Below, in pieces: positions 1 through 64,000 of a DNA stretch of 64,000 nt; positions within the stretch are counted from its first letter, which is position 1, and each line of letters begins with the position of its first letter. Source of the stretch: Natronococcus amylolyticus DSM 10524 (GTDB lineage: Archaea > Halobacteriota > Halobacteria > Halobacteriales > Natrialbaceae); NCBI RefSeq assembly GCF_000337675.1, contig NZ_AOIB01000013.1:192234-256233 (forward strand). Direction: 5' to 3'. The notes under the pieces are model-generated. The model saw only the letters and a program-made list of their open reading frames with translations. It made no database searches and had not been told where the DNA came from. The position numbers and the translations under genes were made by a program.

Positions 1-19
1 AGATGTGTATAAGAGACAG
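1..19. other. Tn5/Nextera mosaic-end adapter remnant
   Basis: The first 19 bases read AGATGTGTATAAGAGACAG, exactly the Tn5 mosaic end used in Nextera library preparation. Native sequence starts at base 20. It should be trimmed, and the truncation of the following gene is a contig-edge effect rather than a mutation. Confidence 0.97.
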
Positions 20-1253
20 GCCGAACCTCCGCCTCGACACCCCCGTCCTGGTAGAAGTACCAGTAGAACCCGAAGTCGTAGTTTCCGATCGTCGAGATAA
101 ACGAGATCACGAGCCGTCGGTTGCGCCGCACCTCGTGGTCGCCCACCCGCCAGTCGTAGTGTTTCCAGAGGAGACCGTAGTCCTCCTCGTGGAGACAGAT
201 CGCGTTCGGGATCACCTGCGCGTTGCCGTCGGCGTCGTTGAGCGCGGCGTCCCAGTAGTGCATGTACCCAAGACAGTCACAGCCCTCGGTCAGCGAGTTC
301 GCCAGCCGACCCAGTCCGTACTCGCCGACGTCGAAGGGCGCCTTCCAGTCGTGGTCCGGATCGGGATCATTGTACGCGGTGACGACCTCCGGCCAAGAGG
401 CCCGCCGGAGGATCGTCCGCTCGTCGCCGTCGTCCTCGTAGCTGACGTCGTGGAGCACCAGCCCCTCACGGTGGTTGAACCCGACTCGAACGTGCCAGTT
501 CTGCCACTCGACGGTGTGGCCGTCGACCTCCCAACTGGGTCCCTCTGGCTGGATCACGTTGTACGGCTCGAGGTCCTCGCGAAGGTCGCGTTTGTCCTCG
601 CGATAGTAGCTCGTCCGGAGGTTTCCCACGACGTCCTCGGTCTTCGGGCCCGTGTCGACGACCTTCACCACCTCGCGGTCGTCGAGGTCGACCCAGGCGT
701 GGATCCCCGACAGCGGTCGGTTGTACGCCTCCGCGCCCTCGTCCTCGGCGTCGCCCTGGACCCAGGCGATTCCGTGTGCCAGTCGCCGATTCCGGTCGAT
801 ATCTTCGGGAACGAAGTCGTAGCCGGCCGACCAGGCCGTGACGATCGCCAGGTCGGGGTCGGCGCCCCGACGGCGTACCGCCTCGCGGAACTCCTCGTTT
901 TCGGTCACCGTCTCCTCGACCTCGACGAACTCCTCGCCAATCATTCGGGGCTGGCCGCGCTCGATCTCGTGCCACTCGACGATCGTCTCGTCCTCGAGCG
1001 AGACGATCCCCTCGTAGGAGGCCCCCTCCGCCTTGTCGCGGACGACGATCCGCGCCCGTCGCTCCGGTCTCGAGTCGCCGTCCTCGAACGCGCGAAGCGC
1101 CGCCTTCGGCGGTTCGGCGAGCGTAATCTCGATCGCTCGAGCGTCCTCAGAGAGTCCGCGCTCCTCGGTGGCGATCGCCCAGCTCAGTTCGATCTCGGCC
1201 GGTGCTAGCGGATCCAGCGGGTGTCCGCCAGCGTCGCTGTCTTTGGTAGACAT
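20..1253 (-). CDS. Copper-containing primary-amine oxidase, 3' end missing
   Basis: Topaquinone-dependent amine oxidase, which deaminates primary amines to aldehydes with release of ammonia and H2O2. About 411 codons are present, beginning MSTKDSDAGG; the C-terminus, with the last copper-ligand histidines, lies beyond the contig edge. The diagnostic motif TIGNYD is visible, with Tyr392 as the TPQ precursor, and the catalytic-base Asp308 sits in FDVGEYGLG 84 residues earlier, the spacing seen in characterised enzymes. The start follows a TATA-like box by about 28 bases, fitting a leaderless transcript. No signal peptide is seen, so it is probably cytoplasmic. The adapter at base 1 explains the truncation. 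Confidence 0.9.
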
Positions 1254-1279
1254 TCTCTCTCGGGTACTATCCGCGCCGA

Positions 1280-1290
1280 GTTATACTCTT
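1280..1290 (-). promoter_or_regulatory. TATA-like promoter element of the amine oxidase gene
   Basis: On the minus strand this reads AAGAGTATAAC, about 28 bases before the ATG at 1253. That is the usual spacing for a haloarchaeal leaderless transcript. The rest of 1254-1589 shows no convincing gene. Confidence 0.5.
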
Positions 1291-1589
1291 AGGGCCAGCA
1301 CGGGCGAGAAACGCAGGTTCCGACTCGTCCGAAGGGCTATCCGAAGCTCAGTCATCTCCCGGCGCGTTCTCGCCGCCGATCTCGAGCCCGCGAGTCGGAG
1401 CATCCCACGACTCACTCGAAAAGTCGATCCCACCGTTCCAGCGGGCGACGACGGCCGTGACTGCGAGATCACCGGTACAGCTGTCGAACCGATGCTACCG
1501 TCCGGCGTTCGAGGCGAACGTGCTTTCCGTTCCCGCGCGACGCCCTCGCTCCGTTATGTTTTACCGGCCCCGGCCCGAATCGAGGCTCA

Positions 1590-3086
1590 ATGACTGCCCA
1601 GACCGTCCAGCAGGGCGACCTCGTCACCGTCATCGGGCTCGAGGTCCACGTCCAGCTGGAGACCGACACGAAGATCTTCTGTGGCTGTTCGACCGAGGCG
1701 ACCGACGAGCCGAACGACAACGTCTGTCCGGTCTGTCTCGGCCTGCCGGGCGCGCTGCCGGTGCTCAACGAGGGCGCCGTTGAGGCCGCGGTGAAGATCG
1801 GGAAGGCGATCGACGCCGACATTCCGGAGGAGACGCGGTTCCACCGGAAGAACTACTACTACCCCGACCTGCCGAAGAACTTCCAGATCACCCAGTACGA
1901 CGAACCGATCTGTCAGGAGGGGGACCTCGAGATCAGCGTCGAGGGCGACCGCCGCACCGTAACGATCGAACGGGCCCACCTCGAGGAGGATCCGGGAAGT
2001 CTGCAACACGTCGGCGGTGGCGGCGGGATCGACTCCGCGGAGTACACGCTCGTCGACTACAACCGCGCGGGGACGCCGCTGATGGAGATCGTCACGGCAC
2101 CCGACTTCCGCAGTCCCGACGAGGTTCGAGCCTTCCTCTCGGAGCTCGAGGAGGTCCTCGAGTACCTGGGCGTCTTCGAGGCCGAGCGGGACGGCAGCCT
2201 CCGAATCGACGCCAACCTCTCGATCATCCCCGAGGATGAGATCGAGAGCGACGACGTCACCGAGATCGGTCCGGACGCGCTCGCCGCGGCCAATCGGACG
2301 GAGGTCAAGAATATCTCGAGTCACAAGGGCGCCCAGAAGGCCCTGGCCTACGAGGAGACCCGCCAGAAGAACGCGATCCAGCGCGGCCGCGCGGTCGAAC
2401 AGGAGACCCGCCACTGGGACGAGTCGCGGGGGATCACCGTCTCGATGCGCTCGAAGGAAGAGGAGAAGGATTACCGCTACTTCGAGGAGGCCGATCTGCC
2501 GCCGCTGCGGGTCTCGGGCTGGAAGGAGGAGATCGCGATTCCGGAACTGCCGACCGCTCGGCGGGAGCGTTTTGAGGAAGAGTACGGGCTGAGCGACGAG
2601 GCCGCCTCCAAGCTCACCTCGACGAAACAGGTTGCGGACTTCTACGAGAACGTCGCCGGCGAGTACGACCCTGACCTCGCCGCGACCTGGGTCGCCGACA
2701 ACCTGCTCGGCGAACTCAACTACCGCGACATGGAGATTACGGACATCGAGGGTCGACTCGAGGAGGTCACCCGCCTCGTCGAACTCGTCGCCGAGGACGA
2801 GATCACGGCGAAAAACGCCCGCGAGACGGTGCTTCGAGGGATGCTCGACGACGGGAAGGGACCCGACGAGATCGTCGAAGCGGAGGGGCTGGGCAAGACC
2901 GGCGAAGACGAGGTCCAGCAGGCCGTCACCGAGGCCGTCGAGGAGAACCCCGAGGCGGTCGCGGACTACGAGTCGGGCGACGACGGCGCGATCAACTTCC
3001 TGGTCGGCCAGGTCATGCAAAAGACCGGCGGGAGCGCGGACCCGGGCGACGTCAACCAGCTGCTACGAGCGGAGCTCGAGGAGTAA
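1590..3086 (+). CDS. gatB: Asp-tRNA(Asn)/Glu-tRNA(Gln) amidotransferase subunit B
   Basis: GatB carries the kinase/transamidase active site that converts misacylated Asp-tRNA(Asn) (or Glu-tRNA(Gln)) to the amide form, using ammonia channelled from GatA. The 498 residues match the usual family length. The N-terminal signature IGLEVHVQL is followed by the zinc-site cysteines CGC and CPVC (residues about 31-50), the cradle domain, and a C-terminal tail domain with the typical GMLDDG and VGQVMQKTGG segments. gatA and gatC are not in this window, so subunits are encoded at separate loci. The start is the ATG just after an AT-poor leader. Confidence 0.96.
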   Translation: MTAQTVQQGDLVTVIGLEVHVQLETDTKIFCGCSTEATDEPNDNVCPVCLGLPGALPVLNEGAVEAAVKIGKAIDADIPEETRFHRKNYYYPDLPKNFQITQYDEPICQEGDLEISVEGDRRTVTIERAHLEEDPGSLQHVGGGGGIDSAEYTLVDYNRAGTPLMEIVTAPDFRSPDEVRAFLSELEEVLEYLGVFEAERDGSLRIDANLSIIPEDEIESDDVTEIGPDALAAANRTEVKNISSHKGAQKALAYEETRQKNAIQRGRAVEQETRHWDESRGITVSMRSKEEEKDYRYFEEADLPPLRVSGWKEEIAIPELPTARRERFEEEYGLSDEAASKLTSTKQVADFYENVAGEYDPDLAATWVADNLLGELNYRDMEITDIEGRLEEVTRLVELVAEDEITAKNARETVLRGMLDDGKGPDEIVEAEGLGKTGEDEVQQAVTEAVEENPEAVADYESGDDGAINFLVGQVMQKTGGSADPGDVNQLLRAELEE

Positions 3087-3182
3087 TCCTCCCTCCATCT
3101 ATCGCGGAGGTCGGATCCGATCGCGCCGATGGGCGTTTTGTTATCGCGCAAACTAATAGCGGGTAGCCGTTTCCTACTCGGT

Positions 3183-4196
3183 ATGGACAGGATCACGCTG
3201 GGCAACGAGGAGTTCGAGGGACGGAACAACGCCTACGTCCTCGCCGACGGGGACGAGCTCGCGCTGGTCGACACCGGCGTCTCGACCGACGACATCCGGG
3301 CCGACCTTCGTGACGGGCTCGCCGAACGGGGCTACGAGTTCGCCGACGTCGACGACATCGTACTCACGCACTTCCACGTCGATCACGCGGGACTGGCGGG
3401 CGAGATTCAACGTGAGAGCGACGCGACGGTGTACGTCCACGAGGCCGACGCTCCCCTCGTCGAACAGGACGAAGAGGCCGTCGCCGCCCTCGAGGACCGC
3501 CGCGAGACGCTGCTCGAGGAGTGGGGGCTTCCCGAGGACGCCCGCGAAGAGCTGCTCGCGTTTCTCGACGGCTCGGTCCACATCGAGGGGCTGCCCGCGG
3601 AACCGACCCCCATCGAGGACGGAACCGTCCTCGAGGTCGGCGGGACGACCCTCGAGACGGTCCACGCGCCCGGCCACGCGGCGGGACTCTGCTGTTTCGA
3701 GATCGGTGACGCCGCGGGGACGGACCGCGCCGAAGAAGGGACTGACGGGGACTCGCGAACCGGCGGAGAGGCGTTCGTCGGCGACACCGTTCTCCCAGTC
3801 TACACCCCGAACGTCGGCGGTGCCGACGTTCGGGTCGAGCGTCCCCTCGAGCGCTACGCCGAGACGCTGCGGTCGTTTATCGATCGGGAGTACGACCGGG
3901 TCTGGCCGGGCCACCGCGACCCCATCGAGGAGCCCTCCGAGCGCGCGCAGACGATCCTCGACCACCACCGCGAGCGGACCGGAAACGTCCTCGACGTCCT
4001 CGAGGAACACGGCCCGGCCGACGCCTGGGCGGTCAGCGCCCACCTCTTTGGCGACCTCGAGGGGATCCACATCGTCCACGGCCCCGGCGAGGCCTACGCC
4101 CACCTCGATCACCTCCGCCACGAGGACGTCGTCGCGTACGACGACGGCGAGTACCGACTGCTCGAGCGGCCGACCGATCTCGAGTCGCTCGTCTAG
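3183..4196 (+). CDS. MBL-fold hydrolase with C-terminal winged helix (LACTB2-like)
   Basis: Zinc metallo-beta-lactamase-fold protein of 337 residues. The metal motif HFHVDH (His63, His65, Asp67, His68) follows a typical MBL N-terminus, with further ligands in the HAPGH segment and the VGDT strand. The C-terminal ~70 residues resemble the winged helix found in LACTB2-type proteins, some of which are nucleases; the substrate here is unknown. A short acidic insertion (AAGTDRAEEGTDGD) lies before the GDT motif. I chose the ATG at 3183 over an in-frame upstream start at 3129 because a TATA-like AAACTAATA lies about 25-30 bases before it. Confidence 0.85.
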   Translation: MDRITLGNEEFEGRNNAYVLADGDELALVDTGVSTDDIRADLRDGLAERGYEFADVDDIVLTHFHVDHAGLAGEIQRESDATVYVHEADAPLVEQDEEAVAALEDRRETLLEEWGLPEDAREELLAFLDGSVHIEGLPAEPTPIEDGTVLEVGGTTLETVHAPGHAAGLCCFEIGDAAGTDRAEEGTDGDSRTGGEAFVGDTVLPVYTPNVGGADVRVERPLERYAETLRSFIDREYDRVWPGHRDPIEEPSERAQTILDHHRERTGNVLDVLEEHGPADAWAVSAHLFGDLEGIHIVHGPGEAYAHLDHLRHEDVVAYDDGEYRLLERPTDLESLV

Positions 4197-4288
4197 CTCG
4201 TCGGTCCTCGGAGCGACGGCTCTCGCAACGGAATCGACCGTGCAGGGTCATGCTGAACCCCTTTTTGTTGTAGCGGTGATGGAAACGT

Positions 4289-5800
4289 ATGCCAATCCGT
4301 CCGCCGTCCGAGGACGACGTCCGGGAGCTGGGCGAGGAGCTGTTCCTCGACCTCACGCCGGGGGAAGTCGAGTTCTACCACGAGCAGCTCACCGACAACA
4401 TCGAGGAGTACGAGACGATCGAGTCGTACGATCCCGAGCCTCGCGGGCCGAGCACGCGAACCCGGCCCCGGAACTCGGGAACCCGACTCGACGACGACGA
4501 GAACCCGCACAACGGGTGGGTAACGAAGTGCGAGGTCAAGGGCGACGAGGAGGGGCCGCTGTCGGACTGGGAGGTCGCGATCAAGGACAACGTCGCGGTC
4601 GCCGGCGTCGAGATGACCTGCGGCTCGAACGTCGTCGAGGGGTACATCCCGAACGTCGACGCGACGGTCGTCAGCCGGCTGCTCGAGGCCGGGGCCGATA
4701 TTGTCGGGAAGACGAACATGGACGACATGGCCGTCACCCGGGTCGGTCACACCGCGTTCGGCCCGATCACGAACCCCCGCGACGACGACTACCTCGCGGG
4801 GGGCTCGAGCGGCGGCAGCGCGGTCGCCGTCGTCGAGGGCGAGGTCGACGCCGCAATCGGGAGCGACCAGGGCGGGAGCATCCGGATCCCCGCCTCGCTG
4901 TGTGGAATCGTCGGCCACAAGCCGACCTACGGACTGGTCCCCTACACCGGCTGCGTCGGCCTCGAGCATACGATCGACCACCCGGGGCCGATGACCCCCG
5001 ACGTCGAGACGGCCGCGGAGATGCTCACCGAAATCGCCGGTAGCAACGCGGCCCACCTCCGGCGACCGACGGACGTGCCGACCGAACGCTACCAGGACGC
5101 CCTCGACGGCGACGTCTCGGACCTTTCAGTGGGTGTTCTTGAGGAAGGGTTCGACAAACCCAACGGCGACCCTGGCGTCGACGAGCAGGTACGGGACGCG
5201 ATCGACCTGCTCGAGGAACGCGGCGCGACCGTCGAGGAGGTCTCGATTCCGCTACACGAGGACGCCGACACGATCCACACGATCTGTACGAACGAGGGGC
5301 TGGTCGCCGCGATGATGGGCCAGGGGATCGGCCACGGCTGGAAGGCCTGGTACAGCACCTCGTGGGTCGAGGCCTTCGGCAAGTTCCAGCGCGCGCAGGG
5401 CTATGATTTCCCGCCGAACCTCAAGCTCAAGCTGCTCCAGGGGCTGTACACCCTCAGTCGGTACCACTCCCGGTACTACGCGGCCGGAATGAACCTGATG
5501 CTCGAGCTGGCCGAACAGTACGACGCGGCCCTCGAGGAGTACGACGTCCTCGCGATGCCGACGACGGACGTGACCGCGCCCGAACACGACCCCGACCGGG
5601 ACGCGTTCGATCGGCTCCTCGAGACCGACGTCCCCGCCAACACCTCGCCGTTCAACCGCAGCGGCCACCCCGGAATCAGCGTCCCCGCGGGCGAGGTCGA
5701 CGGACTCCCGATCGGGTTGATGCTCGTCGGCGCGCGGTTCGACGACGCGACGGTACTCAACGCCGGCTACGCGGTCGAGCAGGCTCGTAGTGGAGGGTAG
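4289..5800 (+). CDS. Amidase-signature hydrolase
   Basis: 503-residue amidase-signature protein that hydrolyses an amide bond by a Ser-cisSer-Lys triad. The residues are visible: Lys99 in AIKDN, cis-Ser173 in GGSSGGS and nucleophile Ser197 in GGSIRIPA, with the 24-residue Ser-Ser spacing typical of the family. It is longer than GatA and has an N-terminal helical extension (residues 1-70) ahead of the catalytic core. It is therefore more likely a stand-alone amidase than the GatB partner, although gatB is nearby. Substrate cannot be inferred. A T-rich stretch (CTTTTTGTTG) lies just before the start and may serve as terminator of the upstream gene, promoter, or both. Confidence 0.88.
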   Translation: MPIRPPSEDDVRELGEELFLDLTPGEVEFYHEQLTDNIEEYETIESYDPEPRGPSTRTRPRNSGTRLDDDENPHNGWVTKCEVKGDEEGPLSDWEVAIKDNVAVAGVEMTCGSNVVEGYIPNVDATVVSRLLEAGADIVGKTNMDDMAVTRVGHTAFGPITNPRDDDYLAGGSSGGSAVAVVEGEVDAAIGSDQGGSIRIPASLCGIVGHKPTYGLVPYTGCVGLEHTIDHPGPMTPDVETAAEMLTEIAGSNAAHLRRPTDVPTERYQDALDGDVSDLSVGVLEEGFDKPNGDPGVDEQVRDAIDLLEERGATVEEVSIPLHEDADTIHTICTNEGLVAAMMGQGIGHGWKAWYSTSWVEAFGKFQRAQGYDFPPNLKLKLLQGLYTLSRYHSRYYAAGMNLMLELAEQYDAALEEYDVLAMPTTDVTAPEHDPDRDAFDRLLETDVPANTSPFNRSGHPGISVPAGEVDGLPIGLMLVGARFDDATVLNAGYAVEQARSGG

Positions 5801-5840
5801 CGTTCGACGAGAACGGGCGCCGTCGGCGAAACCGGAGCGC

Positions 5841-6545
5841 TCAGACCGACGACGTCAGCCCCCCGTCGACGCGGATGTTCTGCCCGGTAACGTAGCTCGA
5901 GGCGGGCGAGAGCAGGTACGCGACGGCGTCCGCGATCTCCGCGGTTTGTGCCGGTCGCCCCATCGGGATTCGGTCTCGAGTCTCCTCGTCGACGTCGTAG
6001 CTATCGACGAAGCCAGGCTGGACCGTGTTCATCCGGATCCCCGCCGCCGCGTACCGGTCGGCGTAGAGCTTGGTGAAGCTCCCGAGTCCGGCTCGAGCCA
6101 CCGACGAGACGGGGAACTCGAGCGACGGTTCGAACGCCGAGAACGTGGAGACGTTCACGATCGATCCGTGACCCCGTTCCTTCATGATGGGTGTGACGAG
6201 TCGGGCCATCCGAACGGTGTTCAACAGCGCGAGGTCCATCCCCTCGTACCACTCCTCGTCGGTGATCTCGAGGAGGTCGCCCGAGGGCGGGTGTCCCGTG
6301 TTGTTCACCACCGCGTCGATGCGCCCGTAGCGTTCGCGGGTCGTTTCGACGAGAGCGGCCAGATCGTCGGGGTCGGTCACTGACCCCTCGAACCCGTCCC
6401 CGCCGAGGTCGTTTGCGACCTCGACGGCGCTACCCGACGGCGACAGCAACACCGGCGTGTATCCCTCGTCGGTCAGTCGTCGGGCACACGCCTCTCCGAT
6501 TCCGCTTCCAGCTGCTGTCACTATCGCTGTCTTCTGCTCAGCCAT
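5841..6545 (-). CDS. SDR-family protein with an atypical active site
   Basis: Short-chain dehydrogenase/reductase fold, 234 residues, starting [10 protein letters not shown]. The nucleotide-binding motif TAAGSGIG (residues 10-17) and the NNTG strand motif are intact, and the C-terminus has the usual GQNIRVDGG segment. The catalytic YxxxK is absent: where family members read Y-x-x-x-K-A-G this protein reads S-S-V-A-R-A-G. It may therefore be a non-canonical SDR with altered chemistry or only a cofactor-binding role. It is convergent with the upstream amidase gene. The ATG at 6545 was preferred because the extension upstream of it lacks SDR character. Confidence 0.85.
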
Positions 6546-6691
6546 GCCACCACTACCCCGGCATCCCTCATAAGAATCGGCTCGGCGCACGTTCGTCGTC
6601 TCCGTCGGCGTCCATCGGTGATTCCGGCTCCTCGAGCGCAACTCGTTCGGACGGGATGCGAGCCGACGACTGACCCGCTGCCGACGAATCG

Positions 6692-7483
6692 CTACAGCTC
6701 CCGCAACGTCTCGAGGTCACGCTCGTCGTGGCCGCAAATAATCGTCGCGTCGTGGCGTCTCGCCTCCTCCTCGAGCAGTCGGTGGCTCTCGAGCCAGGAG
6801 CGCTTGCACCACAGCAGCCCCCCGCCCATCGGGTGTTCGTCCTCGTAGTTCTCCCGGACGTAGGCCTGGTCGCCCGCGATCAGGACGGTGCCCGCGTCCT
6901 CGAGTTCGAGCCGAACGCCGAGCAGGCCGGGCGTGTGACCCGGCAGACGGACGACCTCGAGGTCGCGAAAGCGCCGCTCGCGGTCACCGTGGACGATTTC
7001 CCAGTTCAGCTCCCGGTCGAAGTCGCCCGCGAGGTAGGCCTCGTCGCCCGCGTCGGTCTTGGCGCTGTAGTAGGCGTGTTTCAGCTCCCGCTCGTGGACG
7101 ACGATCGGAACGTCGGTCCCCTCGAAGGCGTACAGCCCGCCCGCGTGGTCGAGGTGGAGGTGGCTCTGGATCACGCAATCGATATCCTCGAGTGCGTAGC
7201 CGGCCGACTCGAGGTCGTCCTCGAGCGGCCGGAGCCCGGTGTGTTCGAAGGCTGCGTACAGCTCGGCGGGCCAGTGGCCCGAATCCGCCTCGGGGTGGGA
7301 GCCGGTATCCCAGAGGATCGTCGCCTCGGGGTGGTCGATCACGACGTTGTAGACGGGGCCGTCGCCCATCGTCGTCTCGGGGTTCGGGTCGTCGGCCGTC
7401 CCCACCGTGTGGCCCTCGAGGATGTGGTTGTAGTCGGTCGTGATCGTGCCGCGCTCGATCGGCGTGAGTGTCGCATCGACCAT
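6692..7483 (-). CDS. MBL-fold lactonase-like hydrolase (AttM/AiiB group)
   Basis: 263-residue metallo-beta-lactamase-fold protein. It shows HLHLDHAGG (His108, His110, Asp112, His113), an LPGHTPG third-ligand motif and an IAGD strand, all typical of the N-acyl-homoserine lactonase/quorum-quenching branch. It probably binds two metals and is cytoplasmic. Actual lactonase activity is an inference from family resemblance; the group also contains other ester and lactone hydrolases. It is a single gene with its own leader, and a divergent small membrane protein gene follows. Confidence 0.8.
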
Positions 7484-7684
7484 GCAGTTCCTACGGTCGG
7501 TCGGAAGTTATAGTAGCCACCGAAAGTCAGTGCGAACCCGACCGTACGACGGCTGTGTGATCGGTGTGCAAACAGTTTCAGTCGTTACTATAGGGAGTGG
7601 GCCTCCGTCGGTCGTCGATCGAATCGACACACTCGCTGGAGATGCCTGCCACAGCGATACCTGCCGCGAAGCTCATCGACCTGT

Positions 7685-7822
7685 ATGGTCAGAGTGTCGA
7701 CGGTCGTCGCCCTGTTCGGTGTTGCACTGCTTTTAGTCCCGGTTCCGCCGTTTATCACCGCCGCGATCGGCATTCCGGTGATTCTGGCCGGGGTTGCCCT
7801 CCGGCTGTTGACGGACCACTGA
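7685..7822 (+). CDS. Small membrane protein, 45 residues
   Basis: Reading begins MVRVSTVVALFGV and ends with TGA at 7820-7822. Almost all residues are hydrophobic with Gly and Pro, giving one or two transmembrane segments separated by VPVPP, and a short charged tail (LRLLTDH). It fills most of the otherwise empty interval before the flavoprotein gene. No homologue is recognised from memory; the hydrophobic pattern and codon use are what support it as a gene. Confidence 0.6.
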   Translation: MVRVSTVVALFGVALLLVPVPPFITAAIGIPVILAGVALRLLTDH

Positions 7823-7889
7823 GAGGTTCGGGGTTCGCCCAGCGACCGCGACGGGTACGACTTTCCGTCTCGGTTTCCAACGACCGGAT

Positions 7890-9188
7890 ATGACTCAGAC
7901 GCCGCGAGCCGTCGTCGCCGGCGGCGGGCTCGCCGGACTCGTCGCTGCACGGCATCTCGCCGGTGCGGGACTGGACGTAACGTTGCTCGAACGGTCGGAA
8001 AACGTCGGCGGGCGAGTTTGGACCCAGGAGCACCGGGGGTTCCGGTTCGACCGCGGATTTCAGGTACTGTTTCCGTCGTATCCCGCCGTCCAGCGGGAGC
8101 TCGATCTCGAGCGGCTCGATCTGCGCCGGTTCGCACCGGGAGCGTGCCTCGCCCGACCCGGCCACCGGTCGACGCTATCGGATCCGATCCGGGATCCGCA
8201 GGCACTGCTCGAGACGCTGTCGAACACGGACGTCTCGATGGGAGACAAGCTCCGCGTCGCGCGACTGGCGGTTGAACTCGCTCGATTCGATCCGGAGACG
8301 ATCTTCGACCGTTCCGAACCGGACACGAGTATCGAGGAATTCCTCCGCGATCGCGGATTCTCGGACCGGTTTATCCACAACTTCGTCGCTCCCTTCTACG
8401 GTGGGATCACCCTCGATCGGTCGCTGTCGACCTCGAGTCGAGTCTTCGAGTACACGTTCCGGACGCTGTTGACGAGCCGTGCGGCTGTTCCCGCGACCGG
8501 GATGGCCGCGATCCCAGCCCAGCTGGCCCAGCACGCGCGGGATGCCGGCGCCAGCATCCGACTCGAGACCGAGGTGACCGACGTCTCGGTCGAGGGCACG
8601 AACGGGGAGTCGGCGACGGTAACCTCGACCGAGAGCGAGTACGACGCCGACGCGGTCGTGGTCGCGACCGACCCGCCCGCGGCGCAGGAGCTGACGGGCG
8701 TCGAGTCGATCCCTACCGACGCCCGAGCCTGCGTCACCCAGTACTACGAGCTACCGGCGGGGACGGATCTCGAATCCAGGGGGAAGCTCCTCCTCAACAC
8801 GGCCGACGAGGGCCCGAACCAGATCGTTCCCCACAGCGCGGTCGCTCCCGAGTACGCCCCCGACGGCGCCGAACTGATCAGCGCGACCTACCTCGGGGAG
8901 CGCGAGGAGAGCGACGCAGAACTCGAGACGATCACCCGCGAGACCCTCGAGTCGTGGTACCCTGACCGTCGGTTCGACGCGCTCAAGACCCGGCGAACTG
9001 ACCGAATCGAGTTCGCGCAGTTCGCACAGCCGCCGGGCTTTCGCGATCGACTGCCCGATCCCCGCGACCCGGACGGTCCGGTCTATCTGGCGGGTGATTA
9101 CACCCAGTGGTCGTCGATCCAGGGCGCGATGAAGAGCGGGCGCCTCGCGGCGAAGGCGGCGGTAGACGACCTCTGCAGTACTCGCTGA
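7890..9188 (+). CDS. FAD-dependent oxidoreductase (amine oxidase/phytoene desaturase-like)
   Basis: 432-residue flavoprotein. The N-terminal dinucleotide-binding motif GGGLAGLVAARHL (residues 11-23) is followed by LERSENVGGR, and the C-terminus has the FAD-contacting segment YLAGDYTQWSSIQGAMKSGR. The fold is that of protoporphyrinogen oxidase, carotenoid desaturase and monoamine oxidase. Substrate is unknown; no carotenoid or heme genes flank it. The ATG at 7890 directly precedes the Rossmann motif, which fixes the start. Confidence 0.85.
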   Translation: MTQTPRAVVAGGGLAGLVAARHLAGAGLDVTLLERSENVGGRVWTQEHRGFRFDRGFQVLFPSYPAVQRELDLERLDLRRFAPGACLARPGHRSTLSDPIRDPQALLETLSNTDVSMGDKLRVARLAVELARFDPETIFDRSEPDTSIEEFLRDRGFSDRFIHNFVAPFYGGITLDRSLSTSSRVFEYTFRTLLTSRAAVPATGMAAIPAQLAQHARDAGASIRLETEVTDVSVEGTNGESATVTSTESEYDADAVVVATDPPAAQELTGVESIPTDARACVTQYYELPAGTDLESRGKLLLNTADEGPNQIVPHSAVAPEYAPDGAELISATYLGEREESDAELETITRETLESWYPDRRFDALKTRRTDRIEFAQFAQPPGFRDRLPDPRDPDGPVYLAGDYTQWSSIQGAMKSGRLAAKAAVDDLCSTR

Positions 9189-9261
9189 GAGGCGGTGTAC
9201 TCCCGCTCGCACTCGAGCGGTGAAGTAAACTGTTCCAGGACCTCGATGGCCGAACGTCCGA

Positions 9262-9666
9262 TCAGAGTCGGTCCTGAAAGAGAACTCCGTTCGTAACGAG
9301 CAGTACGCTCATCACGGCGATTTCGAAGGATGCGGCGCCGACGAGCCAGAACCCGAGCGCGACACTGTTGAACCCGAGTGCGATAGCCGGCGCACTCGTC
9401 CGGATTGTCCGCAGATAGGGAGCGATCCGATCGTCGCTCCCGCCATCGACCGCTCGGTCCGTCTTGGCTCTCGCATCGGATCCCGTCTCGCGGCCGTCGT
9501 CCTCCGGACAGCTGTTCCCGTCGCGGGCCTCGTCGGGCGCCAGGAAGTCGGTTCCGCAGCGCCGACAGCTGATCCGTCGTCTCGAGAACGGCGTCGGGTA
9601 ATCCGCCGGACAGTTCGGGCAAACGAGGCGATCCGCGACCGGACGGTGTTCTACGGGTTCGGCCAT
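9262..9666 (-). CDS. Zinc-ribbon protein with two membrane segments
   Basis: 134 residues starting MAEPVEHRPV. A four-cysteine zinc ribbon (CPNCPAD ... CRRCGTD, residues about 15-42) is followed by a charged linker and a C-terminal hydrophobic half that can form two transmembrane helices. Function unknown. I chose the ATG at 9666 because upstream in-frame sequence is AT-rich and non-coding in character, with a TATA-like ACATATAG about 27 bases upstream. Confidence 0.65.
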   Translation of the reverse strand: MAEPVEHRPVADRLVCPNCPADYPTPFSRRRISCRRCGTDFLAPDEARDGNSCPEDDGRETGSDARAKTDRAVDGGSDDRIAPYLRTIRTSAPAIALGFNSVALGFWLVGAASFEIAVMSVLLVTNGVLFQDRL

Positions 9667-9740
9667 CTTGCTACCGGAGGGTATGTGCGATGTGCTATAT
9701 GTCTTTCCTTGAATATAGTCTTTAAATTTTATATCTTCAT

Positions 9741-10460
9741 TCAGAGGAGGTGACGCGATTCTCCTAACGACGGAAACCACAGGGTCTCCCCGCTCGAGCG
9801 GTCGTAGACGGCCGGGTAGTAGTCGTCGAGGTCCCCAATCAGTGGGGACTGCAGATCGCTCGAGCGGAGTCGGTTGACGGTTCGGCCGCCCGCGAGTCGG
9901 GTAAACGCCGGGAGGATCAGGGTCGCCGCGCGGTCGTCGCCGCCGGGATCGTACAGCGTGCAGGGTCGTTTTCGCCCGTCGATCTCGATCGCCGGATGTT
10001 CGTGTCCGATGACGTACCGCGTCGCACCGCGAACGTCGTCCGGGGGCGACTCGTGGCCGTGACAGACGACCGTCTCCCCGTCGGCCAGCCGGTACGCGGG
10101 TGCCGTCTCGCCGTCGAGCACCGACTCGAGCATCGTATCGTGGTTACCGGGGGTAACGACCAGCGAGGCATCGGCGGCCTCGATGCCGTCGACGAGCCGG
10201 GTGATCGATCGTTCGACGCCGCGAGGGATCCGGGAAAACGAGTGCAGCAGGTCGCCGGCGATCACGACCGTTTCGGGATTTCGGGTGTCGAGCAGTTCCT
10301 CGAGCCTGTCGCCGACGTCCTCCTCGCCGCCGATCGGTGCCTGGACCCTCGAGGCGGCGCCGCGTCCGAGGTGGAGGTCCGCGAGGACGAGCGTCTCGGC
10401 GCGGGGAAAGTAGACCGCTCGATCGTCCAGTTCGAAGGGGACGTCGACGGCGTCAGTCAT
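9741..10460 (-). CDS. Metallophosphoesterase (calcineurin-like)
   Basis: 239-residue phosphoesterase with all metal motifs: DLHLGRG, AGDLLHSF, GNHD, CHGHE and GHEHP. It belongs to the archaeal group of small YfcE/MPE-type phosphoesterases whose physiological substrates are mostly unknown. Its ATG overlaps the stop of the archaeosortase A gene (ATGA, 10457-10460), so the two are very probably translated together. The catalytic core occupies nearly the whole protein. Confidence 0.88.
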   Translation of the reverse strand: MTDAVDVPFELDDRAVYFPRAETLVLADLHLGRGAASRVQAPIGGEEDVGDRLEELLDTRNPETVVIAGDLLHSFSRIPRGVERSITRLVDGIEAADASLVVTPGNHDTMLESVLDGETAPAYRLADGETVVCHGHESPPDDVRGATRYVIGHEHPAIEIDGRKRPCTLYDPGGDDRAATLILPAFTRLAGGRTVNRLRSSDLQSPLIGDLDDYYPAVYDRSSGETLWFPSLGESRHLL

Positions 10461-11473
10461 GTGTCGCGAGAGCCGCCGTCGGTCCGAACGTCCGCGCCGA
10501 GGGCCGTCTCGAGGTCGTACTCGGTGCCGGTGAGCACGAACAGCACCTCCTCGAGGGGCTCGAGGACCTCGGGGAGGATCTTGACCACCAGGTAGGTGAC
10601 GCCGATCAGGGCGACGACCGCGAGCAGCTGGGAGATGTAGTTGTGCGCGACGAGATAGGAGACGCGGGCCTCCTCGGCGCCCATGTAGGTCGTCACCAGC
10701 GAGACGACGAGGTCCTGCTGGAACCAGCCGTGTGGGGTCGCCAGACCGATGAAGACGTTCCGGACGAGGTTCAGCAGCCAGATGACGCCGATCGCGAGCG
10801 CGAACGCGGTCAGCTTTCGCCGCAGCGGAGCCGACACTGCGGCGATCAGTCCGCCGAAGATAGCCATGCTCCCGAGCCCGGTACAGGCGAGGACGATGTA
10901 GGTGGTCCGTCCGGTCGCCGTCTCCTCGGAGTCGAAGTTGAACCGGCTCTCGTACCCGTTCATGCCCTCGTTGATACCGGGGCTGTGGCCAAGCAGCTCC
11001 ATCCCGTAGTGGGTCTGGACCGCGGTCGTCTCGATCAGCCACTGGCGGACGATCGGGATCGTCTCCGCGGGCAGGTAGATCAGTCCCATGAGCGCGACCG
11101 CCTTGGTCAGCACGAACAGCGACTCCCGGCCGTTCCAGAGCAGGTAGCCGGTGTAGGCACACAGCGGTAAGGCGACGAGCGCCAGTACCGTCTGGAGGGG
11201 GCTCTGTGCGTCGTAGTAGTAGTACGGCACCATCGTCAGCCAGTAGGTGCCAAAGAGGAGCCAGGCGACCCCCGCGATCGGACGGGCCGGGGCCGCGACG
11301 TCCGACCAGCGGACGAGCAACGCGAGTCCGAAGGCGACGATGGCGATCCAGGCCAGCGCGTCGATCGGCTGGGCGCTCCGGAGCGCCGAACTGACCGCCC
11401 CGTTACTCGCCGACGCGACGACGACGACGGTCTCGAGTCCGACCGACGTCGAAGGGGGCGGCGACATAGTCAT
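10457..11473 (-). CDS. artA: Archaeosortase A
   Basis: Multi-pass membrane transpeptidase-like enzyme that processes PGF-CTERM proteins such as the S-layer glycoprotein and links them to lipid. In 338 residues there are about eight transmembrane segments. The catalytic Cys197 lies in LACTGLGSM and the conserved Arg238 in LLNLVRNVF, 41 residues apart as in the characterised Haloferax enzyme; the third motif offers Arg270 and His277. An internal ATG at 11467 is an alternative start two codons in. It is followed, with a four-base overlap, by a metallophosphoesterase. It is divergent from a winged-helix regulator gene. Confidence 0.93.
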   Translation of the reverse strand: MTMSPPPSTSVGLETVVVVASASNGAVSSALRSAQPIDALAWIAIVAFGLALLVRWSDVAAPARPIAGVAWLLFGTYWLTMVPYYYYDAQSPLQTVLALVALPLCAYTGYLLWNGRESLFVLTKAVALMGLIYLPAETIPIVRQWLIETTAVQTHYGMELLGHSPGINEGMNGYESRFNFDSEETATGRTTYIVLACTGLGSMAIFGGLIAAVSAPLRRKLTAFALAIGVIWLLNLVRNVFIGLATPHGWFQQDLVVSLVTTYMGAEEARVSYLVAHNYISQLLAVVALIGVTYLVVKILPEVLEPLEEVLFVLTGTEYDLETALGADVRTDGGSRDT

Positions 11474-11573
11474 TCTTTCTGATGTACTCTCGCGGTATCA
11501 ACTTGTTGCCTCGACGACCGAAGGGGCCGCCGACTGCGTACCTTTTTTGCCGCCCTGGAGGAAAACGACCCGT

Positions 11574-12353
11574 ATGGTCGACGTCCTCGACAACAAACGG
11601 GCTGCGACGCGGTTTCGGATCCTCGTCCAGATCGCCGAGCGCCAGCCCGCCGTCAGCCAGGGAGAGATCGCCGAGGAGGTCGGCGTCACGAGCCAGGCCG
11701 TCAGCGAGTACATCCGCGAACTCGTCGACGACGGGCTCGTCGAGAAGGAGGGCCGCTCCCGGTATCGGGTCACCAAGGAGGGCGTCGACTGGCTCTTTCA
11801 GGCCGCCGGCGACGTTCGACGGTTCGCCGACCACGTCACCGAGGACGTGCTGGGCGCGATGGGCGAGGACACTGCGATCGCACTCGAGGATCTCGAGGAG
11901 GGCGACATCGTCTCGCTGTCGATCGACGAGGGGCTGCTCCACGCGGAACCCGGCGAGGTCGGACCGGCGACGGGCGTCGCGACGACCGACGCCGAGGCCG
12001 GCACCGACGTCGGCGTCACGAGCTTCGAGGGCGTTATCGACCTCGAGCCCGGCTCCGTCACCGTCCTGCAGGTGCCCGCGGTGCGGTCGGGTGGCAGCCG
12101 CGAGATCAGCGCCGAAACGATCACCGAGCACTGTGACGACGCCGACCTCGTCCTCGCGACGGGCGTCGAGGCGGTCGTCGCCTGCGGACGGGCCGACGTC
12201 GATCCCGCCGTCACCTTCGCCGTCGGCGAGGTCGCGACCGACGCCGCCGAACGCGGGCTTGCAGTCACCGCGGTCGCGACGACCGAGGCCGTCGGTCGGG
12301 TCACCGACACGTTACGGGATGCTGCCGTCTCCTACGAAGTCCTCGAGGGGTAG
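11574..12353 (+). CDS. Winged-helix transcriptional regulator with C-terminal sensor-like domain
   Basis: 259 residues starting MVDVLDNKRAATRFRI. Residues 1-75 form a MarR/ArsR-type winged helix (VSQGEIAEEVGVTSQAVSEYIREL, then a wing ending RYRVTKEG). The remainder is an alpha/beta domain rich in Val and Ala with no identifiable ligand motif. It is probably an HTH repressor or activator conserved in haloarchaea; targets are unknown, though it sits divergently next to artA. A T-rich box (ACCTTTTTTG) lies about 25-30 bases before the start, supporting the ATG at 11574. Confidence 0.75.
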   Translation: MVDVLDNKRAATRFRILVQIAERQPAVSQGEIAEEVGVTSQAVSEYIRELVDDGLVEKEGRSRYRVTKEGVDWLFQAAGDVRRFADHVTEDVLGAMGEDTAIALEDLEEGDIVSLSIDEGLLHAEPGEVGPATGVATTDAEAGTDVGVTSFEGVIDLEPGSVTVLQVPAVRSGGSREISAETITEHCDDADLVLATGVEAVVACGRADVDPAVTFAVGEVATDAAERGLAVTAVATTEAVGRVTDTLRDAAVSYEVLEG

Positions 12354-12355
12354 CG

Positions 12356-12382
12356 GTAGATTCGGAGATATACTAAATCTAC
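12356..12382. terminator. Possible bidirectional hairpin terminator
   Basis: GTAGATT and AATCTAC form a seven-base stem around a 13-base AT-rich loop, placed exactly between two convergent genes (stops at 12353 and 12398). The position suggests shared termination; the stem is short, so this is tentative. Confidence 0.4.
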
Positions 12383-12397
12383 ACCAACTCCATCCGA

Positions 12398-12595
12398 TCA
12401 CAGAGCAGTCGTTTCGTCGGTGAGGTCGGCTTCCGCTGTGTTCGAGCGGGTAGACAACCAGGTGCTCAGAGCCACTGCTACTCCGGTCAGAACGCCGATT
12501 CGCACCCCGAGTTGCCTCCCGCCGACCGCGCCGGCGACGGCGGTCGCAACGACGAACGCGACGAGACCGCTTGCGAGAACGCCTTTCGATGCCAT
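12398..12595 (-). CDS. Small membrane protein, 65 residues
   Basis: MASKGVLASGLVAFVVATAVAG continues into a second hydrophobic segment (VRIGVLTGVAVALSTWL) and a short acidic tail, giving two transmembrane helices. A good Shine-Dalgarno-like AAAGGAG lies eight bases upstream of the ATG at 12595, which decides the start. Function unknown. Confidence 0.6.
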   Translation of the reverse strand: MASKGVLASGLVAFVVATAVAGAVGGRQLGVRIGVLTGVAVALSTWLSTRSNTAEADLTDETTAL

Positions 12596-12838
12596 ACGTG
12601 CTCCTTTCCGGAGAGAATCAAAGACCCGTCGGTCGAGAGCCGACTGACGGAAGCGGTGCTCGCGATTTCGAGAGACGAACCGGCGAGGTATCGCCCGCCG
12701 TGTTCCGTACTTCGACACCATCGCTGCTGATCGATCGATGGATGCGTGGTAGACTCGAATCGCTACGTACCGAACTCCTCCGTTCGGACTCGATCCTCGA
12801 TAGAGAACCCGTACTGCCGACTACCGGTACGTCAGACG

Positions 12839-14218
12839 TCAGCTCCCTCGAGCACTGCGATCCTCGAGAATTTCGCTCGCGACCCGCTCCCCCGAGCGGA
12901 TCGCTCCCTCCATGAAGCCGCGCCACTCGAGGGCCGTCTCCGAGCCGGCCCAGCGGACGCGGCCGACGGGCTCGCGGAGCACGTCGCCGCAGGTCGTCAG
13001 CGTCCCCGGCGTCATCGCGGCGTTGTACCCGCCCGCCGACCACCGGGTCTTCGACCAGACCTCGTCGTCGTACGCTAGCGGATCGGCCGCCTGCGGCCCG
13101 AGGTAGCGGCCGAACTCCTCGAGCACCCGCTTCTGGCGCTCGGCCGCGGGACGGTCGCTCCACTCGAGGGCGTCGGCCCCGGCGACGAATCCGACCAAGA
13201 GACCCCGGTCTCCGTCGGGGAGCGTTCCGTCTGCGATTTCGGTTACGATGCCGTCGGTCGCCAGCACCGACCCCGAGTAGCCGTCCTCGCGCCAGAACGG
13301 CTCCTCGTAGGCGGCGAAACACTTGATCACCGCGCCCATCGGCATCCGCTGGACCAGCCCCTGTCGACGGGCGGGCAGCGGCGGCTCGTGGTCGATGCGG
13401 TCGATCAGCGGCGGCGGGACGGCGACAATGGCGTCCGAGACCGCGTACGCTCCGTCGTCGGTCTCGAGGGTTACGCCGTCGTCCCGTCGCTCGAGCCGGC
13501 GAACCGGTTCGCTCAGTCGGATCGCGTCGCCGAGATCGTCGGCGAGCCCGTCCGAGAGCTGCTGGGTGCTACCGGCGAGGCGATACTCCTGCGTTGCGCT
13601 GGTCGACTCGCCGGGAATCTCGAGCCCGCCGCCGGCGTCGACGGCCGCGAGGAAGTACAGTAGCGAGATCGCACTCGGTTCGACGGTGAACTCGGCGCGA
13701 ACGAACGCGTCGAACGCCTCCCGTGCGGCCCCGGTTGCCATCGTCTCCCGCTTCCAGGACTCGAGGGTCGTCCCGCCCCACCGCTCGGCGTCGGGCGCCT
13801 CGTCGGGCGACTCGAGGGGAACGTCGCGACGGAGACTCTCGATCCGTTCGAGCGCCGCCCGCAGCTCCGCGGTCGACTCCTCGGGAAGCGCCCCAAAGCG
13901 GTCCTCGTGGTCGAACAGCCCGCCCGCGACGGCGACCCGATCGACGCCCGCGCCGTGCTGTTCGCACAGCTCGAGATCGAACTCCTCGACCAGCTCGAGG
14001 ACGCGGTCGTGGTCGGCGCCGATCCACTCCGCGCCGCGGTCGATCGTGTCACCGGTCGACAACGATCCCGCAGCCGTCCGCCCGCCGACGCGGTCCCTGG
14101 CCTCGAGGACGACTACCTCGAGCCCGGCGTCGATCAGCTCCCGTGCCGCCGTCAGTCCGGCCAGTCCTGCGCCGACAACGCCGACGTCGTAGCGTTCGGC
14201 TGTTCGAGAAGCAGTCAT
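12839..14218 (-). CDS. Flavin monoamine oxidase-family protein
   Basis: 459 residues. The FAD motif GVVGAGLAGLTAARELI and the GG-motif RVGGRT follow immediately after the start. The C-terminal segment VRWAGSETALEWRGFMEGAIRSG is the FAD-binding signature of monoamine oxidases, and RGAEWIG is also typical. It probably oxidises an amine to an imine with O2 as acceptor. The substrate is unknown, and no polyamine genes are adjacent. An in-frame ATG at 14239 would add seven residues; 14218 was chosen as the nearer start to the Rossmann motif. Confidence 0.87.
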   Translation of the reverse strand: MTASRTAERYDVGVVGAGLAGLTAARELIDAGLEVVVLEARDRVGGRTAAGSLSTGDTIDRGAEWIGADHDRVLELVEEFDLELCEQHGAGVDRVAVAGGLFDHEDRFGALPEESTAELRAALERIESLRRDVPLESPDEAPDAERWGGTTLESWKRETMATGAAREAFDAFVRAEFTVEPSAISLLYFLAAVDAGGGLEIPGESTSATQEYRLAGSTQQLSDGLADDLGDAIRLSEPVRRLERRDDGVTLETDDGAYAVSDAIVAVPPPLIDRIDHEPPLPARRQGLVQRMPMGAVIKCFAAYEEPFWREDGYSGSVLATDGIVTEIADGTLPDGDRGLLVGFVAGADALEWSDRPAAERQKRVLEEFGRYLGPQAADPLAYDDEVWSKTRWSAGGYNAAMTPGTLTTCGDVLREPVGRVRWAGSETALEWRGFMEGAIRSGERVASEILEDRSARGS

Positions 14219-14308
14219 ATGCGGTCCGTGGGTCGGCACGAAAATAGCGTTCGCGGTTCCCGCAGCGATTCTCGGAGCCGATCGGCCTGTGATGGCAGGC
14301 GAACCACG

Positions 14309-14488
14309 CTACCGATCGACGTGGGGCCAGTCCGCTTCGGATACGAACTCGGTCCCATCACAACAGCCACATGCTCCGGGTGGCTCGTACCGGTGGCCGG
14401 TGTCAGTACGCTCGGCGACCGTCCCGGCGTGTATCGTCTGACAGTCGACACAGACGTACCTCTTGGGGAGTTCGGGGCTGTGTGCCAT
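14309..14488 (-). CDS. Small zinc-ribbon protein, 59 residues
   Basis: MAHSPELPKRYVCVDCQ begins a compact protein with paired cysteines at CVDC and CGCC separated by about 25 residues, fitting one zinc site. Haloarchaea encode many such micro-proteins, few with known roles. It lies alone between the amine oxidase and PAC2 genes. The start is an ATG; an upstream in-frame codon at 14500 would add four residues. Confidence 0.6.
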   Translation of the reverse strand: MAHSPELPKRYVCVDCQTIHAGTVAERTDTGHRYEPPGACGCCDGTEFVSEADWPHVDR

Positions 14489-14564
14489 GTCCGGGACCAC
14501 TACGCCCAGAACGATATAACACGAGTACGACGTTACCCGCGGCAGCTGACTCGACTCGAAGCGA

Positions 14565-15338
14565 CTACCCGATGTAGCGCAGGTCGTCGTCGGTCGGCAC
14601 GTCCATCTGCTGTTGTTGCTGCTGTTCCATCTCCTGGATCTTGCCGATGACGTCTTCCATCTCGTCGGCGCGCTCGTCGAGACTCTCGTAGTCGAGTTCG
14701 AACCCGAGCAGCGCCTCGAGCACCTCGAGGACCGCGCGGGCGCTCTTGGGGTCGACGAGGTAGCCGCTCGTCTCGCCCATCAGGCAGGCGGCCTCGAACC
14801 CGCGACGCTCGCCTAATCCGAGCAGGAGTCCGGAGACGCCGACGATGCCGCCGGCGGGCTCGTCCTCGCGGAACTCGACGCCGGCGTCCTCGAGGGTTTC
14901 GACCAGCGACTCGTCGCTGACGGCGCCGACGACGGCGTACTCGTCGATCAGCTCGCCGGTCGGCACACCGCCGAGTGCGTACAGCTCGCTCGCGCCGAAC
15001 TCCTCGGCGACGTCGAGAAACGCCGACGCCAGCACGTAGTGGCCCTCGTTGGTCTGGGCCTGGTGGTCCCCGGTCAACACGAGCAGATCCCGACCGTCGG
15101 GAACCGAGACGGCGTGGATCTCGGCACAGGTCAGGTCGGCGACGCCGTCCTCGATGCTCACCTTCGGCGGGAACTCGTGAGAGTAGATCCGGCGGACGAG
15201 GGTGCTCTCGCCCTCGAGCTCCTCGAGGAGGTGTTCGACCGCGAGACTGCCGACGTGTCCGACGCCGGGCAGCCCCTCGACGAGTACGGGGTCGTCCAGC
15301 TCGACCTCGGCGACCGCGTCGATCTCGAGTTCGTCCAT
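14565..15338 (-). CDS. PAC2-family protein (proteasome assembly chaperone-like)
   Basis: 257 residues of the archaeal PAC2 (proteasome assembly chaperone 2) family. Typical segments are EGLPGVGHVG near the N-terminus, LTGDHQAQ, YALGGVPTG and LMGETSGYLVDP. The C-terminus is a predicted helical region with a run of six glutamines. A chaperone role in proteasome assembly is known for eukaryotic relatives only. It follows nop10 by six bases, so it is the last gene of the rpl44e operon. Confidence 0.85.
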   Translation of the reverse strand: MDELEIDAVAEVELDDPVLVEGLPGVGHVGSLAVEHLLEELEGESTLVRRIYSHEFPPKVSIEDGVADLTCAEIHAVSVPDGRDLLVLTGDHQAQTNEGHYVLASAFLDVAEEFGASELYALGGVPTGELIDEYAVVGAVSDESLVETLEDAGVEFREDEPAGGIVGVSGLLLGLGERRGFEAACLMGETSGYLVDPKSARAVLEVLEALLGFELDYESLDERADEMEDVIGKIQEMEQQQQQQMDVPTDDDLRYIG

Positions 15339-15344
15339 ACCGTA

Positions 15345-15524
15345 TCAGCGACTGCGACGTTTAAGAGCGCGTCGGTACTCGCCGTAGGCGTCCTCGGGGT
15401 CGAACGGCGCCGGCGCGCTGTTTACGGCCTCGGCACCGCAGTCGGGACAGGTCGACAAAAGGGTGTACACCGGGCGGTCGTGGGCGTCGCGCCACGCCGA
15501 ACAGACCCGGATGTCCGACTTCAT
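15345..15524 (-). CDS. nop10: H/ACA ribonucleoprotein component Nop10
   Basis: 59-residue Nop10, the small zinc-binding scaffold of archaeal H/ACA RNPs that supports Cbf5-dependent pseudouridylation. It starts [20 protein letters not shown], contains CPDCG, and ends in an Arg-rich tail (RRALKRRSR) as expected. Its ATG shares the final A of the aif2A stop codon (TAATG, 15522-15526), so it is translationally coupled. The gene order aIF2-alpha then Nop10 is widely conserved in archaea. Confidence 0.95.
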   Translation of the reverse strand: MKSDIRVCSAWRDAHDRPVYTLLSTCPDCGAEAVNSAPAPFDPEDAYGEYRRALKRRSR

Positions 15525-16324
15525 TACTCGTCGTCGGTGCGCCGTTCGCGGTGGAACTCGCCGGAGCCGCCCTCGCCCTCGATCGCGGCGACCGCACGGC
15601 GGGCGCTCTCCTCGAGCTGGGACTCGGCGGTCTTGTAGTTGGGCGCACGGACGTTGATTCGGTACTCCGGGGCGCCGACGTAGCTGACCTCGAGGTCGAC
15701 CTCGTCGGGGACCTCGCCGTTCCCCTCGGCGGCCTCCAGGGCGGTTCGAATGCCGTCGACGCCGCTCGGGGAGGCGTTCTCGAGATCGACGTAGCCGGTG
15801 ACGTCGACGTACGGCACCGAGACGTTCTCGCGGGCGGTTTCGACGAGTGCGTCGATCTCACCCTCCGAGAGGTCGGTTCCCTCGAGCGCCTCCTCGCCGT
15901 GGATCGCGGCCTGCTTGAACCCATCGTAGAGGCTGCCGTGGGCGCCGATCAACTCGTTGGCGACGGCGGTGTAGGTCTCGTCGTCGGCGTCCTCGCCGAG
16001 CGCGAGCGCCATCCAGTTGTCGGCCTTCTGCTCGTTTTTCCACTCCTGGATCTTGTCGGAGCGCTGGTGGTCGTTGACGTCCTTGAGCGAGAGGTCGATC
16101 TGCTGGGACTCGGTGTTGACGTCGAGTACCTTGCAGACGACGATCTGGCCCTCGCGAACGTGATCGCGGACGTTCTTGATCCAGCCGCTCGCGACCTCGG
16201 AGATGTGGATCAGGCCGCGCTGGTCCTGGTACTCCTCCAAGTCGACGAAGACGCCGAAGTCCTCGATCTCGTCGATCTTGCCGACGACGAGCTCGCCGGT
16301 GTCGGGCCAGCCGCTGTACTTCAT
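15524..16324 (-). CDS. aif2A: Translation initiation factor 2 subunit alpha
   Basis: 266-residue aIF2-alpha, part of the heterotrimeric factor that delivers initiator Met-tRNA to the small subunit. The N-terminal S1 domain ([19 protein letters not shown], then GLIHISE) spans residues about 5-85; a helical middle domain and a C-terminal alpha/beta domain ([15 protein letters not shown]) follow. The ATG overlaps the stop of rps27e by four bases (ATGA at 16321-16324), which fixes the start. Confidence 0.96.
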
Positions 16325-16494
16325 CGTGACTCGACTGTCTCGAGGATCTCGTGGTCGATCTCGGCCTTGCCGCCGGTCGGTCGCGCCAGCGTCGTTCCGC
16401 AGACGGCACACGCGACCTCCGTGGAGGCCTTGCCGAAGACGGTCTGTTCGTTCTCGCAGTCACCGCAGCGGACGTTGTAGAAGTTTCCTGCCAT
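16321..16494 (-). CDS. rps27e: 30S ribosomal protein S27e
   Basis: 57-residue zinc-ribbon ribosomal protein. It starts [17 protein letters not shown] and its four cysteines (CGDC and CAVC) form the zinc site, matching the archaeal S27e length. It lies five bases downstream of rpl44e and overlaps aif2A by four bases. Confidence 0.95.
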
Positions 16495-16499
16495 AGTAA

Positions 16500-16781
16500 T
16501 CACTCCTGGAACTCGAGTCGGCCGGCGCGCCATCCCTTGCGGAGGTGGGCCTTGCCGCAGTCGCTGCAGCGGTACTTGAGGTCCGTCTTCTTCGTCGGCT
16601 TCTCGCCGCCGGGCACCTTCGAGAACCGACCAGCGTTCCCGATCGTTGCGGTGTTGCGCCGGGTGCGGCGCGCGTCCCATTTCATCCCCGAGGAGCGGCC
16701 GGAACGGGACTTCTCGACCTCGTGCTCGTGGTGTTCGTTGCAGTGCGGACAGTACGTATTGAATCGGCGTGGCATCTGCAT
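16500..16781 (-). CDS. rpl44e: 50S ribosomal protein L44e
   Basis: 93 residues, nearly identical in pattern to the halobacterial L44e. It begins [17 protein letters not shown], has the long basic central loop ([20 protein letters not shown]) and ends [10 protein letters not shown]. Zinc cysteines are in CPHC and CSDC. It is the promoter-proximal gene of the operon; a TTTAAA box in the divergent region upstream could serve it. Confidence 0.96.
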
Positions 16782-16814
16782 CGTTAGCTCACTTGACGTG
16801 GGCTAAGACAGCGC

Positions 16815-16880
16815 TGTTTAAAACCCGTTTGGTTCGTCGTCGACCCGATGGCGGCCCCCTCGGGCCTTCGAAGCGTTTAA
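16815..16880. promoter_or_regulatory. Divergent promoter region of rpl44e and a conserved small gene
   Basis: A TTTAAA box near 16816-16822 lies about 35 bases upstream of rpl44e on the minus strand, and GTTTAA at 16875-16880 lies 26-30 bases before the plus-strand ATG at 16906. Together they account for the 124-base divergent interval. Confidence 0.5.
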
Positions 16881-16905
16881 TCCCCTCTCGCGTGAACGCA
16901 CTCGC

Positions 16906-17172
16906 ATGAAGCGTCTCATCATCCACGGGGATCCGGGAATCCGGAAGGGGGCCATCGTGGAGTACGACGGGGAGGAGGTGGTGTGTTTCGCCGTGACGCG
17001 CAACGGCGAGTGGCACGGACCCGAGAAGGTCCAGCTGTGGTGTACCGTCGGCGCCGACTCGGAGTTCGAGGACTTCGAGAAGCGTAACTTCACCCCTCAC
17101 TTCCTCAACGTCGACCGCGTCGACGCTGACGACATCGACGTCGTCCGCGCGAAAGCCGACCTCGAGCTATAG
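16906..17172 (+). CDS. Conserved haloarchaeal protein, HAH_0734-type
   Basis: 88 residues beginning MKRLIIHGDPGIRKGAIVEYDG. The sequence looks like a small beta-rich protein of the haloarchaeal HAH_0734 family, which has no assigned role; the divergent pairing with the ribosomal L44e operon suggests a housekeeping function, but that is only an inference. No metal or catalytic motif is evident. Confidence 0.75.
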   Translation: MKRLIIHGDPGIRKGAIVEYDGEEVVCFAVTRNGEWHGPEKVQLWCTVGADSEFEDFEKRNFTPHFLNVDRVDADDIDVVRAKADLEL

Positions 17173-17223
17173 CCACGAACGCCGACCGTTCTCTCGAGAC
17201 CGACACTCTAACCAGAGACCGCG

Positions 17224-17670
17224 ATGTCACGCTCACCGACGGACGCGCTCCGGGTCCGACTCCGGGCGCTGCTCTCGGCGACCAGGTTCACCCAGTTCGC
17301 GAGCGTCGGGCTCGTCGGCGCAACCGTCGACAACCTGGTTCTCGTCACGCTCGTCGAACTCACCGTTCTGGGACCCGTCGCCGCGAAGGTGATCGCCTGG
17401 GAGTTCGCCATCGCGGTGATCTTCGCGATCAACGAACGCTGGACGTTCGCGAGCCACGGCACCTCGAGCGCTCGAGCGCTCGGCCGGCGCTTTCTCCGAT
17501 CGAACACGGTTCGGCTCGGGGGGCTTTTCGTCTCGCTGAGCGTGTTGGCCCTGCTGGTGTACGGTTTCGGCGTCTGGTATCTGGCGGCGAACCTCGTCGG
17601 AATGGGGATCGGCTTCTTCGTCAACTACACCTGCGAGAGCCTCTACACGTGGAAGGTCCACCAGGGTTGA
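17224..17670 (+). CDS. GtrA-family membrane protein
   Basis: 148 residues with four predicted transmembrane helices. It has the GtrA hallmarks: an N-terminal FTQFASVGLVGATVDNLVL segment, the FAINERWTF motif after the second helix, and the NYTCESLYTW ending. GtrA-like proteins are proposed flippases or partners for lipid-linked sugars in cell-surface glycosylation. No glycosyltransferase lies adjacent, so the substrate is open. Confidence 0.87.
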   Translation: MSRSPTDALRVRLRALLSATRFTQFASVGLVGATVDNLVLVTLVELTVLGPVAAKVIAWEFAIAVIFAINERWTFASHGTSSARALGRRFLRSNTVRLGGLFVSLSVLALLVYGFGVWYLAANLVGMGIGFFVNYTCESLYTWKVHQG

Positions 17671-17736
17671 CGACAGAAACCCACATACGGCGGCCGAATC
17701 ACAACCCTTAACTAGCGCACCGGGTTACGAAGAAGT

Positions 17737-17811
17737 AGCGGGATGGGATAGCCAGGAGATTCCGGCGGGCTCATAACCCGCAGACCGGTAGTTCAAATCT
17801 ACCTCCCGCTA
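17737..17811 (+). tRNA. Initiator tRNA-Met (CAT)
   Basis: A 75-base cloverleaf: acceptor stem AGCGGGA pairs with TCCCGCT, giving the A1-T72 pair typical of archaeal initiator tRNA. The anticodon loop CTCATAA with anticodon CAT (17772-17774) is closed by a GCGGG/CCCGC stem holding the three G-C pairs diagnostic of initiators. The T loop is TTCAAAT. The discriminator base is A, and the CCA end is not encoded. No intron. Confidence 0.96.
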
Positions 17812-17950
17812 CTTTTCACGAATTCACCGACGAACGACGAGCATAGCGAGGAGTGAGTCCGGAATTCGTGAAAGTAGTATGGAGTAGGTTTGAACCAGGC
17901 CACGAGCGACCGCAGGGAGCGAAGTGGACGTGGTTCAAATCTACCTCCCG
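17791..17950. repeat. Direct repeat of the tRNA 3' end, att-like
   Basis: The last part of the tRNA, GTTCAAATCTACCTCCCG (17791-17808), recurs exactly at 17933-17950. Two inverted repeats lie between: TTTCACGAATTC/GAATTCGTGAAA (17814-17825 and 17862-17873) and GTAGGTTTGAACCA against TGGTTCAAATCTAC (17884-17897 and 17931-17944, one mismatch). This is the expected footprint of an integration site in a tRNA gene with little or no element left between the copies. Confidence 0.75.
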
Positions 17951-18291
17951 TTTTCACCTCGAGAACAGTCGAACCGTCCTCCGGCAACCGATTCGGGACA
18001 TACGACCATCTGACCACAGCCAACTCGAGTAGAGACCTGTTTTCAGGCAATCACTGTCGCCACCAGCTCTTATGCCGTCCAGTGACGCCCTCCACATGAG
18101 TCACGGTAGCGAGGACGACCTCGAGTGGACCGAACTCGAGCCGTTCGTGAGTTCGCTCCCGAAAGACGGGACGAGCGACCGCTCGAGGGATGCCACGGGA
18201 ACGACGATGTCGGCGACCGGAACGAGTGAGTCGGCGAGACGACCCCGCTCGAGCCATCCCGTTTTTGGTGACACCGTCACAACCGACGGGT
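17951..18291. other. Gene-poor interval after the tRNA
   Basis: No convincing gene is seen here. A plus-strand open frame from 18072 begins plausibly (MPSSDALHMSHGSEDDLEW) but becomes Arg/Ser-rich and runs into the next gene in another frame, so it could at best be a decayed remnant. Confidence 0.5.
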
Positions 18292-19167
18292 ATGAGAGAG
18301 TCGATTCGGACGGCGCTGGCTCGCGTCCGAAACCCCGAGTACACCGGCGAGAACAGGTGCGTTCCGTGTACGATCGTCAACGTCTCGCTCGCCGCAGCGG
18401 GGAGCGCGATCATCGGTAGCGTCTCGCGAAAGGGTGGCGCTGCGGCGTTCGCGGGCTCGCTGGCCGCGATCGGCCTCCGGGGCTACCTCGTTCCCGGGAC
18501 GCCGGCGCTGACGAAGCGATACCTCCCGGCGCCGATCCTCGAGCGCTTCGACGCGCACCCGCTCGAGGAGTCCGACGAGGACGCCGAGGCGCTGACGACC
18601 GAGACCATCGAGGAGTACGAACGCCAGCAGGAACGAGCGGTCAATCCCGAGCGGTTCCTCTTGGACGTCGGCGCCGTCGAGCTCCGAGAGAACGATCTCG
18701 GCTTTACCGACGACCTCGCCGACCGGATCGACGGTCGGCTTCGAACGCTGCCCGACGACCCGCTCGAGCCGGCGCTCGTCGCCGAACTGTACGGTCTCGA
18801 GCCTGCGGCGGTAACGGTCGCGGACCGTCCGTATCCCGCCGTCAGGATCGGCCGTCGAATCCACAAGTGGCCGTCGACGGCCGCCCTACGGGCGGATCTC
18901 GCGACCCACCGCGCGCTCGAGGGACTGACCGATCGCTGGCGGGAGGTTCCGCAGGCCCAGCGGATCGAACTGCTCGAGGTGTTGCGGTCGTTCCGCGAGC
19001 GCTGTCCGGACTGCGGGGGACCGATCACGCTGACCGAGGACACCGTCGACTCCTGCTGTCAGACCTACGCGGTCCACGCGCTCAACTGCGACGGCTGCGA
19101 ACAGCCGCTGCTCGAGTTCGATCCGGACGACACCGATCGGGGCGCGAGCGGCGGCTTCCAGCCGTAG
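18292..19167 (+). CDS. Hypothetical protein with membrane-associated N-terminus and zinc ribbon
   Basis: 291 residues, not assigned to a family with certainty. The N-terminal 80 residues contain CVPC and a hydrophobic Gly/Ala stretch (VSLAAAGSAIIG) that could insert into the membrane. The middle is acidic and helical; the C-terminus has CPDCGGP, CC and CDGC, a likely zinc ribbon. The start at 18292 is the ATG preceding MRESIRTALARVRNPEYTG. It lies just downstream of the tRNA-associated repeat region. Confidence 0.7.
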   Translation: MRESIRTALARVRNPEYTGENRCVPCTIVNVSLAAAGSAIIGSVSRKGGAAAFAGSLAAIGLRGYLVPGTPALTKRYLPAPILERFDAHPLEESDEDAEALTTETIEEYERQQERAVNPERFLLDVGAVELRENDLGFTDDLADRIDGRLRTLPDDPLEPALVAELYGLEPAAVTVADRPYPAVRIGRRIHKWPSTAALRADLATHRALEGLTDRWREVPQAQRIELLEVLRSFRERCPDCGGPITLTEDTVDSCCQTYAVHALNCDGCEQPLLEFDPDDTDRGASGGFQP

Positions 19168-19179
19168 GGACCCGTCGGA

Positions 19180-19722
19180 TCAGGCGTCGTCCGGTTCGAC
19201 AGTGATCGTCGTCTCGTCGTACAGCCCCTTCTCGTCGGCGTCCGCGACGTTCAGGCCGGCACCGATCGTGTGCGTTCCGGGCTCGGCAGCCTCCCACTCG
19301 TCGTCGGCGACCCGAAAGTGCTGGTGCCAGCGCTTCGTGAACTGCTTTCGCTCGCCGCGGTCGAACCGGAACCCCTGGGGTTCCGCGGGCGGATCGTGAA
19401 CCGGGATTTCGGCGGCGTCGACGAGCCCGTCGACGCTCCAGCGCCAGAGAATCGGCGAGCGCGTCCTCACCGTAATCGGGAACGGCATCGCGTTTCGCAT
19501 CGTCACGCGAAACGGGATCGCGACCCCGGCCGGGTACGTCGACCGCGGCGTCGAGACGTCGATCGAGATCGCCCAGTGACAGAGTCGGTCGGGAACGAGC
19601 CGACGGCTCAGGCTCGTGCTGTCGATCGACCGCATCGACTGCGGCTCGGTCTCTCGCTCCCGGGGCGAGAAGGGTTCGTCGTCGTCCCGGCGGAGAGCGC
19701 TCGACTCGTAGATCCGACGCAT
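19180..19722 (-). CDS. Conserved hypothetical beta-rich protein
   Basis: 180 residues starting MRRIYESSALRRDDD. The segment YPAGVAIPFRVTMRNAMPFPITV reads like an immunoglobulin-like or CARDB-type beta sandwich, and the C-terminal half (HTIGAGLNVADADEKGLYDETTITV) continues that pattern. No signal peptide, so presumably cytoplasmic. The ATG at 19722 is the last sensible start; the longer frame upstream is low in charge and atypical. Confidence 0.65.
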   Translation of the reverse strand: MRRIYESSALRRDDDEPFSPRERETEPQSMRSIDSTSLSRRLVPDRLCHWAISIDVSTPRSTYPAGVAIPFRVTMRNAMPFPITVRTRSPILWRWSVDGLVDAAEIPVHDPPAEPQGFRFDRGERKQFTKRWHQHFRVADDEWEAAEPGTHTIGAGLNVADADEKGLYDETTITVEPDDA

Positions 19723-19768
19723 AGTTGGTGCAGGCGCGACGAGAACTAAAACGTTCGGAAGCCGCAGG

Positions 19769-21148
19769 TCAGTCGTCGGCGACGGCATCGGTCGCGCCGT
19801 CGTCAGACCGGAACTCGCCGTCGGTGTACCGGTCGTCGTACAGCAGACAGGCGATCTCGTGGGTCTCGCCCGTCGGAACCTGATGGGGATCGTGGGTCTC
19901 GCAAGGCGACGTGAAGGTCTCCTCGAGTCGCTCCCGGGCGGCCTCGAACTCCGCGTCGTGAAGCGCGTCGAGACTCTCGTCGAGCGCGCGCTCGACCGTC
20001 GGGTCGGAAACGGTCTCGGGAATCTCGAACTCCTCGCGGACCGACCGATCGAACGCCTCGCGGGGGAGCTCGTTCGGGTCCGTCGCCTCCTCGTCGACCT
20101 CGTCGACTGCGGTGATCGCCTCGAGCTCCTCGGCGCCTCGAACCCGTAGCTTGAGATCGACGATCGAGCGCCAGACGTCCTGCGGGAGGTCGATCCCGTC
20201 GGGCGGGATGATCCGCGGACACCGGGTGTGGAACCGACAGCCCGACGGCGGGTTCATCGGCGACGGGACGGTTCCGGGGAGCAGGATCTGCTCGCCGTTC
20301 CAGAGCGGATCCGGCTCCGGGATCGCCGATAGCAGCGCCTCCGCGTAGGGGTGATGGGGCGGCGAGAACACCTCTTCGGTCGTCCCGACCTCCGCGAACT
20401 CGCCGAGGTACATCACCGCGATTCGATCCGAGATGTGCTCGACGACGCTCAGGTCGTGGGCGATGAAAATATACGAGAGGCCGAACTCCTCCTGGAGGTC
20501 CTCGAGCAGGTTGAGGATCTGTGCCTGTACCGAGACGTCGAGCGCCGAGACGGGTTCGTCACAGACGATGACCTCCGGGTCGACCGCCAGCGCCCGGGCG
20601 ATACCGATGCGCTGGCGCTGGCCGCCGGAGAACTCGTGGGGGTAGCGGTGGGCGTGGTTCTGGCTCAGTCCGACCGTCTCGAGCAGCTCGTAGATTCGCT
20701 CGGTTCGTGCCTCGCCCTCGGCGATGTCGTGGATATCCAGTGGCTCGCCGATGATGTCGCCGACCGTCAGCCGGGGATTCAGACTCGAGAACGGGTCCTG
20801 AAAGATGTACTGGACGTCGGTTCGCAGATCCCGCAGCTCCGAACTCGAGAGGCCGGTGAGTTCGACCTCCTCGCGGCGGCCGTTCTCGCCGACCCGCTGG
20901 CGATAGTAAACCGAACCGTCGGTCGGCTCGAGCAGACGAAGCAGCGACCGACCGAGGGTACTCTTCCCGCAGCCCGACTCGCCGACGACGCCCAGCGTCT
21001 CGCCCTCGTGAAGCTCGAGATCGATCCCGTCGACGGCCTTGACCCACTTCGTTCGGCCGAGCAGTCCGTCGATGAAGCCGCTGCTCGCGTCGTAGTACTT
21101 CGTCAGGCCCTCGGCCCACAGGATCGGCTCCCCGCTAGACCGGCTCAT
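19769..21148 (-). CDS. dppF: Oligopeptide/dipeptide ABC transporter ATP-binding protein (DppF-type)
   Basis: Second ATPase of the peptide importer, 459 residues. Walker [10 protein letters not shown], signature FSGGQRQR, Walker B VIVCDEP and the switch His ([10 protein letters not shown]) are intact. After the C-terminal oligopeptide segment ([10 protein letters not shown]) an acidic stretch of about 100 residues is inserted before the final [10 protein letters not shown] motif, which makes this protein longer than usual family members of about 330-350 residues. It overlaps the preceding gene by four bases. It is the last gene of the operon. Confidence 0.93.
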
Positions 21149-22230
21149 CGCCGATCACCCTCCGGATTCGGCGCGGTCGCGTCGGCGCGGGTGTCGTGTC
21201 CCTCTCGGATCTCGACCTCGTAGTCGAGTCCCTCCTGGAGCTCGCCGGTGTACTCGAGACACGCCGCCGCGCGCTCGGCGTCGGTTCCCGAGGCGTCCCG
21301 GCCCGTTTCCGGATTCAACAGCGGCGGTTCCCGCTTGGTACAGACGTCCTCGGCGTACGGACACCGGGGGTGGAAGCTACAGCCCGGCGGGAGCTCAACG
21401 AGGTCGGGCATCGTCCCCGGAATCGTCTGGAGGCGCTCGCGCCTGTCGCCGACGCGAGGGATCGAGCTCATCAGCCCGACCGTGTAGGGATGTTTCGGGT
21501 CGTAGTACAGCTCCTCGACGGGCGCCTTCTCGACGGGGCTGCCCGCGTACATCACCATCACTCGATCGCAGACCTCGGCGACGACGCCGAGGTCGTGGGT
21601 GATGAGCTGGATCGCCGTGTCGAACTCGTCGGCCAGGCTCTCGAGCTCCTCCAGGATCTGGGCCTCGATCGTCACGTCCAGAGCGGTCGTCGGCTCGTCA
21701 CAGAGCAACAGGTCGGGATCACAGGACAGCGCCATCGCGATCACCGCTCGCTGTTGCATCCCGCCGGAGAACTCGTGTGGGTAGTCGGAGTACCGCGACT
21801 CGGCCTCGGGGATCCCGACGGTGTCGAGCAGCTGGATCGTCCGTTCGCGAGCCTCTTCGTCGTCGTAGTCGAGATGGTGGCGGACCGCCTCGGCGATCTG
21901 CTCGCCGACGGTGTACACCGGGTTCAGGGCCGTCTGGGCGTCCTGGAAGATCATCGCGATCTCGTTGCCCCGGACGTCCCTGATCTCCTCCTCGCTCATC
22001 TCGAGTAAGTCCTCGCCCTTGAACAGGATCTCGCCGCTCTCGATGCGACCCGGGCTCTCGATGAGCCGCATCAGCGAGAGGGCGGTGACGCTTTTCCCGG
22101 CGCCGCTCTCGCCGACGACGCCGAACTTCTCGCCGCGCTCGATGCGATAGGAGAGGTCGTCGACGGCGGTGACGACGCCCTCCTGCGTGTAGAACTTGAC
22201 CGTGAGATCGTTGACCTCGAGTAGTGCCAT
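21145..22230 (-). CDS. dppD: Dipeptide/oligopeptide ABC transporter ATP-binding protein (DppD-type)
   Basis: First ATPase of the importer, 361 residues. Walker [10 protein letters not shown]-loop [11 protein letters not shown], signature EFSGGMQQR and Walker [13 protein letters not shown] are present, with the C-terminal cysteine motif [11 protein letters not shown] that can bind a metal centre in some family members. An in-frame GTG at 22239 would add MAK; the ATG at 22230 begins just after the upstream stop at 22232 and is preferred. It overlaps dppF by four bases. Confidence 0.94.
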
Positions 22231-22231
22231 C

Positions 22232-23281
22232 TTAGCCACCTCCCTGCCCTTCGATACCCGTCTCCTGGGCGTCGAAGGCGTCGTTGACCCCGTCGCCGAT
22301 CATGTTCATCGCCATCACGAACAGGAAGATCGCGCCGCCGGGGAAGACCGTGGCCCACCAGGGGATCGCGCCGCCGGGACCCTGGATGAGTGTCTCTCGC
22401 GTCTGGTCGAGCATCGTCCCCCACTCGGCGGTGCCGGGCGGCATGCCGAGCCCGAGGAACCCGAGCGCGGCGACGCCGATGACGACGGTGCCGATGTTGA
22501 GCGTCCCGTAGACGATCAGCGGCGGCATCGCGTTCGGGACGATGTGTTTGAAGATCACCGACCGATCGCGCGCACCTAACGCCTTCGCGGCCATAACGTA
22601 CTCGTTTTCCTTGATCGTCAGGACCTCGCCGCGTATCAGTCGGGCGTAGGTGATCCAGCCCGGGATCGCGAACGCAGCGACGAGCTGCCAGTAGCCGCCG
22701 CCGAGTGTGGCGACGATGATCAGCGCCAGGATGAGGCCGGGGAACGCGTAGACGGTGTCGACGATTCGCATCAGGATCTCGTCGGTCCAGCCGCCGTAGT
22801 AGCCCGAGATCGCCCCGTAAACCAGTCCGAAGGTGGCGCTGAGGCCGACGACGATGAAGCCGATCGAGATGCTGTACCGACCGCCGTACAGGACCCGCGA
22901 GAACAGGTCGCGGCCGTCGCCGTCGGTCCCCATCGGGTGGGAGAGCGTCGGCGAGTCGTAAGTTCCCGCCGACGACTCCGGGCTCATGTACATGATCGTC
23001 GTCGGATCGTAGGGGGCGATCGAGAACGGCTGGACCGTCATCCCCATCATCGTAATCGGACGGGCGAAAACCGCGAGCAGGGTGAGAACGGCGACGACGA
23101 ACAGCCCGATCAGCGCCGTCCGGTTGCGTTTGAACCGCTTCCAGGCCCGCTCGAACCGCCCCTCGGTCTCGCCGCCGCTCTCCTCGGTCCAGTCGGACAG
23201 CGAGTCGCGCTGTCGGACCCGCTCCGGATCGAAGCCGGTCACTCGAATTCGTCCGCGCTCGGTGTGTTGCTCGTTACTCAT
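22232..23281 (-). CDS. dppC: Dipeptide/oligopeptide ABC transporter permease (DppC-type)
   Basis: Inner-membrane permease of 349 residues. A soluble acidic N-terminus (about 50 residues) precedes the first helix (TALIGLFVVAVLTLLAVF), then a periplasm-like loop and the BPD transport core with the EAA loop around EYVMAAKALGARDRSVIFKHI. It ends with a Gln/Gly-rich tail. It overlaps the end of dppB by eight bases, consistent with coupled translation. Confidence 0.93.
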   Translation of the reverse strand: MSNEQHTERGRIRVTGFDPERVRQRDSLSDWTEESGGETEGRFERAWKRFKRNRTALIGLFVVAVLTLLAVFARPITMMGMTVQPFSIAPYDPTTIMYMSPESSAGTYDSPTLSHPMGTDGDGRDLFSRVLYGGRYSISIGFIVVGLSATFGLVYGAISGYYGGWTDEILMRIVDTVYAFPGLILALIIVATLGGGYWQLVAAFAIPGWITYARLIRGEVLTIKENEYVMAAKALGARDRSVIFKHIVPNAMPPLIVYGTLNIGTVVIGVAALGFLGLGMPPGTAEWGTMLDQTRETLIQGPGGAIPWWATVFPGGAIFLFVMAMNMIGDGVNDAFDAQETGIEGQGGG

Positions 23282-24230
23282 ATCTGATCCTCGGATCGAG
23301 AACCGCGTACAGGATGTCTGCGAGCAGATTCGCCAGGACGATGAACACGCCGGTAAACAGCGTGATCGCCATGATCAGGTTGATCTCGCGCTGGTTGATC
23401 GCGTCGATGAACTCGCGACCGAGCCCCGGCCAGTTGAACACCACCTCGACGACGACCGAGCCGGCGACGATACTCGCCGTCAGCGTCGCCGCGAGTGTCA
23501 CGACCGAGATCAGCGAGTTCCGCAGCACGTGTTTGAGGACGACCTGTCGCTCCGGAAGCCCCTTCGCTCGAGCCGCGGTCACGTACTCCTTGTTCAGCTC
23601 CTCGGCCATCGAGGTTCGCATCACGCGCATGATGCTCGCCGCCGCGGCGGTTCCGATCGTGATTCCGGGTAGGATCAGATAGAACAGCATCTGCGGGTGG
23701 TACAGCGGCAGGCGGGAGGGCGGCAACACGGTCCAGATCTCCAGCCAGAGCGCGCCGATCAGGATCAACATCAGGCCGAGCCAGAAGTTCGGGATCGAGA
23801 TCCCCGACAGCGCGACGAAGCGGCTGACGGTGTCGGCGAGCTGGTCTTTCTTGATGGCCGCGTAGATCCCGGTCGGGATCGCGATCAGGAGACCGAACAG
23901 CCAGCCGAACAGGCCGAGCGCGATCGTCTCGGGGAGTCGCGCGATAATAACCGAGGAGACGTCCTGGCCGGAGCTGACAACCTCGCCGAAGTCCCCGGTC
24001 AGGACGTTCCCCATCCAGGTCAGGTACTGCTCCCAAATCGGGCCATCGAGCCCGTATCGGGCGCGCATCTGGGCCTCGTCGGCCGCCGTCATATGGGGAT
24101 TGGTTGCGGCCATCTGGCTGATCGGATCACCCGGCGTGAGATGCACCAGCGCGAAGGTGATCACCGAGACGCCGAACAGAATCGGAACGATCGACAACAG
24201 TCGCTTCAGTATGAAACGTCGTAAACTCAT
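23274..24230 (-). CDS. dppB: Dipeptide/oligopeptide ABC transporter permease (DppB-type)
   Basis: Permease of 318 residues starting MSLRRFILKRLLSIVPILFG, the characteristic DppB N-terminus. Six helices are predicted; the conserved LTPGDPI motif and the EAA loop (YVTAARAKGLPERQVVLKHVLRN) are present. It pairs with DppC to form the translocation path. It starts 39 bases downstream of the substrate-binding protein gene. Confidence 0.93.
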   Translation of the reverse strand: MSLRRFILKRLLSIVPILFGVSVITFALVHLTPGDPISQMAATNPHMTAADEAQMRARYGLDGPIWEQYLTWMGNVLTGDFGEVVSSGQDVSSVIIARLPETIALGLFGWLFGLLIAIPTGIYAAIKKDQLADTVSRFVALSGISIPNFWLGLMLILIGALWLEIWTVLPPSRLPLYHPQMLFYLILPGITIGTAAAASIMRVMRTSMAEELNKEYVTAARAKGLPERQVVLKHVLRNSLISVVTLAATLTASIVAGSVVVEVVFNWPGLGREFIDAINQREINLIMAITLFTGVFIVLANLLADILYAVLDPRIRYE

Positions 24231-24269
24231 GATATTTCTCGAACACTGCAAACGGCTACCGGGACGACC

Positions 24270-26207
24270 TCACTCGAGGTCGTGGTCTTCTATCACTTCT
24301 TCGATGAGCTCCGCGGCCGCCTCGGGGTCGTACTCGTTCGTCGGCCGGATGGTCTCCTCGAGGGCCTCGGCGTCGGTCGTGCCGTTCTCCTCGGCGAGCT
24401 CCGGCAGGTCGGTCCAGGCCGGACGCGCCCAGCCGTTGAGCACGTTGTCGACGATCTCCTGGCGCGGAACGAGGTGGTTGACGGCCCGACGGAGACGGTC
24501 GTCGTCCCACGGCTCGACGTTCATCGGATACTGGATGTACTCGTACCCCCCGGCCTCGACGCTGTCGATGACGTAGTCGTCGTCCTCCTCGAAGTCGTCG
24601 AGGACGTCCGTCGCGAGCCCGTAGGTCATATCGATCTCGTCGCTCTGGAGCGCCCCCGCGCGACTCGAGTCGTCGGGAACGATCTCCATCTCGAGTTCGT
24701 CGATGACGGGGCCGTCCGGGAACTCCTCGGGGCCGTCGAACCACTCCTTGTTCTCGAGACCGATTTCCTCGAGCCAGTACCCGTCGTTCTTGGTGAACTC
24801 GACGTACTGCCCCTCGGAGTAGTCGCTGAGTTCGTAGGGGCCGGTCCCGATCGGGTCGTTGTCGGCGCTGGGGTCGAGTTCGCCGCCCTCGAGTTCGGCC
24901 TGCTCGAGCGAGTGGATGTACAGCCCCGGCAGCTCGCGTTCGGCCTCGGCGTCGGGGATCTGGGCGTAGAGGTTGACGGTGTACTCGTCGACCTCCTCGG
25001 CGTACAGCAGCGAGTCGTAGGTCTGGGCCTCCAGATCGGAGTTCTCGTAGCGCCGGGCCGTCGCGACGACGTGCTCGGCGGTCAGCTCCTCGCCGTTGGT
25101 AAACTCGATTCCCTCGTGGAGTTCGTACTGGAACTGCATCCCGAAGACGCCGTCCTCGACGGCCTCGCCGGCCTCCTCTGGGGTGAGTACGCGTACCGTG
25201 TCGTCCTCGGCCGGGTTGTCATCGGGGTGAGTGACGACGACCTGCTCGTCGGTGTCGAGGACGCCCTCCTCGTCGGCGTCGACCTCGATCATGTACTCCT
25301 CGTAGTCGGTCCGGTCGATGTCCTGGGTCTCGACGAGCTCGTAGTCCTCGGCGAGCCACGGGTAGAGATTCCCCTCGGTGTCGCTTGCGACCAGCTGTTC
25401 GAAGATCAGCACCTGGACGAGCGTCGAGGGCGCACCCGTCGTGTACGGCGGATCGAACAGTTCGGGATCCTCGGTGAGTCCGGCCCGAAGGGTGCCTCCC
25501 TCCTCGAGGTCCGAGATGTCCGTTTCGTCGGGATGGGCGTCCTCGTCGATCCAGGTGACGACCTCGTCCTGTGGGGCGTGGAGCCCGTAGCTGAACGTGC
25601 TCTCGGTGAACGGGTTCTGTCTGAATCCGTGAACGTTTGTGTTCATCACGCCGGCCTGCAGATCGAAGTGCGTGATCGAGCTGTAGCGCTCGTCGGCGAG
25701 GTACTCCCAGATCTCGTCGTAGCGCTCGCGTCGTTCCTCGTCGTCGTCCGCGACGTCGACGCCGTAACGGGCGTCGTCCATCATCTGGTCGAGCTCGTCG
25801 TCGCTGATCCCGTTTAAGTTACAGCACTGGCCGATGTTGTCGCTGTGGTGAAGCGCCTGACAGAAACTTTCGGGGTTGAACGTGCCCGAGAGCCCGATAC
25901 AGGGGACGTACCCGTTCTCGGCGTACTCGGGGTCCATGACGCGCTGGGAGTAGTCGTTGAACTCGTAGGTGTCAATCTCAGTCGTGAAGTAGCCCGACTC
26001 CTCTAGGGAGGTCGCGATCAGGTCGACCATCTGGACCCGGTCGTCGTTGTCGGAGTTGACCTCCAGCTGAACGTGAATCGGCGCGTCGTCGTCGCCGTCG
26101 TCTCCACCAAGACAGCCGGCGACTGCCGCGATACTTACCCCACCAGCACCCTGCAGTAATCGCCGTCTATCGATATCGATTGAGGATTGCTTGTGATCCT
26201 GCACCAT
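24270..26207 (-). CDS. dppA: Peptide ABC transporter substrate-binding lipoprotein with permuted domain order
   Basis: Family 5 extracellular solute-binding protein, 645 residues, exported by the Tat system (DRRRLLQGAGG) and probably lipid-anchored at Cys32 (lipobox VAGC). The domain order is unusual. Residues about 43-220 (DLIATSLEESGYF ... ALHHSDN ... SDDELDQMMDDARYG ... ERYDEIWEYLADE) match the part that normally ends such proteins, while the normal opening strand (GGTLRAGLTEDPELFDPPY) appears only at residue 237. The protein then stops at DPEAAAELIEEVIEDHD, where a usual family member would continue into the first block. It is the first gene of the operon with an AT-rich promoter. The fold is clear; the permutation is my reading. 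Confidence 0.88.
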   Translation of the reverse strand: MVQDHKQSSIDIDRRRLLQGAGGVSIAAVAGCLGGDDGDDDAPIHVQLEVNSDNDDRVQMVDLIATSLEESGYFTTEIDTYEFNDYSQRVMDPEYAENGYVPCIGLSGTFNPESFCQALHHSDNIGQCCNLNGISDDELDQMMDDARYGVDVADDDEERRERYDEIWEYLADERYSSITHFDLQAGVMNTNVHGFRQNPFTESTFSYGLHAPQDEVVTWIDEDAHPDETDISDLEEGGTLRAGLTEDPELFDPPYTTGAPSTLVQVLIFEQLVASDTEGNLYPWLAEDYELVETQDIDRTDYEEYMIEVDADEEGVLDTDEQVVVTHPDDNPAEDDTVRVLTPEEAGEAVEDGVFGMQFQYELHEGIEFTNGEELTAEHVVATARRYENSDLEAQTYDSLLYAEEVDEYTVNLYAQIPDAEAERELPGLYIHSLEQAELEGGELDPSADNDPIGTGPYELSDYSEGQYVEFTKNDGYWLEEIGLENKEWFDGPEEFPDGPVIDELEMEIVPDDSSRAGALQSDEIDMTYGLATDVLDDFEEDDDYVIDSVEAGGYEYIQYPMNVEPWDDDRLRRAVNHLVPRQEIVDNVLNGWARPAWTDLPELAEENGTTDAEALEETIRPTNEYDPEAAAELIEEVIEDHDLE

Positions 26208-26227
26208 GATCTTTCATGTGTAAAGCT

Positions 26228-26243
26228 AATATATATATGTATT
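26228..26243 (-). promoter_or_regulatory. TATA-like promoter of the peptide transporter operon
   Basis: A run of alternating A and T (minus strand ATACATATATATATTA) lies 21-36 bases before the ATG at 26207. It is the strongest TATA-like element in the window and drives the five-gene transporter operon. The rest of 26244-26409 is AT-richer than average and has no gene. Confidence 0.6.
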
Positions 26244-26409
26244 GCTTCAGGACGGCGCAACACTTACCCCGTCTAATTCGGTGTTACTCTGGCGGATGGA
26301 CGTCCAGTAGAACCACCAGTAGGAGACGATCGTTGGAAAGCCTCGGTTACCTGTTGAAGGAATAGAAAACAATTAGAGAGTTTCAATCGCTCAGAAACGA
26401 ACGTGTAAC

Positions 26410-26976
26410 TTAATCGCCCTCTTCGTCGACGATAACGACTTCACCGTCGACGACGTCGACGTTAATCAGCGTCTTGACGTCGTAGCCGGCGTCGGCCACC
26501 TTGTTCTCGCCACCGGCCTTCTTGATCACCGCGACCGTGTCGATGACCTCCGCGCCGATATCGTCGAGCGCCTCGAGCACCGCCGCCAGCGTGCCGCCCG
26601 TCGAGAGCACGTCGTCGAGCACGAGCACCCGTTCGCCCTCGCGAACGTCGTTGATGTACATCTCGTTCTCGGAGTAGCCCGTCTCCTGGAAGATCGCGAC
26701 CTCGTCGTCGAGCCCGTACTGTCGTTTCCGGATGACGGTCAGCGGGATGTCGGTCATCAGCGACACCGCCGTGGAGATGTGAATCCCCATCGCGGCGGGC
26801 GTGACGATCCGGTCGACGTCCTCGAGGTCGGCCTTCCGGATGATGCGGATGACGATTTCGCGCAGGAGGCCGGGGTCGAGCTTCGGGACGCCGTCACTGA
26901 TCGGGTGGACGAAGTAGTGGTAGCCGTCTTTCTCGATGATCGGCGCCTCGAGGAGCGACCGCTTCAGCTGGTCCAT
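26410..26976 (-). CDS. Hypoxanthine/guanine or adenine phosphoribosyltransferase
   Basis: 188-residue type I phosphoribosyltransferase of the archaeal HGPRT/APRT-like group, which salvages purine bases with PRPP. The PRPP-binding motif [13 protein letters not shown] is clear, and the N-terminus [22 protein letters not shown] is typical of this archaeal set. Base specificity cannot be decided from sequence. The ATG at 26976 was chosen as the last in-frame start before that conserved N-terminus. Confidence 0.88.
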
Positions 26977-27133
26977 GTCGTGGGTCGGACGGTAGGCGAG
27001 TAAAAGTTGACGATACACGCCGGAGCCGTCCGCGCTGAATCGTCCGTACCACGACTCTCTCCGACATCGAGCGCTGTAACCGAGCCACACGGCCGTCGGA
27101 GCGCGATCTCGGAACCCCGACGTGTCGCCGGCC

Positions 27134-28333
27134 CTACGTCTCGAGGACGGCTGCCAGCGAGTCGGCGACCTCGAGGGAGAGCCCCACCTTTGAGCCCGTG
27201 TACGACGATGTACCCCCCTCACGGACCAGCAGCGCGCGCGTTCGATCCGATCCCATGACGCTCGCGTCGTTGGCGACGACGAACTCGAGGGCCGCCCGCT
27301 CGAGGGTTTCCCTGGCCCGGTCGATCATCGCCTCGTCGTCGCCGGAGGTCTCGGTCTTGAAGCCGACGATCGGCAGGTCGGGGTGGGTCTCGCGGATCTC
27401 GTCGATGAGCTTCGGCGTGGGCTCGAGCTCCAGGGACAGCTCCTGACCGGAACGGATCTTCTCGGGACTGGACTCGAGGGTGTAGTCGCCGATAGCGGCG
27501 ACCGACACGAGCGCGTCGGCGTCCTCACAGCTCTCGCGGGTCGCGTCGAGCATCTCCGCTGCGCTCTCGACCCGCTCGACCTCGACGCCGGGGATCGACT
27601 CCCACTCCGACCCGCCGCCCGCCTCGAGCGAGTGCGGGCCGACGACGCCGTGGACCAGGGTCACGTCGGCGCCCCGAACCGCACAGGCCCTGGCGACGGC
27701 CCGTCCCGTCTTCCCCGACGACCGGTTCGTCAGCACGCGAACGGGATCGATCGTCTCGCTCGTCGCCCCGCTCGTGACGACGACGTGACGCCCCTCGAGC
27801 GGGCGGTCGCCGACCGCGCGGGCGACGCTCGTGACGATCGCCGCCTCGCTGGCGATCTTGGCCTTCCCCTCCTCGATCCGGGGATCGGTGAACTCGACGC
27901 CCCAGTCTTCGACGGTCTCGATCGCCTCGAGCACGCCAGGGTGGTCGTACATCGGCTCGTGCATCGCGGGGGCGATCACGACCAGCGTGTCGGCGCCGAG
28001 CGCCGTCGTCGCACACGTCGTGACGGGCGTGTCGTCGACCGCGCCCGCGATCTTGCCGACGGTGTTGGCCGTCGCGGGCGCGATCAGGAACACGTCAGCC
28101 CAGCCCTCGTATCCGCAGAGTTCGACGTGCTCGACGCTCCCCGTGATCTCGGTGACGACGTCGTTCTCGGTCGCGAACTCGACGGCCCAGGGGTGGACGA
28201 TCCCCCGTGCGCTCCCGCTCATCACCCCTCGCACCGCTGCGCCGTGGCGCCGCAGCTCGTGGGCCAGTTCGACCGTCTTTACGGCCGCGATCGACCCCGT
28301 CACTCCGAGCGCGACGTTGACTCCCTCGAGCAT
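27134..28333 (-). CDS. coaBC: Bifunctional CoaBC: phosphopantothenoylcysteine synthetase/decarboxylase
   Basis: 399 residues catalysing two steps of coenzyme A synthesis: ligation of cysteine to 4'-phosphopantothenate and decarboxylation of the product. The N-terminal flavin decarboxylase half has GVTGSIAA, the catalytic His in VEHVEL and the substrate clamp [12 protein letters not shown]. The C-terminal synthetase half has [24 protein letters not shown] and the FKTET segment. Start is an ATG just after a short leader. Confidence 0.95.
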
Positions 28334-28379
28334 TCGTCCCCTACTCTCGCTCGGGACGTGTTAAGCGTAGCGAGGGCGG

Positions 28380-30494
28380 CTACGGGTCGATCCGTTCCCG
28401 TCCGTGCGCCGAGAGGGGGTTCGCGACCTCGCTGGTCACGTACTCGTGGCGCTTGCCGCGCAGACGCATCGCGGTCAGAGCCTTGTGGGTCGTCGACGCG
28501 GCGAACAGCGCCCGCTCGTCGCGCTCGAGGCGGTCCTCGGGAACCCTCCCCTCGGCCCGGATCGCGTCAAACGCGCGCTCACAGCGCTCGGCGAGCAGCT
28601 CCCAGCAGTTCCGCTCGTCGATCGCGAACTCGTCGGCGACCGTCGCGACCAGTTCGGCGAGGTGGTTCTGGAACAGCGCGTAGTGCAGCTTCCGGTAGCA
28701 GTCCGCGGCGTCGTCGGCCTCGAGGTCCGAATCGGGGTAGGGCTCGAGCGAGAGACCGCGTTCGGCGAGCCGATCTCGGTGGACACGAATGCCGCCCAGA
28801 TCGCGAACCAGCGTTGCGACCGGTTCGGCGTCCTCGAAGACGATCAGGCTGTTCTGGAGGTGGCTCTCGAGGGCTACCCCGTACTCGCTCAGCAGGGCCA
28901 GCTGCTCGGGGACGACGACGTCGGCGTAGCGCTCGAGGAACGACAGCGCCGCCTCGCGGGTCGTCGGCGCCCCCGTTCGGTCGCCGTAGCGCTCGATCAC
29001 CCTGCAGACGAGCGGGCGCCCGGTCGTCGGGGCGTCGGCGACCAGACTCGAGGCGACCACCGGAACCCCGTCCTTGGGAACAAGCGGGTGCGAAGCGGGG
29101 TTCTGCCGTAACAGTCCCGAGAGATGTCTCGCGTCGTCGAACGCCTCCCCCTCTGGGTGGGGACCGCCCGGCGGGTAGTAACAGGCCGCGGCCGGCTCGG
29201 CGAGTAGTCCCAGTTGCTCGAGGTCCTCCCGCTGCTCGATCGCCCGGACGACGTCGGTCACCTGCGGCCCGTTCGAGACGGCGTGGGGCGAAAGCGTGCG
29301 AACGACGTTGGTTGTCTGGACCGGAATCGCGAGCTTGAGGTGGGGAAGCGGCCCCTCGGCGGTGCGGTTGGTGGCGTAGGGAACGACCGTCCGGAGGTTG
29401 AGCTGAGGCGTCGCCGGCGTCGTATAGTCGGGGATCGGAACGACCCGTCCGTCCTCGATCCCGTCCGCGTACCGCTCCGGGACCGTCCGGTGGTACTGCA
29501 GCGGGTGAACGGGGACGACGGCGTACTCCTCGCTCGCACGATCTGCAGGGATCGCCCGCTCGAGGGCGCCCTCGAGACCCTCGAACGTCGTGTACAGGCG
29601 ATCAGTTAGCTGCCCGTCTTCGATCGCTTCCGCTCGCGTCTCGAGGGCGTACTCCCGGTCGACGGCGACGAACCGGAGATCGATTCGGTCAGTGAACTCG
29701 GGCGCGTACGCGAGGCCGTCGGCGGCGTTCATACCACGGCGTATCTTCCCGGAAGGGTGGAACGGGTGGCCGTCCGTGACGATTCGCTCGAAGGCTGTCG
29801 CCGGATCCGCGGCCGGAACGCCGCTCGCGACGGCCTCGAGGATCGATCCGTCCGCGTCGGCGGCCGTCTCGACGTCTCGCGCGTGGACTGGCCTCGCCAG
29901 CCGCGCCAGCGCGAGGTTGGCGACGCTCTCGGCGACCTCGAGGCGGATCCGCTCGGCCTGCTCGCCGTCGCTGAACGCGCCCTCGCGCTCGAGGAGCGGA
30001 ACGAGGTCGACCGGGTGCTCGAGCTCCCGGCTCGCGCCGTCGCGTCCCGCCAGCTCGGGCGACCAGCGACGCATCGGTCCGGAAAACCGAAAGCGGTCGT
30101 AGCCGTGTCTCGCCGCGATCGGCGCCACGAGCACCGTCTCGGAGGCCGAAAACGGCAGCAGCGCGAGCCGATGACACCGCTCGGATAGCGGATCGACGAG
30201 CGACCGGAGTTCGTCGGCTCCGAGGCCCTCGAGCGGAGTCGGTTCGTCCGGAACGGTTGGATCTGCCGGCTCGACGAACCTGGCGTCCGGAACGCCCGCT
30301 GGTCGCCCGCGGAGCAGCCCCCGAACGAAGCGGCGGAGAATCTCCCGGCGAGCGACGGGGAGCGCCTCGAGATACGCCGCCTCGGCCGGAGTTCCCAGTC
30401 CGTTCGCTCGCGCGTAGCTGGTGGCCGCACCGAGCGTTTCACGTTCGGCGCTCGTTCGGAGCCGGACCGACTCGCCGTCGACTCGGTTGCTCAT
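28380..30494 (-). CDS. NIS siderophore synthetase (IucA/IucC family)
   Basis: 704-residue NRPS-independent siderophore synthetase that joins a carboxylate (citrate-type) to an amine or hydroxylamine using ATP. Family motifs include GHPFHPSGKIRRGM for the nucleotide-binding region, VPVHPLQY, LESHLQNSL and RDLGG, ending with the FhuF-like C-terminal helical part. The usual partners (lysine/ornithine monooxygenase, acyltransferase, decarboxylase, transporter) are not adjacent, so it may cooperate with genes elsewhere or be a solitary remnant. No truncation is visible. Confidence 0.9.
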   Translation of the reverse strand: MSNRVDGESVRLRTSAERETLGAATSYARANGLGTPAEAAYLEALPVARREILRRFVRGLLRGRPAGVPDARFVEPADPTVPDEPTPLEGLGADELRSLVDPLSERCHRLALLPFSASETVLVAPIAARHGYDRFRFSGPMRRWSPELAGRDGASRELEHPVDLVPLLEREGAFSDGEQAERIRLEVAESVANLALARLARPVHARDVETAADADGSILEAVASGVPAADPATAFERIVTDGHPFHPSGKIRRGMNAADGLAYAPEFTDRIDLRFVAVDREYALETRAEAIEDGQLTDRLYTTFEGLEGALERAIPADRASEEYAVVPVHPLQYHRTVPERYADGIEDGRVVPIPDYTTPATPQLNLRTVVPYATNRTAEGPLPHLKLAIPVQTTNVVRTLSPHAVSNGPQVTDVVRAIEQREDLEQLGLLAEPAAACYYPPGGPHPEGEAFDDARHLSGLLRQNPASHPLVPKDGVPVVASSLVADAPTTGRPLVCRVIERYGDRTGAPTTREAALSFLERYADVVVPEQLALLSEYGVALESHLQNSLIVFEDAEPVATLVRDLGGIRVHRDRLAERGLSLEPYPDSDLEADDAADCYRKLHYALFQNHLAELVATVADEFAIDERNCWELLAERCERAFDAIRAEGRVPEDRLERDERALFAASTTHKALTAMRLRGKRHEYVTSEVANPLSAHGRERIDP

Positions 30495-30543
30495 CTTCCC
30501 CTCGACGGGACGGTCACCATCGACCCGGACTCAGTATTCGGCC

Positions 30544-31287
30544 TCATTCTCGGTCACGCTCGACGCTCGGGTGCATCGTCGGCCGCTCCTCGAGCGGTTC
30601 CGAGAGCGCCTCGACCATCGTTTCGCGGGCGCGCTCGTCCCGCCGTCGGCGCTCCTCGTCGTCGATCTCCTCGCACGCCGGCGGCACTTCGCGGCCGCGT
30701 CCGGTGAAGTACCCCTCCGGGACGACCCAGTCCTGGTAGTAGTTGACGTCGGCGTCGTGGATCACCGCGAAGCCGACCTTCGCGCCGTGACCTGCGGCGA
30801 TGATCGCCTGGTGGGGCTCGTCGGCGATCCGCCCCGCGGCGTAGACGCCGTCGACGGCGGTTCGGCCGCCCTCGTCGACGCTGACGAAGTGTTTGTTCCC
30901 GCGCTGGAGCCGACCGACGTCTAGTGGCACGAGGTAATCGCTGTCCGACCAGGAGGCCGCGATCACCCGTCGAGCCTCGAGCGGGTCGCCACCGTCGGTC
31001 TCGAGGACGAACCCTCGCTCGAGGACGGTCTCGTCGATCGCCGTGACGCCCTCGACGTGGCCGAGTTCGAACGTCGCGCCGGCGTTTTTGGCCTGCTCTC
31101 GAGTCAGCTGGAGATACCGACGGGCATCGATCCCGTCCGGGAAGCCGGGATAGTTCTCGAGGCTGGCGTTGCGCGCGAGGATCGATTCGCCCCCGTCGAC
31201 GACCAGCGTGTCCAGTCCCGCACGCGCGGTGAAAATTGACGCGGCGAGGCCGGCGACGCCCCCACCGACGATACAGACATCTCGCAT
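30544..31287 (-). CDS. Thioredoxin reductase-like flavoprotein without CxxC
   Basis: 247 residues starting MRDVCIVGGGVAGLAASIFTARAG, a Rossmann FAD motif, and later DGVYAAGRIAD, the second FAD-contacting motif of the thioredoxin reductase fold. The redox-active CxxC and the full NADPH domain of true TrxB are missing, as in the short pyridine nucleotide-disulfide family. The C-terminus is highly charged. Substrate unknown; it follows the siderophore synthetase on the same strand by 49 bases, so a link to iron reduction is conceivable but unproven. Confidence 0.82.
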   Translation of the reverse strand: MRDVCIVGGGVAGLAASIFTARAGLDTLVVDGGESILARNASLENYPGFPDGIDARRYLQLTREQAKNAGATFELGHVEGVTAIDETVLERGFVLETDGGDPLEARRVIAASWSDSDYLVPLDVGRLQRGNKHFVSVDEGGRTAVDGVYAAGRIADEPHQAIIAAGHGAKVGFAVIHDADVNYYQDWVVPEGYFTGRGREVPPACEEIDDEERRRRDERARETMVEALSEPLEERPTMHPSVERDRE

Positions 31288-31427
31288 ACGTGGCCGTTGA
31301 CGGCCCGCCGTATAGAAGATTCCCAACCAGGTGCGCCCCCGAACTCGAAACGTCGGCACTCGTTCCATCGCGGCGCGTGACTCTCGGAATGGGAATCCTT
31401 ACTACCGACGCACGCCCTACATCGGTT

Positions 31428-31949
31428 GTGGACAGGATCCTGCTCAGTACGGTCGCGTACCGTCCGCCCGAGGAGGTGTTTCCGTACGTTCGGTCGTTCG
31501 TCGACTACCCGCGGTACACGGACCACCTCGAGGAGGTTCGCGTCCGCGGAAACGGCGACGCCGGCTCGGTGTACGATCTCCGGCTCGCCTGGTGGAAACT
31601 CAACTACACCGCCCGGTCGAAGGTAACCGCGATCGACGCCCCCCGATCGCTCGAGTGGCACCTGCTCAACGACGTCGACGCCAGCGGCGAGTGGCGCGTC
31701 GAACCCGAACCTGACGCCGCACCCGCGGGTGTCGAGACGGCGAGTCGGGTCTACTTCGATGCGACCTACGACCCGTACTCGGCCGACGAGAGCGCGCTCT
31801 CGCTACCGCGGTTCGTCTCGCTGGACTGGGTCGTCCGAAAGGTCGAGCCCAAGATCCTCGACGAGGCCGAGACCGTCGTCGAACGGCTGGTCGCCGACAT
31901 CGAGGGCCAGTACCGGGACGTCGAGCTGACGGTCCACGAGATGCCGTAG
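31428..31949 (+). CDS. SRPBCC-family protein
   Basis: 173 residues of the START/SRPBCC helix-grip fold, seen in the N-terminal pattern AYRPPEEVFPYVRSFVDYPRY and WHLLND in the middle strand. Such proteins bind hydrophobic ligands or act as aromatase/cyclase-like; no ligand can be assigned. I chose GTG at 31428 (MDRILLSTVAY) because the fold begins there; an ATG at 31389 is the alternative and would add 13 residues. Confidence 0.75.
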   Translation: MDRILLSTVAYRPPEEVFPYVRSFVDYPRYTDHLEEVRVRGNGDAGSVYDLRLAWWKLNYTARSKVTAIDAPRSLEWHLLNDVDASGEWRVEPEPDAAPAGVETASRVYFDATYDPYSADESALSLPRFVSLDWVVRKVEPKILDEAETVVERLVADIEGQYRDVELTVHEMP

Positions 31950-32067
31950 CCGCCGATTACCCCGGACCGCCGCTGTCGCTGGCTCTCGAACGCCGAGAGA
32001 CCGCTTCGACTCGAGAAGAACGTCCTCGCGTGGCTCGTCGGCATCGAGAGCGGCGTCGCCGGACGAG

Positions 32068-32075
32068 TATATAAA
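32068..32075 (+). promoter_or_regulatory. TATA-like box upstream of the response regulator
   Basis: TATATAAA lies about 55 bases before a short open frame at 32130 that overlaps the response regulator start. It is a very good archaeal TATA box; the transcript would carry a leader of roughly 25-30 bases before the short frame. Confidence 0.55.
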
Positions 32076-32129
32076 GGCGTTACATAGGTAGTCCGCATTC
32101 TCTCGGTGGTCGGTAGTCTCTACTCCGAC

Positions 32130-32237
32130 ATGGGACTCTCGAGCACGCACCGATTGGCGACCGACGCACTCTCTCTTTCCATCGACGAGCTGCCGACGGA
32201 CACTGCGAGCTCACGGTCCGTACTCGAGGAGCGATGA
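32130..32237 (+). CDS. Possible 35-residue upstream protein coupled to the response regulator
   Basis: MGLSSTHRLATDALSLSIDE continues for 15 more residues and its stop overlaps the start of the response regulator by ATGA (32234-32237). It has haloarchaeal codon use and a balanced acidic composition. It could be a small protein or a leader that couples translation; no homologue is recognised, so it is tentative. Confidence 0.4.
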   Translation: MGLSSTHRLATDALSLSIDELPTDTASSRSVLEER

Positions 32238-32707
32238 CCGACAGCGAGGCCTCGAAACGTGTTCCGCCGTCGGAACCCAGCTCCGAGGATGCCGAGATCC
32301 TTCTCGTCGAAGACAACCCCGGCGACGTCCGCCTCCTGCAGGAGGCGCTTGCAGTCACCGCGATTCCACACCAGCTTCACGTCGTCACCAACGGCGACGA
32401 GGCGGTCGAGTTCGTCTACCAGCGCGGCGAGTACGCCGACGCTCCCCAGCCCGATCTGATCCTGCTCGACCTGAACCTGCCCCACACGGACGGCCACGAG
32501 GTGCTCACCGAGGTGAAGTCGGATCCCGAACACAGCCGGATTCCGATCATCGTCCTCTCGAGTTCGAACGACGACGACGACATCCAGCGGGCCTACGCGG
32601 CCGGCGCCAACGCCTACCTGACGAAACCGGTCGACCCCGACGAGCTCGTCGAGCGGGTCGAGCTGATCCAGACGTTCTGGTTCTCGCTCGCTCAGCTTCC
32701 GGACTGA
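32234..32707 (+). CDS. Single-domain response regulator
   Basis: 157 residues, a CheY/Rcp1-like receiver. Acidic pair Glu26-Asp27 in LLVEDNPGD, phosphoacceptor Asp79 in LILLDLNLP, a Ser in VLSSSN and the Lys in YLTKPVD complete the active site. There is no output domain, so it probably acts by protein interaction. The Rcp1-type sequence resembles regulators paired with phytochrome-like or multi-PAS kinases; the nearest kinase in the window is about 22 kb away. The first 20 residues are a flexible acidic tail. Confidence 0.93.
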   Translation: MTDSEASKRVPPSEPSSEDAEILLVEDNPGDVRLLQEALAVTAIPHQLHVVTNGDEAVEFVYQRGEYADAPQPDLILLDLNLPHTDGHEVLTEVKSDPEHSRIPIIVLSSSNDDDDIQRAYAAGANAYLTKPVDPDELVERVELIQTFWFSLAQLPD

Positions 32708-32800
32708 GTGTGGCCGAGTCAGTACGAAGCTAGTTCCTGAGGAGACCGACGGTTCTCAAGTCGACTCGGAAAAAGTGATGTCACAATCCGCCGTCGGACG

Positions 32801-33331
32801 TCAGTACCGACTGCCGCTGACCCCGATGTCGTAGTCGTCGACGTCCTCGGCGTCTTCCATGACCATGATGTCGAACGCCCAGGTCTGCCCGCCGTCGAGG
32901 TCCTGCGTGTTGGTCATGTACCGGTCGAGCTGGTGGCCATCCGGATCGTAGATTCGGACGCCGACCTCGACGTAGTCGAACTGCTCGTCCCCGGTGTTCT
33001 CGATGACACCCTCGACCTCGATGTCGTCGCTGAACTCGCCTTCCTCGATCACGAGCTCGTGTTCGAGAATCTCGAGGTCGCCGAACTCGAGGACGTCCTC
33101 GCCCTCGTCCCGGTCTTCGACGTCCTCCTCGTCGAGTTCCTCCTCGTCACCGTCGTCGGCTTCGTCGTCGTTGCCGTTCTCGTCGCCACCGTTTCCGTCG
33201 CCACCGTTCTCGTCGCCGTTTCCATCACCGTCCTGGTACTCGTCGTCGCCGCTATCGTCGTCGCTGGCGCAGCCCGCCAGAACGCTGGTCAGCACCACTG
33301 ATCCACCAAGTAGCACATTTCTTCGGTCCAC
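32801..33331 (-). CDS. Acidic secreted lipoprotein with FxLYD-like domain
   Basis: 176 residues. A Tat-type signal (DRRNVLLGG) ends in a lipobox with LAGC, then a long Asp/Glu/Gly/Asn linker (about 60 residues), then a C-terminal beta domain (VEGVIENTGDEQFDYVEVGV) of the FxLYD type. It is probably a membrane-anchored extracellular protein. GTG at 33331 (MDRRNVLL) is preferred; an upstream in-frame TTG would place six extra hydrophobic residues and a Cys before the signal. Confidence 0.75.
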   Translation of the reverse strand: MDRRNVLLGGSVVLTSVLAGCASDDDSGDDEYQDGDGNGDENGGDGNGGDENGNDDEADDGDEEELDEEDVEDRDEGEDVLEFGDLEILEHELVIEEGEFSDDIEVEGVIENTGDEQFDYVEVGVRIYDPDGHQLDRYMTNTQDLDGGQTWAFDIMVMEDAEDVDDYDIGVSGSRY

Positions 33332-33465
33332 GAGACAGTCAACATCGACGACACACAAAAGATTACTGAATTGATATGAATACGCAACAAACCTTCACTA
33401 CTATTTTTGTGTCACTACATTAACTGATGGTGCGGATCGCTCGAACCGGGAGCCGTTCGCCGCTC

Positions 33466-34533
33466 TCAGAGCGTGTACTCGTGGTCGCCATCCTCGCTCT
33501 CGAGGAACGCCTCGAGCAGGTCGATCGTCGCCGCGATATCGTCGACGTGGGCGGTCTCGGTGACGGTGTGGAGGTATCGCGTCGGGATCGAGATGGCGCC
33601 GACGGGTTTCGCGCCCGCGGTGTTCTGGAAGCCGGCAGTGTCGGTGCCGCCCGCGGGCAGGATCTCGAGCTGGAAGTCGATCTCCCGCTCGTCGGCGACG
33701 GCCTGCATCCGACGGTGGACCTTCGGGTTCGTGATCACGCTCGAGTCCTTGAGCTTGATCGCCGCTCCCTCGCCGAGTTCCGTGACGGACTCGCCGTCGT
33801 CGAACTCGGGCAGGTCGTTGGCGACGGTGACGTCGAGCGCGATCGCGAGGTCGGGGTCGAGGTCGACGCCCAGCGCGTTCGCGCCGCGGAGCCCGACTTC
33901 CTCCTGGACCGTCGCACAGAAGTGGATCGTGACGTCGGGTTCGGTGAGCTGGCGCGCGGCCTCGAGCATCGCGAACAGACAGACCCGATCGTCCAGTGCC
34001 TTTCCGGTGATCGTCTCGCCGACGCGCTCGGTGGTCTGATCCATCGTGACCAGATCGCCCGGGGAGATCCGATCGATCGCCTCCTCGTAGGGGAGGCCGA
34101 CGTCGACGTCGACGTCCTCGACTTCGGCTTTCTTCTCTCGCTCTTCCTCGTCCAGGGTGTGGGGCGGCGGCGAGCCGATGACGCCCGGGACGTCACCGTC
34201 CTCGGTGTGGATCGTTACCCGCTGGGCCTTGAGCACGCGGGCGTCCCACCCGCCCAGCGCGTCGAGTTCGACGAATCCGAACCCCTCGTCCTCGCCGCGG
34301 ACGTTCCGAACCATGAAGCCGATCTCGTCCATATGGGCCGCGACGGCGACCGAGTACTCCGAGTCGCCCTCGAGGGTGCCGACCACGTTCCCCATCGCGT
34401 CGGTTCGAACGCGGTCGACGCTCTCCTCGAGTTCCTCGACGACGAGCTCGCGGACGCGGTCCTCGTAGCCGGGGACCCCGCTGGTCTCGGTCAGCTCCTC
34501 GAGAAGGTCGGTGTCGAACGGCGCGGATTCCAT
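33466..34533 (-). CDS. M42-family metallopeptidase (aminopeptidase)
   Basis: 355-residue cocatalytic zinc peptidase of the TET/M42 group, which removes N-terminal residues from short peptides and often forms large self-compartmentalised shells. Metal and catalytic motifs include AAHMDEIGF, TGKALDDR, VQEEVGLRG, ALDVT and a late ligand in TRYLHTVTETAH. It is a good partner for the peptide importer elsewhere in the window in peptide use, though no operon links them. Start is the ATG at 34533. Confidence 0.93.
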   Translation of the reverse strand: MESAPFDTDLLEELTETSGVPGYEDRVRELVVEELEESVDRVRTDAMGNVVGTLEGDSEYSVAVAAHMDEIGFMVRNVRGEDEGFGFVELDALGGWDARVLKAQRVTIHTEDGDVPGVIGSPPPHTLDEEEREKKAEVEDVDVDVGLPYEEAIDRISPGDLVTMDQTTERVGETITGKALDDRVCLFAMLEAARQLTEPDVTIHFCATVQEEVGLRGANALGVDLDPDLAIALDVTVANDLPEFDDGESVTELGEGAAIKLKDSSVITNPKVHRRMQAVADEREIDFQLEILPAGGTDTAGFQNTAGAKPVGAISIPTRYLHTVTETAHVDDIAATIDLLEAFLESEDGDHEYTL

Positions 34534-34653
34534 ACCCGAACGTGCGAACGAGTGGGTGATAAGCGCGTGGAAACCGGACGGTGCGTGCCACCGAGTTGAA
34601 CTCGCATCGGAGTTAATTCGAACGCTGGGCGGCCAATACTGCCGACGTTGAGA

Positions 34654-34674
34654 TATTAACCGCGGGGTATTAAC
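34654..34674 (+). promoter_or_regulatory. Tandem TATTAAC element upstream of the thiolase gene
   Basis: TATTAAC occurs twice, at 34654-34660 and 34668-34674, separated by CGCGGGG. The second copy is 24-30 bases before the thiolase ATG at 34698 and can serve as TATA box; the first, 14 bases upstream, could be a second TATA box or a regulator half-site. Confidence 0.45.
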
Positions 34675-34697
34675 GGGTCCGTCCACAATGGATGCGT

Positions 34698-35864
34698 ATG
34701 TCTGACGTACGTGTCGCAGGTTCCGGGCTGACCGCGTTCGGTCACAGTCCCGAACGGACGAGCCGGGACCTCTTCGCGGAGGCAACCGTCACCGCCTTCG
34801 AGGAAAGCGACGTCCCCCGATCGGACGTCGACGCACTGTTGTACGGAAACTTCATGGGCGAACTGTCGGAACACCAGGGCCACCACGGCCCCCTGATGGC
34901 CGAGGCCGCGGGGATCCAGGCTCCGGCCACCCGCTACGAGTCGGCGTGTGCCTCGAGCGGGGCCGCCGTCCGCGACGCCGTGTTTCGGATCCGCAACGGC
35001 GAGGACGACGTCGTCCTCGTCGGCGGCGCCGAACGGATGACCAACCTCGGCACCGCGGGCGCGACCGAAGCCCTGGCGATCGCAGCCGACGACCTCTGGG
35101 AAGTCCGAGCAGGGATGACCTTCCCCGGGGCCTACGCGCTGATGGCTCAGGCGTACTTCGACGAGTACGGCGGCGAGCACGAGGATCTCGCCCACGTCGC
35201 GATGAAAAACCACGAGAACGCCCTGACCAACGAGAAGGCCCAGTACCAGAGCGCCATCGAGATCGAGGACGTCCTCGAGGCGCCTCCCGTTTCGGAACCG
35301 CTCGGGCTGTACGACTCCTGTCCGATCTCCGACGGCGCCGCCGCGGCCGTCCTCGTAAGCGAGGAGTACGCCGAGGAACACGACCTCGACGCACCGGTCT
35401 CGATCTCGGGGACGGGACAGGGCGGCGACCGGATGGCCCTCCACGACCGCGAGTACCTCGCGCGCTCGCCCGCCGCCCGTGAGGCCGGCGAGGAAGCCTA
35501 CGCCGACGCAGGGATCGACGCGGCCGACGTCGACGTCGCCGAGGTCCACGACTGCTTTACGATCGCGGAGGTACTGGCGATCGAGGCGCTCGACCTCGAG
35601 CCGGTAGGCGAGGGAATCTCCGCGGCTCGTGACGGTCGAACCACGGCCGACGGCGAGACGCCGATCAACCTCTCTGGCGGGCTGAAAGCCAAGGGCCACC
35701 CCGTCGGCGCGACGGGCGTCTCACAGATCGCCGAACTGTCCGACCTGCTTTCGGGCGATCATCCGAACAGCGAGTTCGTCTCCGACGCGGCGACCGGCGT
35801 CGCGCACAACGCGGGTGGAACGGTCGCGAGTGCAACCGTTCACGTTCTGGAGGTGGACCGATGA
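34698..35864 (+). CDS. Thiolase-family acyltransferase
   Basis: 388 residues. The nucleophilic Cys84 lies in ESACASSGAA, with the other active-site motifs HDCFT and the C-terminal LKAKGHPVGATG. In archaea such thiolases are encoded next to a DUF35 zinc-ribbon protein, as here, and form a complex for acetoacetyl-CoA formation in the mevalonate route or in acyl-CoA handling. Whether it is biosynthetic or degradative is not clear from sequence. An ATG at 34692 two codons earlier is an alternative start. Confidence 0.9.
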   Translation: MSDVRVAGSGLTAFGHSPERTSRDLFAEATVTAFEESDVPRSDVDALLYGNFMGELSEHQGHHGPLMAEAAGIQAPATRYESACASSGAAVRDAVFRIRNGEDDVVLVGGAERMTNLGTAGATEALAIAADDLWEVRAGMTFPGAYALMAQAYFDEYGGEHEDLAHVAMKNHENALTNEKAQYQSAIEIEDVLEAPPVSEPLGLYDSCPISDGAAAAVLVSEEYAEEHDLDAPVSISGTGQGGDRMALHDREYLARSPAAREAGEEAYADAGIDAADVDVAEVHDCFTIAEVLAIEALDLEPVGEGISAARDGRTTADGETPINLSGGLKAKGHPVGATGVSQIAELSDLLSGDHPNSEFVSDAATGVAHNAGGTVASATVHVLEVDR

Positions 35865-36250
35865 GCGACGACGACGTCCAGGACGCCGGCTTCGACGAGT
35901 GGCTCGACGCCGCCGAGGACGACGCGGCCTACTGCCTCGAGTGTCCCGAGGGCCACGCCTCGCTGCCCCCCCGTCGGGTCTGTCCGGACTGCGGCGCGAC
36001 CGATCTCGAGGAGACCACCCTGCCCGACAGCGGCGAGATACAGACCTTCACCGTCACCCACGTCCCGACGCCCGCCTTCGAGGAGGACGCCCCCTACGCG
36101 ACGGCCGTCGCCGCCTTCGGCCCCGTCCGGCTCACCGGCCAGGTCGTCGACGCTGACCTCGAGACCGTCGAGACCGGCCTCGAAGTCGAACTCGAGATCA
36201 CCGTCTCGGAGACGACCGGCGAGCGCGTTCTCGGGTTCAGCCCAGTCTGA
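35861..36250 (+). CDS. DUF35 zinc-ribbon/OB-fold thiolase partner
   Basis: 129 residues, with a rubredoxin-like zinc ribbon (CLECPEGH ... CPDCGAT, residues about 25-50) and an OB-fold (TFTVTHVPTP through LTGQVVD). It is the known partner of thiolases in archaea, where it shapes the acyl channel to HMG-CoA synthase. Its ATG overlaps the thiolase stop (ATGA, 35861-35864), which argues strongly for coupled expression. Confidence 0.92.
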   Translation: MSDDDVQDAGFDEWLDAAEDDAAYCLECPEGHASLPPRRVCPDCGATDLEETTLPDSGEIQTFTVTHVPTPAFEEDAPYATAVAAFGPVRLTGQVVDADLETVETGLEVELEITVSETTGERVLGFSPV

Positions 36251-36514
36251 AGCGTTCGGCGAACCCGATCCCTCTTTTCTGGCTCGAGACACGAGTCGCA
36301 ACCGGTTCGACAGACGCGTCGTCCCCCGCCGCGACGAGCCGATCAGTCGGTCTTCAAGATCCAGTTCGTCGACGACCAGCACGCGGGAACCGAAACGGCC
36401 CGAGGAGAGCGAGGTCGCTGATGATCGTTCACCCGAAATCGGGGAGATCAGAGCCTGATCTGCTCTTGAAAGCGCATGGCTTTTCAGTCGGACGGCCGGT
36501 TATCCAGTACTCAC

Positions 36515-37369
36515 ATGGCAGATCACTACGAGCAGACGCAGGACGAGATCAGTCCCGTAGACCTTCGATTCTCCGAAGACGAGATGAACGCACAGGTCGA
36601 TCACCTGACCAACTTCATCCGGGAGCGCGTCGACGCGATGGGTGCCGACGGCGCGGAGATCGCGCTCTCGGGCGGGATCGACAGCACGGCGACCGCCTAC
36701 CTCGCCGTCGAGGCGCTCGGCGCGGAGAACGTCCACGGCGTGCTCCTCCCCAAGGAGGTAAACGAGGACGAGAACATGAGCGACGCCGAACGCGTCGCCG
36801 AGGACCTGGGTATCGACTACGACGTGATCGGCATCGACTCGATCATGGAGGAGGTCCTGGCCCAGGGCGACGCCGAGACCGAGAACCCCTCCGAGGACGA
36901 GTGGGAAGGACGCTACGTCGGCAACACAAGCGCCCGCGTCCGGATGACGCTGATCTACCTGCTGGCCAACCGCGAGAACCGAATCGTGCTCGGCACCGGG
37001 AACCGCGCCGAACTCGGGACCGGCTACGTGACCAAGTACGGCGACGGCGGCGTCGACTGCAACCCGCTCGGCAACCTCTACAAGCAGCAGGTCCGACAGG
37101 TCGCAGCCCACCTGGGCGTCGACGAATCGGTCGTCCGGAAGACGCCGACCGGCGGGATGGTCGACTACGGCACCGACGAGGAAGAGATGGGGATGAGCTA
37201 CGACACGCTCGACGCCGTCCTCGCGTTCCACATCGACGGCAACCTCCCCGCGTCGGTGACGGCCCGACTGACCGACACCTCGATCGAGGCGGTCGAGCGC
37301 ATCCAAGAGTTCCATGAGGAAAGCGCCCACAAGCGGACGCCGCCAGCCGAACCTGAACCGCTGTTCTGA
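36515..37369 (+). CDS. nadE: NAD+ synthase
   Basis: 284-residue ATP-pyrophosphatase that amidates nicotinate adenine dinucleotide. The P-loop SGGIDS is at residues 52-57, followed by LGTGNRAE, the GYVTKYGDGGVD segment and the KTPTGGM loop. No glutaminase domain is fused, so it is ammonia-dependent. I use the ATG at 36515; a longer frame from 36476 lacks conserved residues. A T-rich stretch follows at 37393-37403 and may terminate the transcript. Confidence 0.94.
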   Translation: MADHYEQTQDEISPVDLRFSEDEMNAQVDHLTNFIRERVDAMGADGAEIALSGGIDSTATAYLAVEALGAENVHGVLLPKEVNEDENMSDAERVAEDLGIDYDVIGIDSIMEEVLAQGDAETENPSEDEWEGRYVGNTSARVRMTLIYLLANRENRIVLGTGNRAELGTGYVTKYGDGGVDCNPLGNLYKQQVRQVAAHLGVDESVVRKTPTGGMVDYGTDEEEMGMSYDTLDAVLAFHIDGNLPASVTARLTDTSIEAVERIQEFHEESAHKRTPPAEPEPLF

Positions 37370-37454
37370 GGCCTTCTCCTCTCGAGTCGCGTCGTTTTCT
37401 TTTCAACCCCGTACTCGGCAGCGGCGAGCTCTTAGATCGGCCGGCCGTCAGGCG

Positions 37455-38447
37455 TCAGGCCTCGAGATCGGAGTCGGAGCCGATCCCGGAGTCCGAACTG
37501 GCCCCGGAGTCGACGCCCAGGTCGCCCTCGAGCAGCTCCGTCGTCAGGTACTCGACGAACTTCTCGGGGTGTTCGGCGTGGGGGAGCTGGGTCGCGTAGT
37601 CGATGACCACGAGGTCGCGGTCGGCCGCGTCCGCGAGAGTCCGTCCCTCCCGCAGGGGTACGAGCTCGGCGTCACGCCCCCAGACGAGCGTGGTCGGCGT
37701 CTCGAGGGCGGCGAGTTCGGTCTGGAGGTCGAAGTCGGGGTCGAGCGTCCCCGCGACGAAGGAGGCAGGAGCGTACCGCGCGCCGGGCTGGTGGGCGCTC
37801 GTCCAGGCGTACTCGACCTCGTCGTCGTCGATCCGATCCGGGTTGTAGTAGCCGTCGCGGTCGTAGAAGTACCGGATCGACGGCTTGCTCGCTACCAGAT
37901 TGAACAGCGTCGTGCCGACGACGGGTGAGCGGATCAGCGATCGTAGCCATGGGCGGCTGTCGCCGGTGTCGCCAGTCGGGCTGATCAACACTAGGTGCGC
38001 GAACTCGCTGTCCGCGGCCGCGTCGACGGCGAACGTCCCGGTCAACGAGGACGCGATGACGATCGGCTCGTCGGTGACGTCGGCCGAGAAATCCCGAACG
38101 AACTCGGCGTACAGCCCCGCAGAGTAGACCAGCGGCGGCCGCTCGGAGCGGCCGAAGCCGGGCAGGTCGACGGCGACGACGCGGTAGTTCTCGGCCAGCA
38201 GCTCGATGAGAGGTTCGAACTCGTAGTTGCTGGCGCCGGCGTGGATCCCGTGGAGCAGCAGTAGATCGTCGTCGTTCGGATCGCCGGCGACGGTGTAACT
38301 CACTTCCATCCCCCGCCAGCGGTACGTTCGCTCGAGGCCGGGTAGTCCGTGCTCGAACTGGCTGGCGCGGCGCTTCAGGAGTCGGTTGCCGAGTACGGCC
38401 GCCCCGGCGGTACCGACGAGACCTCCCAGAACTGTTCGGATTCGCAT
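37455..38447 (-). CDS. Alpha/beta-fold hydrolase
   Basis: 330 residues. A short N-terminal hydrophobic segment (VLGGLVGTAGAAVLG) could anchor it or mark a non-cleaved signal; the hydrolase core follows with the oxyanion-loop HGIHAG, DLPGFGRS, and a nucleophile elbow SSLTG at which Gly-x-Ser-x-Gly is replaced by Ala-Ser-Ser-Leu-Thr. A late Asp is followed by a His in QLPHAEHPEKF. It ends with a Ser/Asp-rich tail. Substrate unknown. Confidence 0.82.
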   Translation of the reverse strand: MRIRTVLGGLVGTAGAAVLGNRLLKRRASQFEHGLPGLERTYRWRGMEVSYTVAGDPNDDDLLLLHGIHAGASNYEFEPLIELLAENYRVVAVDLPGFGRSERPPLVYSAGLYAEFVRDFSADVTDEPIVIASSLTGTFAVDAAADSEFAHLVLISPTGDTGDSRPWLRSLIRSPVVGTTLFNLVASKPSIRYFYDRDGYYNPDRIDDDEVEYAWTSAHQPGARYAPASFVAGTLDPDFDLQTELAALETPTTLVWGRDAELVPLREGRTLADAADRDLVVIDYATQLPHAEHPEKFVEYLTTELLEGDLGVDSGASSDSGIGSDSDLEA

Positions 38448-38493
38448 ACCGATTCGTACCGCGGCGAACGCCTTATGCCTGCGGTTGGCACAG

Positions 38494-39567
38494 CTACGGG
38501 TTCCGAGTCTCGAGCTCCGCGAGGCAGTCCTCGACCGGCGACAGCACCTCGTCGGCGACGGTGTAGGGGTCGGTCTCGCCCGCCGCGACCGCGGCCGCGA
38601 GGTCGTCGATCCCGCCCGCGCGCTCGAGTTCCGCCTCGAGCATGGTATGGACGTCTTCCCGGAGCAGGGTTCGGATCTCTTCGGCCGAGCGCTGACGGGC
38701 CTTCTCCGCGCGGGCGCCGGAGTCGACGAGGTACTCGCGGTGGGCCGCCAGCTCGTCGATGAACTCGTCGACGCCGGTGCCGTCGGTGGCGACCGTCTCG
38801 ACGATGGGCGTCGTCCACGTCGCGCGCTTTTCGGGGTCGTCCTGCGTCGCGACCGCGGAGCCGCCGCCGTCGCTCCCCGCGTCGGCGCCGTGGTGACCGC
38901 TCCCGCCGAATCCGCCCCCGGAGTCGAGTTCGATCATCTCCCGGAGCTCCTGGACCGTTCGATCGGTGCCGGGACGGTCGGCCTTGTTGACGACAAAGAC
39001 GTCCGCGATCTCGAGGATGCCCGCCTTCAGCGTCTGGACGTCGTCGCCCGACCCCGGCGGGACGAGCACGGCGACCGTGTCGGCGGTGCGAACGATGTCG
39101 ATCTCGTTCTGGCCGGCGCCGACGGTCTCGATGATGATCTTGTCCTTTCCGAAGGCGTCCATCGCCTTCACGGCGTCCGCAGTGGCGGTCGAGAGCCCGC
39201 CCAGCGTCCCGCGGGCGCTCATCGAGCGCACGAAGACGTCCATGTCTCCAACCGTCGAGGCCATCCGGATCCGGTCGCCGAGCACCGCCCCGCCGGTGAA
39301 CGGCGAGGAGGGGTCGATCGCGATGACGCCGACGGTCTCACCGCGCTCGCGGTAGGTCTCGGCGAGCTTGTCGACCAGCGTCGACTTCCCCGCGCCGGGA
39401 CTGCCCGTGATCCCGATGACCTCGGCCTCGCCCGTGTGGGCGTACAGCTCGGAGATCAGCTCCCGGTAGCCCGGCGCGCGGTTCTCGATCTTCGAGATCG
39501 TCCGGGCCAGCGCGCGGTGTTTGCCCTCGAGGAGCTCCGCCAGCAACGTTTCGTCGTCGGCGTTCAT
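38494..39567 (-). CDS. meaB: Methylmalonyl-CoA mutase-associated GTPase MeaB
   Basis: 357-residue GTPase that gates cofactor loading and protects the B12-dependent methylmalonyl-CoA mutase. Walker A GSPGAGKST, the switch region DPSSPFTGGA, LGDR, and NKAD for guanine are visible. A Gly/His/Ser-rich insertion of about 30 residues (starting near LDSGGGFGGSGHH) lies after NKAD and is absent from typical family members. Its ATG overlaps the stop of the B12-binding gene by four bases. Confidence 0.93.
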   Translation of the reverse strand: MNADDETLLAELLEGKHRALARTISKIENRAPGYRELISELYAHTGEAEVIGITGSPGAGKSTLVDKLAETYRERGETVGVIAIDPSSPFTGGAVLGDRIRMASTVGDMDVFVRSMSARGTLGGLSTATADAVKAMDAFGKDKIIIETVGAGQNEIDIVRTADTVAVLVPPGSGDDVQTLKAGILEIADVFVVNKADRPGTDRTVQELREMIELDSGGGFGGSGHHGADAGSDGGGSAVATQDDPEKRATWTTPIVETVATDGTGVDEFIDELAAHREYLVDSGARAEKARQRSAEEIRTLLREDVHTMLEAELERAGGIDDLAAAVAAGETDPYTVADEVLSPVEDCLAELETRNP

Positions 39568-39980
39568 CGGTCGGGAGCGTTCTCGCGGACGAATTCGATC
39601 GTTTCCTCGATCGACGTCCCCGGGCCGAAGATCGCGGAGACGCCCTCGGCCTCGAGCTCGGGACGGTCCTCCTCGGGGATGACGCCGCCGACCAGGACGA
39701 GGGTGTCGTCCTTCGCGTCGTACTCCTCGAGTCCGTTCATGATCTTCGGGACGAGCGTGTCGTGGGCGCCCGAGAGGATCGAGATCCCCAGCACGTCGAC
39801 GTCCTCCTGGACGGCGGCCTGGACGATCTCCTCGGGGGCCTTGTGCAGCCCCGAGTAGACGACCTCGAACCCGGCGTCGCGGAACGCGCGCGCGATGACG
39901 TGTGCCCCGCGGTCGTGCCCATCGAGACCGACTTTGGCGACCAGACAACGGATCGACTCCTGCTCCGGTTCACTGCTCAT
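39564..39980 (-). CDS. Methylmalonyl-CoA mutase small (B12-binding) subunit
   Basis: 138 residues. Cobalamin binds through DxHxxG (Asp20, His22, Gly25 in GLDGHDRG), followed by the usual SGLHKAPEEIV, SILSGAH and GGVIPEEDRPEL segments. In haloarchaea the mutase is split into a large catalytic subunit, encoded elsewhere, and this one. With MeaB it forms the coupled pair for propionyl-CoA metabolism. A TTAAAG box about 25-30 bases upstream on the minus strand fits a leaderless start. Confidence 0.93.
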   Translation of the reverse strand: MSSEPEQESIRCLVAKVGLDGHDRGAHVIARAFRDAGFEVVYSGLHKAPEEIVQAAVQEDVDVLGISILSGAHDTLVPKIMNGLEEYDAKDDTLVLVGGVIPEEDRPELEAEGVSAIFGPGTSIEETIEFVRENAPDR

Positions 39981-40210
39981 ACGCTCCCTTCCCGAGCCGG
40001 CTGTTTGACTTTAACGGAAATTCCTGCAGATTTCCTCGCCCCGGTTCCCCCGTCAGCGGAGGATCGGTTCGGACGCGGCCGAAACGGTACCGAACCGGAC
40101 AGGTTCCGGCAGTCGTGACAACAACCACCATTCCGAACCAAAGGCCTAAGAGCGAAACCAGCTTACATTCACCCAATGAGTATCGTACATCTATTGCGGA
40201 GGGATCTCTC

Positions 40211-40882
40211 ATGGGCGTCGAAATAAAAGAAACCCGAGTAACCGACGCCGAGTTCGAGGCGATGCAGGAGTTCGTCTTCGAGTATCTCGCCGCAAGCGTC
40301 GAGAAAGAGGAGGAAGGCGGACGGATGCGCTGGTACCCCTGGCACTCCGCGGAGTACCGACACAACCACATCCTCAACGTCGTTTCGCTGGCCGAGGAGA
40401 TCGCCCGGAAGGAGGGCGCCGACGTCGACATCACCCGCGTCGCCGCGCTCTTTCACGACGTGGCGAAACTCGAGACCGACCAGGACCTCCACCCGGAGGC
40501 CGGCGCCCGCGTCGCCCGCGAGTACCTCGAGTCCCGCGCGGAGTACCCCGACTCGTTTATCGACCAGGTGTGTCGCGCCGTCGAACAGCACGCCTACCAG
40601 GGCGACCTGAACGACGTCTCGCTCGAGACCCAGTGTCTGATCGAGGCCGACCTGCTCGACAAGATCGGCGCCAACGGCACCGCCCTGATGCTGTTGCGGA
40701 TGGGCTACGAGGCCCGCACGCACATGGACACCGACGAGATGGTCGAGCGCGTCTTAGAGCGCGGCTACGACGCCGCCTCGCGGGTCGAGAGCGACACCGC
40801 CGAGGGGATCGCCCACCAGCGACTCAAGCGCGTCAAGTGGTTCCGCGAGTGGCTCGAGGACGAGATCGCGGCGATGGGTTGA
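40211..40882 (+). CDS. HD-domain phosphohydrolase
   Basis: 223 residues starting MGVEIKETRVTD. Metal ligands are in RHNHILNV and FHDVAK, with AVEQHAY and the Asp of LIEADLLDKIGANG later, all of the HD superfamily. Such proteins hydrolyse nucleotides or nucleic-acid ends; no substrate is assignable. A Shine-Dalgarno-like GGAGGG sits 7 bases before the ATG at 40211, which settles the start against longer in-frame extensions. A T-rich stretch after the stop near 40900 may terminate it. Confidence 0.87.
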   Translation: MGVEIKETRVTDAEFEAMQEFVFEYLAASVEKEEEGGRMRWYPWHSAEYRHNHILNVVSLAEEIARKEGADVDITRVAALFHDVAKLETDQDLHPEAGARVAREYLESRAEYPDSFIDQVCRAVEQHAYQGDLNDVSLETQCLIEADLLDKIGANGTALMLLRMGYEARTHMDTDEMVERVLERGYDAASRVESDTAEGIAHQRLKRVKWFREWLEDEIAAMG

Positions 40883-40946
40883 CCGGCCGTCGAACGACCC
40901 GTTTTTAGGTGGAGATCGACGCCTCGAGCGACGCGTCCGGCCCGTC

Positions 40947-41621
40947 TCAGGCGAGTCCCATTGCCCCAACCGCGAGGAAGACGACGCCGAAGCCCGCCAG
41001 CACGAGTGCGCTGCCGGCGGCGACGATCGGCGCCAGTGCGTCGACCCGCCGACCGGCCGACACCAGCCCCGCGGGGTAGAGGACGATCCAGACTGCGATC
41101 CCGCCGAAGAAGCCGGCCAGCAGCGCGGGCGAGCCGGTCTCGACGACGAGCGCTCCCTCGAGGGCGGCGCCGACGGCCGGGACGTGTGCGAGGACGTCCA
41201 GCGACCCCGGTCGGAGCAGGCCGACGCCCGCGGTGAGCCAGAACCCGATCTGGTAGGGGTTGGTCAGCGACAGCGCGAACGTCTTGCGAAAGCCGGTCGA
41301 CGTCGCGTGGCCCCCGTCGGTAAAGGAGGTCGCGGCCCGCGCCTCCCGGATCGCGCCGACGGCGAAGTAACACATGAGCAGTCCGCCGAGCAGGTAGAGC
41401 ACGGGGCGGACGAGCGGGTAGCGATCGATCACGGCCACGACGCCGGCCAGCGTCAGGACGAAAAAGAGCACGTCGGCGAGCATCGCGCCCAGCCCCGCCC
41501 AGAAGCCGGCCGACCAGCCACGGACGACGCTCTCCTCGGCGATGATGGCGTTCATCGGTCCCGGCGGGGCGGCGAGTGCGATGCCGAAGAGGACGCCGGC
41601 GAGCGCGGTTGCGACTGGCAC
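40947..41621 (-). CDS. LysE-family translocator
   Basis: 224 residues with six hydrophobic segments. The LysE/RhtB hallmark PPGPMNAIIAEESVVRGW is near the N-terminus, followed by GLGAMLADVLFF and a NPYQIGFWL segment. Family members export amino acids or related small solutes; the substrate cannot be told. The GTG at 41621 (MPVATALAGVLFG) lies just before the first helix and is preferred, as the longer in-frame ORF adds a Ser/Arg-rich non-membrane part. Confidence 0.87.
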   Translation of the reverse strand: MPVATALAGVLFGIALAAPPGPMNAIIAEESVVRGWSAGFWAGLGAMLADVLFFVLTLAGVVAVIDRYPLVRPVLYLLGGLLMCYFAVGAIREARAATSFTDGGHATSTGFRKTFALSLTNPYQIGFWLTAGVGLLRPGSLDVLAHVPAVGAALEGALVVETGSPALLAGFFGGIAVWIVLYPAGLVSAGRRVDALAPIVAAGSALVLAGFGVVFLAVGAMGLA

Positions 41622-41673
41622 GGTGTTCGGTCTCCTCTCCGTCGCCGATCGTGAAAAACGACGCGTTCGACGG

Positions 41674-41826
41674 CTACTCGAGGCTGCCGGGAACGAACTG
41701 GCAGCCACAGGGCGAGGCCACACCCTCGGTCGGCCCGGTCAGCGTTACCGTTACGATCGGCCGCCCACAGACGGGGCAGTCGGGAAGCGTTCCCGAGGAC
41801 GTCGAGTCGGCGGCGTCGCGGGTCAT
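41674..41826 (-). CDS. Small CPxCG zinc-finger protein, 50 residues
   Basis: MTRDAADSTSSGTLPDCPVC starts a compact protein whose cysteines (CPVCG and the late CGC) can bind one zinc. It is one of the small CPxCG-type micro-proteins common in haloarchaea, few of which have known roles. Stop is TAG at 41674-41676. It ends some 50 bases before the LysE gene on the same strand, so it may share the transcript. Confidence 0.7.
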   Translation of the reverse strand: MTRDAADSTSSGTLPDCPVCGRPIVTVTLTGPTEGVASPCGCQFVPGSLE

Positions 41827-42069
41827 CGCTCACCCCAGTTAGAGGCCTGCAACCGTCTCGAGCGAGGCATCGAACGTGTCGCGCGGTCGTGGATCATGGA
41901 TTTGGCTCGGTTCCCACTCGAGACGGTGGCTCCCGAGTCGGCGTTCGACTGAACGTTCACCCGAGCGGCCTTATTCCTACTGGTGATTATCGTTCGCTGC
42001 GTCGTGACCGCTTCGCGGCTGTGTCGGACGGCAGGTAACTCTTTGCCGTCGACGCCCGATACTGCGCGT

Positions 42070-42150
42070 ATGGATCGACTCCGCGACCGTCCGTCGGCGG
42101 GTACGCTCCGGAGCCGACGTCCGGGGACGGCGAGGGTGCGATGGGACTGA
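42070..42150 (+). CDS. Short Arg-rich frame overlapping the first thioredoxin-like gene
   Basis: MDRLRDRPSAGT continues for 14 residues, Arg-rich, and its stop lies 10 bases inside the next gene in a different frame. A similar frame precedes the second thioredoxin-like gene. It could be a leader ORF that couples translation, or only chance; no function is assigned. Confidence 0.25.
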   Translation: MDRLRDRPSAGTLRSRRPGTARVRWD

Positions 42151-42782
42151 GACGCCGGACGCTGCTCGTGGTCGCCGGGGCGAGCGCGGTCGCGGGCTGT
42201 CTCGAGGACGACGCAGCGGACGATTCCGACCCCGACGGCAGCGATGATGACGGCGGCGGCGACGAGCCCGAATCGCCGCCGTTCGAGCTGCGAACGGTCG
42301 ACGCACCCGGCAGCGAGGCCGGAACGACGACCGTCCCGGGCGAGGGACAGGTCACGTTTCTCAACCCGACCCGAACGCTGTGTCCGACGAGCGAGGGGCT
42401 GATCGAGACGATCGGCGACGCCAGAGCCGACCTCGAGTCCCGGTACGATGTCGGACCTGACGGCGACGTTCGGTTCGTCTCGATGGTCGACCCCCGCTCC
42501 GGCCCGAATCCGTCCGAGGAAGAGCTGGCCGACTGGTGGGTCGAACACGGCGGCGAGTGGACGGTCGGGATCGACGAGGACGGAACGATCAACGACTACT
42601 ACGAGGTCAACGGGTTCCCGACAGTGCTGGCTCTCGACGCCGACGGCGAGGTCCACTGGCGCGACACGGGCGGCACCGGCGCCAGCAACATGGTGACCGG
42701 AATCGAGCGCGCCCTCGAGGCCGAGTCCGAAGCTCCGGACCCGGAGGACGCATCCGACGACGCGAACGAGTCGACGGAGTGA
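42141..42782 (+). CDS. Exported thioredoxin-like lipoprotein with CxxS site
   Basis: 213 residues. A Tat signal (RRRTLLVVAG) ends in a lipobox at Cys20. After an acidic linker, residues about 48-190 form a thioredoxin-like fold; the active-site position is CPTS (Cys81, Ser84), so the resolving Cys is replaced. A cis-Pro (NGFPTV) is kept. It resembles the downstream gene strongly (DARADL/DARAEL, EELADWWVEHGGEW against DLQEWWETHGGNG). It may act as a trapping or monothiol exported reductase rather than a disulfide reductase. Confidence 0.8.
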   Translation: MGLRRRTLLVVAGASAVAGCLEDDAADDSDPDGSDDDGGGDEPESPPFELRTVDAPGSEAGTTTVPGEGQVTFLNPTRTLCPTSEGLIETIGDARADLESRYDVGPDGDVRFVSMVDPRSGPNPSEEELADWWVEHGGEWTVGIDEDGTINDYYEVNGFPTVLALDADGEVHWRDTGGTGASNMVTGIERALEAESEAPDPEDASDDANESTE

Positions 42783-42825
42783 CCGAATCGGAGAACCCTT
42801 TTTCGTCCGGATCGTACGCGTGAGC

Positions 42826-42894
42826 ATGAACGACCGTCCCGCTCGTCGACCGATCGCCCGCGTCGATCGCCTTCGAGGGGTGAGCGTCCGATGA
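42826..42894 (+). CDS. Short Arg-rich frame overlapping the second thioredoxin-like gene
   Basis: MNDRPARRPIARVDR continues to a stop that overlaps the next ATG by ATGA (42891-42894); 22 residues in total. It mirrors the short frame before the first copy in being Arg-rich and overlapping the start. Weak evidence only. Confidence 0.25.
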   Translation: MNDRPARRPIARVDRLRGVSVR

Positions 42895-43589
42895 GGCGGC
42901 GCGACCTCGTCGCCGGGATCGGTAGCCTCGGCGTGCTCGCGGGCGCAGGGTCGATCGTGCGCTACGGCCCGCCGTCAGTTGGCGGTGACGGCGATACCGA
43001 CGGCGAGATCGAGGACGACGGGGACGAGGACGAGGAGTGGCCGATCGAGGTCGAGACGATCGAGGCCCGCGGAAGCGAGGCCGGGACGGTGACCGTCCCC
43101 TCCGAGGACGTCATGGTCCTCATGTTCTTCGTCAACGGCTGTGGCAACTGCCAAGTCCAGGCCGGACGGCTCGCCGACGCCAGGGCCGAGCTCGAGGCCG
43201 AACACGGCGAGGACGTCCGGTTTCTCTCGTTGACGTACGACGATGAAGAGCAGTTCCCACCCGACGATCTCCAGGAGTGGTGGGAAACCCACGGCGGGAA
43301 CGGCTACGTGAGCTACGACGCCTCGAGACCGATGCAGGAGTACGCAGCCGTCGGCTACCCCGTGACGATCGTCGTCGACCCCGACGGGGAGGAACACTGG
43401 CGCGAGACGGGAACTACCGACGGAAGCGAGATCGCGTCGGCGGTCGAGAACGTTCTCGAGGCGACGGCCGACGAGAACGACGAGGAGTCGAACGGAAACG
43501 AGTCGTCGGACGGCGACGCTGCGAACGAGAGCGACGGCGCGGACGACGAAGCGGAGACAGCCGAAGACGACCCCGAGGGGTCGGACTGA
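42891..43589 (+). CDS. Exported thioredoxin-like protein with CGNC site
   Basis: 232 residues, with an RRRDLVAGIGSLG Tat-like N-terminus but no lipobox Cys. A TlpA-like thioredoxin fold follows; Cys84 and Cys87 form CGNC and cis-Pro is in VGYPVT. The protein ends in a long acidic tail rich in Asp, Glu, Asn and Ser. It is a tandem duplicate of the upstream gene; together they may form an exported thiol/disulfide pair. Confidence 0.82.
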   Translation: MRRRDLVAGIGSLGVLAGAGSIVRYGPPSVGGDGDTDGEIEDDGDEDEEWPIEVETIEARGSEAGTVTVPSEDVMVLMFFVNGCGNCQVQAGRLADARAELEAEHGEDVRFLSLTYDDEEQFPPDDLQEWWETHGGNGYVSYDASRPMQEYAAVGYPVTIVVDPDGEEHWRETGTTDGSEIASAVENVLEATADENDEESNGNESSDGDAANESDGADDEAETAEDDPEGSD

Positions 43590-43759
43590 TCGTCTCGAGT
43601 CGCCACCGTTCCTGGACGGCTTTGTGACCGACCTGGCGACTGTCGAAAGTTCCGTCTTAGGGGGAAGACCGATAGTGGAATCTGCCCTCTCGACGCGGTC
43701 GCCGTTCTCAAGATGGGTAGATCGAAATAGCGGTCCAGCTGGCACAATAGCTAAGTTCT

Positions 43760-43779
43760 GTGTGTACGAATGTACACAC
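43760..43779. promoter_or_regulatory. Palindromic operator abutting the toxin-antitoxin start
   Basis: GTGTGTAC-GAAT-GTACACAC is a perfect 8+4+8 inverted repeat whose last base directly precedes the GTG start codon at 43780. It lies between an AT-rich promoter-like stretch and the antitoxin gene, the position expected for autoregulation by a ribbon-helix-helix antitoxin. Confidence 0.7.
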
Positions 43780-44082
43780 GTGAGTTCGAGCAAACGAGTC
43801 CAGTTCCGCGCGCCCGAACAGTTGATCGAACAGGCGGATATCCTGGCGACGGCAGCGGACCGCGACCGAACGGACGTGATCATCGAGGCACTTCGTTCGT
43901 ATCTGCGTGAATCGTCCGAGAGCGATGACGTGAAGCGTGATATCGCTAACGCGTACTACGACGGAACCATTCAGTACGACGAAATGAAGGCGGTTCTCGG
44001 ACCAAAAGAAGCCGAGAACCTTCGACTGCTCAAGGACCAGCTCGAGGATGACGAGCTCGCGGAAGACGTTGCGAACCTATAG
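43780..44082 (+). CDS. Ribbon-helix-helix antitoxin
   Basis: 100 residues: MSSSKRVQFRAPEQLIEQAD starts a CopG-type RHH with the basic beta strand KRVQFRAP, then a helical toxin-binding half (YYDGTIQYDEMKAVLGPKEA). It probably neutralises the downstream PIN toxin and represses the operon at the palindrome. The start is GTG at 43780; an in-frame extension to 43624 is non-coding in character. The surrounding 1 kb is visibly more A/T-rich than its neighbours, which suggests horizontal acquisition. Confidence 0.82.
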   Translation: MSSSKRVQFRAPEQLIEQADILATAADRDRTDVIIEALRSYLRESSESDDVKRDIANAYYDGTIQYDEMKAVLGPKEAENLRLLKDQLEDDELAEDVANL

Positions 44083-44583
44083 ATGGTCGTCGTCGCAGAT
44101 ACATCCGCTCTCGTCAGCCTCGCAATTGCGAGCAACGAGCGTCCGATTCGGCTCCTCTTTACGGAGTACGACGTTCAGGTTCCGCCCGCAGTCGTTGAAG
44201 AACTCGAGGAGATCGCTGCCCACGACGATGCGCATGCGGAGGCAGCAACGCGGGTACTTGGTCACCTGGCCGAAGAGCATATCCGGCAACCGAGTGAGCA
44301 GCCGGAGTATCCACTCGACGAGGGTGAAACGGCGGCTATCGCGCTCGCGAACGAGGTGAACGCCGAGATATTCCTGTGTGACGAGTACGGTGAACTCTCG
44401 ACGGTGCACGCGCTCTTATCGGGTTCCCGGCTTCTCACGACGCCCAAGATGATCGAAGCACTCGTTGTGCGGGACGTTCTTTCGGCCGAGGACGCACGAG
44501 TAGCGCTTTCGGAGATGGTGGATGAGCGAAGTTGGCGCAACAATTCGTACGTCCGGCAGTTTCTTGCTCGCTTCCGGGATTGA
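44083..44583 (+). CDS. PIN-domain toxin (DUF3368/VapC-like)
   Basis: 166 residues. The PIN fold is shown by the N-terminal acidic Asp in VVVADTSALVSLA, the second acidic patch DEGETAAIALA and FLCDEYGE. These residues coordinate metal in ribonucleases that cleave tRNA or rRNA. Its ATG directly abuts the antitoxin stop (TAG then ATG, no spacer). The gene ends 21 bases from convergent topA. Confidence 0.85.
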   Translation: MVVVADTSALVSLAIASNERPIRLLFTEYDVQVPPAVVEELEEIAAHDDAHAEAATRVLGHLAEEHIRQPSEQPEYPLDEGETAAIALANEVNAEIFLCDEYGELSTVHALLSGSRLLTTPKMIEALVVRDVLSAEDARVALSEMVDERSWRNNSYVRQFLARFRD

Positions 44584-44604
44584 ATCCCGGAGCCCGTACC
44601 GACG

Positions 44605-47088
44605 CTACGCCTTCGCCTGCCAGCTCCGAACCCGATCCGCGCTGACGCCGTCGACGTCGTCGGCGACCGCGTCGGGGTCCGCGTCGCTCAGATCCTCGAG
44701 GCTCTCGATGCCCGCGTCGACGAGCTTTTCGACGGTCTTGGCGCCGACGCCGTCGAGGCTCTCGAGGTCCGAGTCGCTGTCGGCCTCGCGGGCCTGGAAC
44801 TCCTGGTAGTTACAGATCGGGCAGCCGAGTTCCCAGGGCTCGTCGCCGCTGTGGACGACGAGTTCGGGGAGCTCGTGTTCCTCGCAGTGCTCGTCGGTGA
44901 CCTCGATCTCGCCACGGCGGGGCAGCGGCAGCGAGTACTCACAATCGGGGTAGCGGGTACAGCCCACCAGCCGGGAGCCGCTCTGGAGGGTCTTGATGAC
45001 GAGTTCGCCGTCGTGGTCCGAACCGCAGTCCGGACAGTCGCCCAGGATCTCGCCCTCGCCCGCCTCGTCGGCCTTACACAGCGGACAGCCGTGGACGAAC
45101 GTCTGGCGGCCGGCGAGCATCTTCACCTCGTTGAGCCCGTGCTCCTCGCACTCGCCGTCCATGATCAGCGGCTTGCCCGTCGAGGGCAGCGGCAGCGTGT
45201 TCTCGCAGTCGGGGTAGCCATCACAGCCGATGAAGTACGAGCCGTGGCGACTCTGACGGACGAGCAAGTCCTCGCCGCACTCCGGACAGGGACCGAGGCG
45301 CTTGTCGTCTTTCAGCGACTTCCGGAGGTGGTCGCCGATCTCCTCGCGCGAGTCCGCGAGGTTCGCGAAGATCTCCTCGAGCATCTCCCGGGACTCGTCG
45401 GTGACGTCCTCGAGGTCGGCCTCGCCGGAGGCGATGGCGTCCATGTCGGCCTCGAGCTGGGCGGTCATCCCCTCGCTGACGACGCGGTCGGCGTAGTTCT
45501 CGGCGGCGTCGACGACCGCCATCGCCAGCTTGGTCGGGCGGGGCGGATCGCTCTCGATATAGCCCCGGTCGTAGAGTTTCTCGAGCGTGTTGTGGCGGGT
45601 TGACTTCGTTCCCAGCCCGAGATCCTCCATGGTCTCGATCAGCCGCGACTGGCCGTACCGGCGGGGCGGCTGTGTCTCCTTCTCCTCGAGCTCGACGGCC
45701 TCGATCGAAAGCTCCTCGCCGGTCTCGACGTCGGGAACGTAGTTCTCCGTCGTGTTGAAGTAGGGGTAGACGTCGTGGTAGCCCGGTTCGACGAGGCGCT
45801 TGCCGTTCGCCTTCAGGCGGGCGTCGTCGACCTCGGCGACGACCTTGAGGTGTTCCCATTCGGCGGGGTCGGCGACAGTCGCGTAGAACCGGCGGACGAC
45901 CAGCTCGTAGATCTCCCACTCGTCGTCGCTGACGTCCCCGCCGCGGCTCGGAATCTCGCCGGTCGGGTGAATCGGCGGGTGGTCGGTCGTCTCCTCGTCA
46001 CCCTCCGTGGGCCGGATCTCGTCGGCCTCGAGCAGCGAGTCGGCCGACTCGCCAAGCGTCGAGTGGCCAACGAACTCCTCGAGCAGCTCCTCGGGATCGA
46101 GGTCGTCGGGGTAGACGGTGTTATCCGTTCGGGGGTAGGTGATGTAGCCCGCCGTGTACAGATCCTCGGCGATCGACATCGCGCGCTTGGCCGAGTAGCC
46201 GATCGCGCTGGCCGCGCGGATGAACTGGGTCGTGTTGAACGGCGCCGGCGGGGCGTCGGTCCGGGTGCGGCGGTTGACGTCGACGACCGTCGCGGCGTCG
46301 CGTCCCGACAGGGTCTCGTAGACCTCGTCGGCGCGGGCCTCCGCCCAGACGCGCTCGGCCTCGTTGTCGTCCTCGTCGCGGTAGAAGTACTGGGCCTCGA
46401 ACGTCGTCTCCGCCTGTCGGAGGTCGGCAAAGAGCTCCCAGTACGTCTCGGGATCGAACGCCTGGATCTCGCGCTCGCGGTCGACGATCAGCTTGAGGGT
46501 GGGCGACTGGACCCGACCGACGGAGATGAAGTCGTTGCCGAGCTGCCCTGCGGAGAGCGAGAGGAATCGGGTGAGCGCGGCGCCCCAGATCAGGTCGATG
46601 ATCTGGCGGGCCTCGCCCGCGGCAGCGAGGTCGAAGTCCAGCTCGTCGGGCTCGTTGAAGGCGTTCTGGACCTCGTTTTCGGTAATCGAGGAAAAGCGCA
46701 CCCGACGGATGGGGACGTCCTCGTCGACCTCGCGGACGATGTCGTAGGCCTCCTTCCCGATGAGTTCGCCCTCGCGGTCGTAGTCGGTCGCGATCGCGAC
46801 CCGTTCGGCCCGGCGGGAGAGGATCCGCAGCGTGGCGACGATGTTCTCCTTCGTCGCCGTCTTCTCGATACTCGCGTCGATGAGCTCGACGGGCTCGACG
46901 TCGCGCCAGTCGGAGTACTCCGCGGGGAAGTCGACGCCGACGACGTGGCCTGACAGCCCCACGCAGCGCTTGCCGCCCCACTCGTAGACGTTGACGCCGT
47001 TCTCGCGGCTCGAGTCGTACGTCCCACCGGAGAGGATGTCGGCGATCCGTCGCGCGGCGTTGTCCTTCTCGGTGATGATCAGTTCCAC
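44605..47088 (-). CDS. topA: DNA topoisomerase I (type IA)
   Basis: 827 residues. The TOPRIM domain has ATDYDREGE (Asp102, Asp104); the catalytic Tyr318 is in YITYPRTDN. Then follow the clamp domain and at least three zinc-finger modules (for example CPECGEDL ... CDGYPDCE, CPLCK ... CPDCG), ending in a helix-hairpin-helix (LDGVGAKTVEKLV). It relaxes negative supercoils. Start at 47088 begins MELIITEKDNAA, the canonical N-terminus, so the reading frame is secure. Confidence 0.97.
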   Translation of the reverse strand: MELIITEKDNAARRIADILSGGTYDSSRENGVNVYEWGGKRCVGLSGHVVGVDFPAEYSDWRDVEPVELIDASIEKTATKENIVATLRILSRRAERVAIATDYDREGELIGKEAYDIVREVDEDVPIRRVRFSSITENEVQNAFNEPDELDFDLAAAGEARQIIDLIWGAALTRFLSLSAGQLGNDFISVGRVQSPTLKLIVDREREIQAFDPETYWELFADLRQAETTFEAQYFYRDEDDNEAERVWAEARADEVYETLSGRDAATVVDVNRRTRTDAPPAPFNTTQFIRAASAIGYSAKRAMSIAEDLYTAGYITYPRTDNTVYPDDLDPEELLEEFVGHSTLGESADSLLEADEIRPTEGDEETTDHPPIHPTGEIPSRGGDVSDDEWEIYELVVRRFYATVADPAEWEHLKVVAEVDDARLKANGKRLVEPGYHDVYPYFNTTENYVPDVETGEELSIEAVELEEKETQPPRRYGQSRLIETMEDLGLGTKSTRHNTLEKLYDRGYIESDPPRPTKLAMAVVDAAENYADRVVSEGMTAQLEADMDAIASGEADLEDVTDESREMLEEIFANLADSREEIGDHLRKSLKDDKRLGPCPECGEDLLVRQSRHGSYFIGCDGYPDCENTLPLPSTGKPLIMDGECEEHGLNEVKMLAGRQTFVHGCPLCKADEAGEGEILGDCPDCGSDHDGELVIKTLQSGSRLVGCTRYPDCEYSLPLPRRGEIEVTDEHCEEHELPELVVHSGDEPWELGCPICNYQEFQAREADSDSDLESLDGVGAKTVEKLVDAGIESLEDLSDADPDAVADDVDGVSADRVRSWQAKA

Positions 47089-47360
47089 GGCCGATCACCC
47101 CGCGGCTCGAGCGGGAGGTCCGGGAAACGAGTCGTCGTCATGGTCGCTCGGTACGACTGAGTCTCTGATAACGCTTTCGGCAAAAACGGCAGACAGCGCG
47201 GGTGTGCGTGCGTTACGCGGGCGTCTGCGCTCGCGCGTGCGTGAGGTCCATGCAGTCGGGTCGGCCGCGGCGAGCGCGACTCGGGACACTCGAGAGCCGG
47301 CAACTGGGCCGGGGAGTCGAGCCCTTTTCCGCTCCGGAGCGAGAAGGCACCGAAAGCGCC

Positions 47361-48848
47361 GTGGCAGAGCCGGAATCCGAGCGGAAACGCGTTGATATGA
47401 CGGCGGGATCGATCCCGCCGAAGCTGCTCCACCTAGCCTGGCCGCTCGTGCTCGGCAACCTCCTGCAGACATTCTACAATCTGGCGGATATGTTCTGGGT
47501 CGGCCGCGTGAGCAGCGAGGCGGTCGCCGCCGTCTCGCTGATGTTTCCGCTCTCGTGGATGTTCGTCTCGACGGCGATGGGACTGACGGCGGCGACCATC
47601 GCGCTGGTCTCCCAGTACGTCGGCGCCGACGACGACCGGATGGCCGACCGGGTCGTTGCCCAGACGATCCTGCTCGCGCTGGCCGTCTCGACGGCGCTCG
47701 CAGCGGTCGGTCTCTACTTCCGGCGGCCGCTGCTCGTCCTGATCGGCGCCCGCGATCAGGTGTTCGTCGAGGCGCTGGCCTACATCGAGGTCATCTTCCT
47801 CGCGCTGCCGCTTACCTTCCTGTTCTTCGCGTTCCGCTCGTCGCTGCAGGGCGCCGGCGACACGAAGACGGCGATGTGGCTCGTGCTGATCTCGGCCGGG
47901 CTCAACGTCGTCCTCGACCCGTTCTTCATCCTCGGCTGGGGACCGTTCCCCGAGATGGGGACTCGAGGTGCGGCCGTCGCGACGTTCATCGCCCGCGCGT
48001 TCGCCACCGTCGCCGGGATTGCCATCCTGCTCGACGGGCGGTTCGGCGTTCGACTCCGGGTCGGAGACCTGGCCCCCGACCTCGCAATCCAACGCCAGCT
48101 GGTCGACATCGGCTACCCGGCGACGATCGACGGCTGGGCGCGCAGTTTCGCCTCAGTCGCGATGGCCGGTTTCGTCGCCCGCTTCGGGGCTGCCCCGACC
48201 GCAGCGTACGGGATCGGCGTCCGGTTCATGTCGGTGACGTGGGCCGTCGCCGGCGCGGTCGGCAACGCGACCGCAACTGGAGTCGGGCAGAACCTCGGGG
48301 CGGGGACCCCCGACCGGGCCGCAGCCGTCGCCCGGGTCGCGACCGCGGGGACCATGCTGTTGATCTTCGCGGTTGCGGCGGTTCTCGTCGCCTTCCCCGC
48401 ACAGGCGATGCGGGTCTTCGTCGCCGACCCCGACGTGATCGCCGAGGGCGTTCTCTTTCTCCGAATCATGGCGCCGTTCTGGGCGCTGTTCGCCGGCGTG
48501 ATGGTCCTCCAGGGGGCGTTCCGGGGCGCCGGCAACACCCGTGAGGCGATGGTGCTTTCGTTCCTCTCGCGGTGGATCTTCCGGGTTCCGGTCGCGCTGG
48601 TGTTGGCCTTCGCGGCCGTGACGGTCCCGTTCGTCGGCGTGACGATTCCGACGGTCGCCGCGATCGACCTTGGCGTCGCGGGGATCTGGTGGGCGTTCTC
48701 GTTCGGGATGGTGGCCTCGTTCGTCGTCGCCGTACTCTGGTTCCGGCTCGGCACCTGGACCGAGGGCGTCATCGACGAGGCGGGCGAGCATCGAGAGACC
48801 CAGGTCGGCTCGAGCGCTGCCGACGAAGGCGAGGTGCTCGATCCCTAG
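47361..48848 (+). CDS. MATE-family efflux transporter
   Basis: 495 residues with 12 predicted transmembrane segments. The archaeal MATE entry segment RKRVDMTAGSIPPKLLHLAWPLVLG is near the N-terminus, with GAGDTKTAMW and its repeat-half echo GAGNTREAM later, the two-fold pseudo-repeat of the family. It exports drugs or metabolites in exchange for Na+ or H+. GTG at 47361 is preferred as it gives a short cytoplasmic N-terminus; ATG at 47397 is the alternative. Its stop shares CTAG with the convergent gene. Confidence 0.9.
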   Translation: MAEPESERKRVDMTAGSIPPKLLHLAWPLVLGNLLQTFYNLADMFWVGRVSSEAVAAVSLMFPLSWMFVSTAMGLTAATIALVSQYVGADDDRMADRVVAQTILLALAVSTALAAVGLYFRRPLLVLIGARDQVFVEALAYIEVIFLALPLTFLFFAFRSSLQGAGDTKTAMWLVLISAGLNVVLDPFFILGWGPFPEMGTRGAAVATFIARAFATVAGIAILLDGRFGVRLRVGDLAPDLAIQRQLVDIGYPATIDGWARSFASVAMAGFVARFGAAPTAAYGIGVRFMSVTWAVAGAVGNATATGVGQNLGAGTPDRAAAVARVATAGTMLLIFAVAAVLVAFPAQAMRVFVADPDVIAEGVLFLRIMAPFWALFAGVMVLQGAFRGAGNTREAMVLSFLSRWIFRVPVALVLAFAAVTVPFVGVTIPTVAAIDLGVAGIWWAFSFGMVASFVVAVLWFRLGTWTEGVIDEAGEHRETQVGSSAADEGEVLDP

Positions 48849-50362
48849 CTCGAGCCGCCGACGGGGAGCCACTTGCGCAGCGTCGGGCTGAACTCTGCGG
48901 CCATGCGGGCGTCGTCGTCGGTGAAGGCGTCCGTGAGGACGAGCGTTCCCGCGTAGATGGCGACCACGACGATCGGCAGGATGACGACGGTCAGGAGATC
49001 CGACTCGAGGACGTAGACGATCGGTGCACCGGCGATGGCCGCCGGAACGCCGGCGCCGACGATCTTCGCGAAGTCCCGGGTGAACGGGTGGATCCCGTCG
49101 AGGTAGTAGATCTCCGCGAGCGTGAGCCCGCCGACGAGAAAGAGCGCGGTTGCCGAGCCGATCGCGGCGCCCTCCATCCCGAGAAACGGCACGAGCGTGA
49201 ACGAGACGAGGAGGTTGACGCCGAAGAGGACGAGGGTGTTGGCGAAGACGAACCGGGAGTAGCCAAGGCCCTGCAGGAGCGAGCCGTCGGGGCCGCCGAA
49301 GGTGACGTTGAAGAGGAACGCGGCAGCCAGGAGGGCGACGACGGCGGTCGCCTCGGCGTACTGGGGCGTGTACAGCACCGCGAGGAAGGAACTCGCGCCG
49401 AGCGAGAGGAAGATGGCGATCGGCAGCGTGATGCCGGCGATCCAGCGGGCCATAATTCGGAACCGCTGTTCGACGAGGTCGATATCGTCTCGGCTCTCGG
49501 CGATCAGGGGTTTGAACACGGGCGACAGCGAGTTGAAGATGATCATCAGCCCCGAGCCGAGCATGTAGCCGACCCGGTAGATCCCGACGTCGTCGGAGTC
49601 GAGGAAGAAGCCGAGCACGAAGTAGTCGACGTGGCCCATCAGGACGAAGACGACGCTGGTCATCGCCAGCGGGACCGAGTACTTCACCAGCGGACCGGGG
49701 GCGACCAGCTCGAGTTCCCTCGAGAGCAGGTCCCAGGCCTTGTAGGTGAAGACGGCGGCGCCGACCGTGATCGCGACGAACAGCCCGACGATGTAGCCGG
49801 CGACGAGCCCGAGCAGTCCGAACCCCGCGAGCAACAGCCCGGCGGTGGCGATAAACCGAACGATCGGGCGAACCAGGTCCCGCATGATCACCCGGTACTG
49901 GAGTTTCTTGATGCTGTAGTAGGAGGTCAACAGGACGTTGTAGATCGCCAGCATCGGGATCGTCACCGAGAGGAGCAGGAGCCCGACCCGCAGCGCCGGC
50001 TCCTCGAAGAACTCGGCGAAGGCGGCGGCGCTGAGCGCGAGCGCGAGCGCGACCAGCGACGACGTTACGAGTACCGTCGCGGTCACCTGGACGATCACGC
50101 CCTTGGCCTTCCCGTACTCGTCGTCGTCGAGGTACTGGGGGACGAAGTAGTCGATCGCGAGCGGGAGCCCGAGGTTGGCAAAGACCTGCATGAACAGGAT
50201 GACCGACGTCGCCAGCACGAACAGCCCGTAGACGGAGGGACTGACGAACCGCGTCATCAGCATGACGATCGCGAACCCCATTGCGCCGTTGATCACGTTT
50301 CCGGCGAACGTGATACTCCCCTGTCTGGCGAGCGTGGTGACGCCTTCGTCCTGGTCGGTCAT
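48845..50362 (-). CDS. Oligosaccharide flippase-like membrane protein
   Basis: 505 residues with 12-14 transmembrane helices of the Wzx/MurJ superfamily. It starts MTDQDEGVTTLARQGSITFAGNVI and carries the typical ATSVILFMQVFANLGLPLAIDYFVPQY region. It probably translocates lipid-linked glycans used for S-layer or surface protein glycosylation, which fits the presence of artA and GtrA in the window. Start is ATG at 50362. The stop is shared with the convergent MATE gene within CTAG. Confidence 0.88.
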   Translation of the reverse strand: MTDQDEGVTTLARQGSITFAGNVINGAMGFAIVMLMTRFVSPSVYGLFVLATSVILFMQVFANLGLPLAIDYFVPQYLDDDEYGKAKGVIVQVTATVLVTSSLVALALALSAAAFAEFFEEPALRVGLLLLSVTIPMLAIYNVLLTSYYSIKKLQYRVIMRDLVRPIVRFIATAGLLLAGFGLLGLVAGYIVGLFVAITVGAAVFTYKAWDLLSRELELVAPGPLVKYSVPLAMTSVVFVLMGHVDYFVLGFFLDSDDVGIYRVGYMLGSGLMIIFNSLSPVFKPLIAESRDDIDLVEQRFRIMARWIAGITLPIAIFLSLGASSFLAVLYTPQYAEATAVVALLAAAFLFNVTFGGPDGSLLQGLGYSRFVFANTLVLFGVNLLVSFTLVPFLGMEGAAIGSATALFLVGGLTLAEIYYLDGIHPFTRDFAKIVGAGVPAAIAGAPIVYVLESDLLTVVILPIVVVAIYAGTLVLTDAFTDDDARMAAEFSPTLRKWLPVGGSS

Positions 50363-50446
50363 GGCAACGTTGGGTGTGGGTGATCGCGACGTCCCGCGAG
50401 CGTCGTGTGCAGCCGTCGGCACCTCCCTGTGGTCGGCTCGAGCACG

Positions 50447-50836
50447 TCAGACACCCGTCGCCGGCTCGAGCTCGTAGCTGTCGACTGCAGCGGCCTCCTC
50501 GCCGAAGTGGGGGAACTCCGCGTCGAACGGCCACTCCTCGCCCTCGGCGACGTCCTCCTCAACGTTCTCGATGACGCTCTCGAGCTCTTCGCCGTCCTCG
50601 TCGAAGAACGTCACTCGGATCTCGATGTACGACAGCGTTCGCTCGCCCGCGTTCCTGACGACGCCCCAGACGTAGACGCGTTCCTCGTCGGTGCCCGGGT
50701 CGTCGCGCACGAGGTCGTCCCAGACGATCTCGACGTCGGCGGGTTCGGTGATCTCCTCGGCGTCCTCGGTGAAGTACTCGAGACAGCCCGACACCGACAG
50801 CGAGGTGGCGACGGCCAGGAACGCGCGGCGGTGCAT
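50447..50836 (-). CDS. Small secreted lipoprotein (FxLYD-like)
   Basis: 129 residues: RRAFLAVATSLSVSGC is a Tat-like signal with lipobox at Cys18. The rest reads as one beta-sandwich (VYVWGVVRNAGERTLSYIEI, then FFDEDGEELES) like the C-terminal domain of the lipoprotein at 32801. Function unknown; likely membrane-anchored outside. The ATG at 50836 directly precedes the signal. Confidence 0.78.
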   Translation of the reverse strand: MHRRAFLAVATSLSVSGCLEYFTEDAEEITEPADVEIVWDDLVRDDPGTDEERVYVWGVVRNAGERTLSYIEIRVTFFDEDGEELESVIENVEEDVAEGEEWPFDAEFPHFGEEAAAVDSYELEPATGV

Positions 50837-50940
50837 CGAGTCGGTCGTTTGCAGCCGCGGGTCTTGAGGGTACGGATTCGAGTTAGCGATCCGATGTATC
50901 GCGACACACTTTTCACTACCCACTGTTACCACCTAGTTGT

Positions 50941-51870
50941 ATGAGCGAGTTCGATCAGTTCAGCGACGTCGGTGAAGCGGACGTAACACGGGCAATCGGC
51001 CAGGAGTGGACCGAGGAGTTCATGGACTTCTCGGACTCGGACGTCATCATCGTCGGCGGCGGCCCCTCGGGGCTGACCGCGGCCAAGGAGCTCTCCGAGC
51101 GCGGCGTGAAAACGATGGTCGTCGAGAAGAACAACTACCTCGGCGGCGGGTTCTGGCTCGGCGGCTTCCTGATGAACAAGGTGACGGTGCGTGACCCCGC
51201 ACAGAACATCCTCGAGGAGCTCGACGTCTCCTACAAGCAGTCGGCCGACAGCGAGGGGCTGTACGTCGCGAACGGCCCCGAGGCCTGTTCGGGGCTGATC
51301 AAGGCCGCCTGTGACGCGGGCGCGAAGATGCAGAACATGACCGAGTTCACGGACATCGTCATCCGCGAGGACCACAAGGTCTCGGGGATCGTGATGAACT
51401 GGACGCCGGTCCACGCTCTCCCTCGGGAGATCACCTGCGTCGACCCGATCGCCGTCGAGGCCGACCTCGTCATCGACGCGACGGGCCACGACGCGATGGC
51501 CGTCAAGAAACTCGACGAGCGCGGCGTCCTCGACGCGCCGGGTATCGGCGACGCCGAGGCCAGCGCCACGGGGATGGACCAGACCGACGACGACAGCTAC
51601 GGCGCCCCCGGCCACGACTCGCCCGGCCACGACTCGATGTGGGTCGGCAAGAGCGAGGACGCCGTCGTCGAACACACCGGCCTCGTCCACGACGGCCTGA
51701 TCGCGACCGGGATGGCGACCGCGACGACCTACGGCCTCCCGCGGATGGGGCCGACCTTCGGCGCCATGCTCGTCTCGGGCAAGCGCGCCGCCCAGGAGGC
51801 ACTCGACGAACTCGAGGTCGACGCCGACCCCGTCGACATTACGTCGCGCGCCGCACCAGCGGACGACTGA
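50941..51870 (+). CDS. thi4: Thi4, thiazole synthase for thiamine
   Basis: 309 residues making the thiazole precursor ADP-thiazole from NAD and glycine. The FAD/NAD motif is [17 protein letters not shown], and the active-site Cys is Cys166 in [10 protein letters not shown], so this is the cysteine type in which the protein itself may supply sulfur, as shown for Haloferax. An [19 protein letters not shown] motif ends the protein. A ThiR-type regulator is encoded 8 kb away. No riboswitch fold was seen in the short leader. Confidence 0.95.
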
Positions 51871-51942
51871 CGTCGCAGTCGACTCCCACCACGGGTAGCG
51901 ATAATCACTGAATTGATACGACGTCCGGCTGTCGGCCGTCGT

Positions 51943-52209
51943 ATGGAAGACGACCGCGACGGCGTAACCGCAATCCGGATCGCCCTGCGACGCGAGCTAC
52001 ACCGATTTTTCAAACGGATCGTCGGGCTAGTTGTCGCCACCGTCGGTATTCTGCTCGGTCTCGCCGCGATGCTCCTGCCGTTCATCGTGGGGTTCGGTAG
52101 CTCCACTCTGTTCGGAGCGGGCATGCTCGTGGCGACCCTCTGTAGCTGGTGGATCCTCGGCGCAACCGGGAGCCCCGATTTCGAGGACCTGACGGACGAC
52201 CTCGAGTGA
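51943..52209 (+). CDS. Small membrane protein, 88 residues
   Basis: MEDDRDGVTAIRIALRREL leads into two transmembrane helices (VGLVVATVGILLGLAAMLLPF and TLFGAGMLVATLCSWWIL) and ends with an acidic tail (DLTDDLE). Function unknown. The ATG at 51943 follows a short non-coding gap after thi4. Confidence 0.65.
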   Translation: MEDDRDGVTAIRIALRRELHRFFKRIVGLVVATVGILLGLAAMLLPFIVGFGSSTLFGAGMLVATLCSWWILGATGSPDFEDLTDDLE

Positions 52210-52260
52210 TCGATCGCCGAAATCCACACTGTTTTCGTCGGCCCGCCGCAGCCTTCGGGC

Positions 52261-53163
52261 ATGAAACTCGTCGTCACCGGTGCAACCGGCGGGATCGGGA
52301 GCTGGGTCGTCGAAAGCCTCGCGAGCGCAGGCCACGAGGTGCTCGGTGTCGACCTCGAGCGTCCGTCCGGCGAGCGCGAGAACGCCACCTTCCTCGCGGG
52401 AGATCTGACGGAACAGGGCGTCGCCAGGGAGCTGATCCGCGACCCCGATCCCGACGCCGTCGTCCACTGCGCTGGAGTCCCGGCGATGGGGATCCGTGCC
52501 GGCGGCGAGACCTTCGAGACGAACGTGGTGAGCACCTACCACGCCCTCGAGGCCGCCGGACTGGCGGGTGCGGAGGTGGTCTGGACCTCGAGCGAGAGCA
52601 CCTACGGGATGCCCTTCGCGGCGACTCCCTCCCTGCCCGACTACCTGCCGATCGACGAGGACCACCCCCAACGTCCGGAGGACCCCTACGGCACCTCGAA
52701 GCTCGTCGGCGAGGTGATTGCCGAGCGCGCGGTCCGGGCGTTCGACGTGCCGGTGACCTCGCTGCGCCCCGCGTGGGTGAGCTATCCCGGCAGTCAGCAA
52801 CTGGCCCGCGTCAGAGAGGCGTTCGACCCCGAAACGGTCGAACCCGGAGATCAGGGAAGCGGGAACTTCTGGTCGTACGTCGACGTCCGCGATCTGGTCT
52901 CGCTGGTCGAGGCCGCGCTCGCGACCGATGTCGAGGGCCACGAAGCGTACCTCGCCGTCGCGGCGGAGAACTACCTCGGCCGACCGACCGCGGAGACGAT
53001 CGAGGACGTCTACGGCGATCTGCCCACGGACTGTACGCTCGAGGGCGAGGAGTCGGCGTTTGCGACGGCGAAAGCCCGCGAGGAACTCGGCTGGGAGCCC
53101 GAGCACACCTGGCGGGAGACCGAAGCGGAGGAGGCGGTAGAGCCGTCGTTTCTGGACGGCTGA
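52261..53163 (+). CDS. NAD-dependent epimerase/dehydratase
   Basis: 300-residue extended SDR. The nucleotide motif GATGGIG (residues 7-13) is N-terminal; Ser in WTSSESTYG and the YGTSK pair (Tyr143, Lys147) are catalytic. Such enzymes act on sugar nucleotides or related substrates; which one is unknown. It starts with ATG and has no partner operon genes besides its 51943 neighbour. Confidence 0.87.
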   Translation: MKLVVTGATGGIGSWVVESLASAGHEVLGVDLERPSGERENATFLAGDLTEQGVARELIRDPDPDAVVHCAGVPAMGIRAGGETFETNVVSTYHALEAAGLAGAEVVWTSSESTYGMPFAATPSLPDYLPIDEDHPQRPEDPYGTSKLVGEVIAERAVRAFDVPVTSLRPAWVSYPGSQQLARVREAFDPETVEPGDQGSGNFWSYVDVRDLVSLVEAALATDVEGHEAYLAVAAENYLGRPTAETIEDVYGDLPTDCTLEGEESAFATAKAREELGWEPEHTWRETEAEEAVEPSFLDG

Positions 53164-53193
53164 CGCGAGTGCGAGTTCGAGCGCTCGAGACGG

Positions 53194-53484
53194 CTACCAG
53201 GGACCGAACCGTCCGGTTCGCCGATCGTCGCCCGCGTCGCGGGCGTCGGTCTCAGCGGGCGGTCGCTCGTCGTCGTAGATATCGACATGGTGGACCGCGC
53301 TCGGCGAGAGCAAGCGATCGCCCTCGAGTTCGAGCCAGCCGTTGGCGTGGACAACGAGCGGTCCCTCGTAGAGGGGGTCCTCGGCGTCGACCTCGTCGTA
53401 GACGACCGCGTCGTGGTACGCCCGCGTGAGCGGGTTCACCTCGTCGGTGAGGATCGACTCGCTGGAGAACACCGGCGGAAACAT
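53194..53484 (-). CDS. Conserved hypothetical protein, 96 residues
   Basis: MFPPVFSSESILTDEVNPLT begins a small acidic alpha/beta protein with a central GPLVVHANGWLELEGDRLLS segment. No known motif; likely a haloarchaeal conserved family. It is convergent with the epimerase gene, with 30 bases between stops. The ATG at 53484 is followed immediately by the conserved-looking N-terminus. Confidence 0.6.
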   Translation of the reverse strand: MFPPVFSSESILTDEVNPLTRAYHDAVVYDEVDAEDPLYEGPLVVHANGWLELEGDRLLSPSAVHHVDIYDDERPPAETDARDAGDDRRTGRFGPW

Positions 53485-53574
53485 GTTTACCGTAGTGAAC
53501 GAACGAGGATGACATAAATCGGTCGGCGACCGCGAGACCGTAACTGATTCACCCGTGGTACGACTAGGTAATAC

Positions 53575-54342
53575 ATGGTCGAGCAGATCCTGTGTTATCG
53601 GGCGCCGACGACGGTCGCCGACGCGGCCGAGATCGCCGACTGGCTCGAGCCTCGCGTCGAGGCGACGGTTTCGGTCCGGGATCGGTTCCTCGAGGTTCAC
53701 CGGACAGACGACCTCGGCGAGCGGTTCGCCGAAGCACGGGTTCCCTCGCCGTACGACCGCGAGACCGGGAACACCATGCTGGGGACGATCCGCTACGAGG
53801 AACGCGCCCTCGAGCACCCCGAGCGCGAGGGAGGCGTCCTCTACGACGGCCGACAGGTCCAGCGAGCGTTGAACAGCGCACTCCCGTCCGAGGAGCGCGG
53901 GCTCGAGACGCTACACGTCGCCCTCCTCGATCGGGCGATCGGTACCTGGGGCGACCACGACGGGCGCTGGCACAAACGGGTGAACGTCCTCGGGCAGCCG
54001 GCGCTGGTGTCGGTGCCGGGGCTCTACGAAGCGCCTGCCAAGCCCGAAGAGTACTACAAGGAGAAGCAACGACACTCGCTGCTGTCGGGCGACGCCCCAC
54101 CACGGGAGGTTCTCGAGAACCGCGTCGAGGGCGACTTCCTGATCGAGGACGACCCCCGGACGACCGACGCGCTGAAGGGGTACGTCCTGCAGGCGTACCA
54201 CGTCCTCGAGACCGGCGAGGCCTTCTGTGACCGCGAGGGGTGTCGGCTGTTCAACGCCCACTACCACGAGGACCTGATCGCGGCCCAGCTCCGCGAGCCC
54301 GAGTTCTGTTCCGGCCACACACGGCGGTACGGGCGGCCGTAG
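53575..54342 (+). CDS. Conserved haloarchaeal protein with metal-ligand-rich C-terminus
   Basis: 255 residues starting MVEQILCYRAPTTVADAAEIAD. The C-terminal third contains CDREGC, NAHYHEDL and CSGH, which could bind a metal; this suggests the DUF6775-type putative metallopeptidase group, but the classical HExxH motif is absent, so activity is unproven. The stop lies five bases from the convergent histidine kinase. Confidence 0.6.
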   Translation: MVEQILCYRAPTTVADAAEIADWLEPRVEATVSVRDRFLEVHRTDDLGERFAEARVPSPYDRETGNTMLGTIRYEERALEHPEREGGVLYDGRQVQRALNSALPSEERGLETLHVALLDRAIGTWGDHDGRWHKRVNVLGQPALVSVPGLYEAPAKPEEYYKEKQRHSLLSGDAPPREVLENRVEGDFLIEDDPRTTDALKGYVLQAYHVLETGEAFCDREGCRLFNAHYHEDLIAAQLREPEFCSGHTRRYGRP

Positions 54343-54346
54343 CCGA

Positions 54347-57300
54347 CTACCGATCGCGCTCTTCGGGCAGACGGATCGTAAATGTCGATCCCTCACCTGG
54401 CTCGGAGTCGACCGCGATCTCGCCGTCGTGACGCTCGATGATGCGTCGACACAGCGCGAGTCCGATCCCCGTCCCACCGTGTTCGTCGTGGCTGTGCAAG
54501 CGCTGGAAGACCTCGAAGACGCGCGCCTGCTCGTCGGAATCGATCCCGATCCCCTCGTCGTGGATGTCGATCTTCCACCCCGAGTCCGTTCGCTCGGCTT
54601 CGACGTGGATCCGCGGTGGCTCGTCGCCGCTGTAGGTGATCGCGTTCTCGAGGAGGTTCTGGAACACCTGCCGAAGCTGATCCTCGTCGCCCTCGATCCG
54701 GGGCAGCGAGTCGATCGTGATCTCGGCGTCGCTCTCCTCGACCCGGAGCCGAAGATCGGTGAGAGCGTCCTCGAGGGCCTCGTCTAGCTCGACGGGTTCG
54801 AACGGATCCCCCTGGGTTTCGACGCGGGAGTACTCGAGGAGACCGTCGATCATCGCCCGCATCCGTTCGGCGCCGTCGACGGCGAACTCGAGGAACTCCT
54901 TGCCGTCCTCGTCGAGGACGTCCGCGTACCGACTCTCGATCAACCCGAGGTAGCTGGTAATCATCCGCAGCGGCTCCTGCAGGTCGTGGCTGGCGGCGTA
55001 AGCGAACTGCTCGAGGCGCTCGTTCGACGCCTCGAGTCGACGCTGGTACTCCCTGCGTTCGGTTACGTCCTGGACGACGAGCATCCCCTGTCGGGTCGCT
55101 CCGGTCGTTCTGACGGGAATCGTGTGCGCCCACAGCTCCCGCCCGGCGTAGCTCACCTCGAAGGTGTTCTCCTCGCCCTCGAGTGCCCCCTCGAAGTACG
55201 GCTTGACGGTCTCGACGAGCTCCTCGGGATACCGCTCGTAGATCGTCTTTCCGACCGCGCTCTCCCGATCGATACCGAGATTCGCGATGAGGCTGCCGCC
55301 GGCGGCCGTGTACCGCAGGTCGTCGTCGAACAGCGCGACGACGCCGTTCGGAAAGTTTTCGACGAGCGTCCGGTAGCGCTGTTCGCTCTCCTCGAGCCTG
55401 CGCCGGTACTCCCTGCGTTCGGTGACGTCGGTCTGCGTGAGCACGCCGCGGACGACCTCGCCGTTCTCGTCTCTGATCGGCATCCCGTGGATCATCACCG
55501 TGCGTCGGTCCCCGTTGGCCGTCTCGATCTCGACGACGTCCGGTTCGAGGACGGTCTCGCCCTCGAGGACGCGGCTCATCGGCCACTCCTCGGGTTCGAT
55601 CGGCTCGCCGGTGTCGGCCCACCAGCCGTCGTAGCGCTCGTAGTCGGCGACGGTTTCGGCGTCGAAGACGTCGCCGCCCCAGATCTCCGCGGCGGCGTCG
55701 TTGGCCTCGACCAGGCGCCCGTCAGTCTCTGCGACGACGACGCCGACGGGCAACACCTCGAACAGCGTCTCGAGCTGGCGCCGTTGCTCCTCGAGCTTTC
55801 GCTCGGCCCGCTTTCGTCTCGTGATGTCGATCAGTGCGCCGGGGAACGTGGCCGGGTTCCCGTCGGCGTCACACTCGACGTGTCCGCGGGCGACGACCCA
55901 CCGGAACTCGCCGTCGGCGTTTCGCACGCGGTACTCCGCCTCGTACTCGCCACAGCTCTCGATAGTCGCCTCGATCTTTCGTTCGACCCGTTCGCGATCG
56001 GCCCCGTGGATCGAGGCGAGGAACGCCTCGAGCGAAACTCCCTCCCGGGCCGCGTCGGGATCGACCCCGAACTGCCGGGCGAACGAGGTGCCCGTGACGA
56101 ACCGGTCCTCCGGGATCTGCCACTCCCAGGTACCGACCGCGCCGGCGTCGGTCGCGGCCTCGAGCTGTGATTTGGCCTCCCGGAGTGAGCGCTCGCGTGC
56201 GTTCTGCTCGGTGACATCCTGTGCCATCGCCATGCCGACGACGACGCTCTCGCTCTCGTCGGTCACCGGAACCGTGTGAACCCGCCAGCTCCGATCCGCG
56301 TACTCGAGTTCGATCGTGTTCTCCGCTCCCTCGAGCGTCGCCCGCAGGCTCGGCTCCAGCGCGTCGGCGACGGTTCCGTCGCCGATCTCCCGGACGTGTC
56401 TGCCCTCGAGTTCGTTCGCGTCCATCGGCAGGTCCTCGAACGCGCGTCCCGCCGCCAGCGTGAACTCGAGGTCGTCGTCGAACAGCGCGACGATCCCGTT
56501 CGGGAAGCACTCGGCGAGCGTCCGGTACCGTCGCTCGGAGCGCTCGAGGTCGCGTTCGCGCCGTCGGCGCTCGGTCACGTCGCGGGCGATCGCGAACACG
56601 TACTCGCGGTCCAGCTCGACGTGGCTGACGTTGACCTCGACCGGGAACGTGCTCCCGTCCGCACGGACGTGCGCTCCCTCGAATGTCGTCTCGCTTCGGG
56701 TCCGCAGCTCCTCGAGAAACGACCTCCAGGCGTCGTGGTCGGGCAGTTCGGTCTCGATATCGGGGACCGATCGCTCGAGCAGTTCCGCCCGATCGTACTC
56801 GAGGCGCCGACAGGCCGTCTCGTTGACGTCCAGGAACCGTCCCGACTCGGGATCGATAACGAACATGCCATCGTTGGAGTGATCGACCAGGCGTCGGAAC
56901 AGCTCGAGTTCTCGCTCGCGCTTCTCGCGGTCGGTGACGTCCCGGAAGTACACCGACAGCTCCGTCTCGGAGGGGTACGCTCGAACCTCGAACCAGCCGT
57001 CCAGCGGCTCGGGGTAGTACTCCTCGAACGTGACCGCCTCATCGTCGGCCACTGCCCGCTCGTAGCGGGATTCGAACGCGTATCGCGTCGCCGCCGGGAA
57101 CACGTCCCAGATGCTGTGTCCGATGAGTTCGCGGTTCTCGGGGTTGATCAGTTCCTCGGCGCGGTCGTTGAGGTAGGTAAACTCCCAGTCCTCGTCGAGC
57201 GCGAAGAAGGCGTCCGAGATCCGCCCGTGAATCTCCTCGAGTTCGTCGCGGCGCTGCTCGCTTTCGATTGCCGATGCCAGCACGTTCGCAACGCTCTTGA

Positions 57301-57778
57301 CGAAGTTCCCGTCGTGGGGGGTGAATGCGCGCTTCTCGGTCGCGTGGACGCCGAGAATTCCCCACGGCTCCTCGGGCGAGCCGATGACGACGCTGATCCC
57401 GCTGACGACGCCGTGGTCGACGAGCAGGTCGGGGCCCGAAAAGCGATCCTCGCCGTCGAGATCGTCGACGACGACCGGCTCCTCGGACAGCAGCGTGTAC
57501 CCTGCCTGCGAGCCGGTATCCGTGGGGACCGCCGCCGAACCGACCAGTCCTTCCTGCCAGCCGACGCCCGCTCTGAGCGCGAGCGCGTCGTCCCCGGAAC
57601 GGAGTTCGAGCACCTTCGCGTACTCGACCCCGAGGGTCTCGGCGACGACGCTCGAGGTCTCCTCGAGCAGCCGATCGATATCGTCCGTCTCGAGCGCCCG
57701 CTGGCCGAGCTCGGCGACGACCTCCTGCTGTCGTATCCGACGACGGAGCGGCCCGTCCCCCTCGGAAACCGAATCCAT
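54347..57778 (-). CDS. Multi-PAS sensor histidine kinase
   Basis: 1143 residues, no membrane segments, so a cytoplasmic sensor. Order: an N-terminal GAF domain (about 20-175), then six PAS domains (about 195-910), then HisKA with His931 in AASHDLQEPLR and an HATPase domain with NLLENAITYSG and GTGIGLAL. Two of the PAS domains, at about 450-555 and 815-920, are clearly duplicates (FPNGIVALFDDDL against FPNGVVALFDDDL). It probably signals through stand-alone receivers, since no response regulator is adjacent. GAF and PAS ligands cannot be told. Confidence 0.92.
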   Translation of the reverse strand: MDSVSEGDGPLRRRIRQQEVVAELGQRALETDDIDRLLEETSSVVAETLGVEYAKVLELRSGDDALALRAGVGWQEGLVGSAAVPTDTGSQAGYTLLSEEPVVVDDLDGEDRFSGPDLLVDHGVVSGISVVIGSPEEPWGILGVHATEKRAFTPHDGNFVKSVANVLASAIESEQRRDELEEIHGRISDAFFALDEDWEFTYLNDRAEELINPENRELIGHSIWDVFPAATRYAFESRYERAVADDEAVTFEEYYPEPLDGWFEVRAYPSETELSVYFRDVTDREKRERELELFRRLVDHSNDGMFVIDPESGRFLDVNETACRRLEYDRAELLERSVPDIETELPDHDAWRSFLEELRTRSETTFEGAHVRADGSTFPVEVNVSHVELDREYVFAIARDVTERRRRERDLERSERRYRTLAECFPNGIVALFDDDLEFTLAAGRAFEDLPMDANELEGRHVREIGDGTVADALEPSLRATLEGAENTIELEYADRSWRVHTVPVTDESESVVVGMAMAQDVTEQNARERSLREAKSQLEAATDAGAVGTWEWQIPEDRFVTGTSFARQFGVDPDAAREGVSLEAFLASIHGADRERVERKIEATIESCGEYEAEYRVRNADGEFRWVVARGHVECDADGNPATFPGALIDITRRKRAERKLEEQRRQLETLFEVLPVGVVVAETDGRLVEANDAAAEIWGGDVFDAETVADYERYDGWWADTGEPIEPEEWPMSRVLEGETVLEPDVVEIETANGDRRTVMIHGMPIRDENGEVVRGVLTQTDVTERREYRRRLEESEQRYRTLVENFPNGVVALFDDDLRYTAAGGSLIANLGIDRESAVGKTIYERYPEELVETVKPYFEGALEGEENTFEVSYAGRELWAHTIPVRTTGATRQGMLVVQDVTERREYQRRLEASNERLEQFAYAASHDLQEPLRMITSYLGLIESRYADVLDEDGKEFLEFAVDGAERMRAMIDGLLEYSRVETQGDPFEPVELDEALEDALTDLRLRVEESDAEITIDSLPRIEGDEDQLRQVFQNLLENAITYSGDEPPRIHVEAERTDSGWKIDIHDEGIGIDSDEQARVFEVFQRLHSHDEHGGTGIGLALCRRIIERHDGEIAVDSEPGEGSTFTIRLPEERDR

Positions 57779-57941
57779 ACTGAATCCGATACCAGAGTGG
57801 AACGCCTAAGTCCTTCTATCTGCGGCCTGCTCCCGGGATCGACCGAGGATGTTCTCGTCGTCGGCGGCGTCTCGAGCCGCGATCGACGGTCAGGACCGGA
57901 ACCGGAGCCTACTTTTGTCCAACCGTCCTGGAAAACGCACA

Positions 57942-58352
57942 ATGAGTGAGAAGTTTATCAGGGAGGTCCCGGTCCGGTTTCGCGACCTCGACCCGCTGAA
58001 CCACGTCAACCACGCCGTCTACGCGAGCTACCTCGAGTCGGTCCGGATCGACTACATCGAAAAAGTGCTGGACCAGCGCCTGCGGGAGCTGTCGTTCGTG
58101 ATCGCGAACCTCGAACTCTCCTACCGACGACCGATCGAGTACGGCGACGAGCCCGTCGTCGCGCTGTGGGTGACCGAGCTGGGCGAGACGAGCTGTACGA
58201 TGGCCTACGAGATCCGGGTCGACGGCGAGGTCGCGGCGACCGCCGAGACCGTGATGGTCCACACCGACGGCGAGACCGGGAAACCGGCGCCGATCGACGA
58301 GGACGTTCGCGAACGGATCCGCGAGTACGAGGGGCTCGAAGCCCGGACCTAG
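57942..58352 (+). CDS. Acyl-CoA thioesterase (hotdog, 4HBT-like)
   Basis: 136 residues. MSEKFIREVPVRFRDLDPLNHVNHAVY gives the 4HBT-type catalytic Asp (FRDLDPLNHVNHA) and the YLESVR segment. It hydrolyses acyl-CoA of unknown chain length. The stop (TAG) is nested in CTAG with that of the convergent methyltransferase. Confidence 0.88.
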   Translation: MSEKFIREVPVRFRDLDPLNHVNHAVYASYLESVRIDYIEKVLDQRLRELSFVIANLELSYRRPIEYGDEPVVALWVTELGETSCTMAYEIRVDGEVAATAETVMVHTDGETGKPAPIDEDVRERIREYEGLEART

Positions 58353-59029
58353 GGTCCGATTCTCCCGCCCGTCAGTCGAACGACCCCGAAGACGTGGCTC
58401 TCGTCGGCGACCGCCCGCGAACGCTCCCGGAGCCGGGCGTGGGCCGCGTCGATCTTCGAGTCGAGTCGCAGGTGGGGGTCGTTCTCGTAGCGCAGCTTCG
58501 TCGTCGGCGGCGTCGAGAGGACGACGATCGCCCGGAAGACGGTGTTGACCGGCGGGGCGTACCACTCGTCGCTCCGGGCGGCGTTGGCGAGCACGACGTG
58601 GCCCTCGGGACCGACGAGGTCACACCAGTCGTCGACCGCCCCCGCGGGATCCTCGAGCATGCCGACGACGAACGTCGCGAGGACGGCGTCGACGTCCTCG
58701 TCGACAGGCGGTTGGGTCGCGTCGCCGCGGGCGACGTGGACGTTGTCGTACTCGGCCGTCAGATCGCGCGCCCGCTCGAGAATCGGTCCCGTGAAGTCGA
58801 TCCCGACGACCGTTCCCTCGGGGCCGACCTGCTCGCGCAGATAGGGGAGGTTCGCGCCCGTCCCACAGCCCATTTCGACGACGGTGTCGCCACGCTCGAG
58901 CCGGCAGGCGGCCGCGGCCCGCTGACGGAGGGCCGGAATGCCGGGCGTTCGGCGCGCGATCAGATCGTAGAGGCGCGCCCAGCGGCCGTAGAACTCCTGT
59001 GCGGTCTCGCCGCTCGTGCTCGCCGACAT
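58349..59029 (-). CDS. Class I SAM-dependent methyltransferase
   Basis: 226 residues. The SAM-binding glycine motif is VVEMGCGTGANLPYL, with GIDFTGPIL after it and an Asp in the acidic loop. N-terminal QEFYGRWARLYDLIARRTPG is typical of the UbiE/COQ5-like methyltransferases. The substrate is unknown. The gene begins one base after the stop of the ThiR-like regulator, so both are likely in one transcript. Confidence 0.87.
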   Translation of the reverse strand: MSASTSGETAQEFYGRWARLYDLIARRTPGIPALRQRAAAACRLERGDTVVEMGCGTGANLPYLREQVGPEGTVVGIDFTGPILERARDLTAEYDNVHVARGDATQPPVDEDVDAVLATFVVGMLEDPAGAVDDWCDLVGPEGHVVLANAARSDEWYAPPVNTVFRAIVVLSTPPTTKLRYENDPHLRLDSKIDAAHARLRERSRAVADESHVFGVVRLTGGRIGP

Positions 59030-59030
59030 G

Positions 59031-59930
59031 TTAGAGGAGCCGTCGAACGCTGTCGGCAACCGACTCCGCGTCGGGCCCGAGCACGTAGATCAGCGGTTCG
59101 ATCCCCATCCCGCCGGTCTGGTAGAGCACCGTCGCGTCGGGCTGCTCGTCGATGGCCGCGCCGACGCTCTCGTCGACGTCGCTCGATTCGTCGAACTCGG
59201 CGGTGACGTGGCCCTGGTCGGCGAGCTCCTCGAGCAGGTCGGGATCGTAGGCGACGTTGATCGCCGCCGAGGCGTCGGCGCCGTGGCGACGCGCCGAGAG
59301 CAACACCGTCGCGACGTGCTCGGAGACGCCGAACTCGGGGCTCGTGGGCACCGTCGTCCGTCCCTTCACGTCGAAGATCCGGCCCGGGACGCCGGCGACG
59401 TCGTCGACGTCCGCGGCGTCGGGCGTGCAGGCGACGAGGTTCGAGCCGACCGCCGGGATCAGGGTCGCGAACCCGCTGGCGTTCTCGAGGAGCCGCAGCC
59501 CGCGCCGCAGCGAGGACAGCACCCGCTCGCTGGTCCGGAGTTCGCTCTCGGGATCGTGGATCCGAAAGCTCGTGCCGTGGTCGGCCAGCTCGGGGACGGC
59601 CTCCTCGTGGAGCTGGGCGAGCAGGTCGCTCCCGCTCTCGAGTTCGCGGATCAACACCTCGGTCTCGATCAGCGCCTGCACCGGCGCCATATCGCCGCTG
59701 GCGAGCCCCTCGCCGAGCTCGTCGACGAGGGCGGTGACGCGCTCGTCGTCGGCGATGCGGTCGTTGACGGTCACGTCCCCGTGGGCGTACTTCGAGACGG
59801 CGCTCTGGCTGATGCCGAGCACCGCCGCGACTTCACTCTGCGTGAGCCCCCGCTCCCGGAGCTCGCCGGCCAGCAGCGAGCGGAAGGTCGGCAGGAACTC
59901 GTCGACGACGATCTCTTCGACGAATTGCAT
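59031..59930 (-). CDS. thiR: Thiamine-responsive regulator (ThiR-type, HTH plus ThiN)
   Basis: 299 residues. Residues 1-60 hold a lambda-repressor-type HTH (LTQSEVAAVLGISQSAVSKYAHGD), and the rest is a ThiN (thiamine-phosphate synthase-like) domain (LIPAVGSNLVACTPDA, ARRHGADASAAINVAYD, TVLYQTGGMGIEPLIY). Archaeal proteins of this form regulate thiamine genes by binding thiamine phosphates; thi4 is 8 kb upstream in the window. Start at 59930 (MQFVEEIVVDEF) is preferred over the in-frame 59951. Confidence 0.88.
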   Translation of the reverse strand: MQFVEEIVVDEFLPTFRSLLAGELRERGLTQSEVAAVLGISQSAVSKYAHGDVTVNDRIADDERVTALVDELGEGLASGDMAPVQALIETEVLIRELESGSDLLAQLHEEAVPELADHGTSFRIHDPESELRTSERVLSSLRRGLRLLENASGFATLIPAVGSNLVACTPDAADVDDVAGVPGRIFDVKGRTTVPTSPEFGVSEHVATVLLSARRHGADASAAINVAYDPDLLEELADQGHVTAEFDESSDVDESVGAAIDEQPDATVLYQTGGMGIEPLIYVLGPDAESVADSVRRLL

Positions 59931-59985
59931 TTCGTAGATGAGCAGACGCACGCCGCGGAAATAACTTCTGGGTCCCGCGGGGGAG

Positions 59986-60411
59986 CTAGCGGATGATCGT
60001 CACGGGAACCGGTGCGCGTCGGGCGACGGTTTCCGCCACGCTGCCGAGGAGGATCCGACTGACGCCGTCCCGGCCGTGGCTGCCGAGGACGATGTGGTCG
60101 ACGTCGTGGGCGGTCGCATACTCCGTTATGGTCCGTGCCGGCGATCCCAGCTTCAGCTCCGTTCGTATCTCGCGGTCGTACTCGGCCGCCGTCTCCTCTG
60201 CCTCCTCGAGCACCGCCTTCCCCTGACCGCGGAGCCACGTCTCGATCTCGTCGTTGTAGATGTAGCCGTCCGTATCGCCGTACCAGTAGCTCGAGGGGTT
60301 GATCACGTGCAACGCGGTGAGTTCTGCGTCCGGAAACGATTCGATAGCGTACTCGAGGGCGCGGTCCGACCGCGCCGATCGGTCGACGGGGACGAGGACA
60401 CTCTCTCCCAT
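59986..60411 (-). CDS. Universal stress protein (UspA-like)
   Basis: 141 residues. The ATP-binding motif GSHGRDGVSRILLGSVAETV and the N-terminal VLVPVDRSARSDRALEYA are typical. It probably binds ATP and acts in stress adaptation. It is a single gene, convergent with none. Confidence 0.92.
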   Translation of the reverse strand: MGESVLVPVDRSARSDRALEYAIESFPDAELTALHVINPSSYWYGDTDGYIYNDEIETWLRGQGKAVLEEAEETAAEYDREIRTELKLGSPARTITEYATAHDVDHIVLGSHGRDGVSRILLGSVAETVARRAPVPVTIIR

Positions 60412-60491
60412 GAGTATCGTAGCTGCCGAACGTACAAATCGCCGCCGACGTCGCGGACGATTTATCCCGCTCTCGACGAAACCCTCTGCTG

Positions 60492-60845
60492 ATGAGCGAC
60501 CAATCCATCGGGCTCGTGATCGGCTCCGGCGTCGCGACGTTTTTCATCGTCAGCGTCGCCGTCGGCGAGCTCGCTCGCGAGCTGATCGGCGTGGGACTGC
60601 TCGTCGGCCTTCCCGTCGGCGCGCTGGCCGGCGCCATCGCGGTCGCGAGCGTCGCGACCGGGCTCGCCGAGTCGACCCCGCCACGCCAGCGCCGGCTGAC
60701 CGGGGGGTTCGCCGGGTTCAGCATTGGCTTCGTGATCGGCACCGCGCTGTCGGCGTACCTGCTACACTTCGATCTCAGCTCGTCGGTCGCCGCGGGTGCG
60801 GCCGTCGGGATCGTCCTCGCAGTGCTGGTCTCCGACCGCGTGTAG
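60492..60845 (+). CDS. Small membrane protein, 117 residues
   Basis: Four hydrophobic segments (such as LVIGSGVATFFIVSVAVG and GFAGFSIGFVIGTALSAYLL) rich in Gly and Ala, with a soluble middle ESTPPRQRR. No known family is recognised. Its stop abuts that of the convergent dCTP deaminase gene (60845/60846). Confidence 0.65.
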   Translation: MSDQSIGLVIGSGVATFFIVSVAVGELARELIGVGLLVGLPVGALAGAIAVASVATGLAESTPPRQRRLTGGFAGFSIGFVIGTALSAYLLHFDLSSSVAAGAAVGIVLAVLVSDRV

Positions 60846-61448
60846 TCAGTCCTCCCGCTCGAGCTGGTCGCCGCCGAACTCGTCGTCGCTCTGGATGCGC
60901 GAGGCCTGCGGGCCGGCCTGGTCCTGGTACTTCGAGCCCCGCTCGCTGCCGTAGGGTCGCTCTGCCGCCGTTTTGAGCTCGGTGAAGGTGAGCTGGGAGA
61001 TCCGCATTCCGGGCGTCAGCGCGACGGGCGCAGTGCCGAGGTTCGACAGCTCGAGGGTGATCTGCCCGCGGTACCCGGGGTCGCAGAGTCCTGCTGTGGC
61101 ATGCACTACCACGGCAAGACGTCCCAAAGAAGAGCGGCCCTCGACGTGGGCGATCAGGTCAGCGGGGATCTCGACGCGCTCGTGGGTCGTCCCCAGCACG
61201 AAGTCCCCGGGGTGAAGAATGAAGTCGTCGCCGTCGTCGACGACGGTCTCGGTGACGTACTCGTCGACCTCGTGTTCGGCGTCGGGGTGGATACAGGAGA
61301 TGTTCGTCCGCTGGAACTCGAGGAACTCCCGACCCAGCCGGAGGTCGACGCTGGCGGGCTGGATCTGCAGTTCCGGATCGTCGATGGGGTCGATAGCGAG
61401 GGTGCCGTCCTCGAGGCGCTTCAGAATATCGGCGTCGGAGAGGATCAT
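60846..61448 (-). CDS. dcd: dCTP deaminase
   Basis: 200 residues converting dCTP to dUTP (or bifunctionally to dUMP) in dTTP synthesis. N-terminal [15 protein letters not shown] and [10 protein letters not shown] are typical, with the catalytic Glu in GQITLELSN and EGRSSLGRL and [12 protein letters not shown] in the core. The C-terminal acidic tail follows [17 protein letters not shown] at 61448. Confidence 0.95.
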
Positions 61449-61511
61449 ACGCGACGAGTCGAACGGTGGAGGTGTAAACGGTTCGACTTGGGATCGGACT
61501 GACCCAGCTTC

Positions 61512-62081
61512 TCAGACGAGGGCCGGGAAGACGAGCATGATAGCACAGACCCCGCCCGCCAGCAGGGCGGTCACGGTGGCGGTCGAGCGCTCGAGGCTGA
61601 ATCCGACCGCGAGGCCGCCACGCCAGACGTACGCCGCCCAGCCGCAGGCCAGGAGCGCGAGCGGGACGAAGAGCCGGGAGTCGGGATCCGACGATATCGC
61701 GCCCGGATCGACTCCGAGGGTCGCGAGCGCGGCCAGCGCGAGGTTGAAGGTAGCCAGCCCGACCAGCAGGGGAACGAGCCCCCAGGCCGCGAGCGAGAGC
61801 GTCTCAGCCGGTTCGCCGTCGGCATCGACTATGAGAACGAGCCCGTAGAGGACGATCGTCGGCACGACCCAGTACAGCAGCGTCGCCTCGAGGTGTTGGA
61901 GCACGGAGAGCACGGTCACGGGGTCGCCAGCGAGGTCGCCGGCGAGCCACCAGCCGAGATCAACGGCAAGGGAGCCGAGCCAGTACGCGAGGACGAGCCC
62001 GGCCGCACGCGGAAGGGAGAACGCGTCCGCTCGAGCGAAGTAGCCGTCGGGGTCGGCGAGCGGGGTCGATGGCTTCGTCAC
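61512..62081 (-). CDS. YIP1-family-like membrane protein
   Basis: 189 residues with five or six hydrophobic segments; the opening [20 protein letters not shown] resembles haloarchaeal YIP1-domain proteins. Function unknown. GTG at 62081 ([10 protein letters not shown]) is taken as start because the longer frame upstream is Arg/Gly-rich and lacks membrane character. Confidence 0.68.
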
Positions 62082-62171
62082 GGTTCGACCCTCAGAGCAG
62101 CGGCCCAAAACGGTTCGGATCGCGCCGGAACTTTCGCCGCGGCTATAGGGATCGGCCTCGTTCGCTCGAGC

Positions 62172-62510
62172 ATGAAACAGGCCATCGTCGCCCGCACCGA
62201 CATCGGCATGGGACAGGGAAAACTCGCCGCGCAGGTCGCCCACGCCTCGCTGTCGGCCTACGAGAAAGCCGACAAGCGAACCCGCGATCAGTGGAAGTCA
62301 GGGGGACAGAAGAAGGTCGTCCTCAAGGGCGAGAGCGAACGGCAGCTCCACGAGCTCTCCGAGATCGCGGAGAGTCGCGGTCTTCCCAGTGCCGTGATCC
62401 GCGACGCGGGCCACACCCAGCTCGAGTCGGGCACCGTCACCGCGCTGGCGGTCGGGCCGGGCGACGAGGACGTCGTCGACCGCGTCACGGGCGAGCTCTC
62501 GCTGTTCTAG
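62172..62510 (+). CDS. pth2: Peptidyl-tRNA hydrolase 2
   Basis: 112 residues, the archaeal/eukaryotic type that releases tRNA from prematurely dropped peptides. [26 protein letters not shown] is the diagnostic start, with KVVLKGES and [12 protein letters not shown] later. In archaea it often lies close to truD, as here, about 1 kb upstream. Confidence 0.96.
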
Positions 62511-62570
62511 TTCGCGCGTCCGCTTCGCCGGCTCGGAAACGCCTTTTCGCCTGGCGGCCCTCGATCGAGT

Positions 62571-63242
62571 ATGAGCAACGACCCACACGGCGGACAGCCG
62601 ATCGAACGGGCCGGCGCCGACCTCGCGGACGCCTCGGCGGCGATGATTTTGGTCCACGGACGCGGCGCCCGGGCACGAGGGATGCTCGGACTCGCCGCCG
62701 AGATCGGGCGCGACGACGTCGCCTACCTCGCGCCGCAGGCGGCGCGGGGAACCTGGTACCCGAACTCGTTTCTCGCCGACCTCGAGTCGAACCAGCCCCA
62801 CCTCGAGTCGGCGCTCGGGCTGCTCGGGGACGTCCTCGAGGAGGTGACGACCGACGACGGCGACGGGAGCGTCCCACTCGACCGGACGGTGCTGCTCGGC
62901 TTCTCGCAGGGCGGTTGTCTCGCGACGGAGTACGCCGCCCGGAACGCCGACCGCTACGGCGGGGTCGTCGCGCTCAGCGGCGGGCTGATCGGCCCCGAGG
63001 GAACGCCGCGCGAGTACGACGGCGCGATGGACGGAACCTCTGTATTCGTCGGCTGTGGCGACCAGGACCCGCATATCCCCGTCGAGCGCGTCGAGGAGAC
63101 CGCGCGGACCTTCGAGGAGCTCGAGGCCGACGTCGAAAAGCGGATCTACGAGGGCGTCGGCCACACGGTGCTCGAGGACGAACTCGAGTACGTCCGGAGC
63201 CTCGTCGACGGCGTCGCCGAACGGCCGAATGGCGACAGGTAG
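62571..63242 (+). CDS. Phospholipase/carboxylesterase-type alpha/beta hydrolase
   Basis: 223 residues of the acyl-protein thioesterase/carboxylesterase group. The nucleophile is Ser112 in GFSQGG, with ILVHGRGA as oxyanion motif, Asp in GCGDQDPHIPV and His in EGVGHTVLED. Lipids or thioesters may be substrates. It is followed by a strong AT-rich terminator-like stretch. Confidence 0.87.
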   Translation: MSNDPHGGQPIERAGADLADASAAMILVHGRGARARGMLGLAAEIGRDDVAYLAPQAARGTWYPNSFLADLESNQPHLESALGLLGDVLEEVTTDDGDGSVPLDRTVLLGFSQGGCLATEYAARNADRYGGVVALSGGLIGPEGTPREYDGAMDGTSVFVGCGDQDPHIPVERVEETARTFEELEADVEKRIYEGVGHTVLEDELEYVRSLVDGVAERPNGDR

Positions 63243-63300
63243 TTTTTGTTTCTATAATAGATAATCCAAAATAATGGGGTGTGATGTTAATCTCCACTGG
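63243..63300 (+). terminator. AT-rich terminator-like stretch
   Basis: Immediately after the esterase stop the sequence becomes T-rich (AGTTTTTGTTTCTATAATAG) and stays AT-rich to about 63290, very unlike the rest of the window. It fits a U-tract terminator, and the GTTAATC at its 3' end may be the TATA box of the next small gene. Confidence 0.55.
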
Positions 63301-63319
63301 TTCGGTACCTAGAGCGAAA

Positions 63320-63448
63320 ATGAACGCTCGGTGTCCGGAGTGCAGCGACGGGCTGGGAGAGCTGATCGGGAAGAACTACGCTAGCGGCGACGTGTCGGCG
63401 GACTTCGAGTGTCCGGGCTGTGGCCACGCGTGGGACGTGACGCTGTAG
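63320..63448 (+). CDS. Small zinc-finger protein, 42 residues
   Basis: [20 protein letters not shown] begins it, and CPECS plus CPGCGH give a four-cysteine zinc site. It is another CPxCG-type micro-protein. It ends 82 bases before truD. Codon use and the tight zinc pattern argue for a real gene. Confidence 0.7.
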
Positions 63449-63530
63449 TCAGCCACGTCACCAACGGCCGAGTCCTCGGCCTCGAGAACGAACCGATTTA
63501 CCCGCGGCGTCCGAACCGACGGCAACGAGC

Positions 63531-64000
63531 ATGCGCCCAGCCCACCCTACAGAGCAGGCCGTCGGAATCGACTGCTACGTCAGCGACGCCGACGGCGTCG
63601 GCGGCCGCCTCCGCGCCGCGGACGACCAGTTCCGGGTTCGCGAACTCGAGCGCTTCGACACCGAGTCCCTCGAGGCCTCGACCGACGCCTACCCCCACCT
63701 CGTCTTCCGGGCGACGCTGCGGGGGTGGGACACCAACGACTTCGCCTCTCGCATTTCGGACGCACTGGGGATCTCCCGCGAGCGCGTGAACTGGGCGGGG
63801 ACGAAGGACAAGTACGCCGTGACCACGCAGCTGTTCTCGGTCTACGGCGCCGAGCCCCCGGACCTGCCCGACGTCGACGGTGCCGACCTCGAGGTGCTCG
63901 GCCGAGCGGGACGAAACCTCGAGTTCGGCGACTTGGCGGGCAACGCCTTCGAGGTCGTCGTCGGCGACCCGGAGCGCCCGGAAAACGCCGAGGTGATCAC
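63531..64000 (+). CDS. truD: tRNA pseudouridine(13) synthase TruD, 3' end missing
   Basis: TruD isomerises U13 of tRNA. The first 156 codons are present; the window ends before the rest. Catalytic Asp93 sits in AGTKDKYA, with FRVRELERF and the [14 protein letters not shown] segment after it, as expected for the family. The start ATG follows the small zinc-finger gene. Confidence 0.93.

Follow-up and report, generated by a model that had tools for sequence, protein, structure and literature searches.

Organization of the locus

The window, by which we mean the whole stretch of 64,000 nucleotides from Natronococcus amylolyticus DSM 10524 that was analysed, carries an operon headed by a gene for a family 5 solute-binding protein (SBP) whose two sequence blocks stand in swapped order. 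The features are as follows.

24270..26207, minus strand: circularly permuted family 5 solute-binding protein, 645 aa (phmmer against PDB, Pfam, re-rotated alignment)
26112..26207, minus strand: Tat-type signal and lipobox, residues 1-32, with Cys32 (sequence DRRRLLQG...AVAGC)
25542..26084, minus strand: block B, the canonical C-terminal part, now first, residues ~42-222 (phmmer to the C-terminal parts of 3m8u and 1xoc; PF00496 277-339, weak; alignment with canonical orthologues)
25500..25541, minus strand: new linker between the old C- and N-termini, residues ~223-236, of PDETDISDLEEGG type (comparison with the C-terminal tails and N-terminal spacers of canonical orthologues)
24273..25499, minus strand: block A, the canonical N-terminal and middle part, now last, residues ~237-645 (PF00496 16-275 on residues 356-637)
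23274..24230, minus strand: permease 1, DppB type (BPD_transp_1, E 2e-40; syntenic)
22232..23281, minus strand: permease 2, DppC type (BPD_transp_1 and OppC_N; syntenic)
21145..22239, minus strand: ATPase 1, DppD type (ABC_tran and oligo_HPY)
19769..21148, minus strand: ATPase 2, DppF type (ABC_tran and oligo_HPY)

An export signal, two BPD_transp_1 genes and two ABC_tran/oligo_HPY genes are thus all present for this SBP. Elsewhere in the window, a 704-aa ORF on the minus strand (28380-30494) reads like an IucA/IucC siderophore synthetase, an impression gained from sequence reading only.

Homology of the two blocks

When the protein was searched against PDB with phmmer as encoded, the chains 3m8u, 1xoc and 5u4o each matched query 235-598 with their first and middle part and query 40-210 with their last part, and every solved family 5 protein gave two or three disjoint matches. 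After rotation at the junction, the sequence aligned to 3m8u as one piece (115-506) with 80.9 bits, as compared to two pieces of 35 and 24 bits (total given as 63.5) in the encoded order. Pfam PF00496, for which the protein scores 176.6 bits against a gathering score of 32.4, matched residues 356-637 at profile positions 16-275 (E 1e-51), while residues 31-95 matched the next stretch of the profile, 277-339, only weakly (E 0.048, below cut-off); N-terminal fragments of relatives gave E values of 1e-10 (profile 279-366) and 9e-5 (272-365). The linear order of PF00496 is not kept, since profile 277-339 comes before 16-275. Such a profile-like order is typical of SBP_bac_5 (cluster C) members and inessential to homology; homology over the whole length to solved members was obtained only with the rotated sequence. 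The ORF at 24270-26207 on the minus strand therefore encodes an SBP_bac_5, cluster C binding protein with swapped block order.

The initial annotation, made from the sequence alone, had described a 645-residue ORF at these positions with a Tat lipoprotein signal, a C-terminal-like stretch at residues ~43-220 and the N-terminal opening at residue 237. All of this held, phmmer and Pfam placing the blocks at ~42-222 and ~237-645, and the Pfam comparison of the two parts apart that it had suggested gave the swapped profile order, with the weak N-terminal match noted above (E 0.048). An AlphaFold model of the protein reached a pLDDT of 40.6 and a pTM of 0.27, from an alignment of only 9 rows (the window protein and L037-L042), a confidence too low for the model to bear on the bilobed three-domain fold that closes on a ligand in this family.

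The cut and the linker

In canonical orthologues the helix-strand junction reads ...LLEEVVDDLGLD-TPIEIQLEVN.... Block A of the window protein ends after the helix EYDPEAAAELIEEVIEDHDLE, its C-terminus being ...LIEEVIEDHDLE, and the mature N-terminus has APIHVQLEVN. The helix-to-strand loop was thus severed without loss (...EDHDLE / API...), essentially no residue being missing. That the protein ends where its first block would normally continue had been claimed before and is here refined: the continuation is the C-terminal block itself.

At the other junction, ...VTWIDE-DAHPDETDISDL-EEGGTLR connects the old ends. This linker starts with a piece that resembles the canonical C-terminal tail and finishes with one that resembles the final part of the mature spacer at the N-terminus of canonical proteins, e.g., REEVDFADLQEGGTLR, as would be expected from the fusion of two tandem copies with loss of the second signal.

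Permuted and canonical orthologues at the head of one operon type

Among 392 genomes sampled from the window's order, 32 (~32 haloarchaeal species) carried a full-length permuted homologue of the window's own group, hereafter group 1; in most of the other matching genomes the A block came first. The permuted order was found at full length in other species at identities from 95% down to ~54%. The initial annotation had proposed looking for the order in orthologues, and its view of a single case missed this recurrence and wide spread. An assembly error, or the merging of two adjacent genes, could account for a lone odd gene model. The order recurs, however, in independent assemblies, including the isolates Natronococcus A-GB1/A-GB7 and Halobiforma nitratireducens, other single-contig genomes and MAGs, so chance and misassembly are for practical purposes excluded; the conserved linker also speaks against an assembly error.

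Both permuted and canonical group 1 genes head operons of the order SBP-permease-permease-ATPase-ATPase (SBP-B-C-D-F), and most of the remaining proteins in these operons share 65-97% identity with those of the window. Canonical orthologues heading the same operon reach identities of 69% (A) and 61% (B). A tree of 55 rotated group 1 SBP sequences requires at least 3 changes of order (bootstrap range 3-4). AU tests rejected the arrangement in which all permuted group 1 rows are held together (p=1.6e-33) as well as a clade of the permuted rows and the lone canonical row L104 (p 0.001). Three SBP trees, of block A, of block B and of both jointly (100/99 in the joint one), make the canonical L104 of genome G212 sister to the permuted L047 of genome G169, and these two genomes also pair in the tree of the permeases and ATPases (100/100).

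Alternatively, block B might derive from another binding-protein gene through domain fusion rather than from permutation of the same gene, a possibility that was raised for TpMglB-2 by its authors (PMC4990184). Against this, the B blocks sit among those of canonical orthologues, the A and B trees give the same G212/G169 pair and the identities of the two blocks are comparable (A 69%, B 61%); we consider a foreign block B very improbable.

The direction of the changes within group 1 is unresolved. Parsimony permits a single permutation with two or more later returns to the canonical order (1 gain and 2 losses), and the linker motif, shared across the permuted clades, favours this course. Against reversion, a nested canonical clade has the same 8-residue helix-strand loop as the basal canonical proteins, which looks like retention; this conserved length favours retention there together with several gains. 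We therefore lean slightly against the reversion scenario as a whole, while allowing that some of the changes of order might be reversions and not new gains.

Further permuted groups and possible fusion intermediates

Two further groups of permuted proteins were found. Group 2 (~33 genomes, mostly of the window's family; ~560 aa) has a cut site that precedes the helix, as compared to after the helix in group 1, so that its N-terminus starts with that helix. In group 3 and its relatives, which are spread across haloarchaea, the cut follows the helix plus a short hairpin. Alphaproteobacteria (Nitratireductor, Roseomonas, Ketogulonicigenium, Microvirga and Maritalea) have proteins of this type as well; their order was checked with block profiles. 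Among the best 60 PDB matches of a group 3 protein, none was colinear with the permuted order.

AU tests rejected groups 1 and 2 (p 3e-6) and groups 2 and 3 (p 4e-50) as single clades; these tests used 33 rows with a simple model and long branches. A quick tree of 72 rows requires a minimum of 9 order changes, 6 of them forced by starred branches. If a single ancient permutation lay behind every permuted protein, the tree would have to misplace the canonical relatives; such a scenario could draw support from the similar linker motif of group 1 and from the position of the cuts, all of which lie within ~30 residues of each other. It is opposed by the AU rejections, both inside group 1 and among the three groups, by the different cut site of group 2 and by the agreement of the operon tree on the G212/G169 pair, and we regard it as hardly tenable. 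With high confidence, then, the three groups were permuted separately.

In the window's own genome, 4 of the 7 SBP_bac_5 genes are permuted. Of ~145 profile matches listed for 19 genomes, 53 end within positions 270-302, the order not having been confirmed for each. In-frame tandem A-B-A-B fusions with a single signal exist in two archaea: L183 at 3309-6390 on the plus strand (G479; 1026 aa) and L238 on the minus strand (G039). These belong to the same family as the window protein and have the form expected of an intermediate; unlike the window protein, they are untruncated. They are not close relatives of group 1. The earlier claim of a tandem fusion with truncation at both ends is supported by these existing fusions and by the makeup of the linker.

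Several single loci may be recorded here. On contig C25 of the window's genome, two permuted binding-protein genes lie adjacent in tandem (L216, 1254-5710, plus strand). Outside the window's order, a permuted binding protein on the minus strand (L182, G557) combines a Sec-like signal with a PGF-type membrane anchor at its C-terminus (TPGFGVIAVIAGVMAATYLLRRRR), and would be anchored from the opposite end. One group 2 gene (G247:C5:155017-156583) extends over two reading frames (query 12-203 and 220-544) and is probably frameshifted or a broken copy.

Proposed origin and mechanism

We propose, with a probability of roughly 0.86, that the product of the window gene is a working cluster C solute-binding lipoprotein, circularly permuted by nature, for the Dpp/Opp-type importer encoded next to it, and that the gene arose via duplication, fusion and truncation, a course repeated in the family; the fold, closing, anchoring geometry and cargo uptake are inferred. 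Tandem gene copies would have fused in frame to give signal-A-B-A-B, and once the leading A and the final B were lost, signal-B-linker-A would have remained. Such a rearrangement would have occurred several times within family 5. The linker would then bridge the two old ends, which both belong to domain I, and the new ends would sit on a surface loop that is part of domain III (lobe 2). Both hinge strands being intact, folding and closing like those of canonical orthologues would be expected, with the lipid anchor moved from lobe 1 to lobe 2.

The placement of the cut rests on homology. For AliD, which belongs to cluster C, domain III has been placed at 297-582, and domain I contains both termini (29-63 and 583-617) (PMC11192437). 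The cut maps near residue 343-358 of 3m8u/1xoc and therefore, by homology, falls inside domain III, so that both lobe-crossing strands would be kept. Normal closing with the anchor on lobe 2 is inferred in the same way, without a structure, and the altered hinge motion suggested by the initial annotation is not favoured.

Whether permuted or canonical, almost every haloarchaeal row is a lipoprotein, and permutation might be thought to serve lipid anchoring. As a general reason this is ruled out, because the signals of the alphaproteobacterial permuted proteins inspected (Nitratireductor and Ketogulonicigenium) lack a lipobox.

Relation to known systems

Canonical cluster C proteins such as DppA, AppA, HbpA and NikA are homologous to the window protein over the whole length once it is rotated, and their systems have the same operon type, with two permeases and two oligo_HPY ATPases. 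The window protein differs from them in its swapped blocks, its linked old ends and an N-terminal anchor inferred to sit on domain III.

A described permuted family 5 binding protein, of which the initial annotation was likewise unaware, was not found in the open-access full text searched; the only precedent found in that literature is TpMglB-2 (Tp0684, ‘Cluster Bc’), a naturally permuted, membrane-tethered ABC binding protein for which a crystal structure, glucose binding and closing have been shown (PMC4990184). Natural circular permutation is common to both. TpMglB-2, however, has the cluster B sugar-binding fold, whereas the PDB and Pfam matches of the window protein are all to family 5. 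Its permutation adds a hinge crossing (PMC4990184), while the window protein is inferred to keep both lobe-crossing strands, and its type is described as one group from spirochaetes and Gram-positives (PMC4990184), without the recurrence within one operon seen in family 5.

A circular permutation in nature is as a rule a single, old event that is difficult to date. What is unusual here is that the permutation recurs among orthologous operons. In several instances, close orthologues with 60-70% identity occupy the same operon and differ chiefly by chain order, and fusion intermediates are extant. This offers a natural experiment on how permutation arises and on its effects on folding, export, membrane anchoring and Venus-flytrap closing. 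A bolder reading, which we could as readily doubt as believe, is that chain order in family 5 is labile and has switched repeatedly in the same operon slot, perhaps in both directions, via tandem fusions, with ~1/3 of the haloarchaeal family permuted. For annotation, the practical consequence is that in haloarchaea a sizeable fraction of family 5 proteins is truncated by linear profiles at a single position (profile ~275-288).

Function and possible cargo

Rearranged genes are often dead, and the window gene might be degenerating and non-functional. Against this, its frame is open and includes a signal, the gene is conserved across haloarchaeal families, the operon is intact and dN/dS against close orthologues is 0.11-0.13 overall. 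The gene is under purifying selection, and a non-functional copy is most unlikely. The initial annotation had called the protein probably functional from its intact transporter genes, a claim that the selection and the operon support, function itself being inferred. The protein is probably the working lipoprotein receptor of a Dpp/Opp-type importer; expression, binding, transport and substrate are inferred.

With regard to cargo, the window protein does not meet the equivalog for the dipeptide-binding DppA (NCBIfam NF043070), scoring 43.7 bits against a cut-off of 1005 bits. In DppA, D408 is the Asp that grips the amino end of the peptide (PMC8566422). Its equivalent is seemingly replaced in group 1 proteins of both orders (GLSGT-FNP as compared to GWSGDNGDP in 3m8u), and their cargo may therefore differ from ordinary dipeptides, a tentative inference from sequence without binding data. 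The permuted operons of group 3 (flanks of L233, L235 and L237) adjoin genes for M28 peptidase, hydantoinase/oxoprolinase or creatininase, neighbours that might hint at amide- or peptide-like cargo. At L111 (3946-17900, G175), two operons face each other ~11 kb apart, a permuted SBP-B-C one and a canonical SBP-B-C-D-F one; seemingly without ATPases of its own, the permuted operon may share those of the canonical one.
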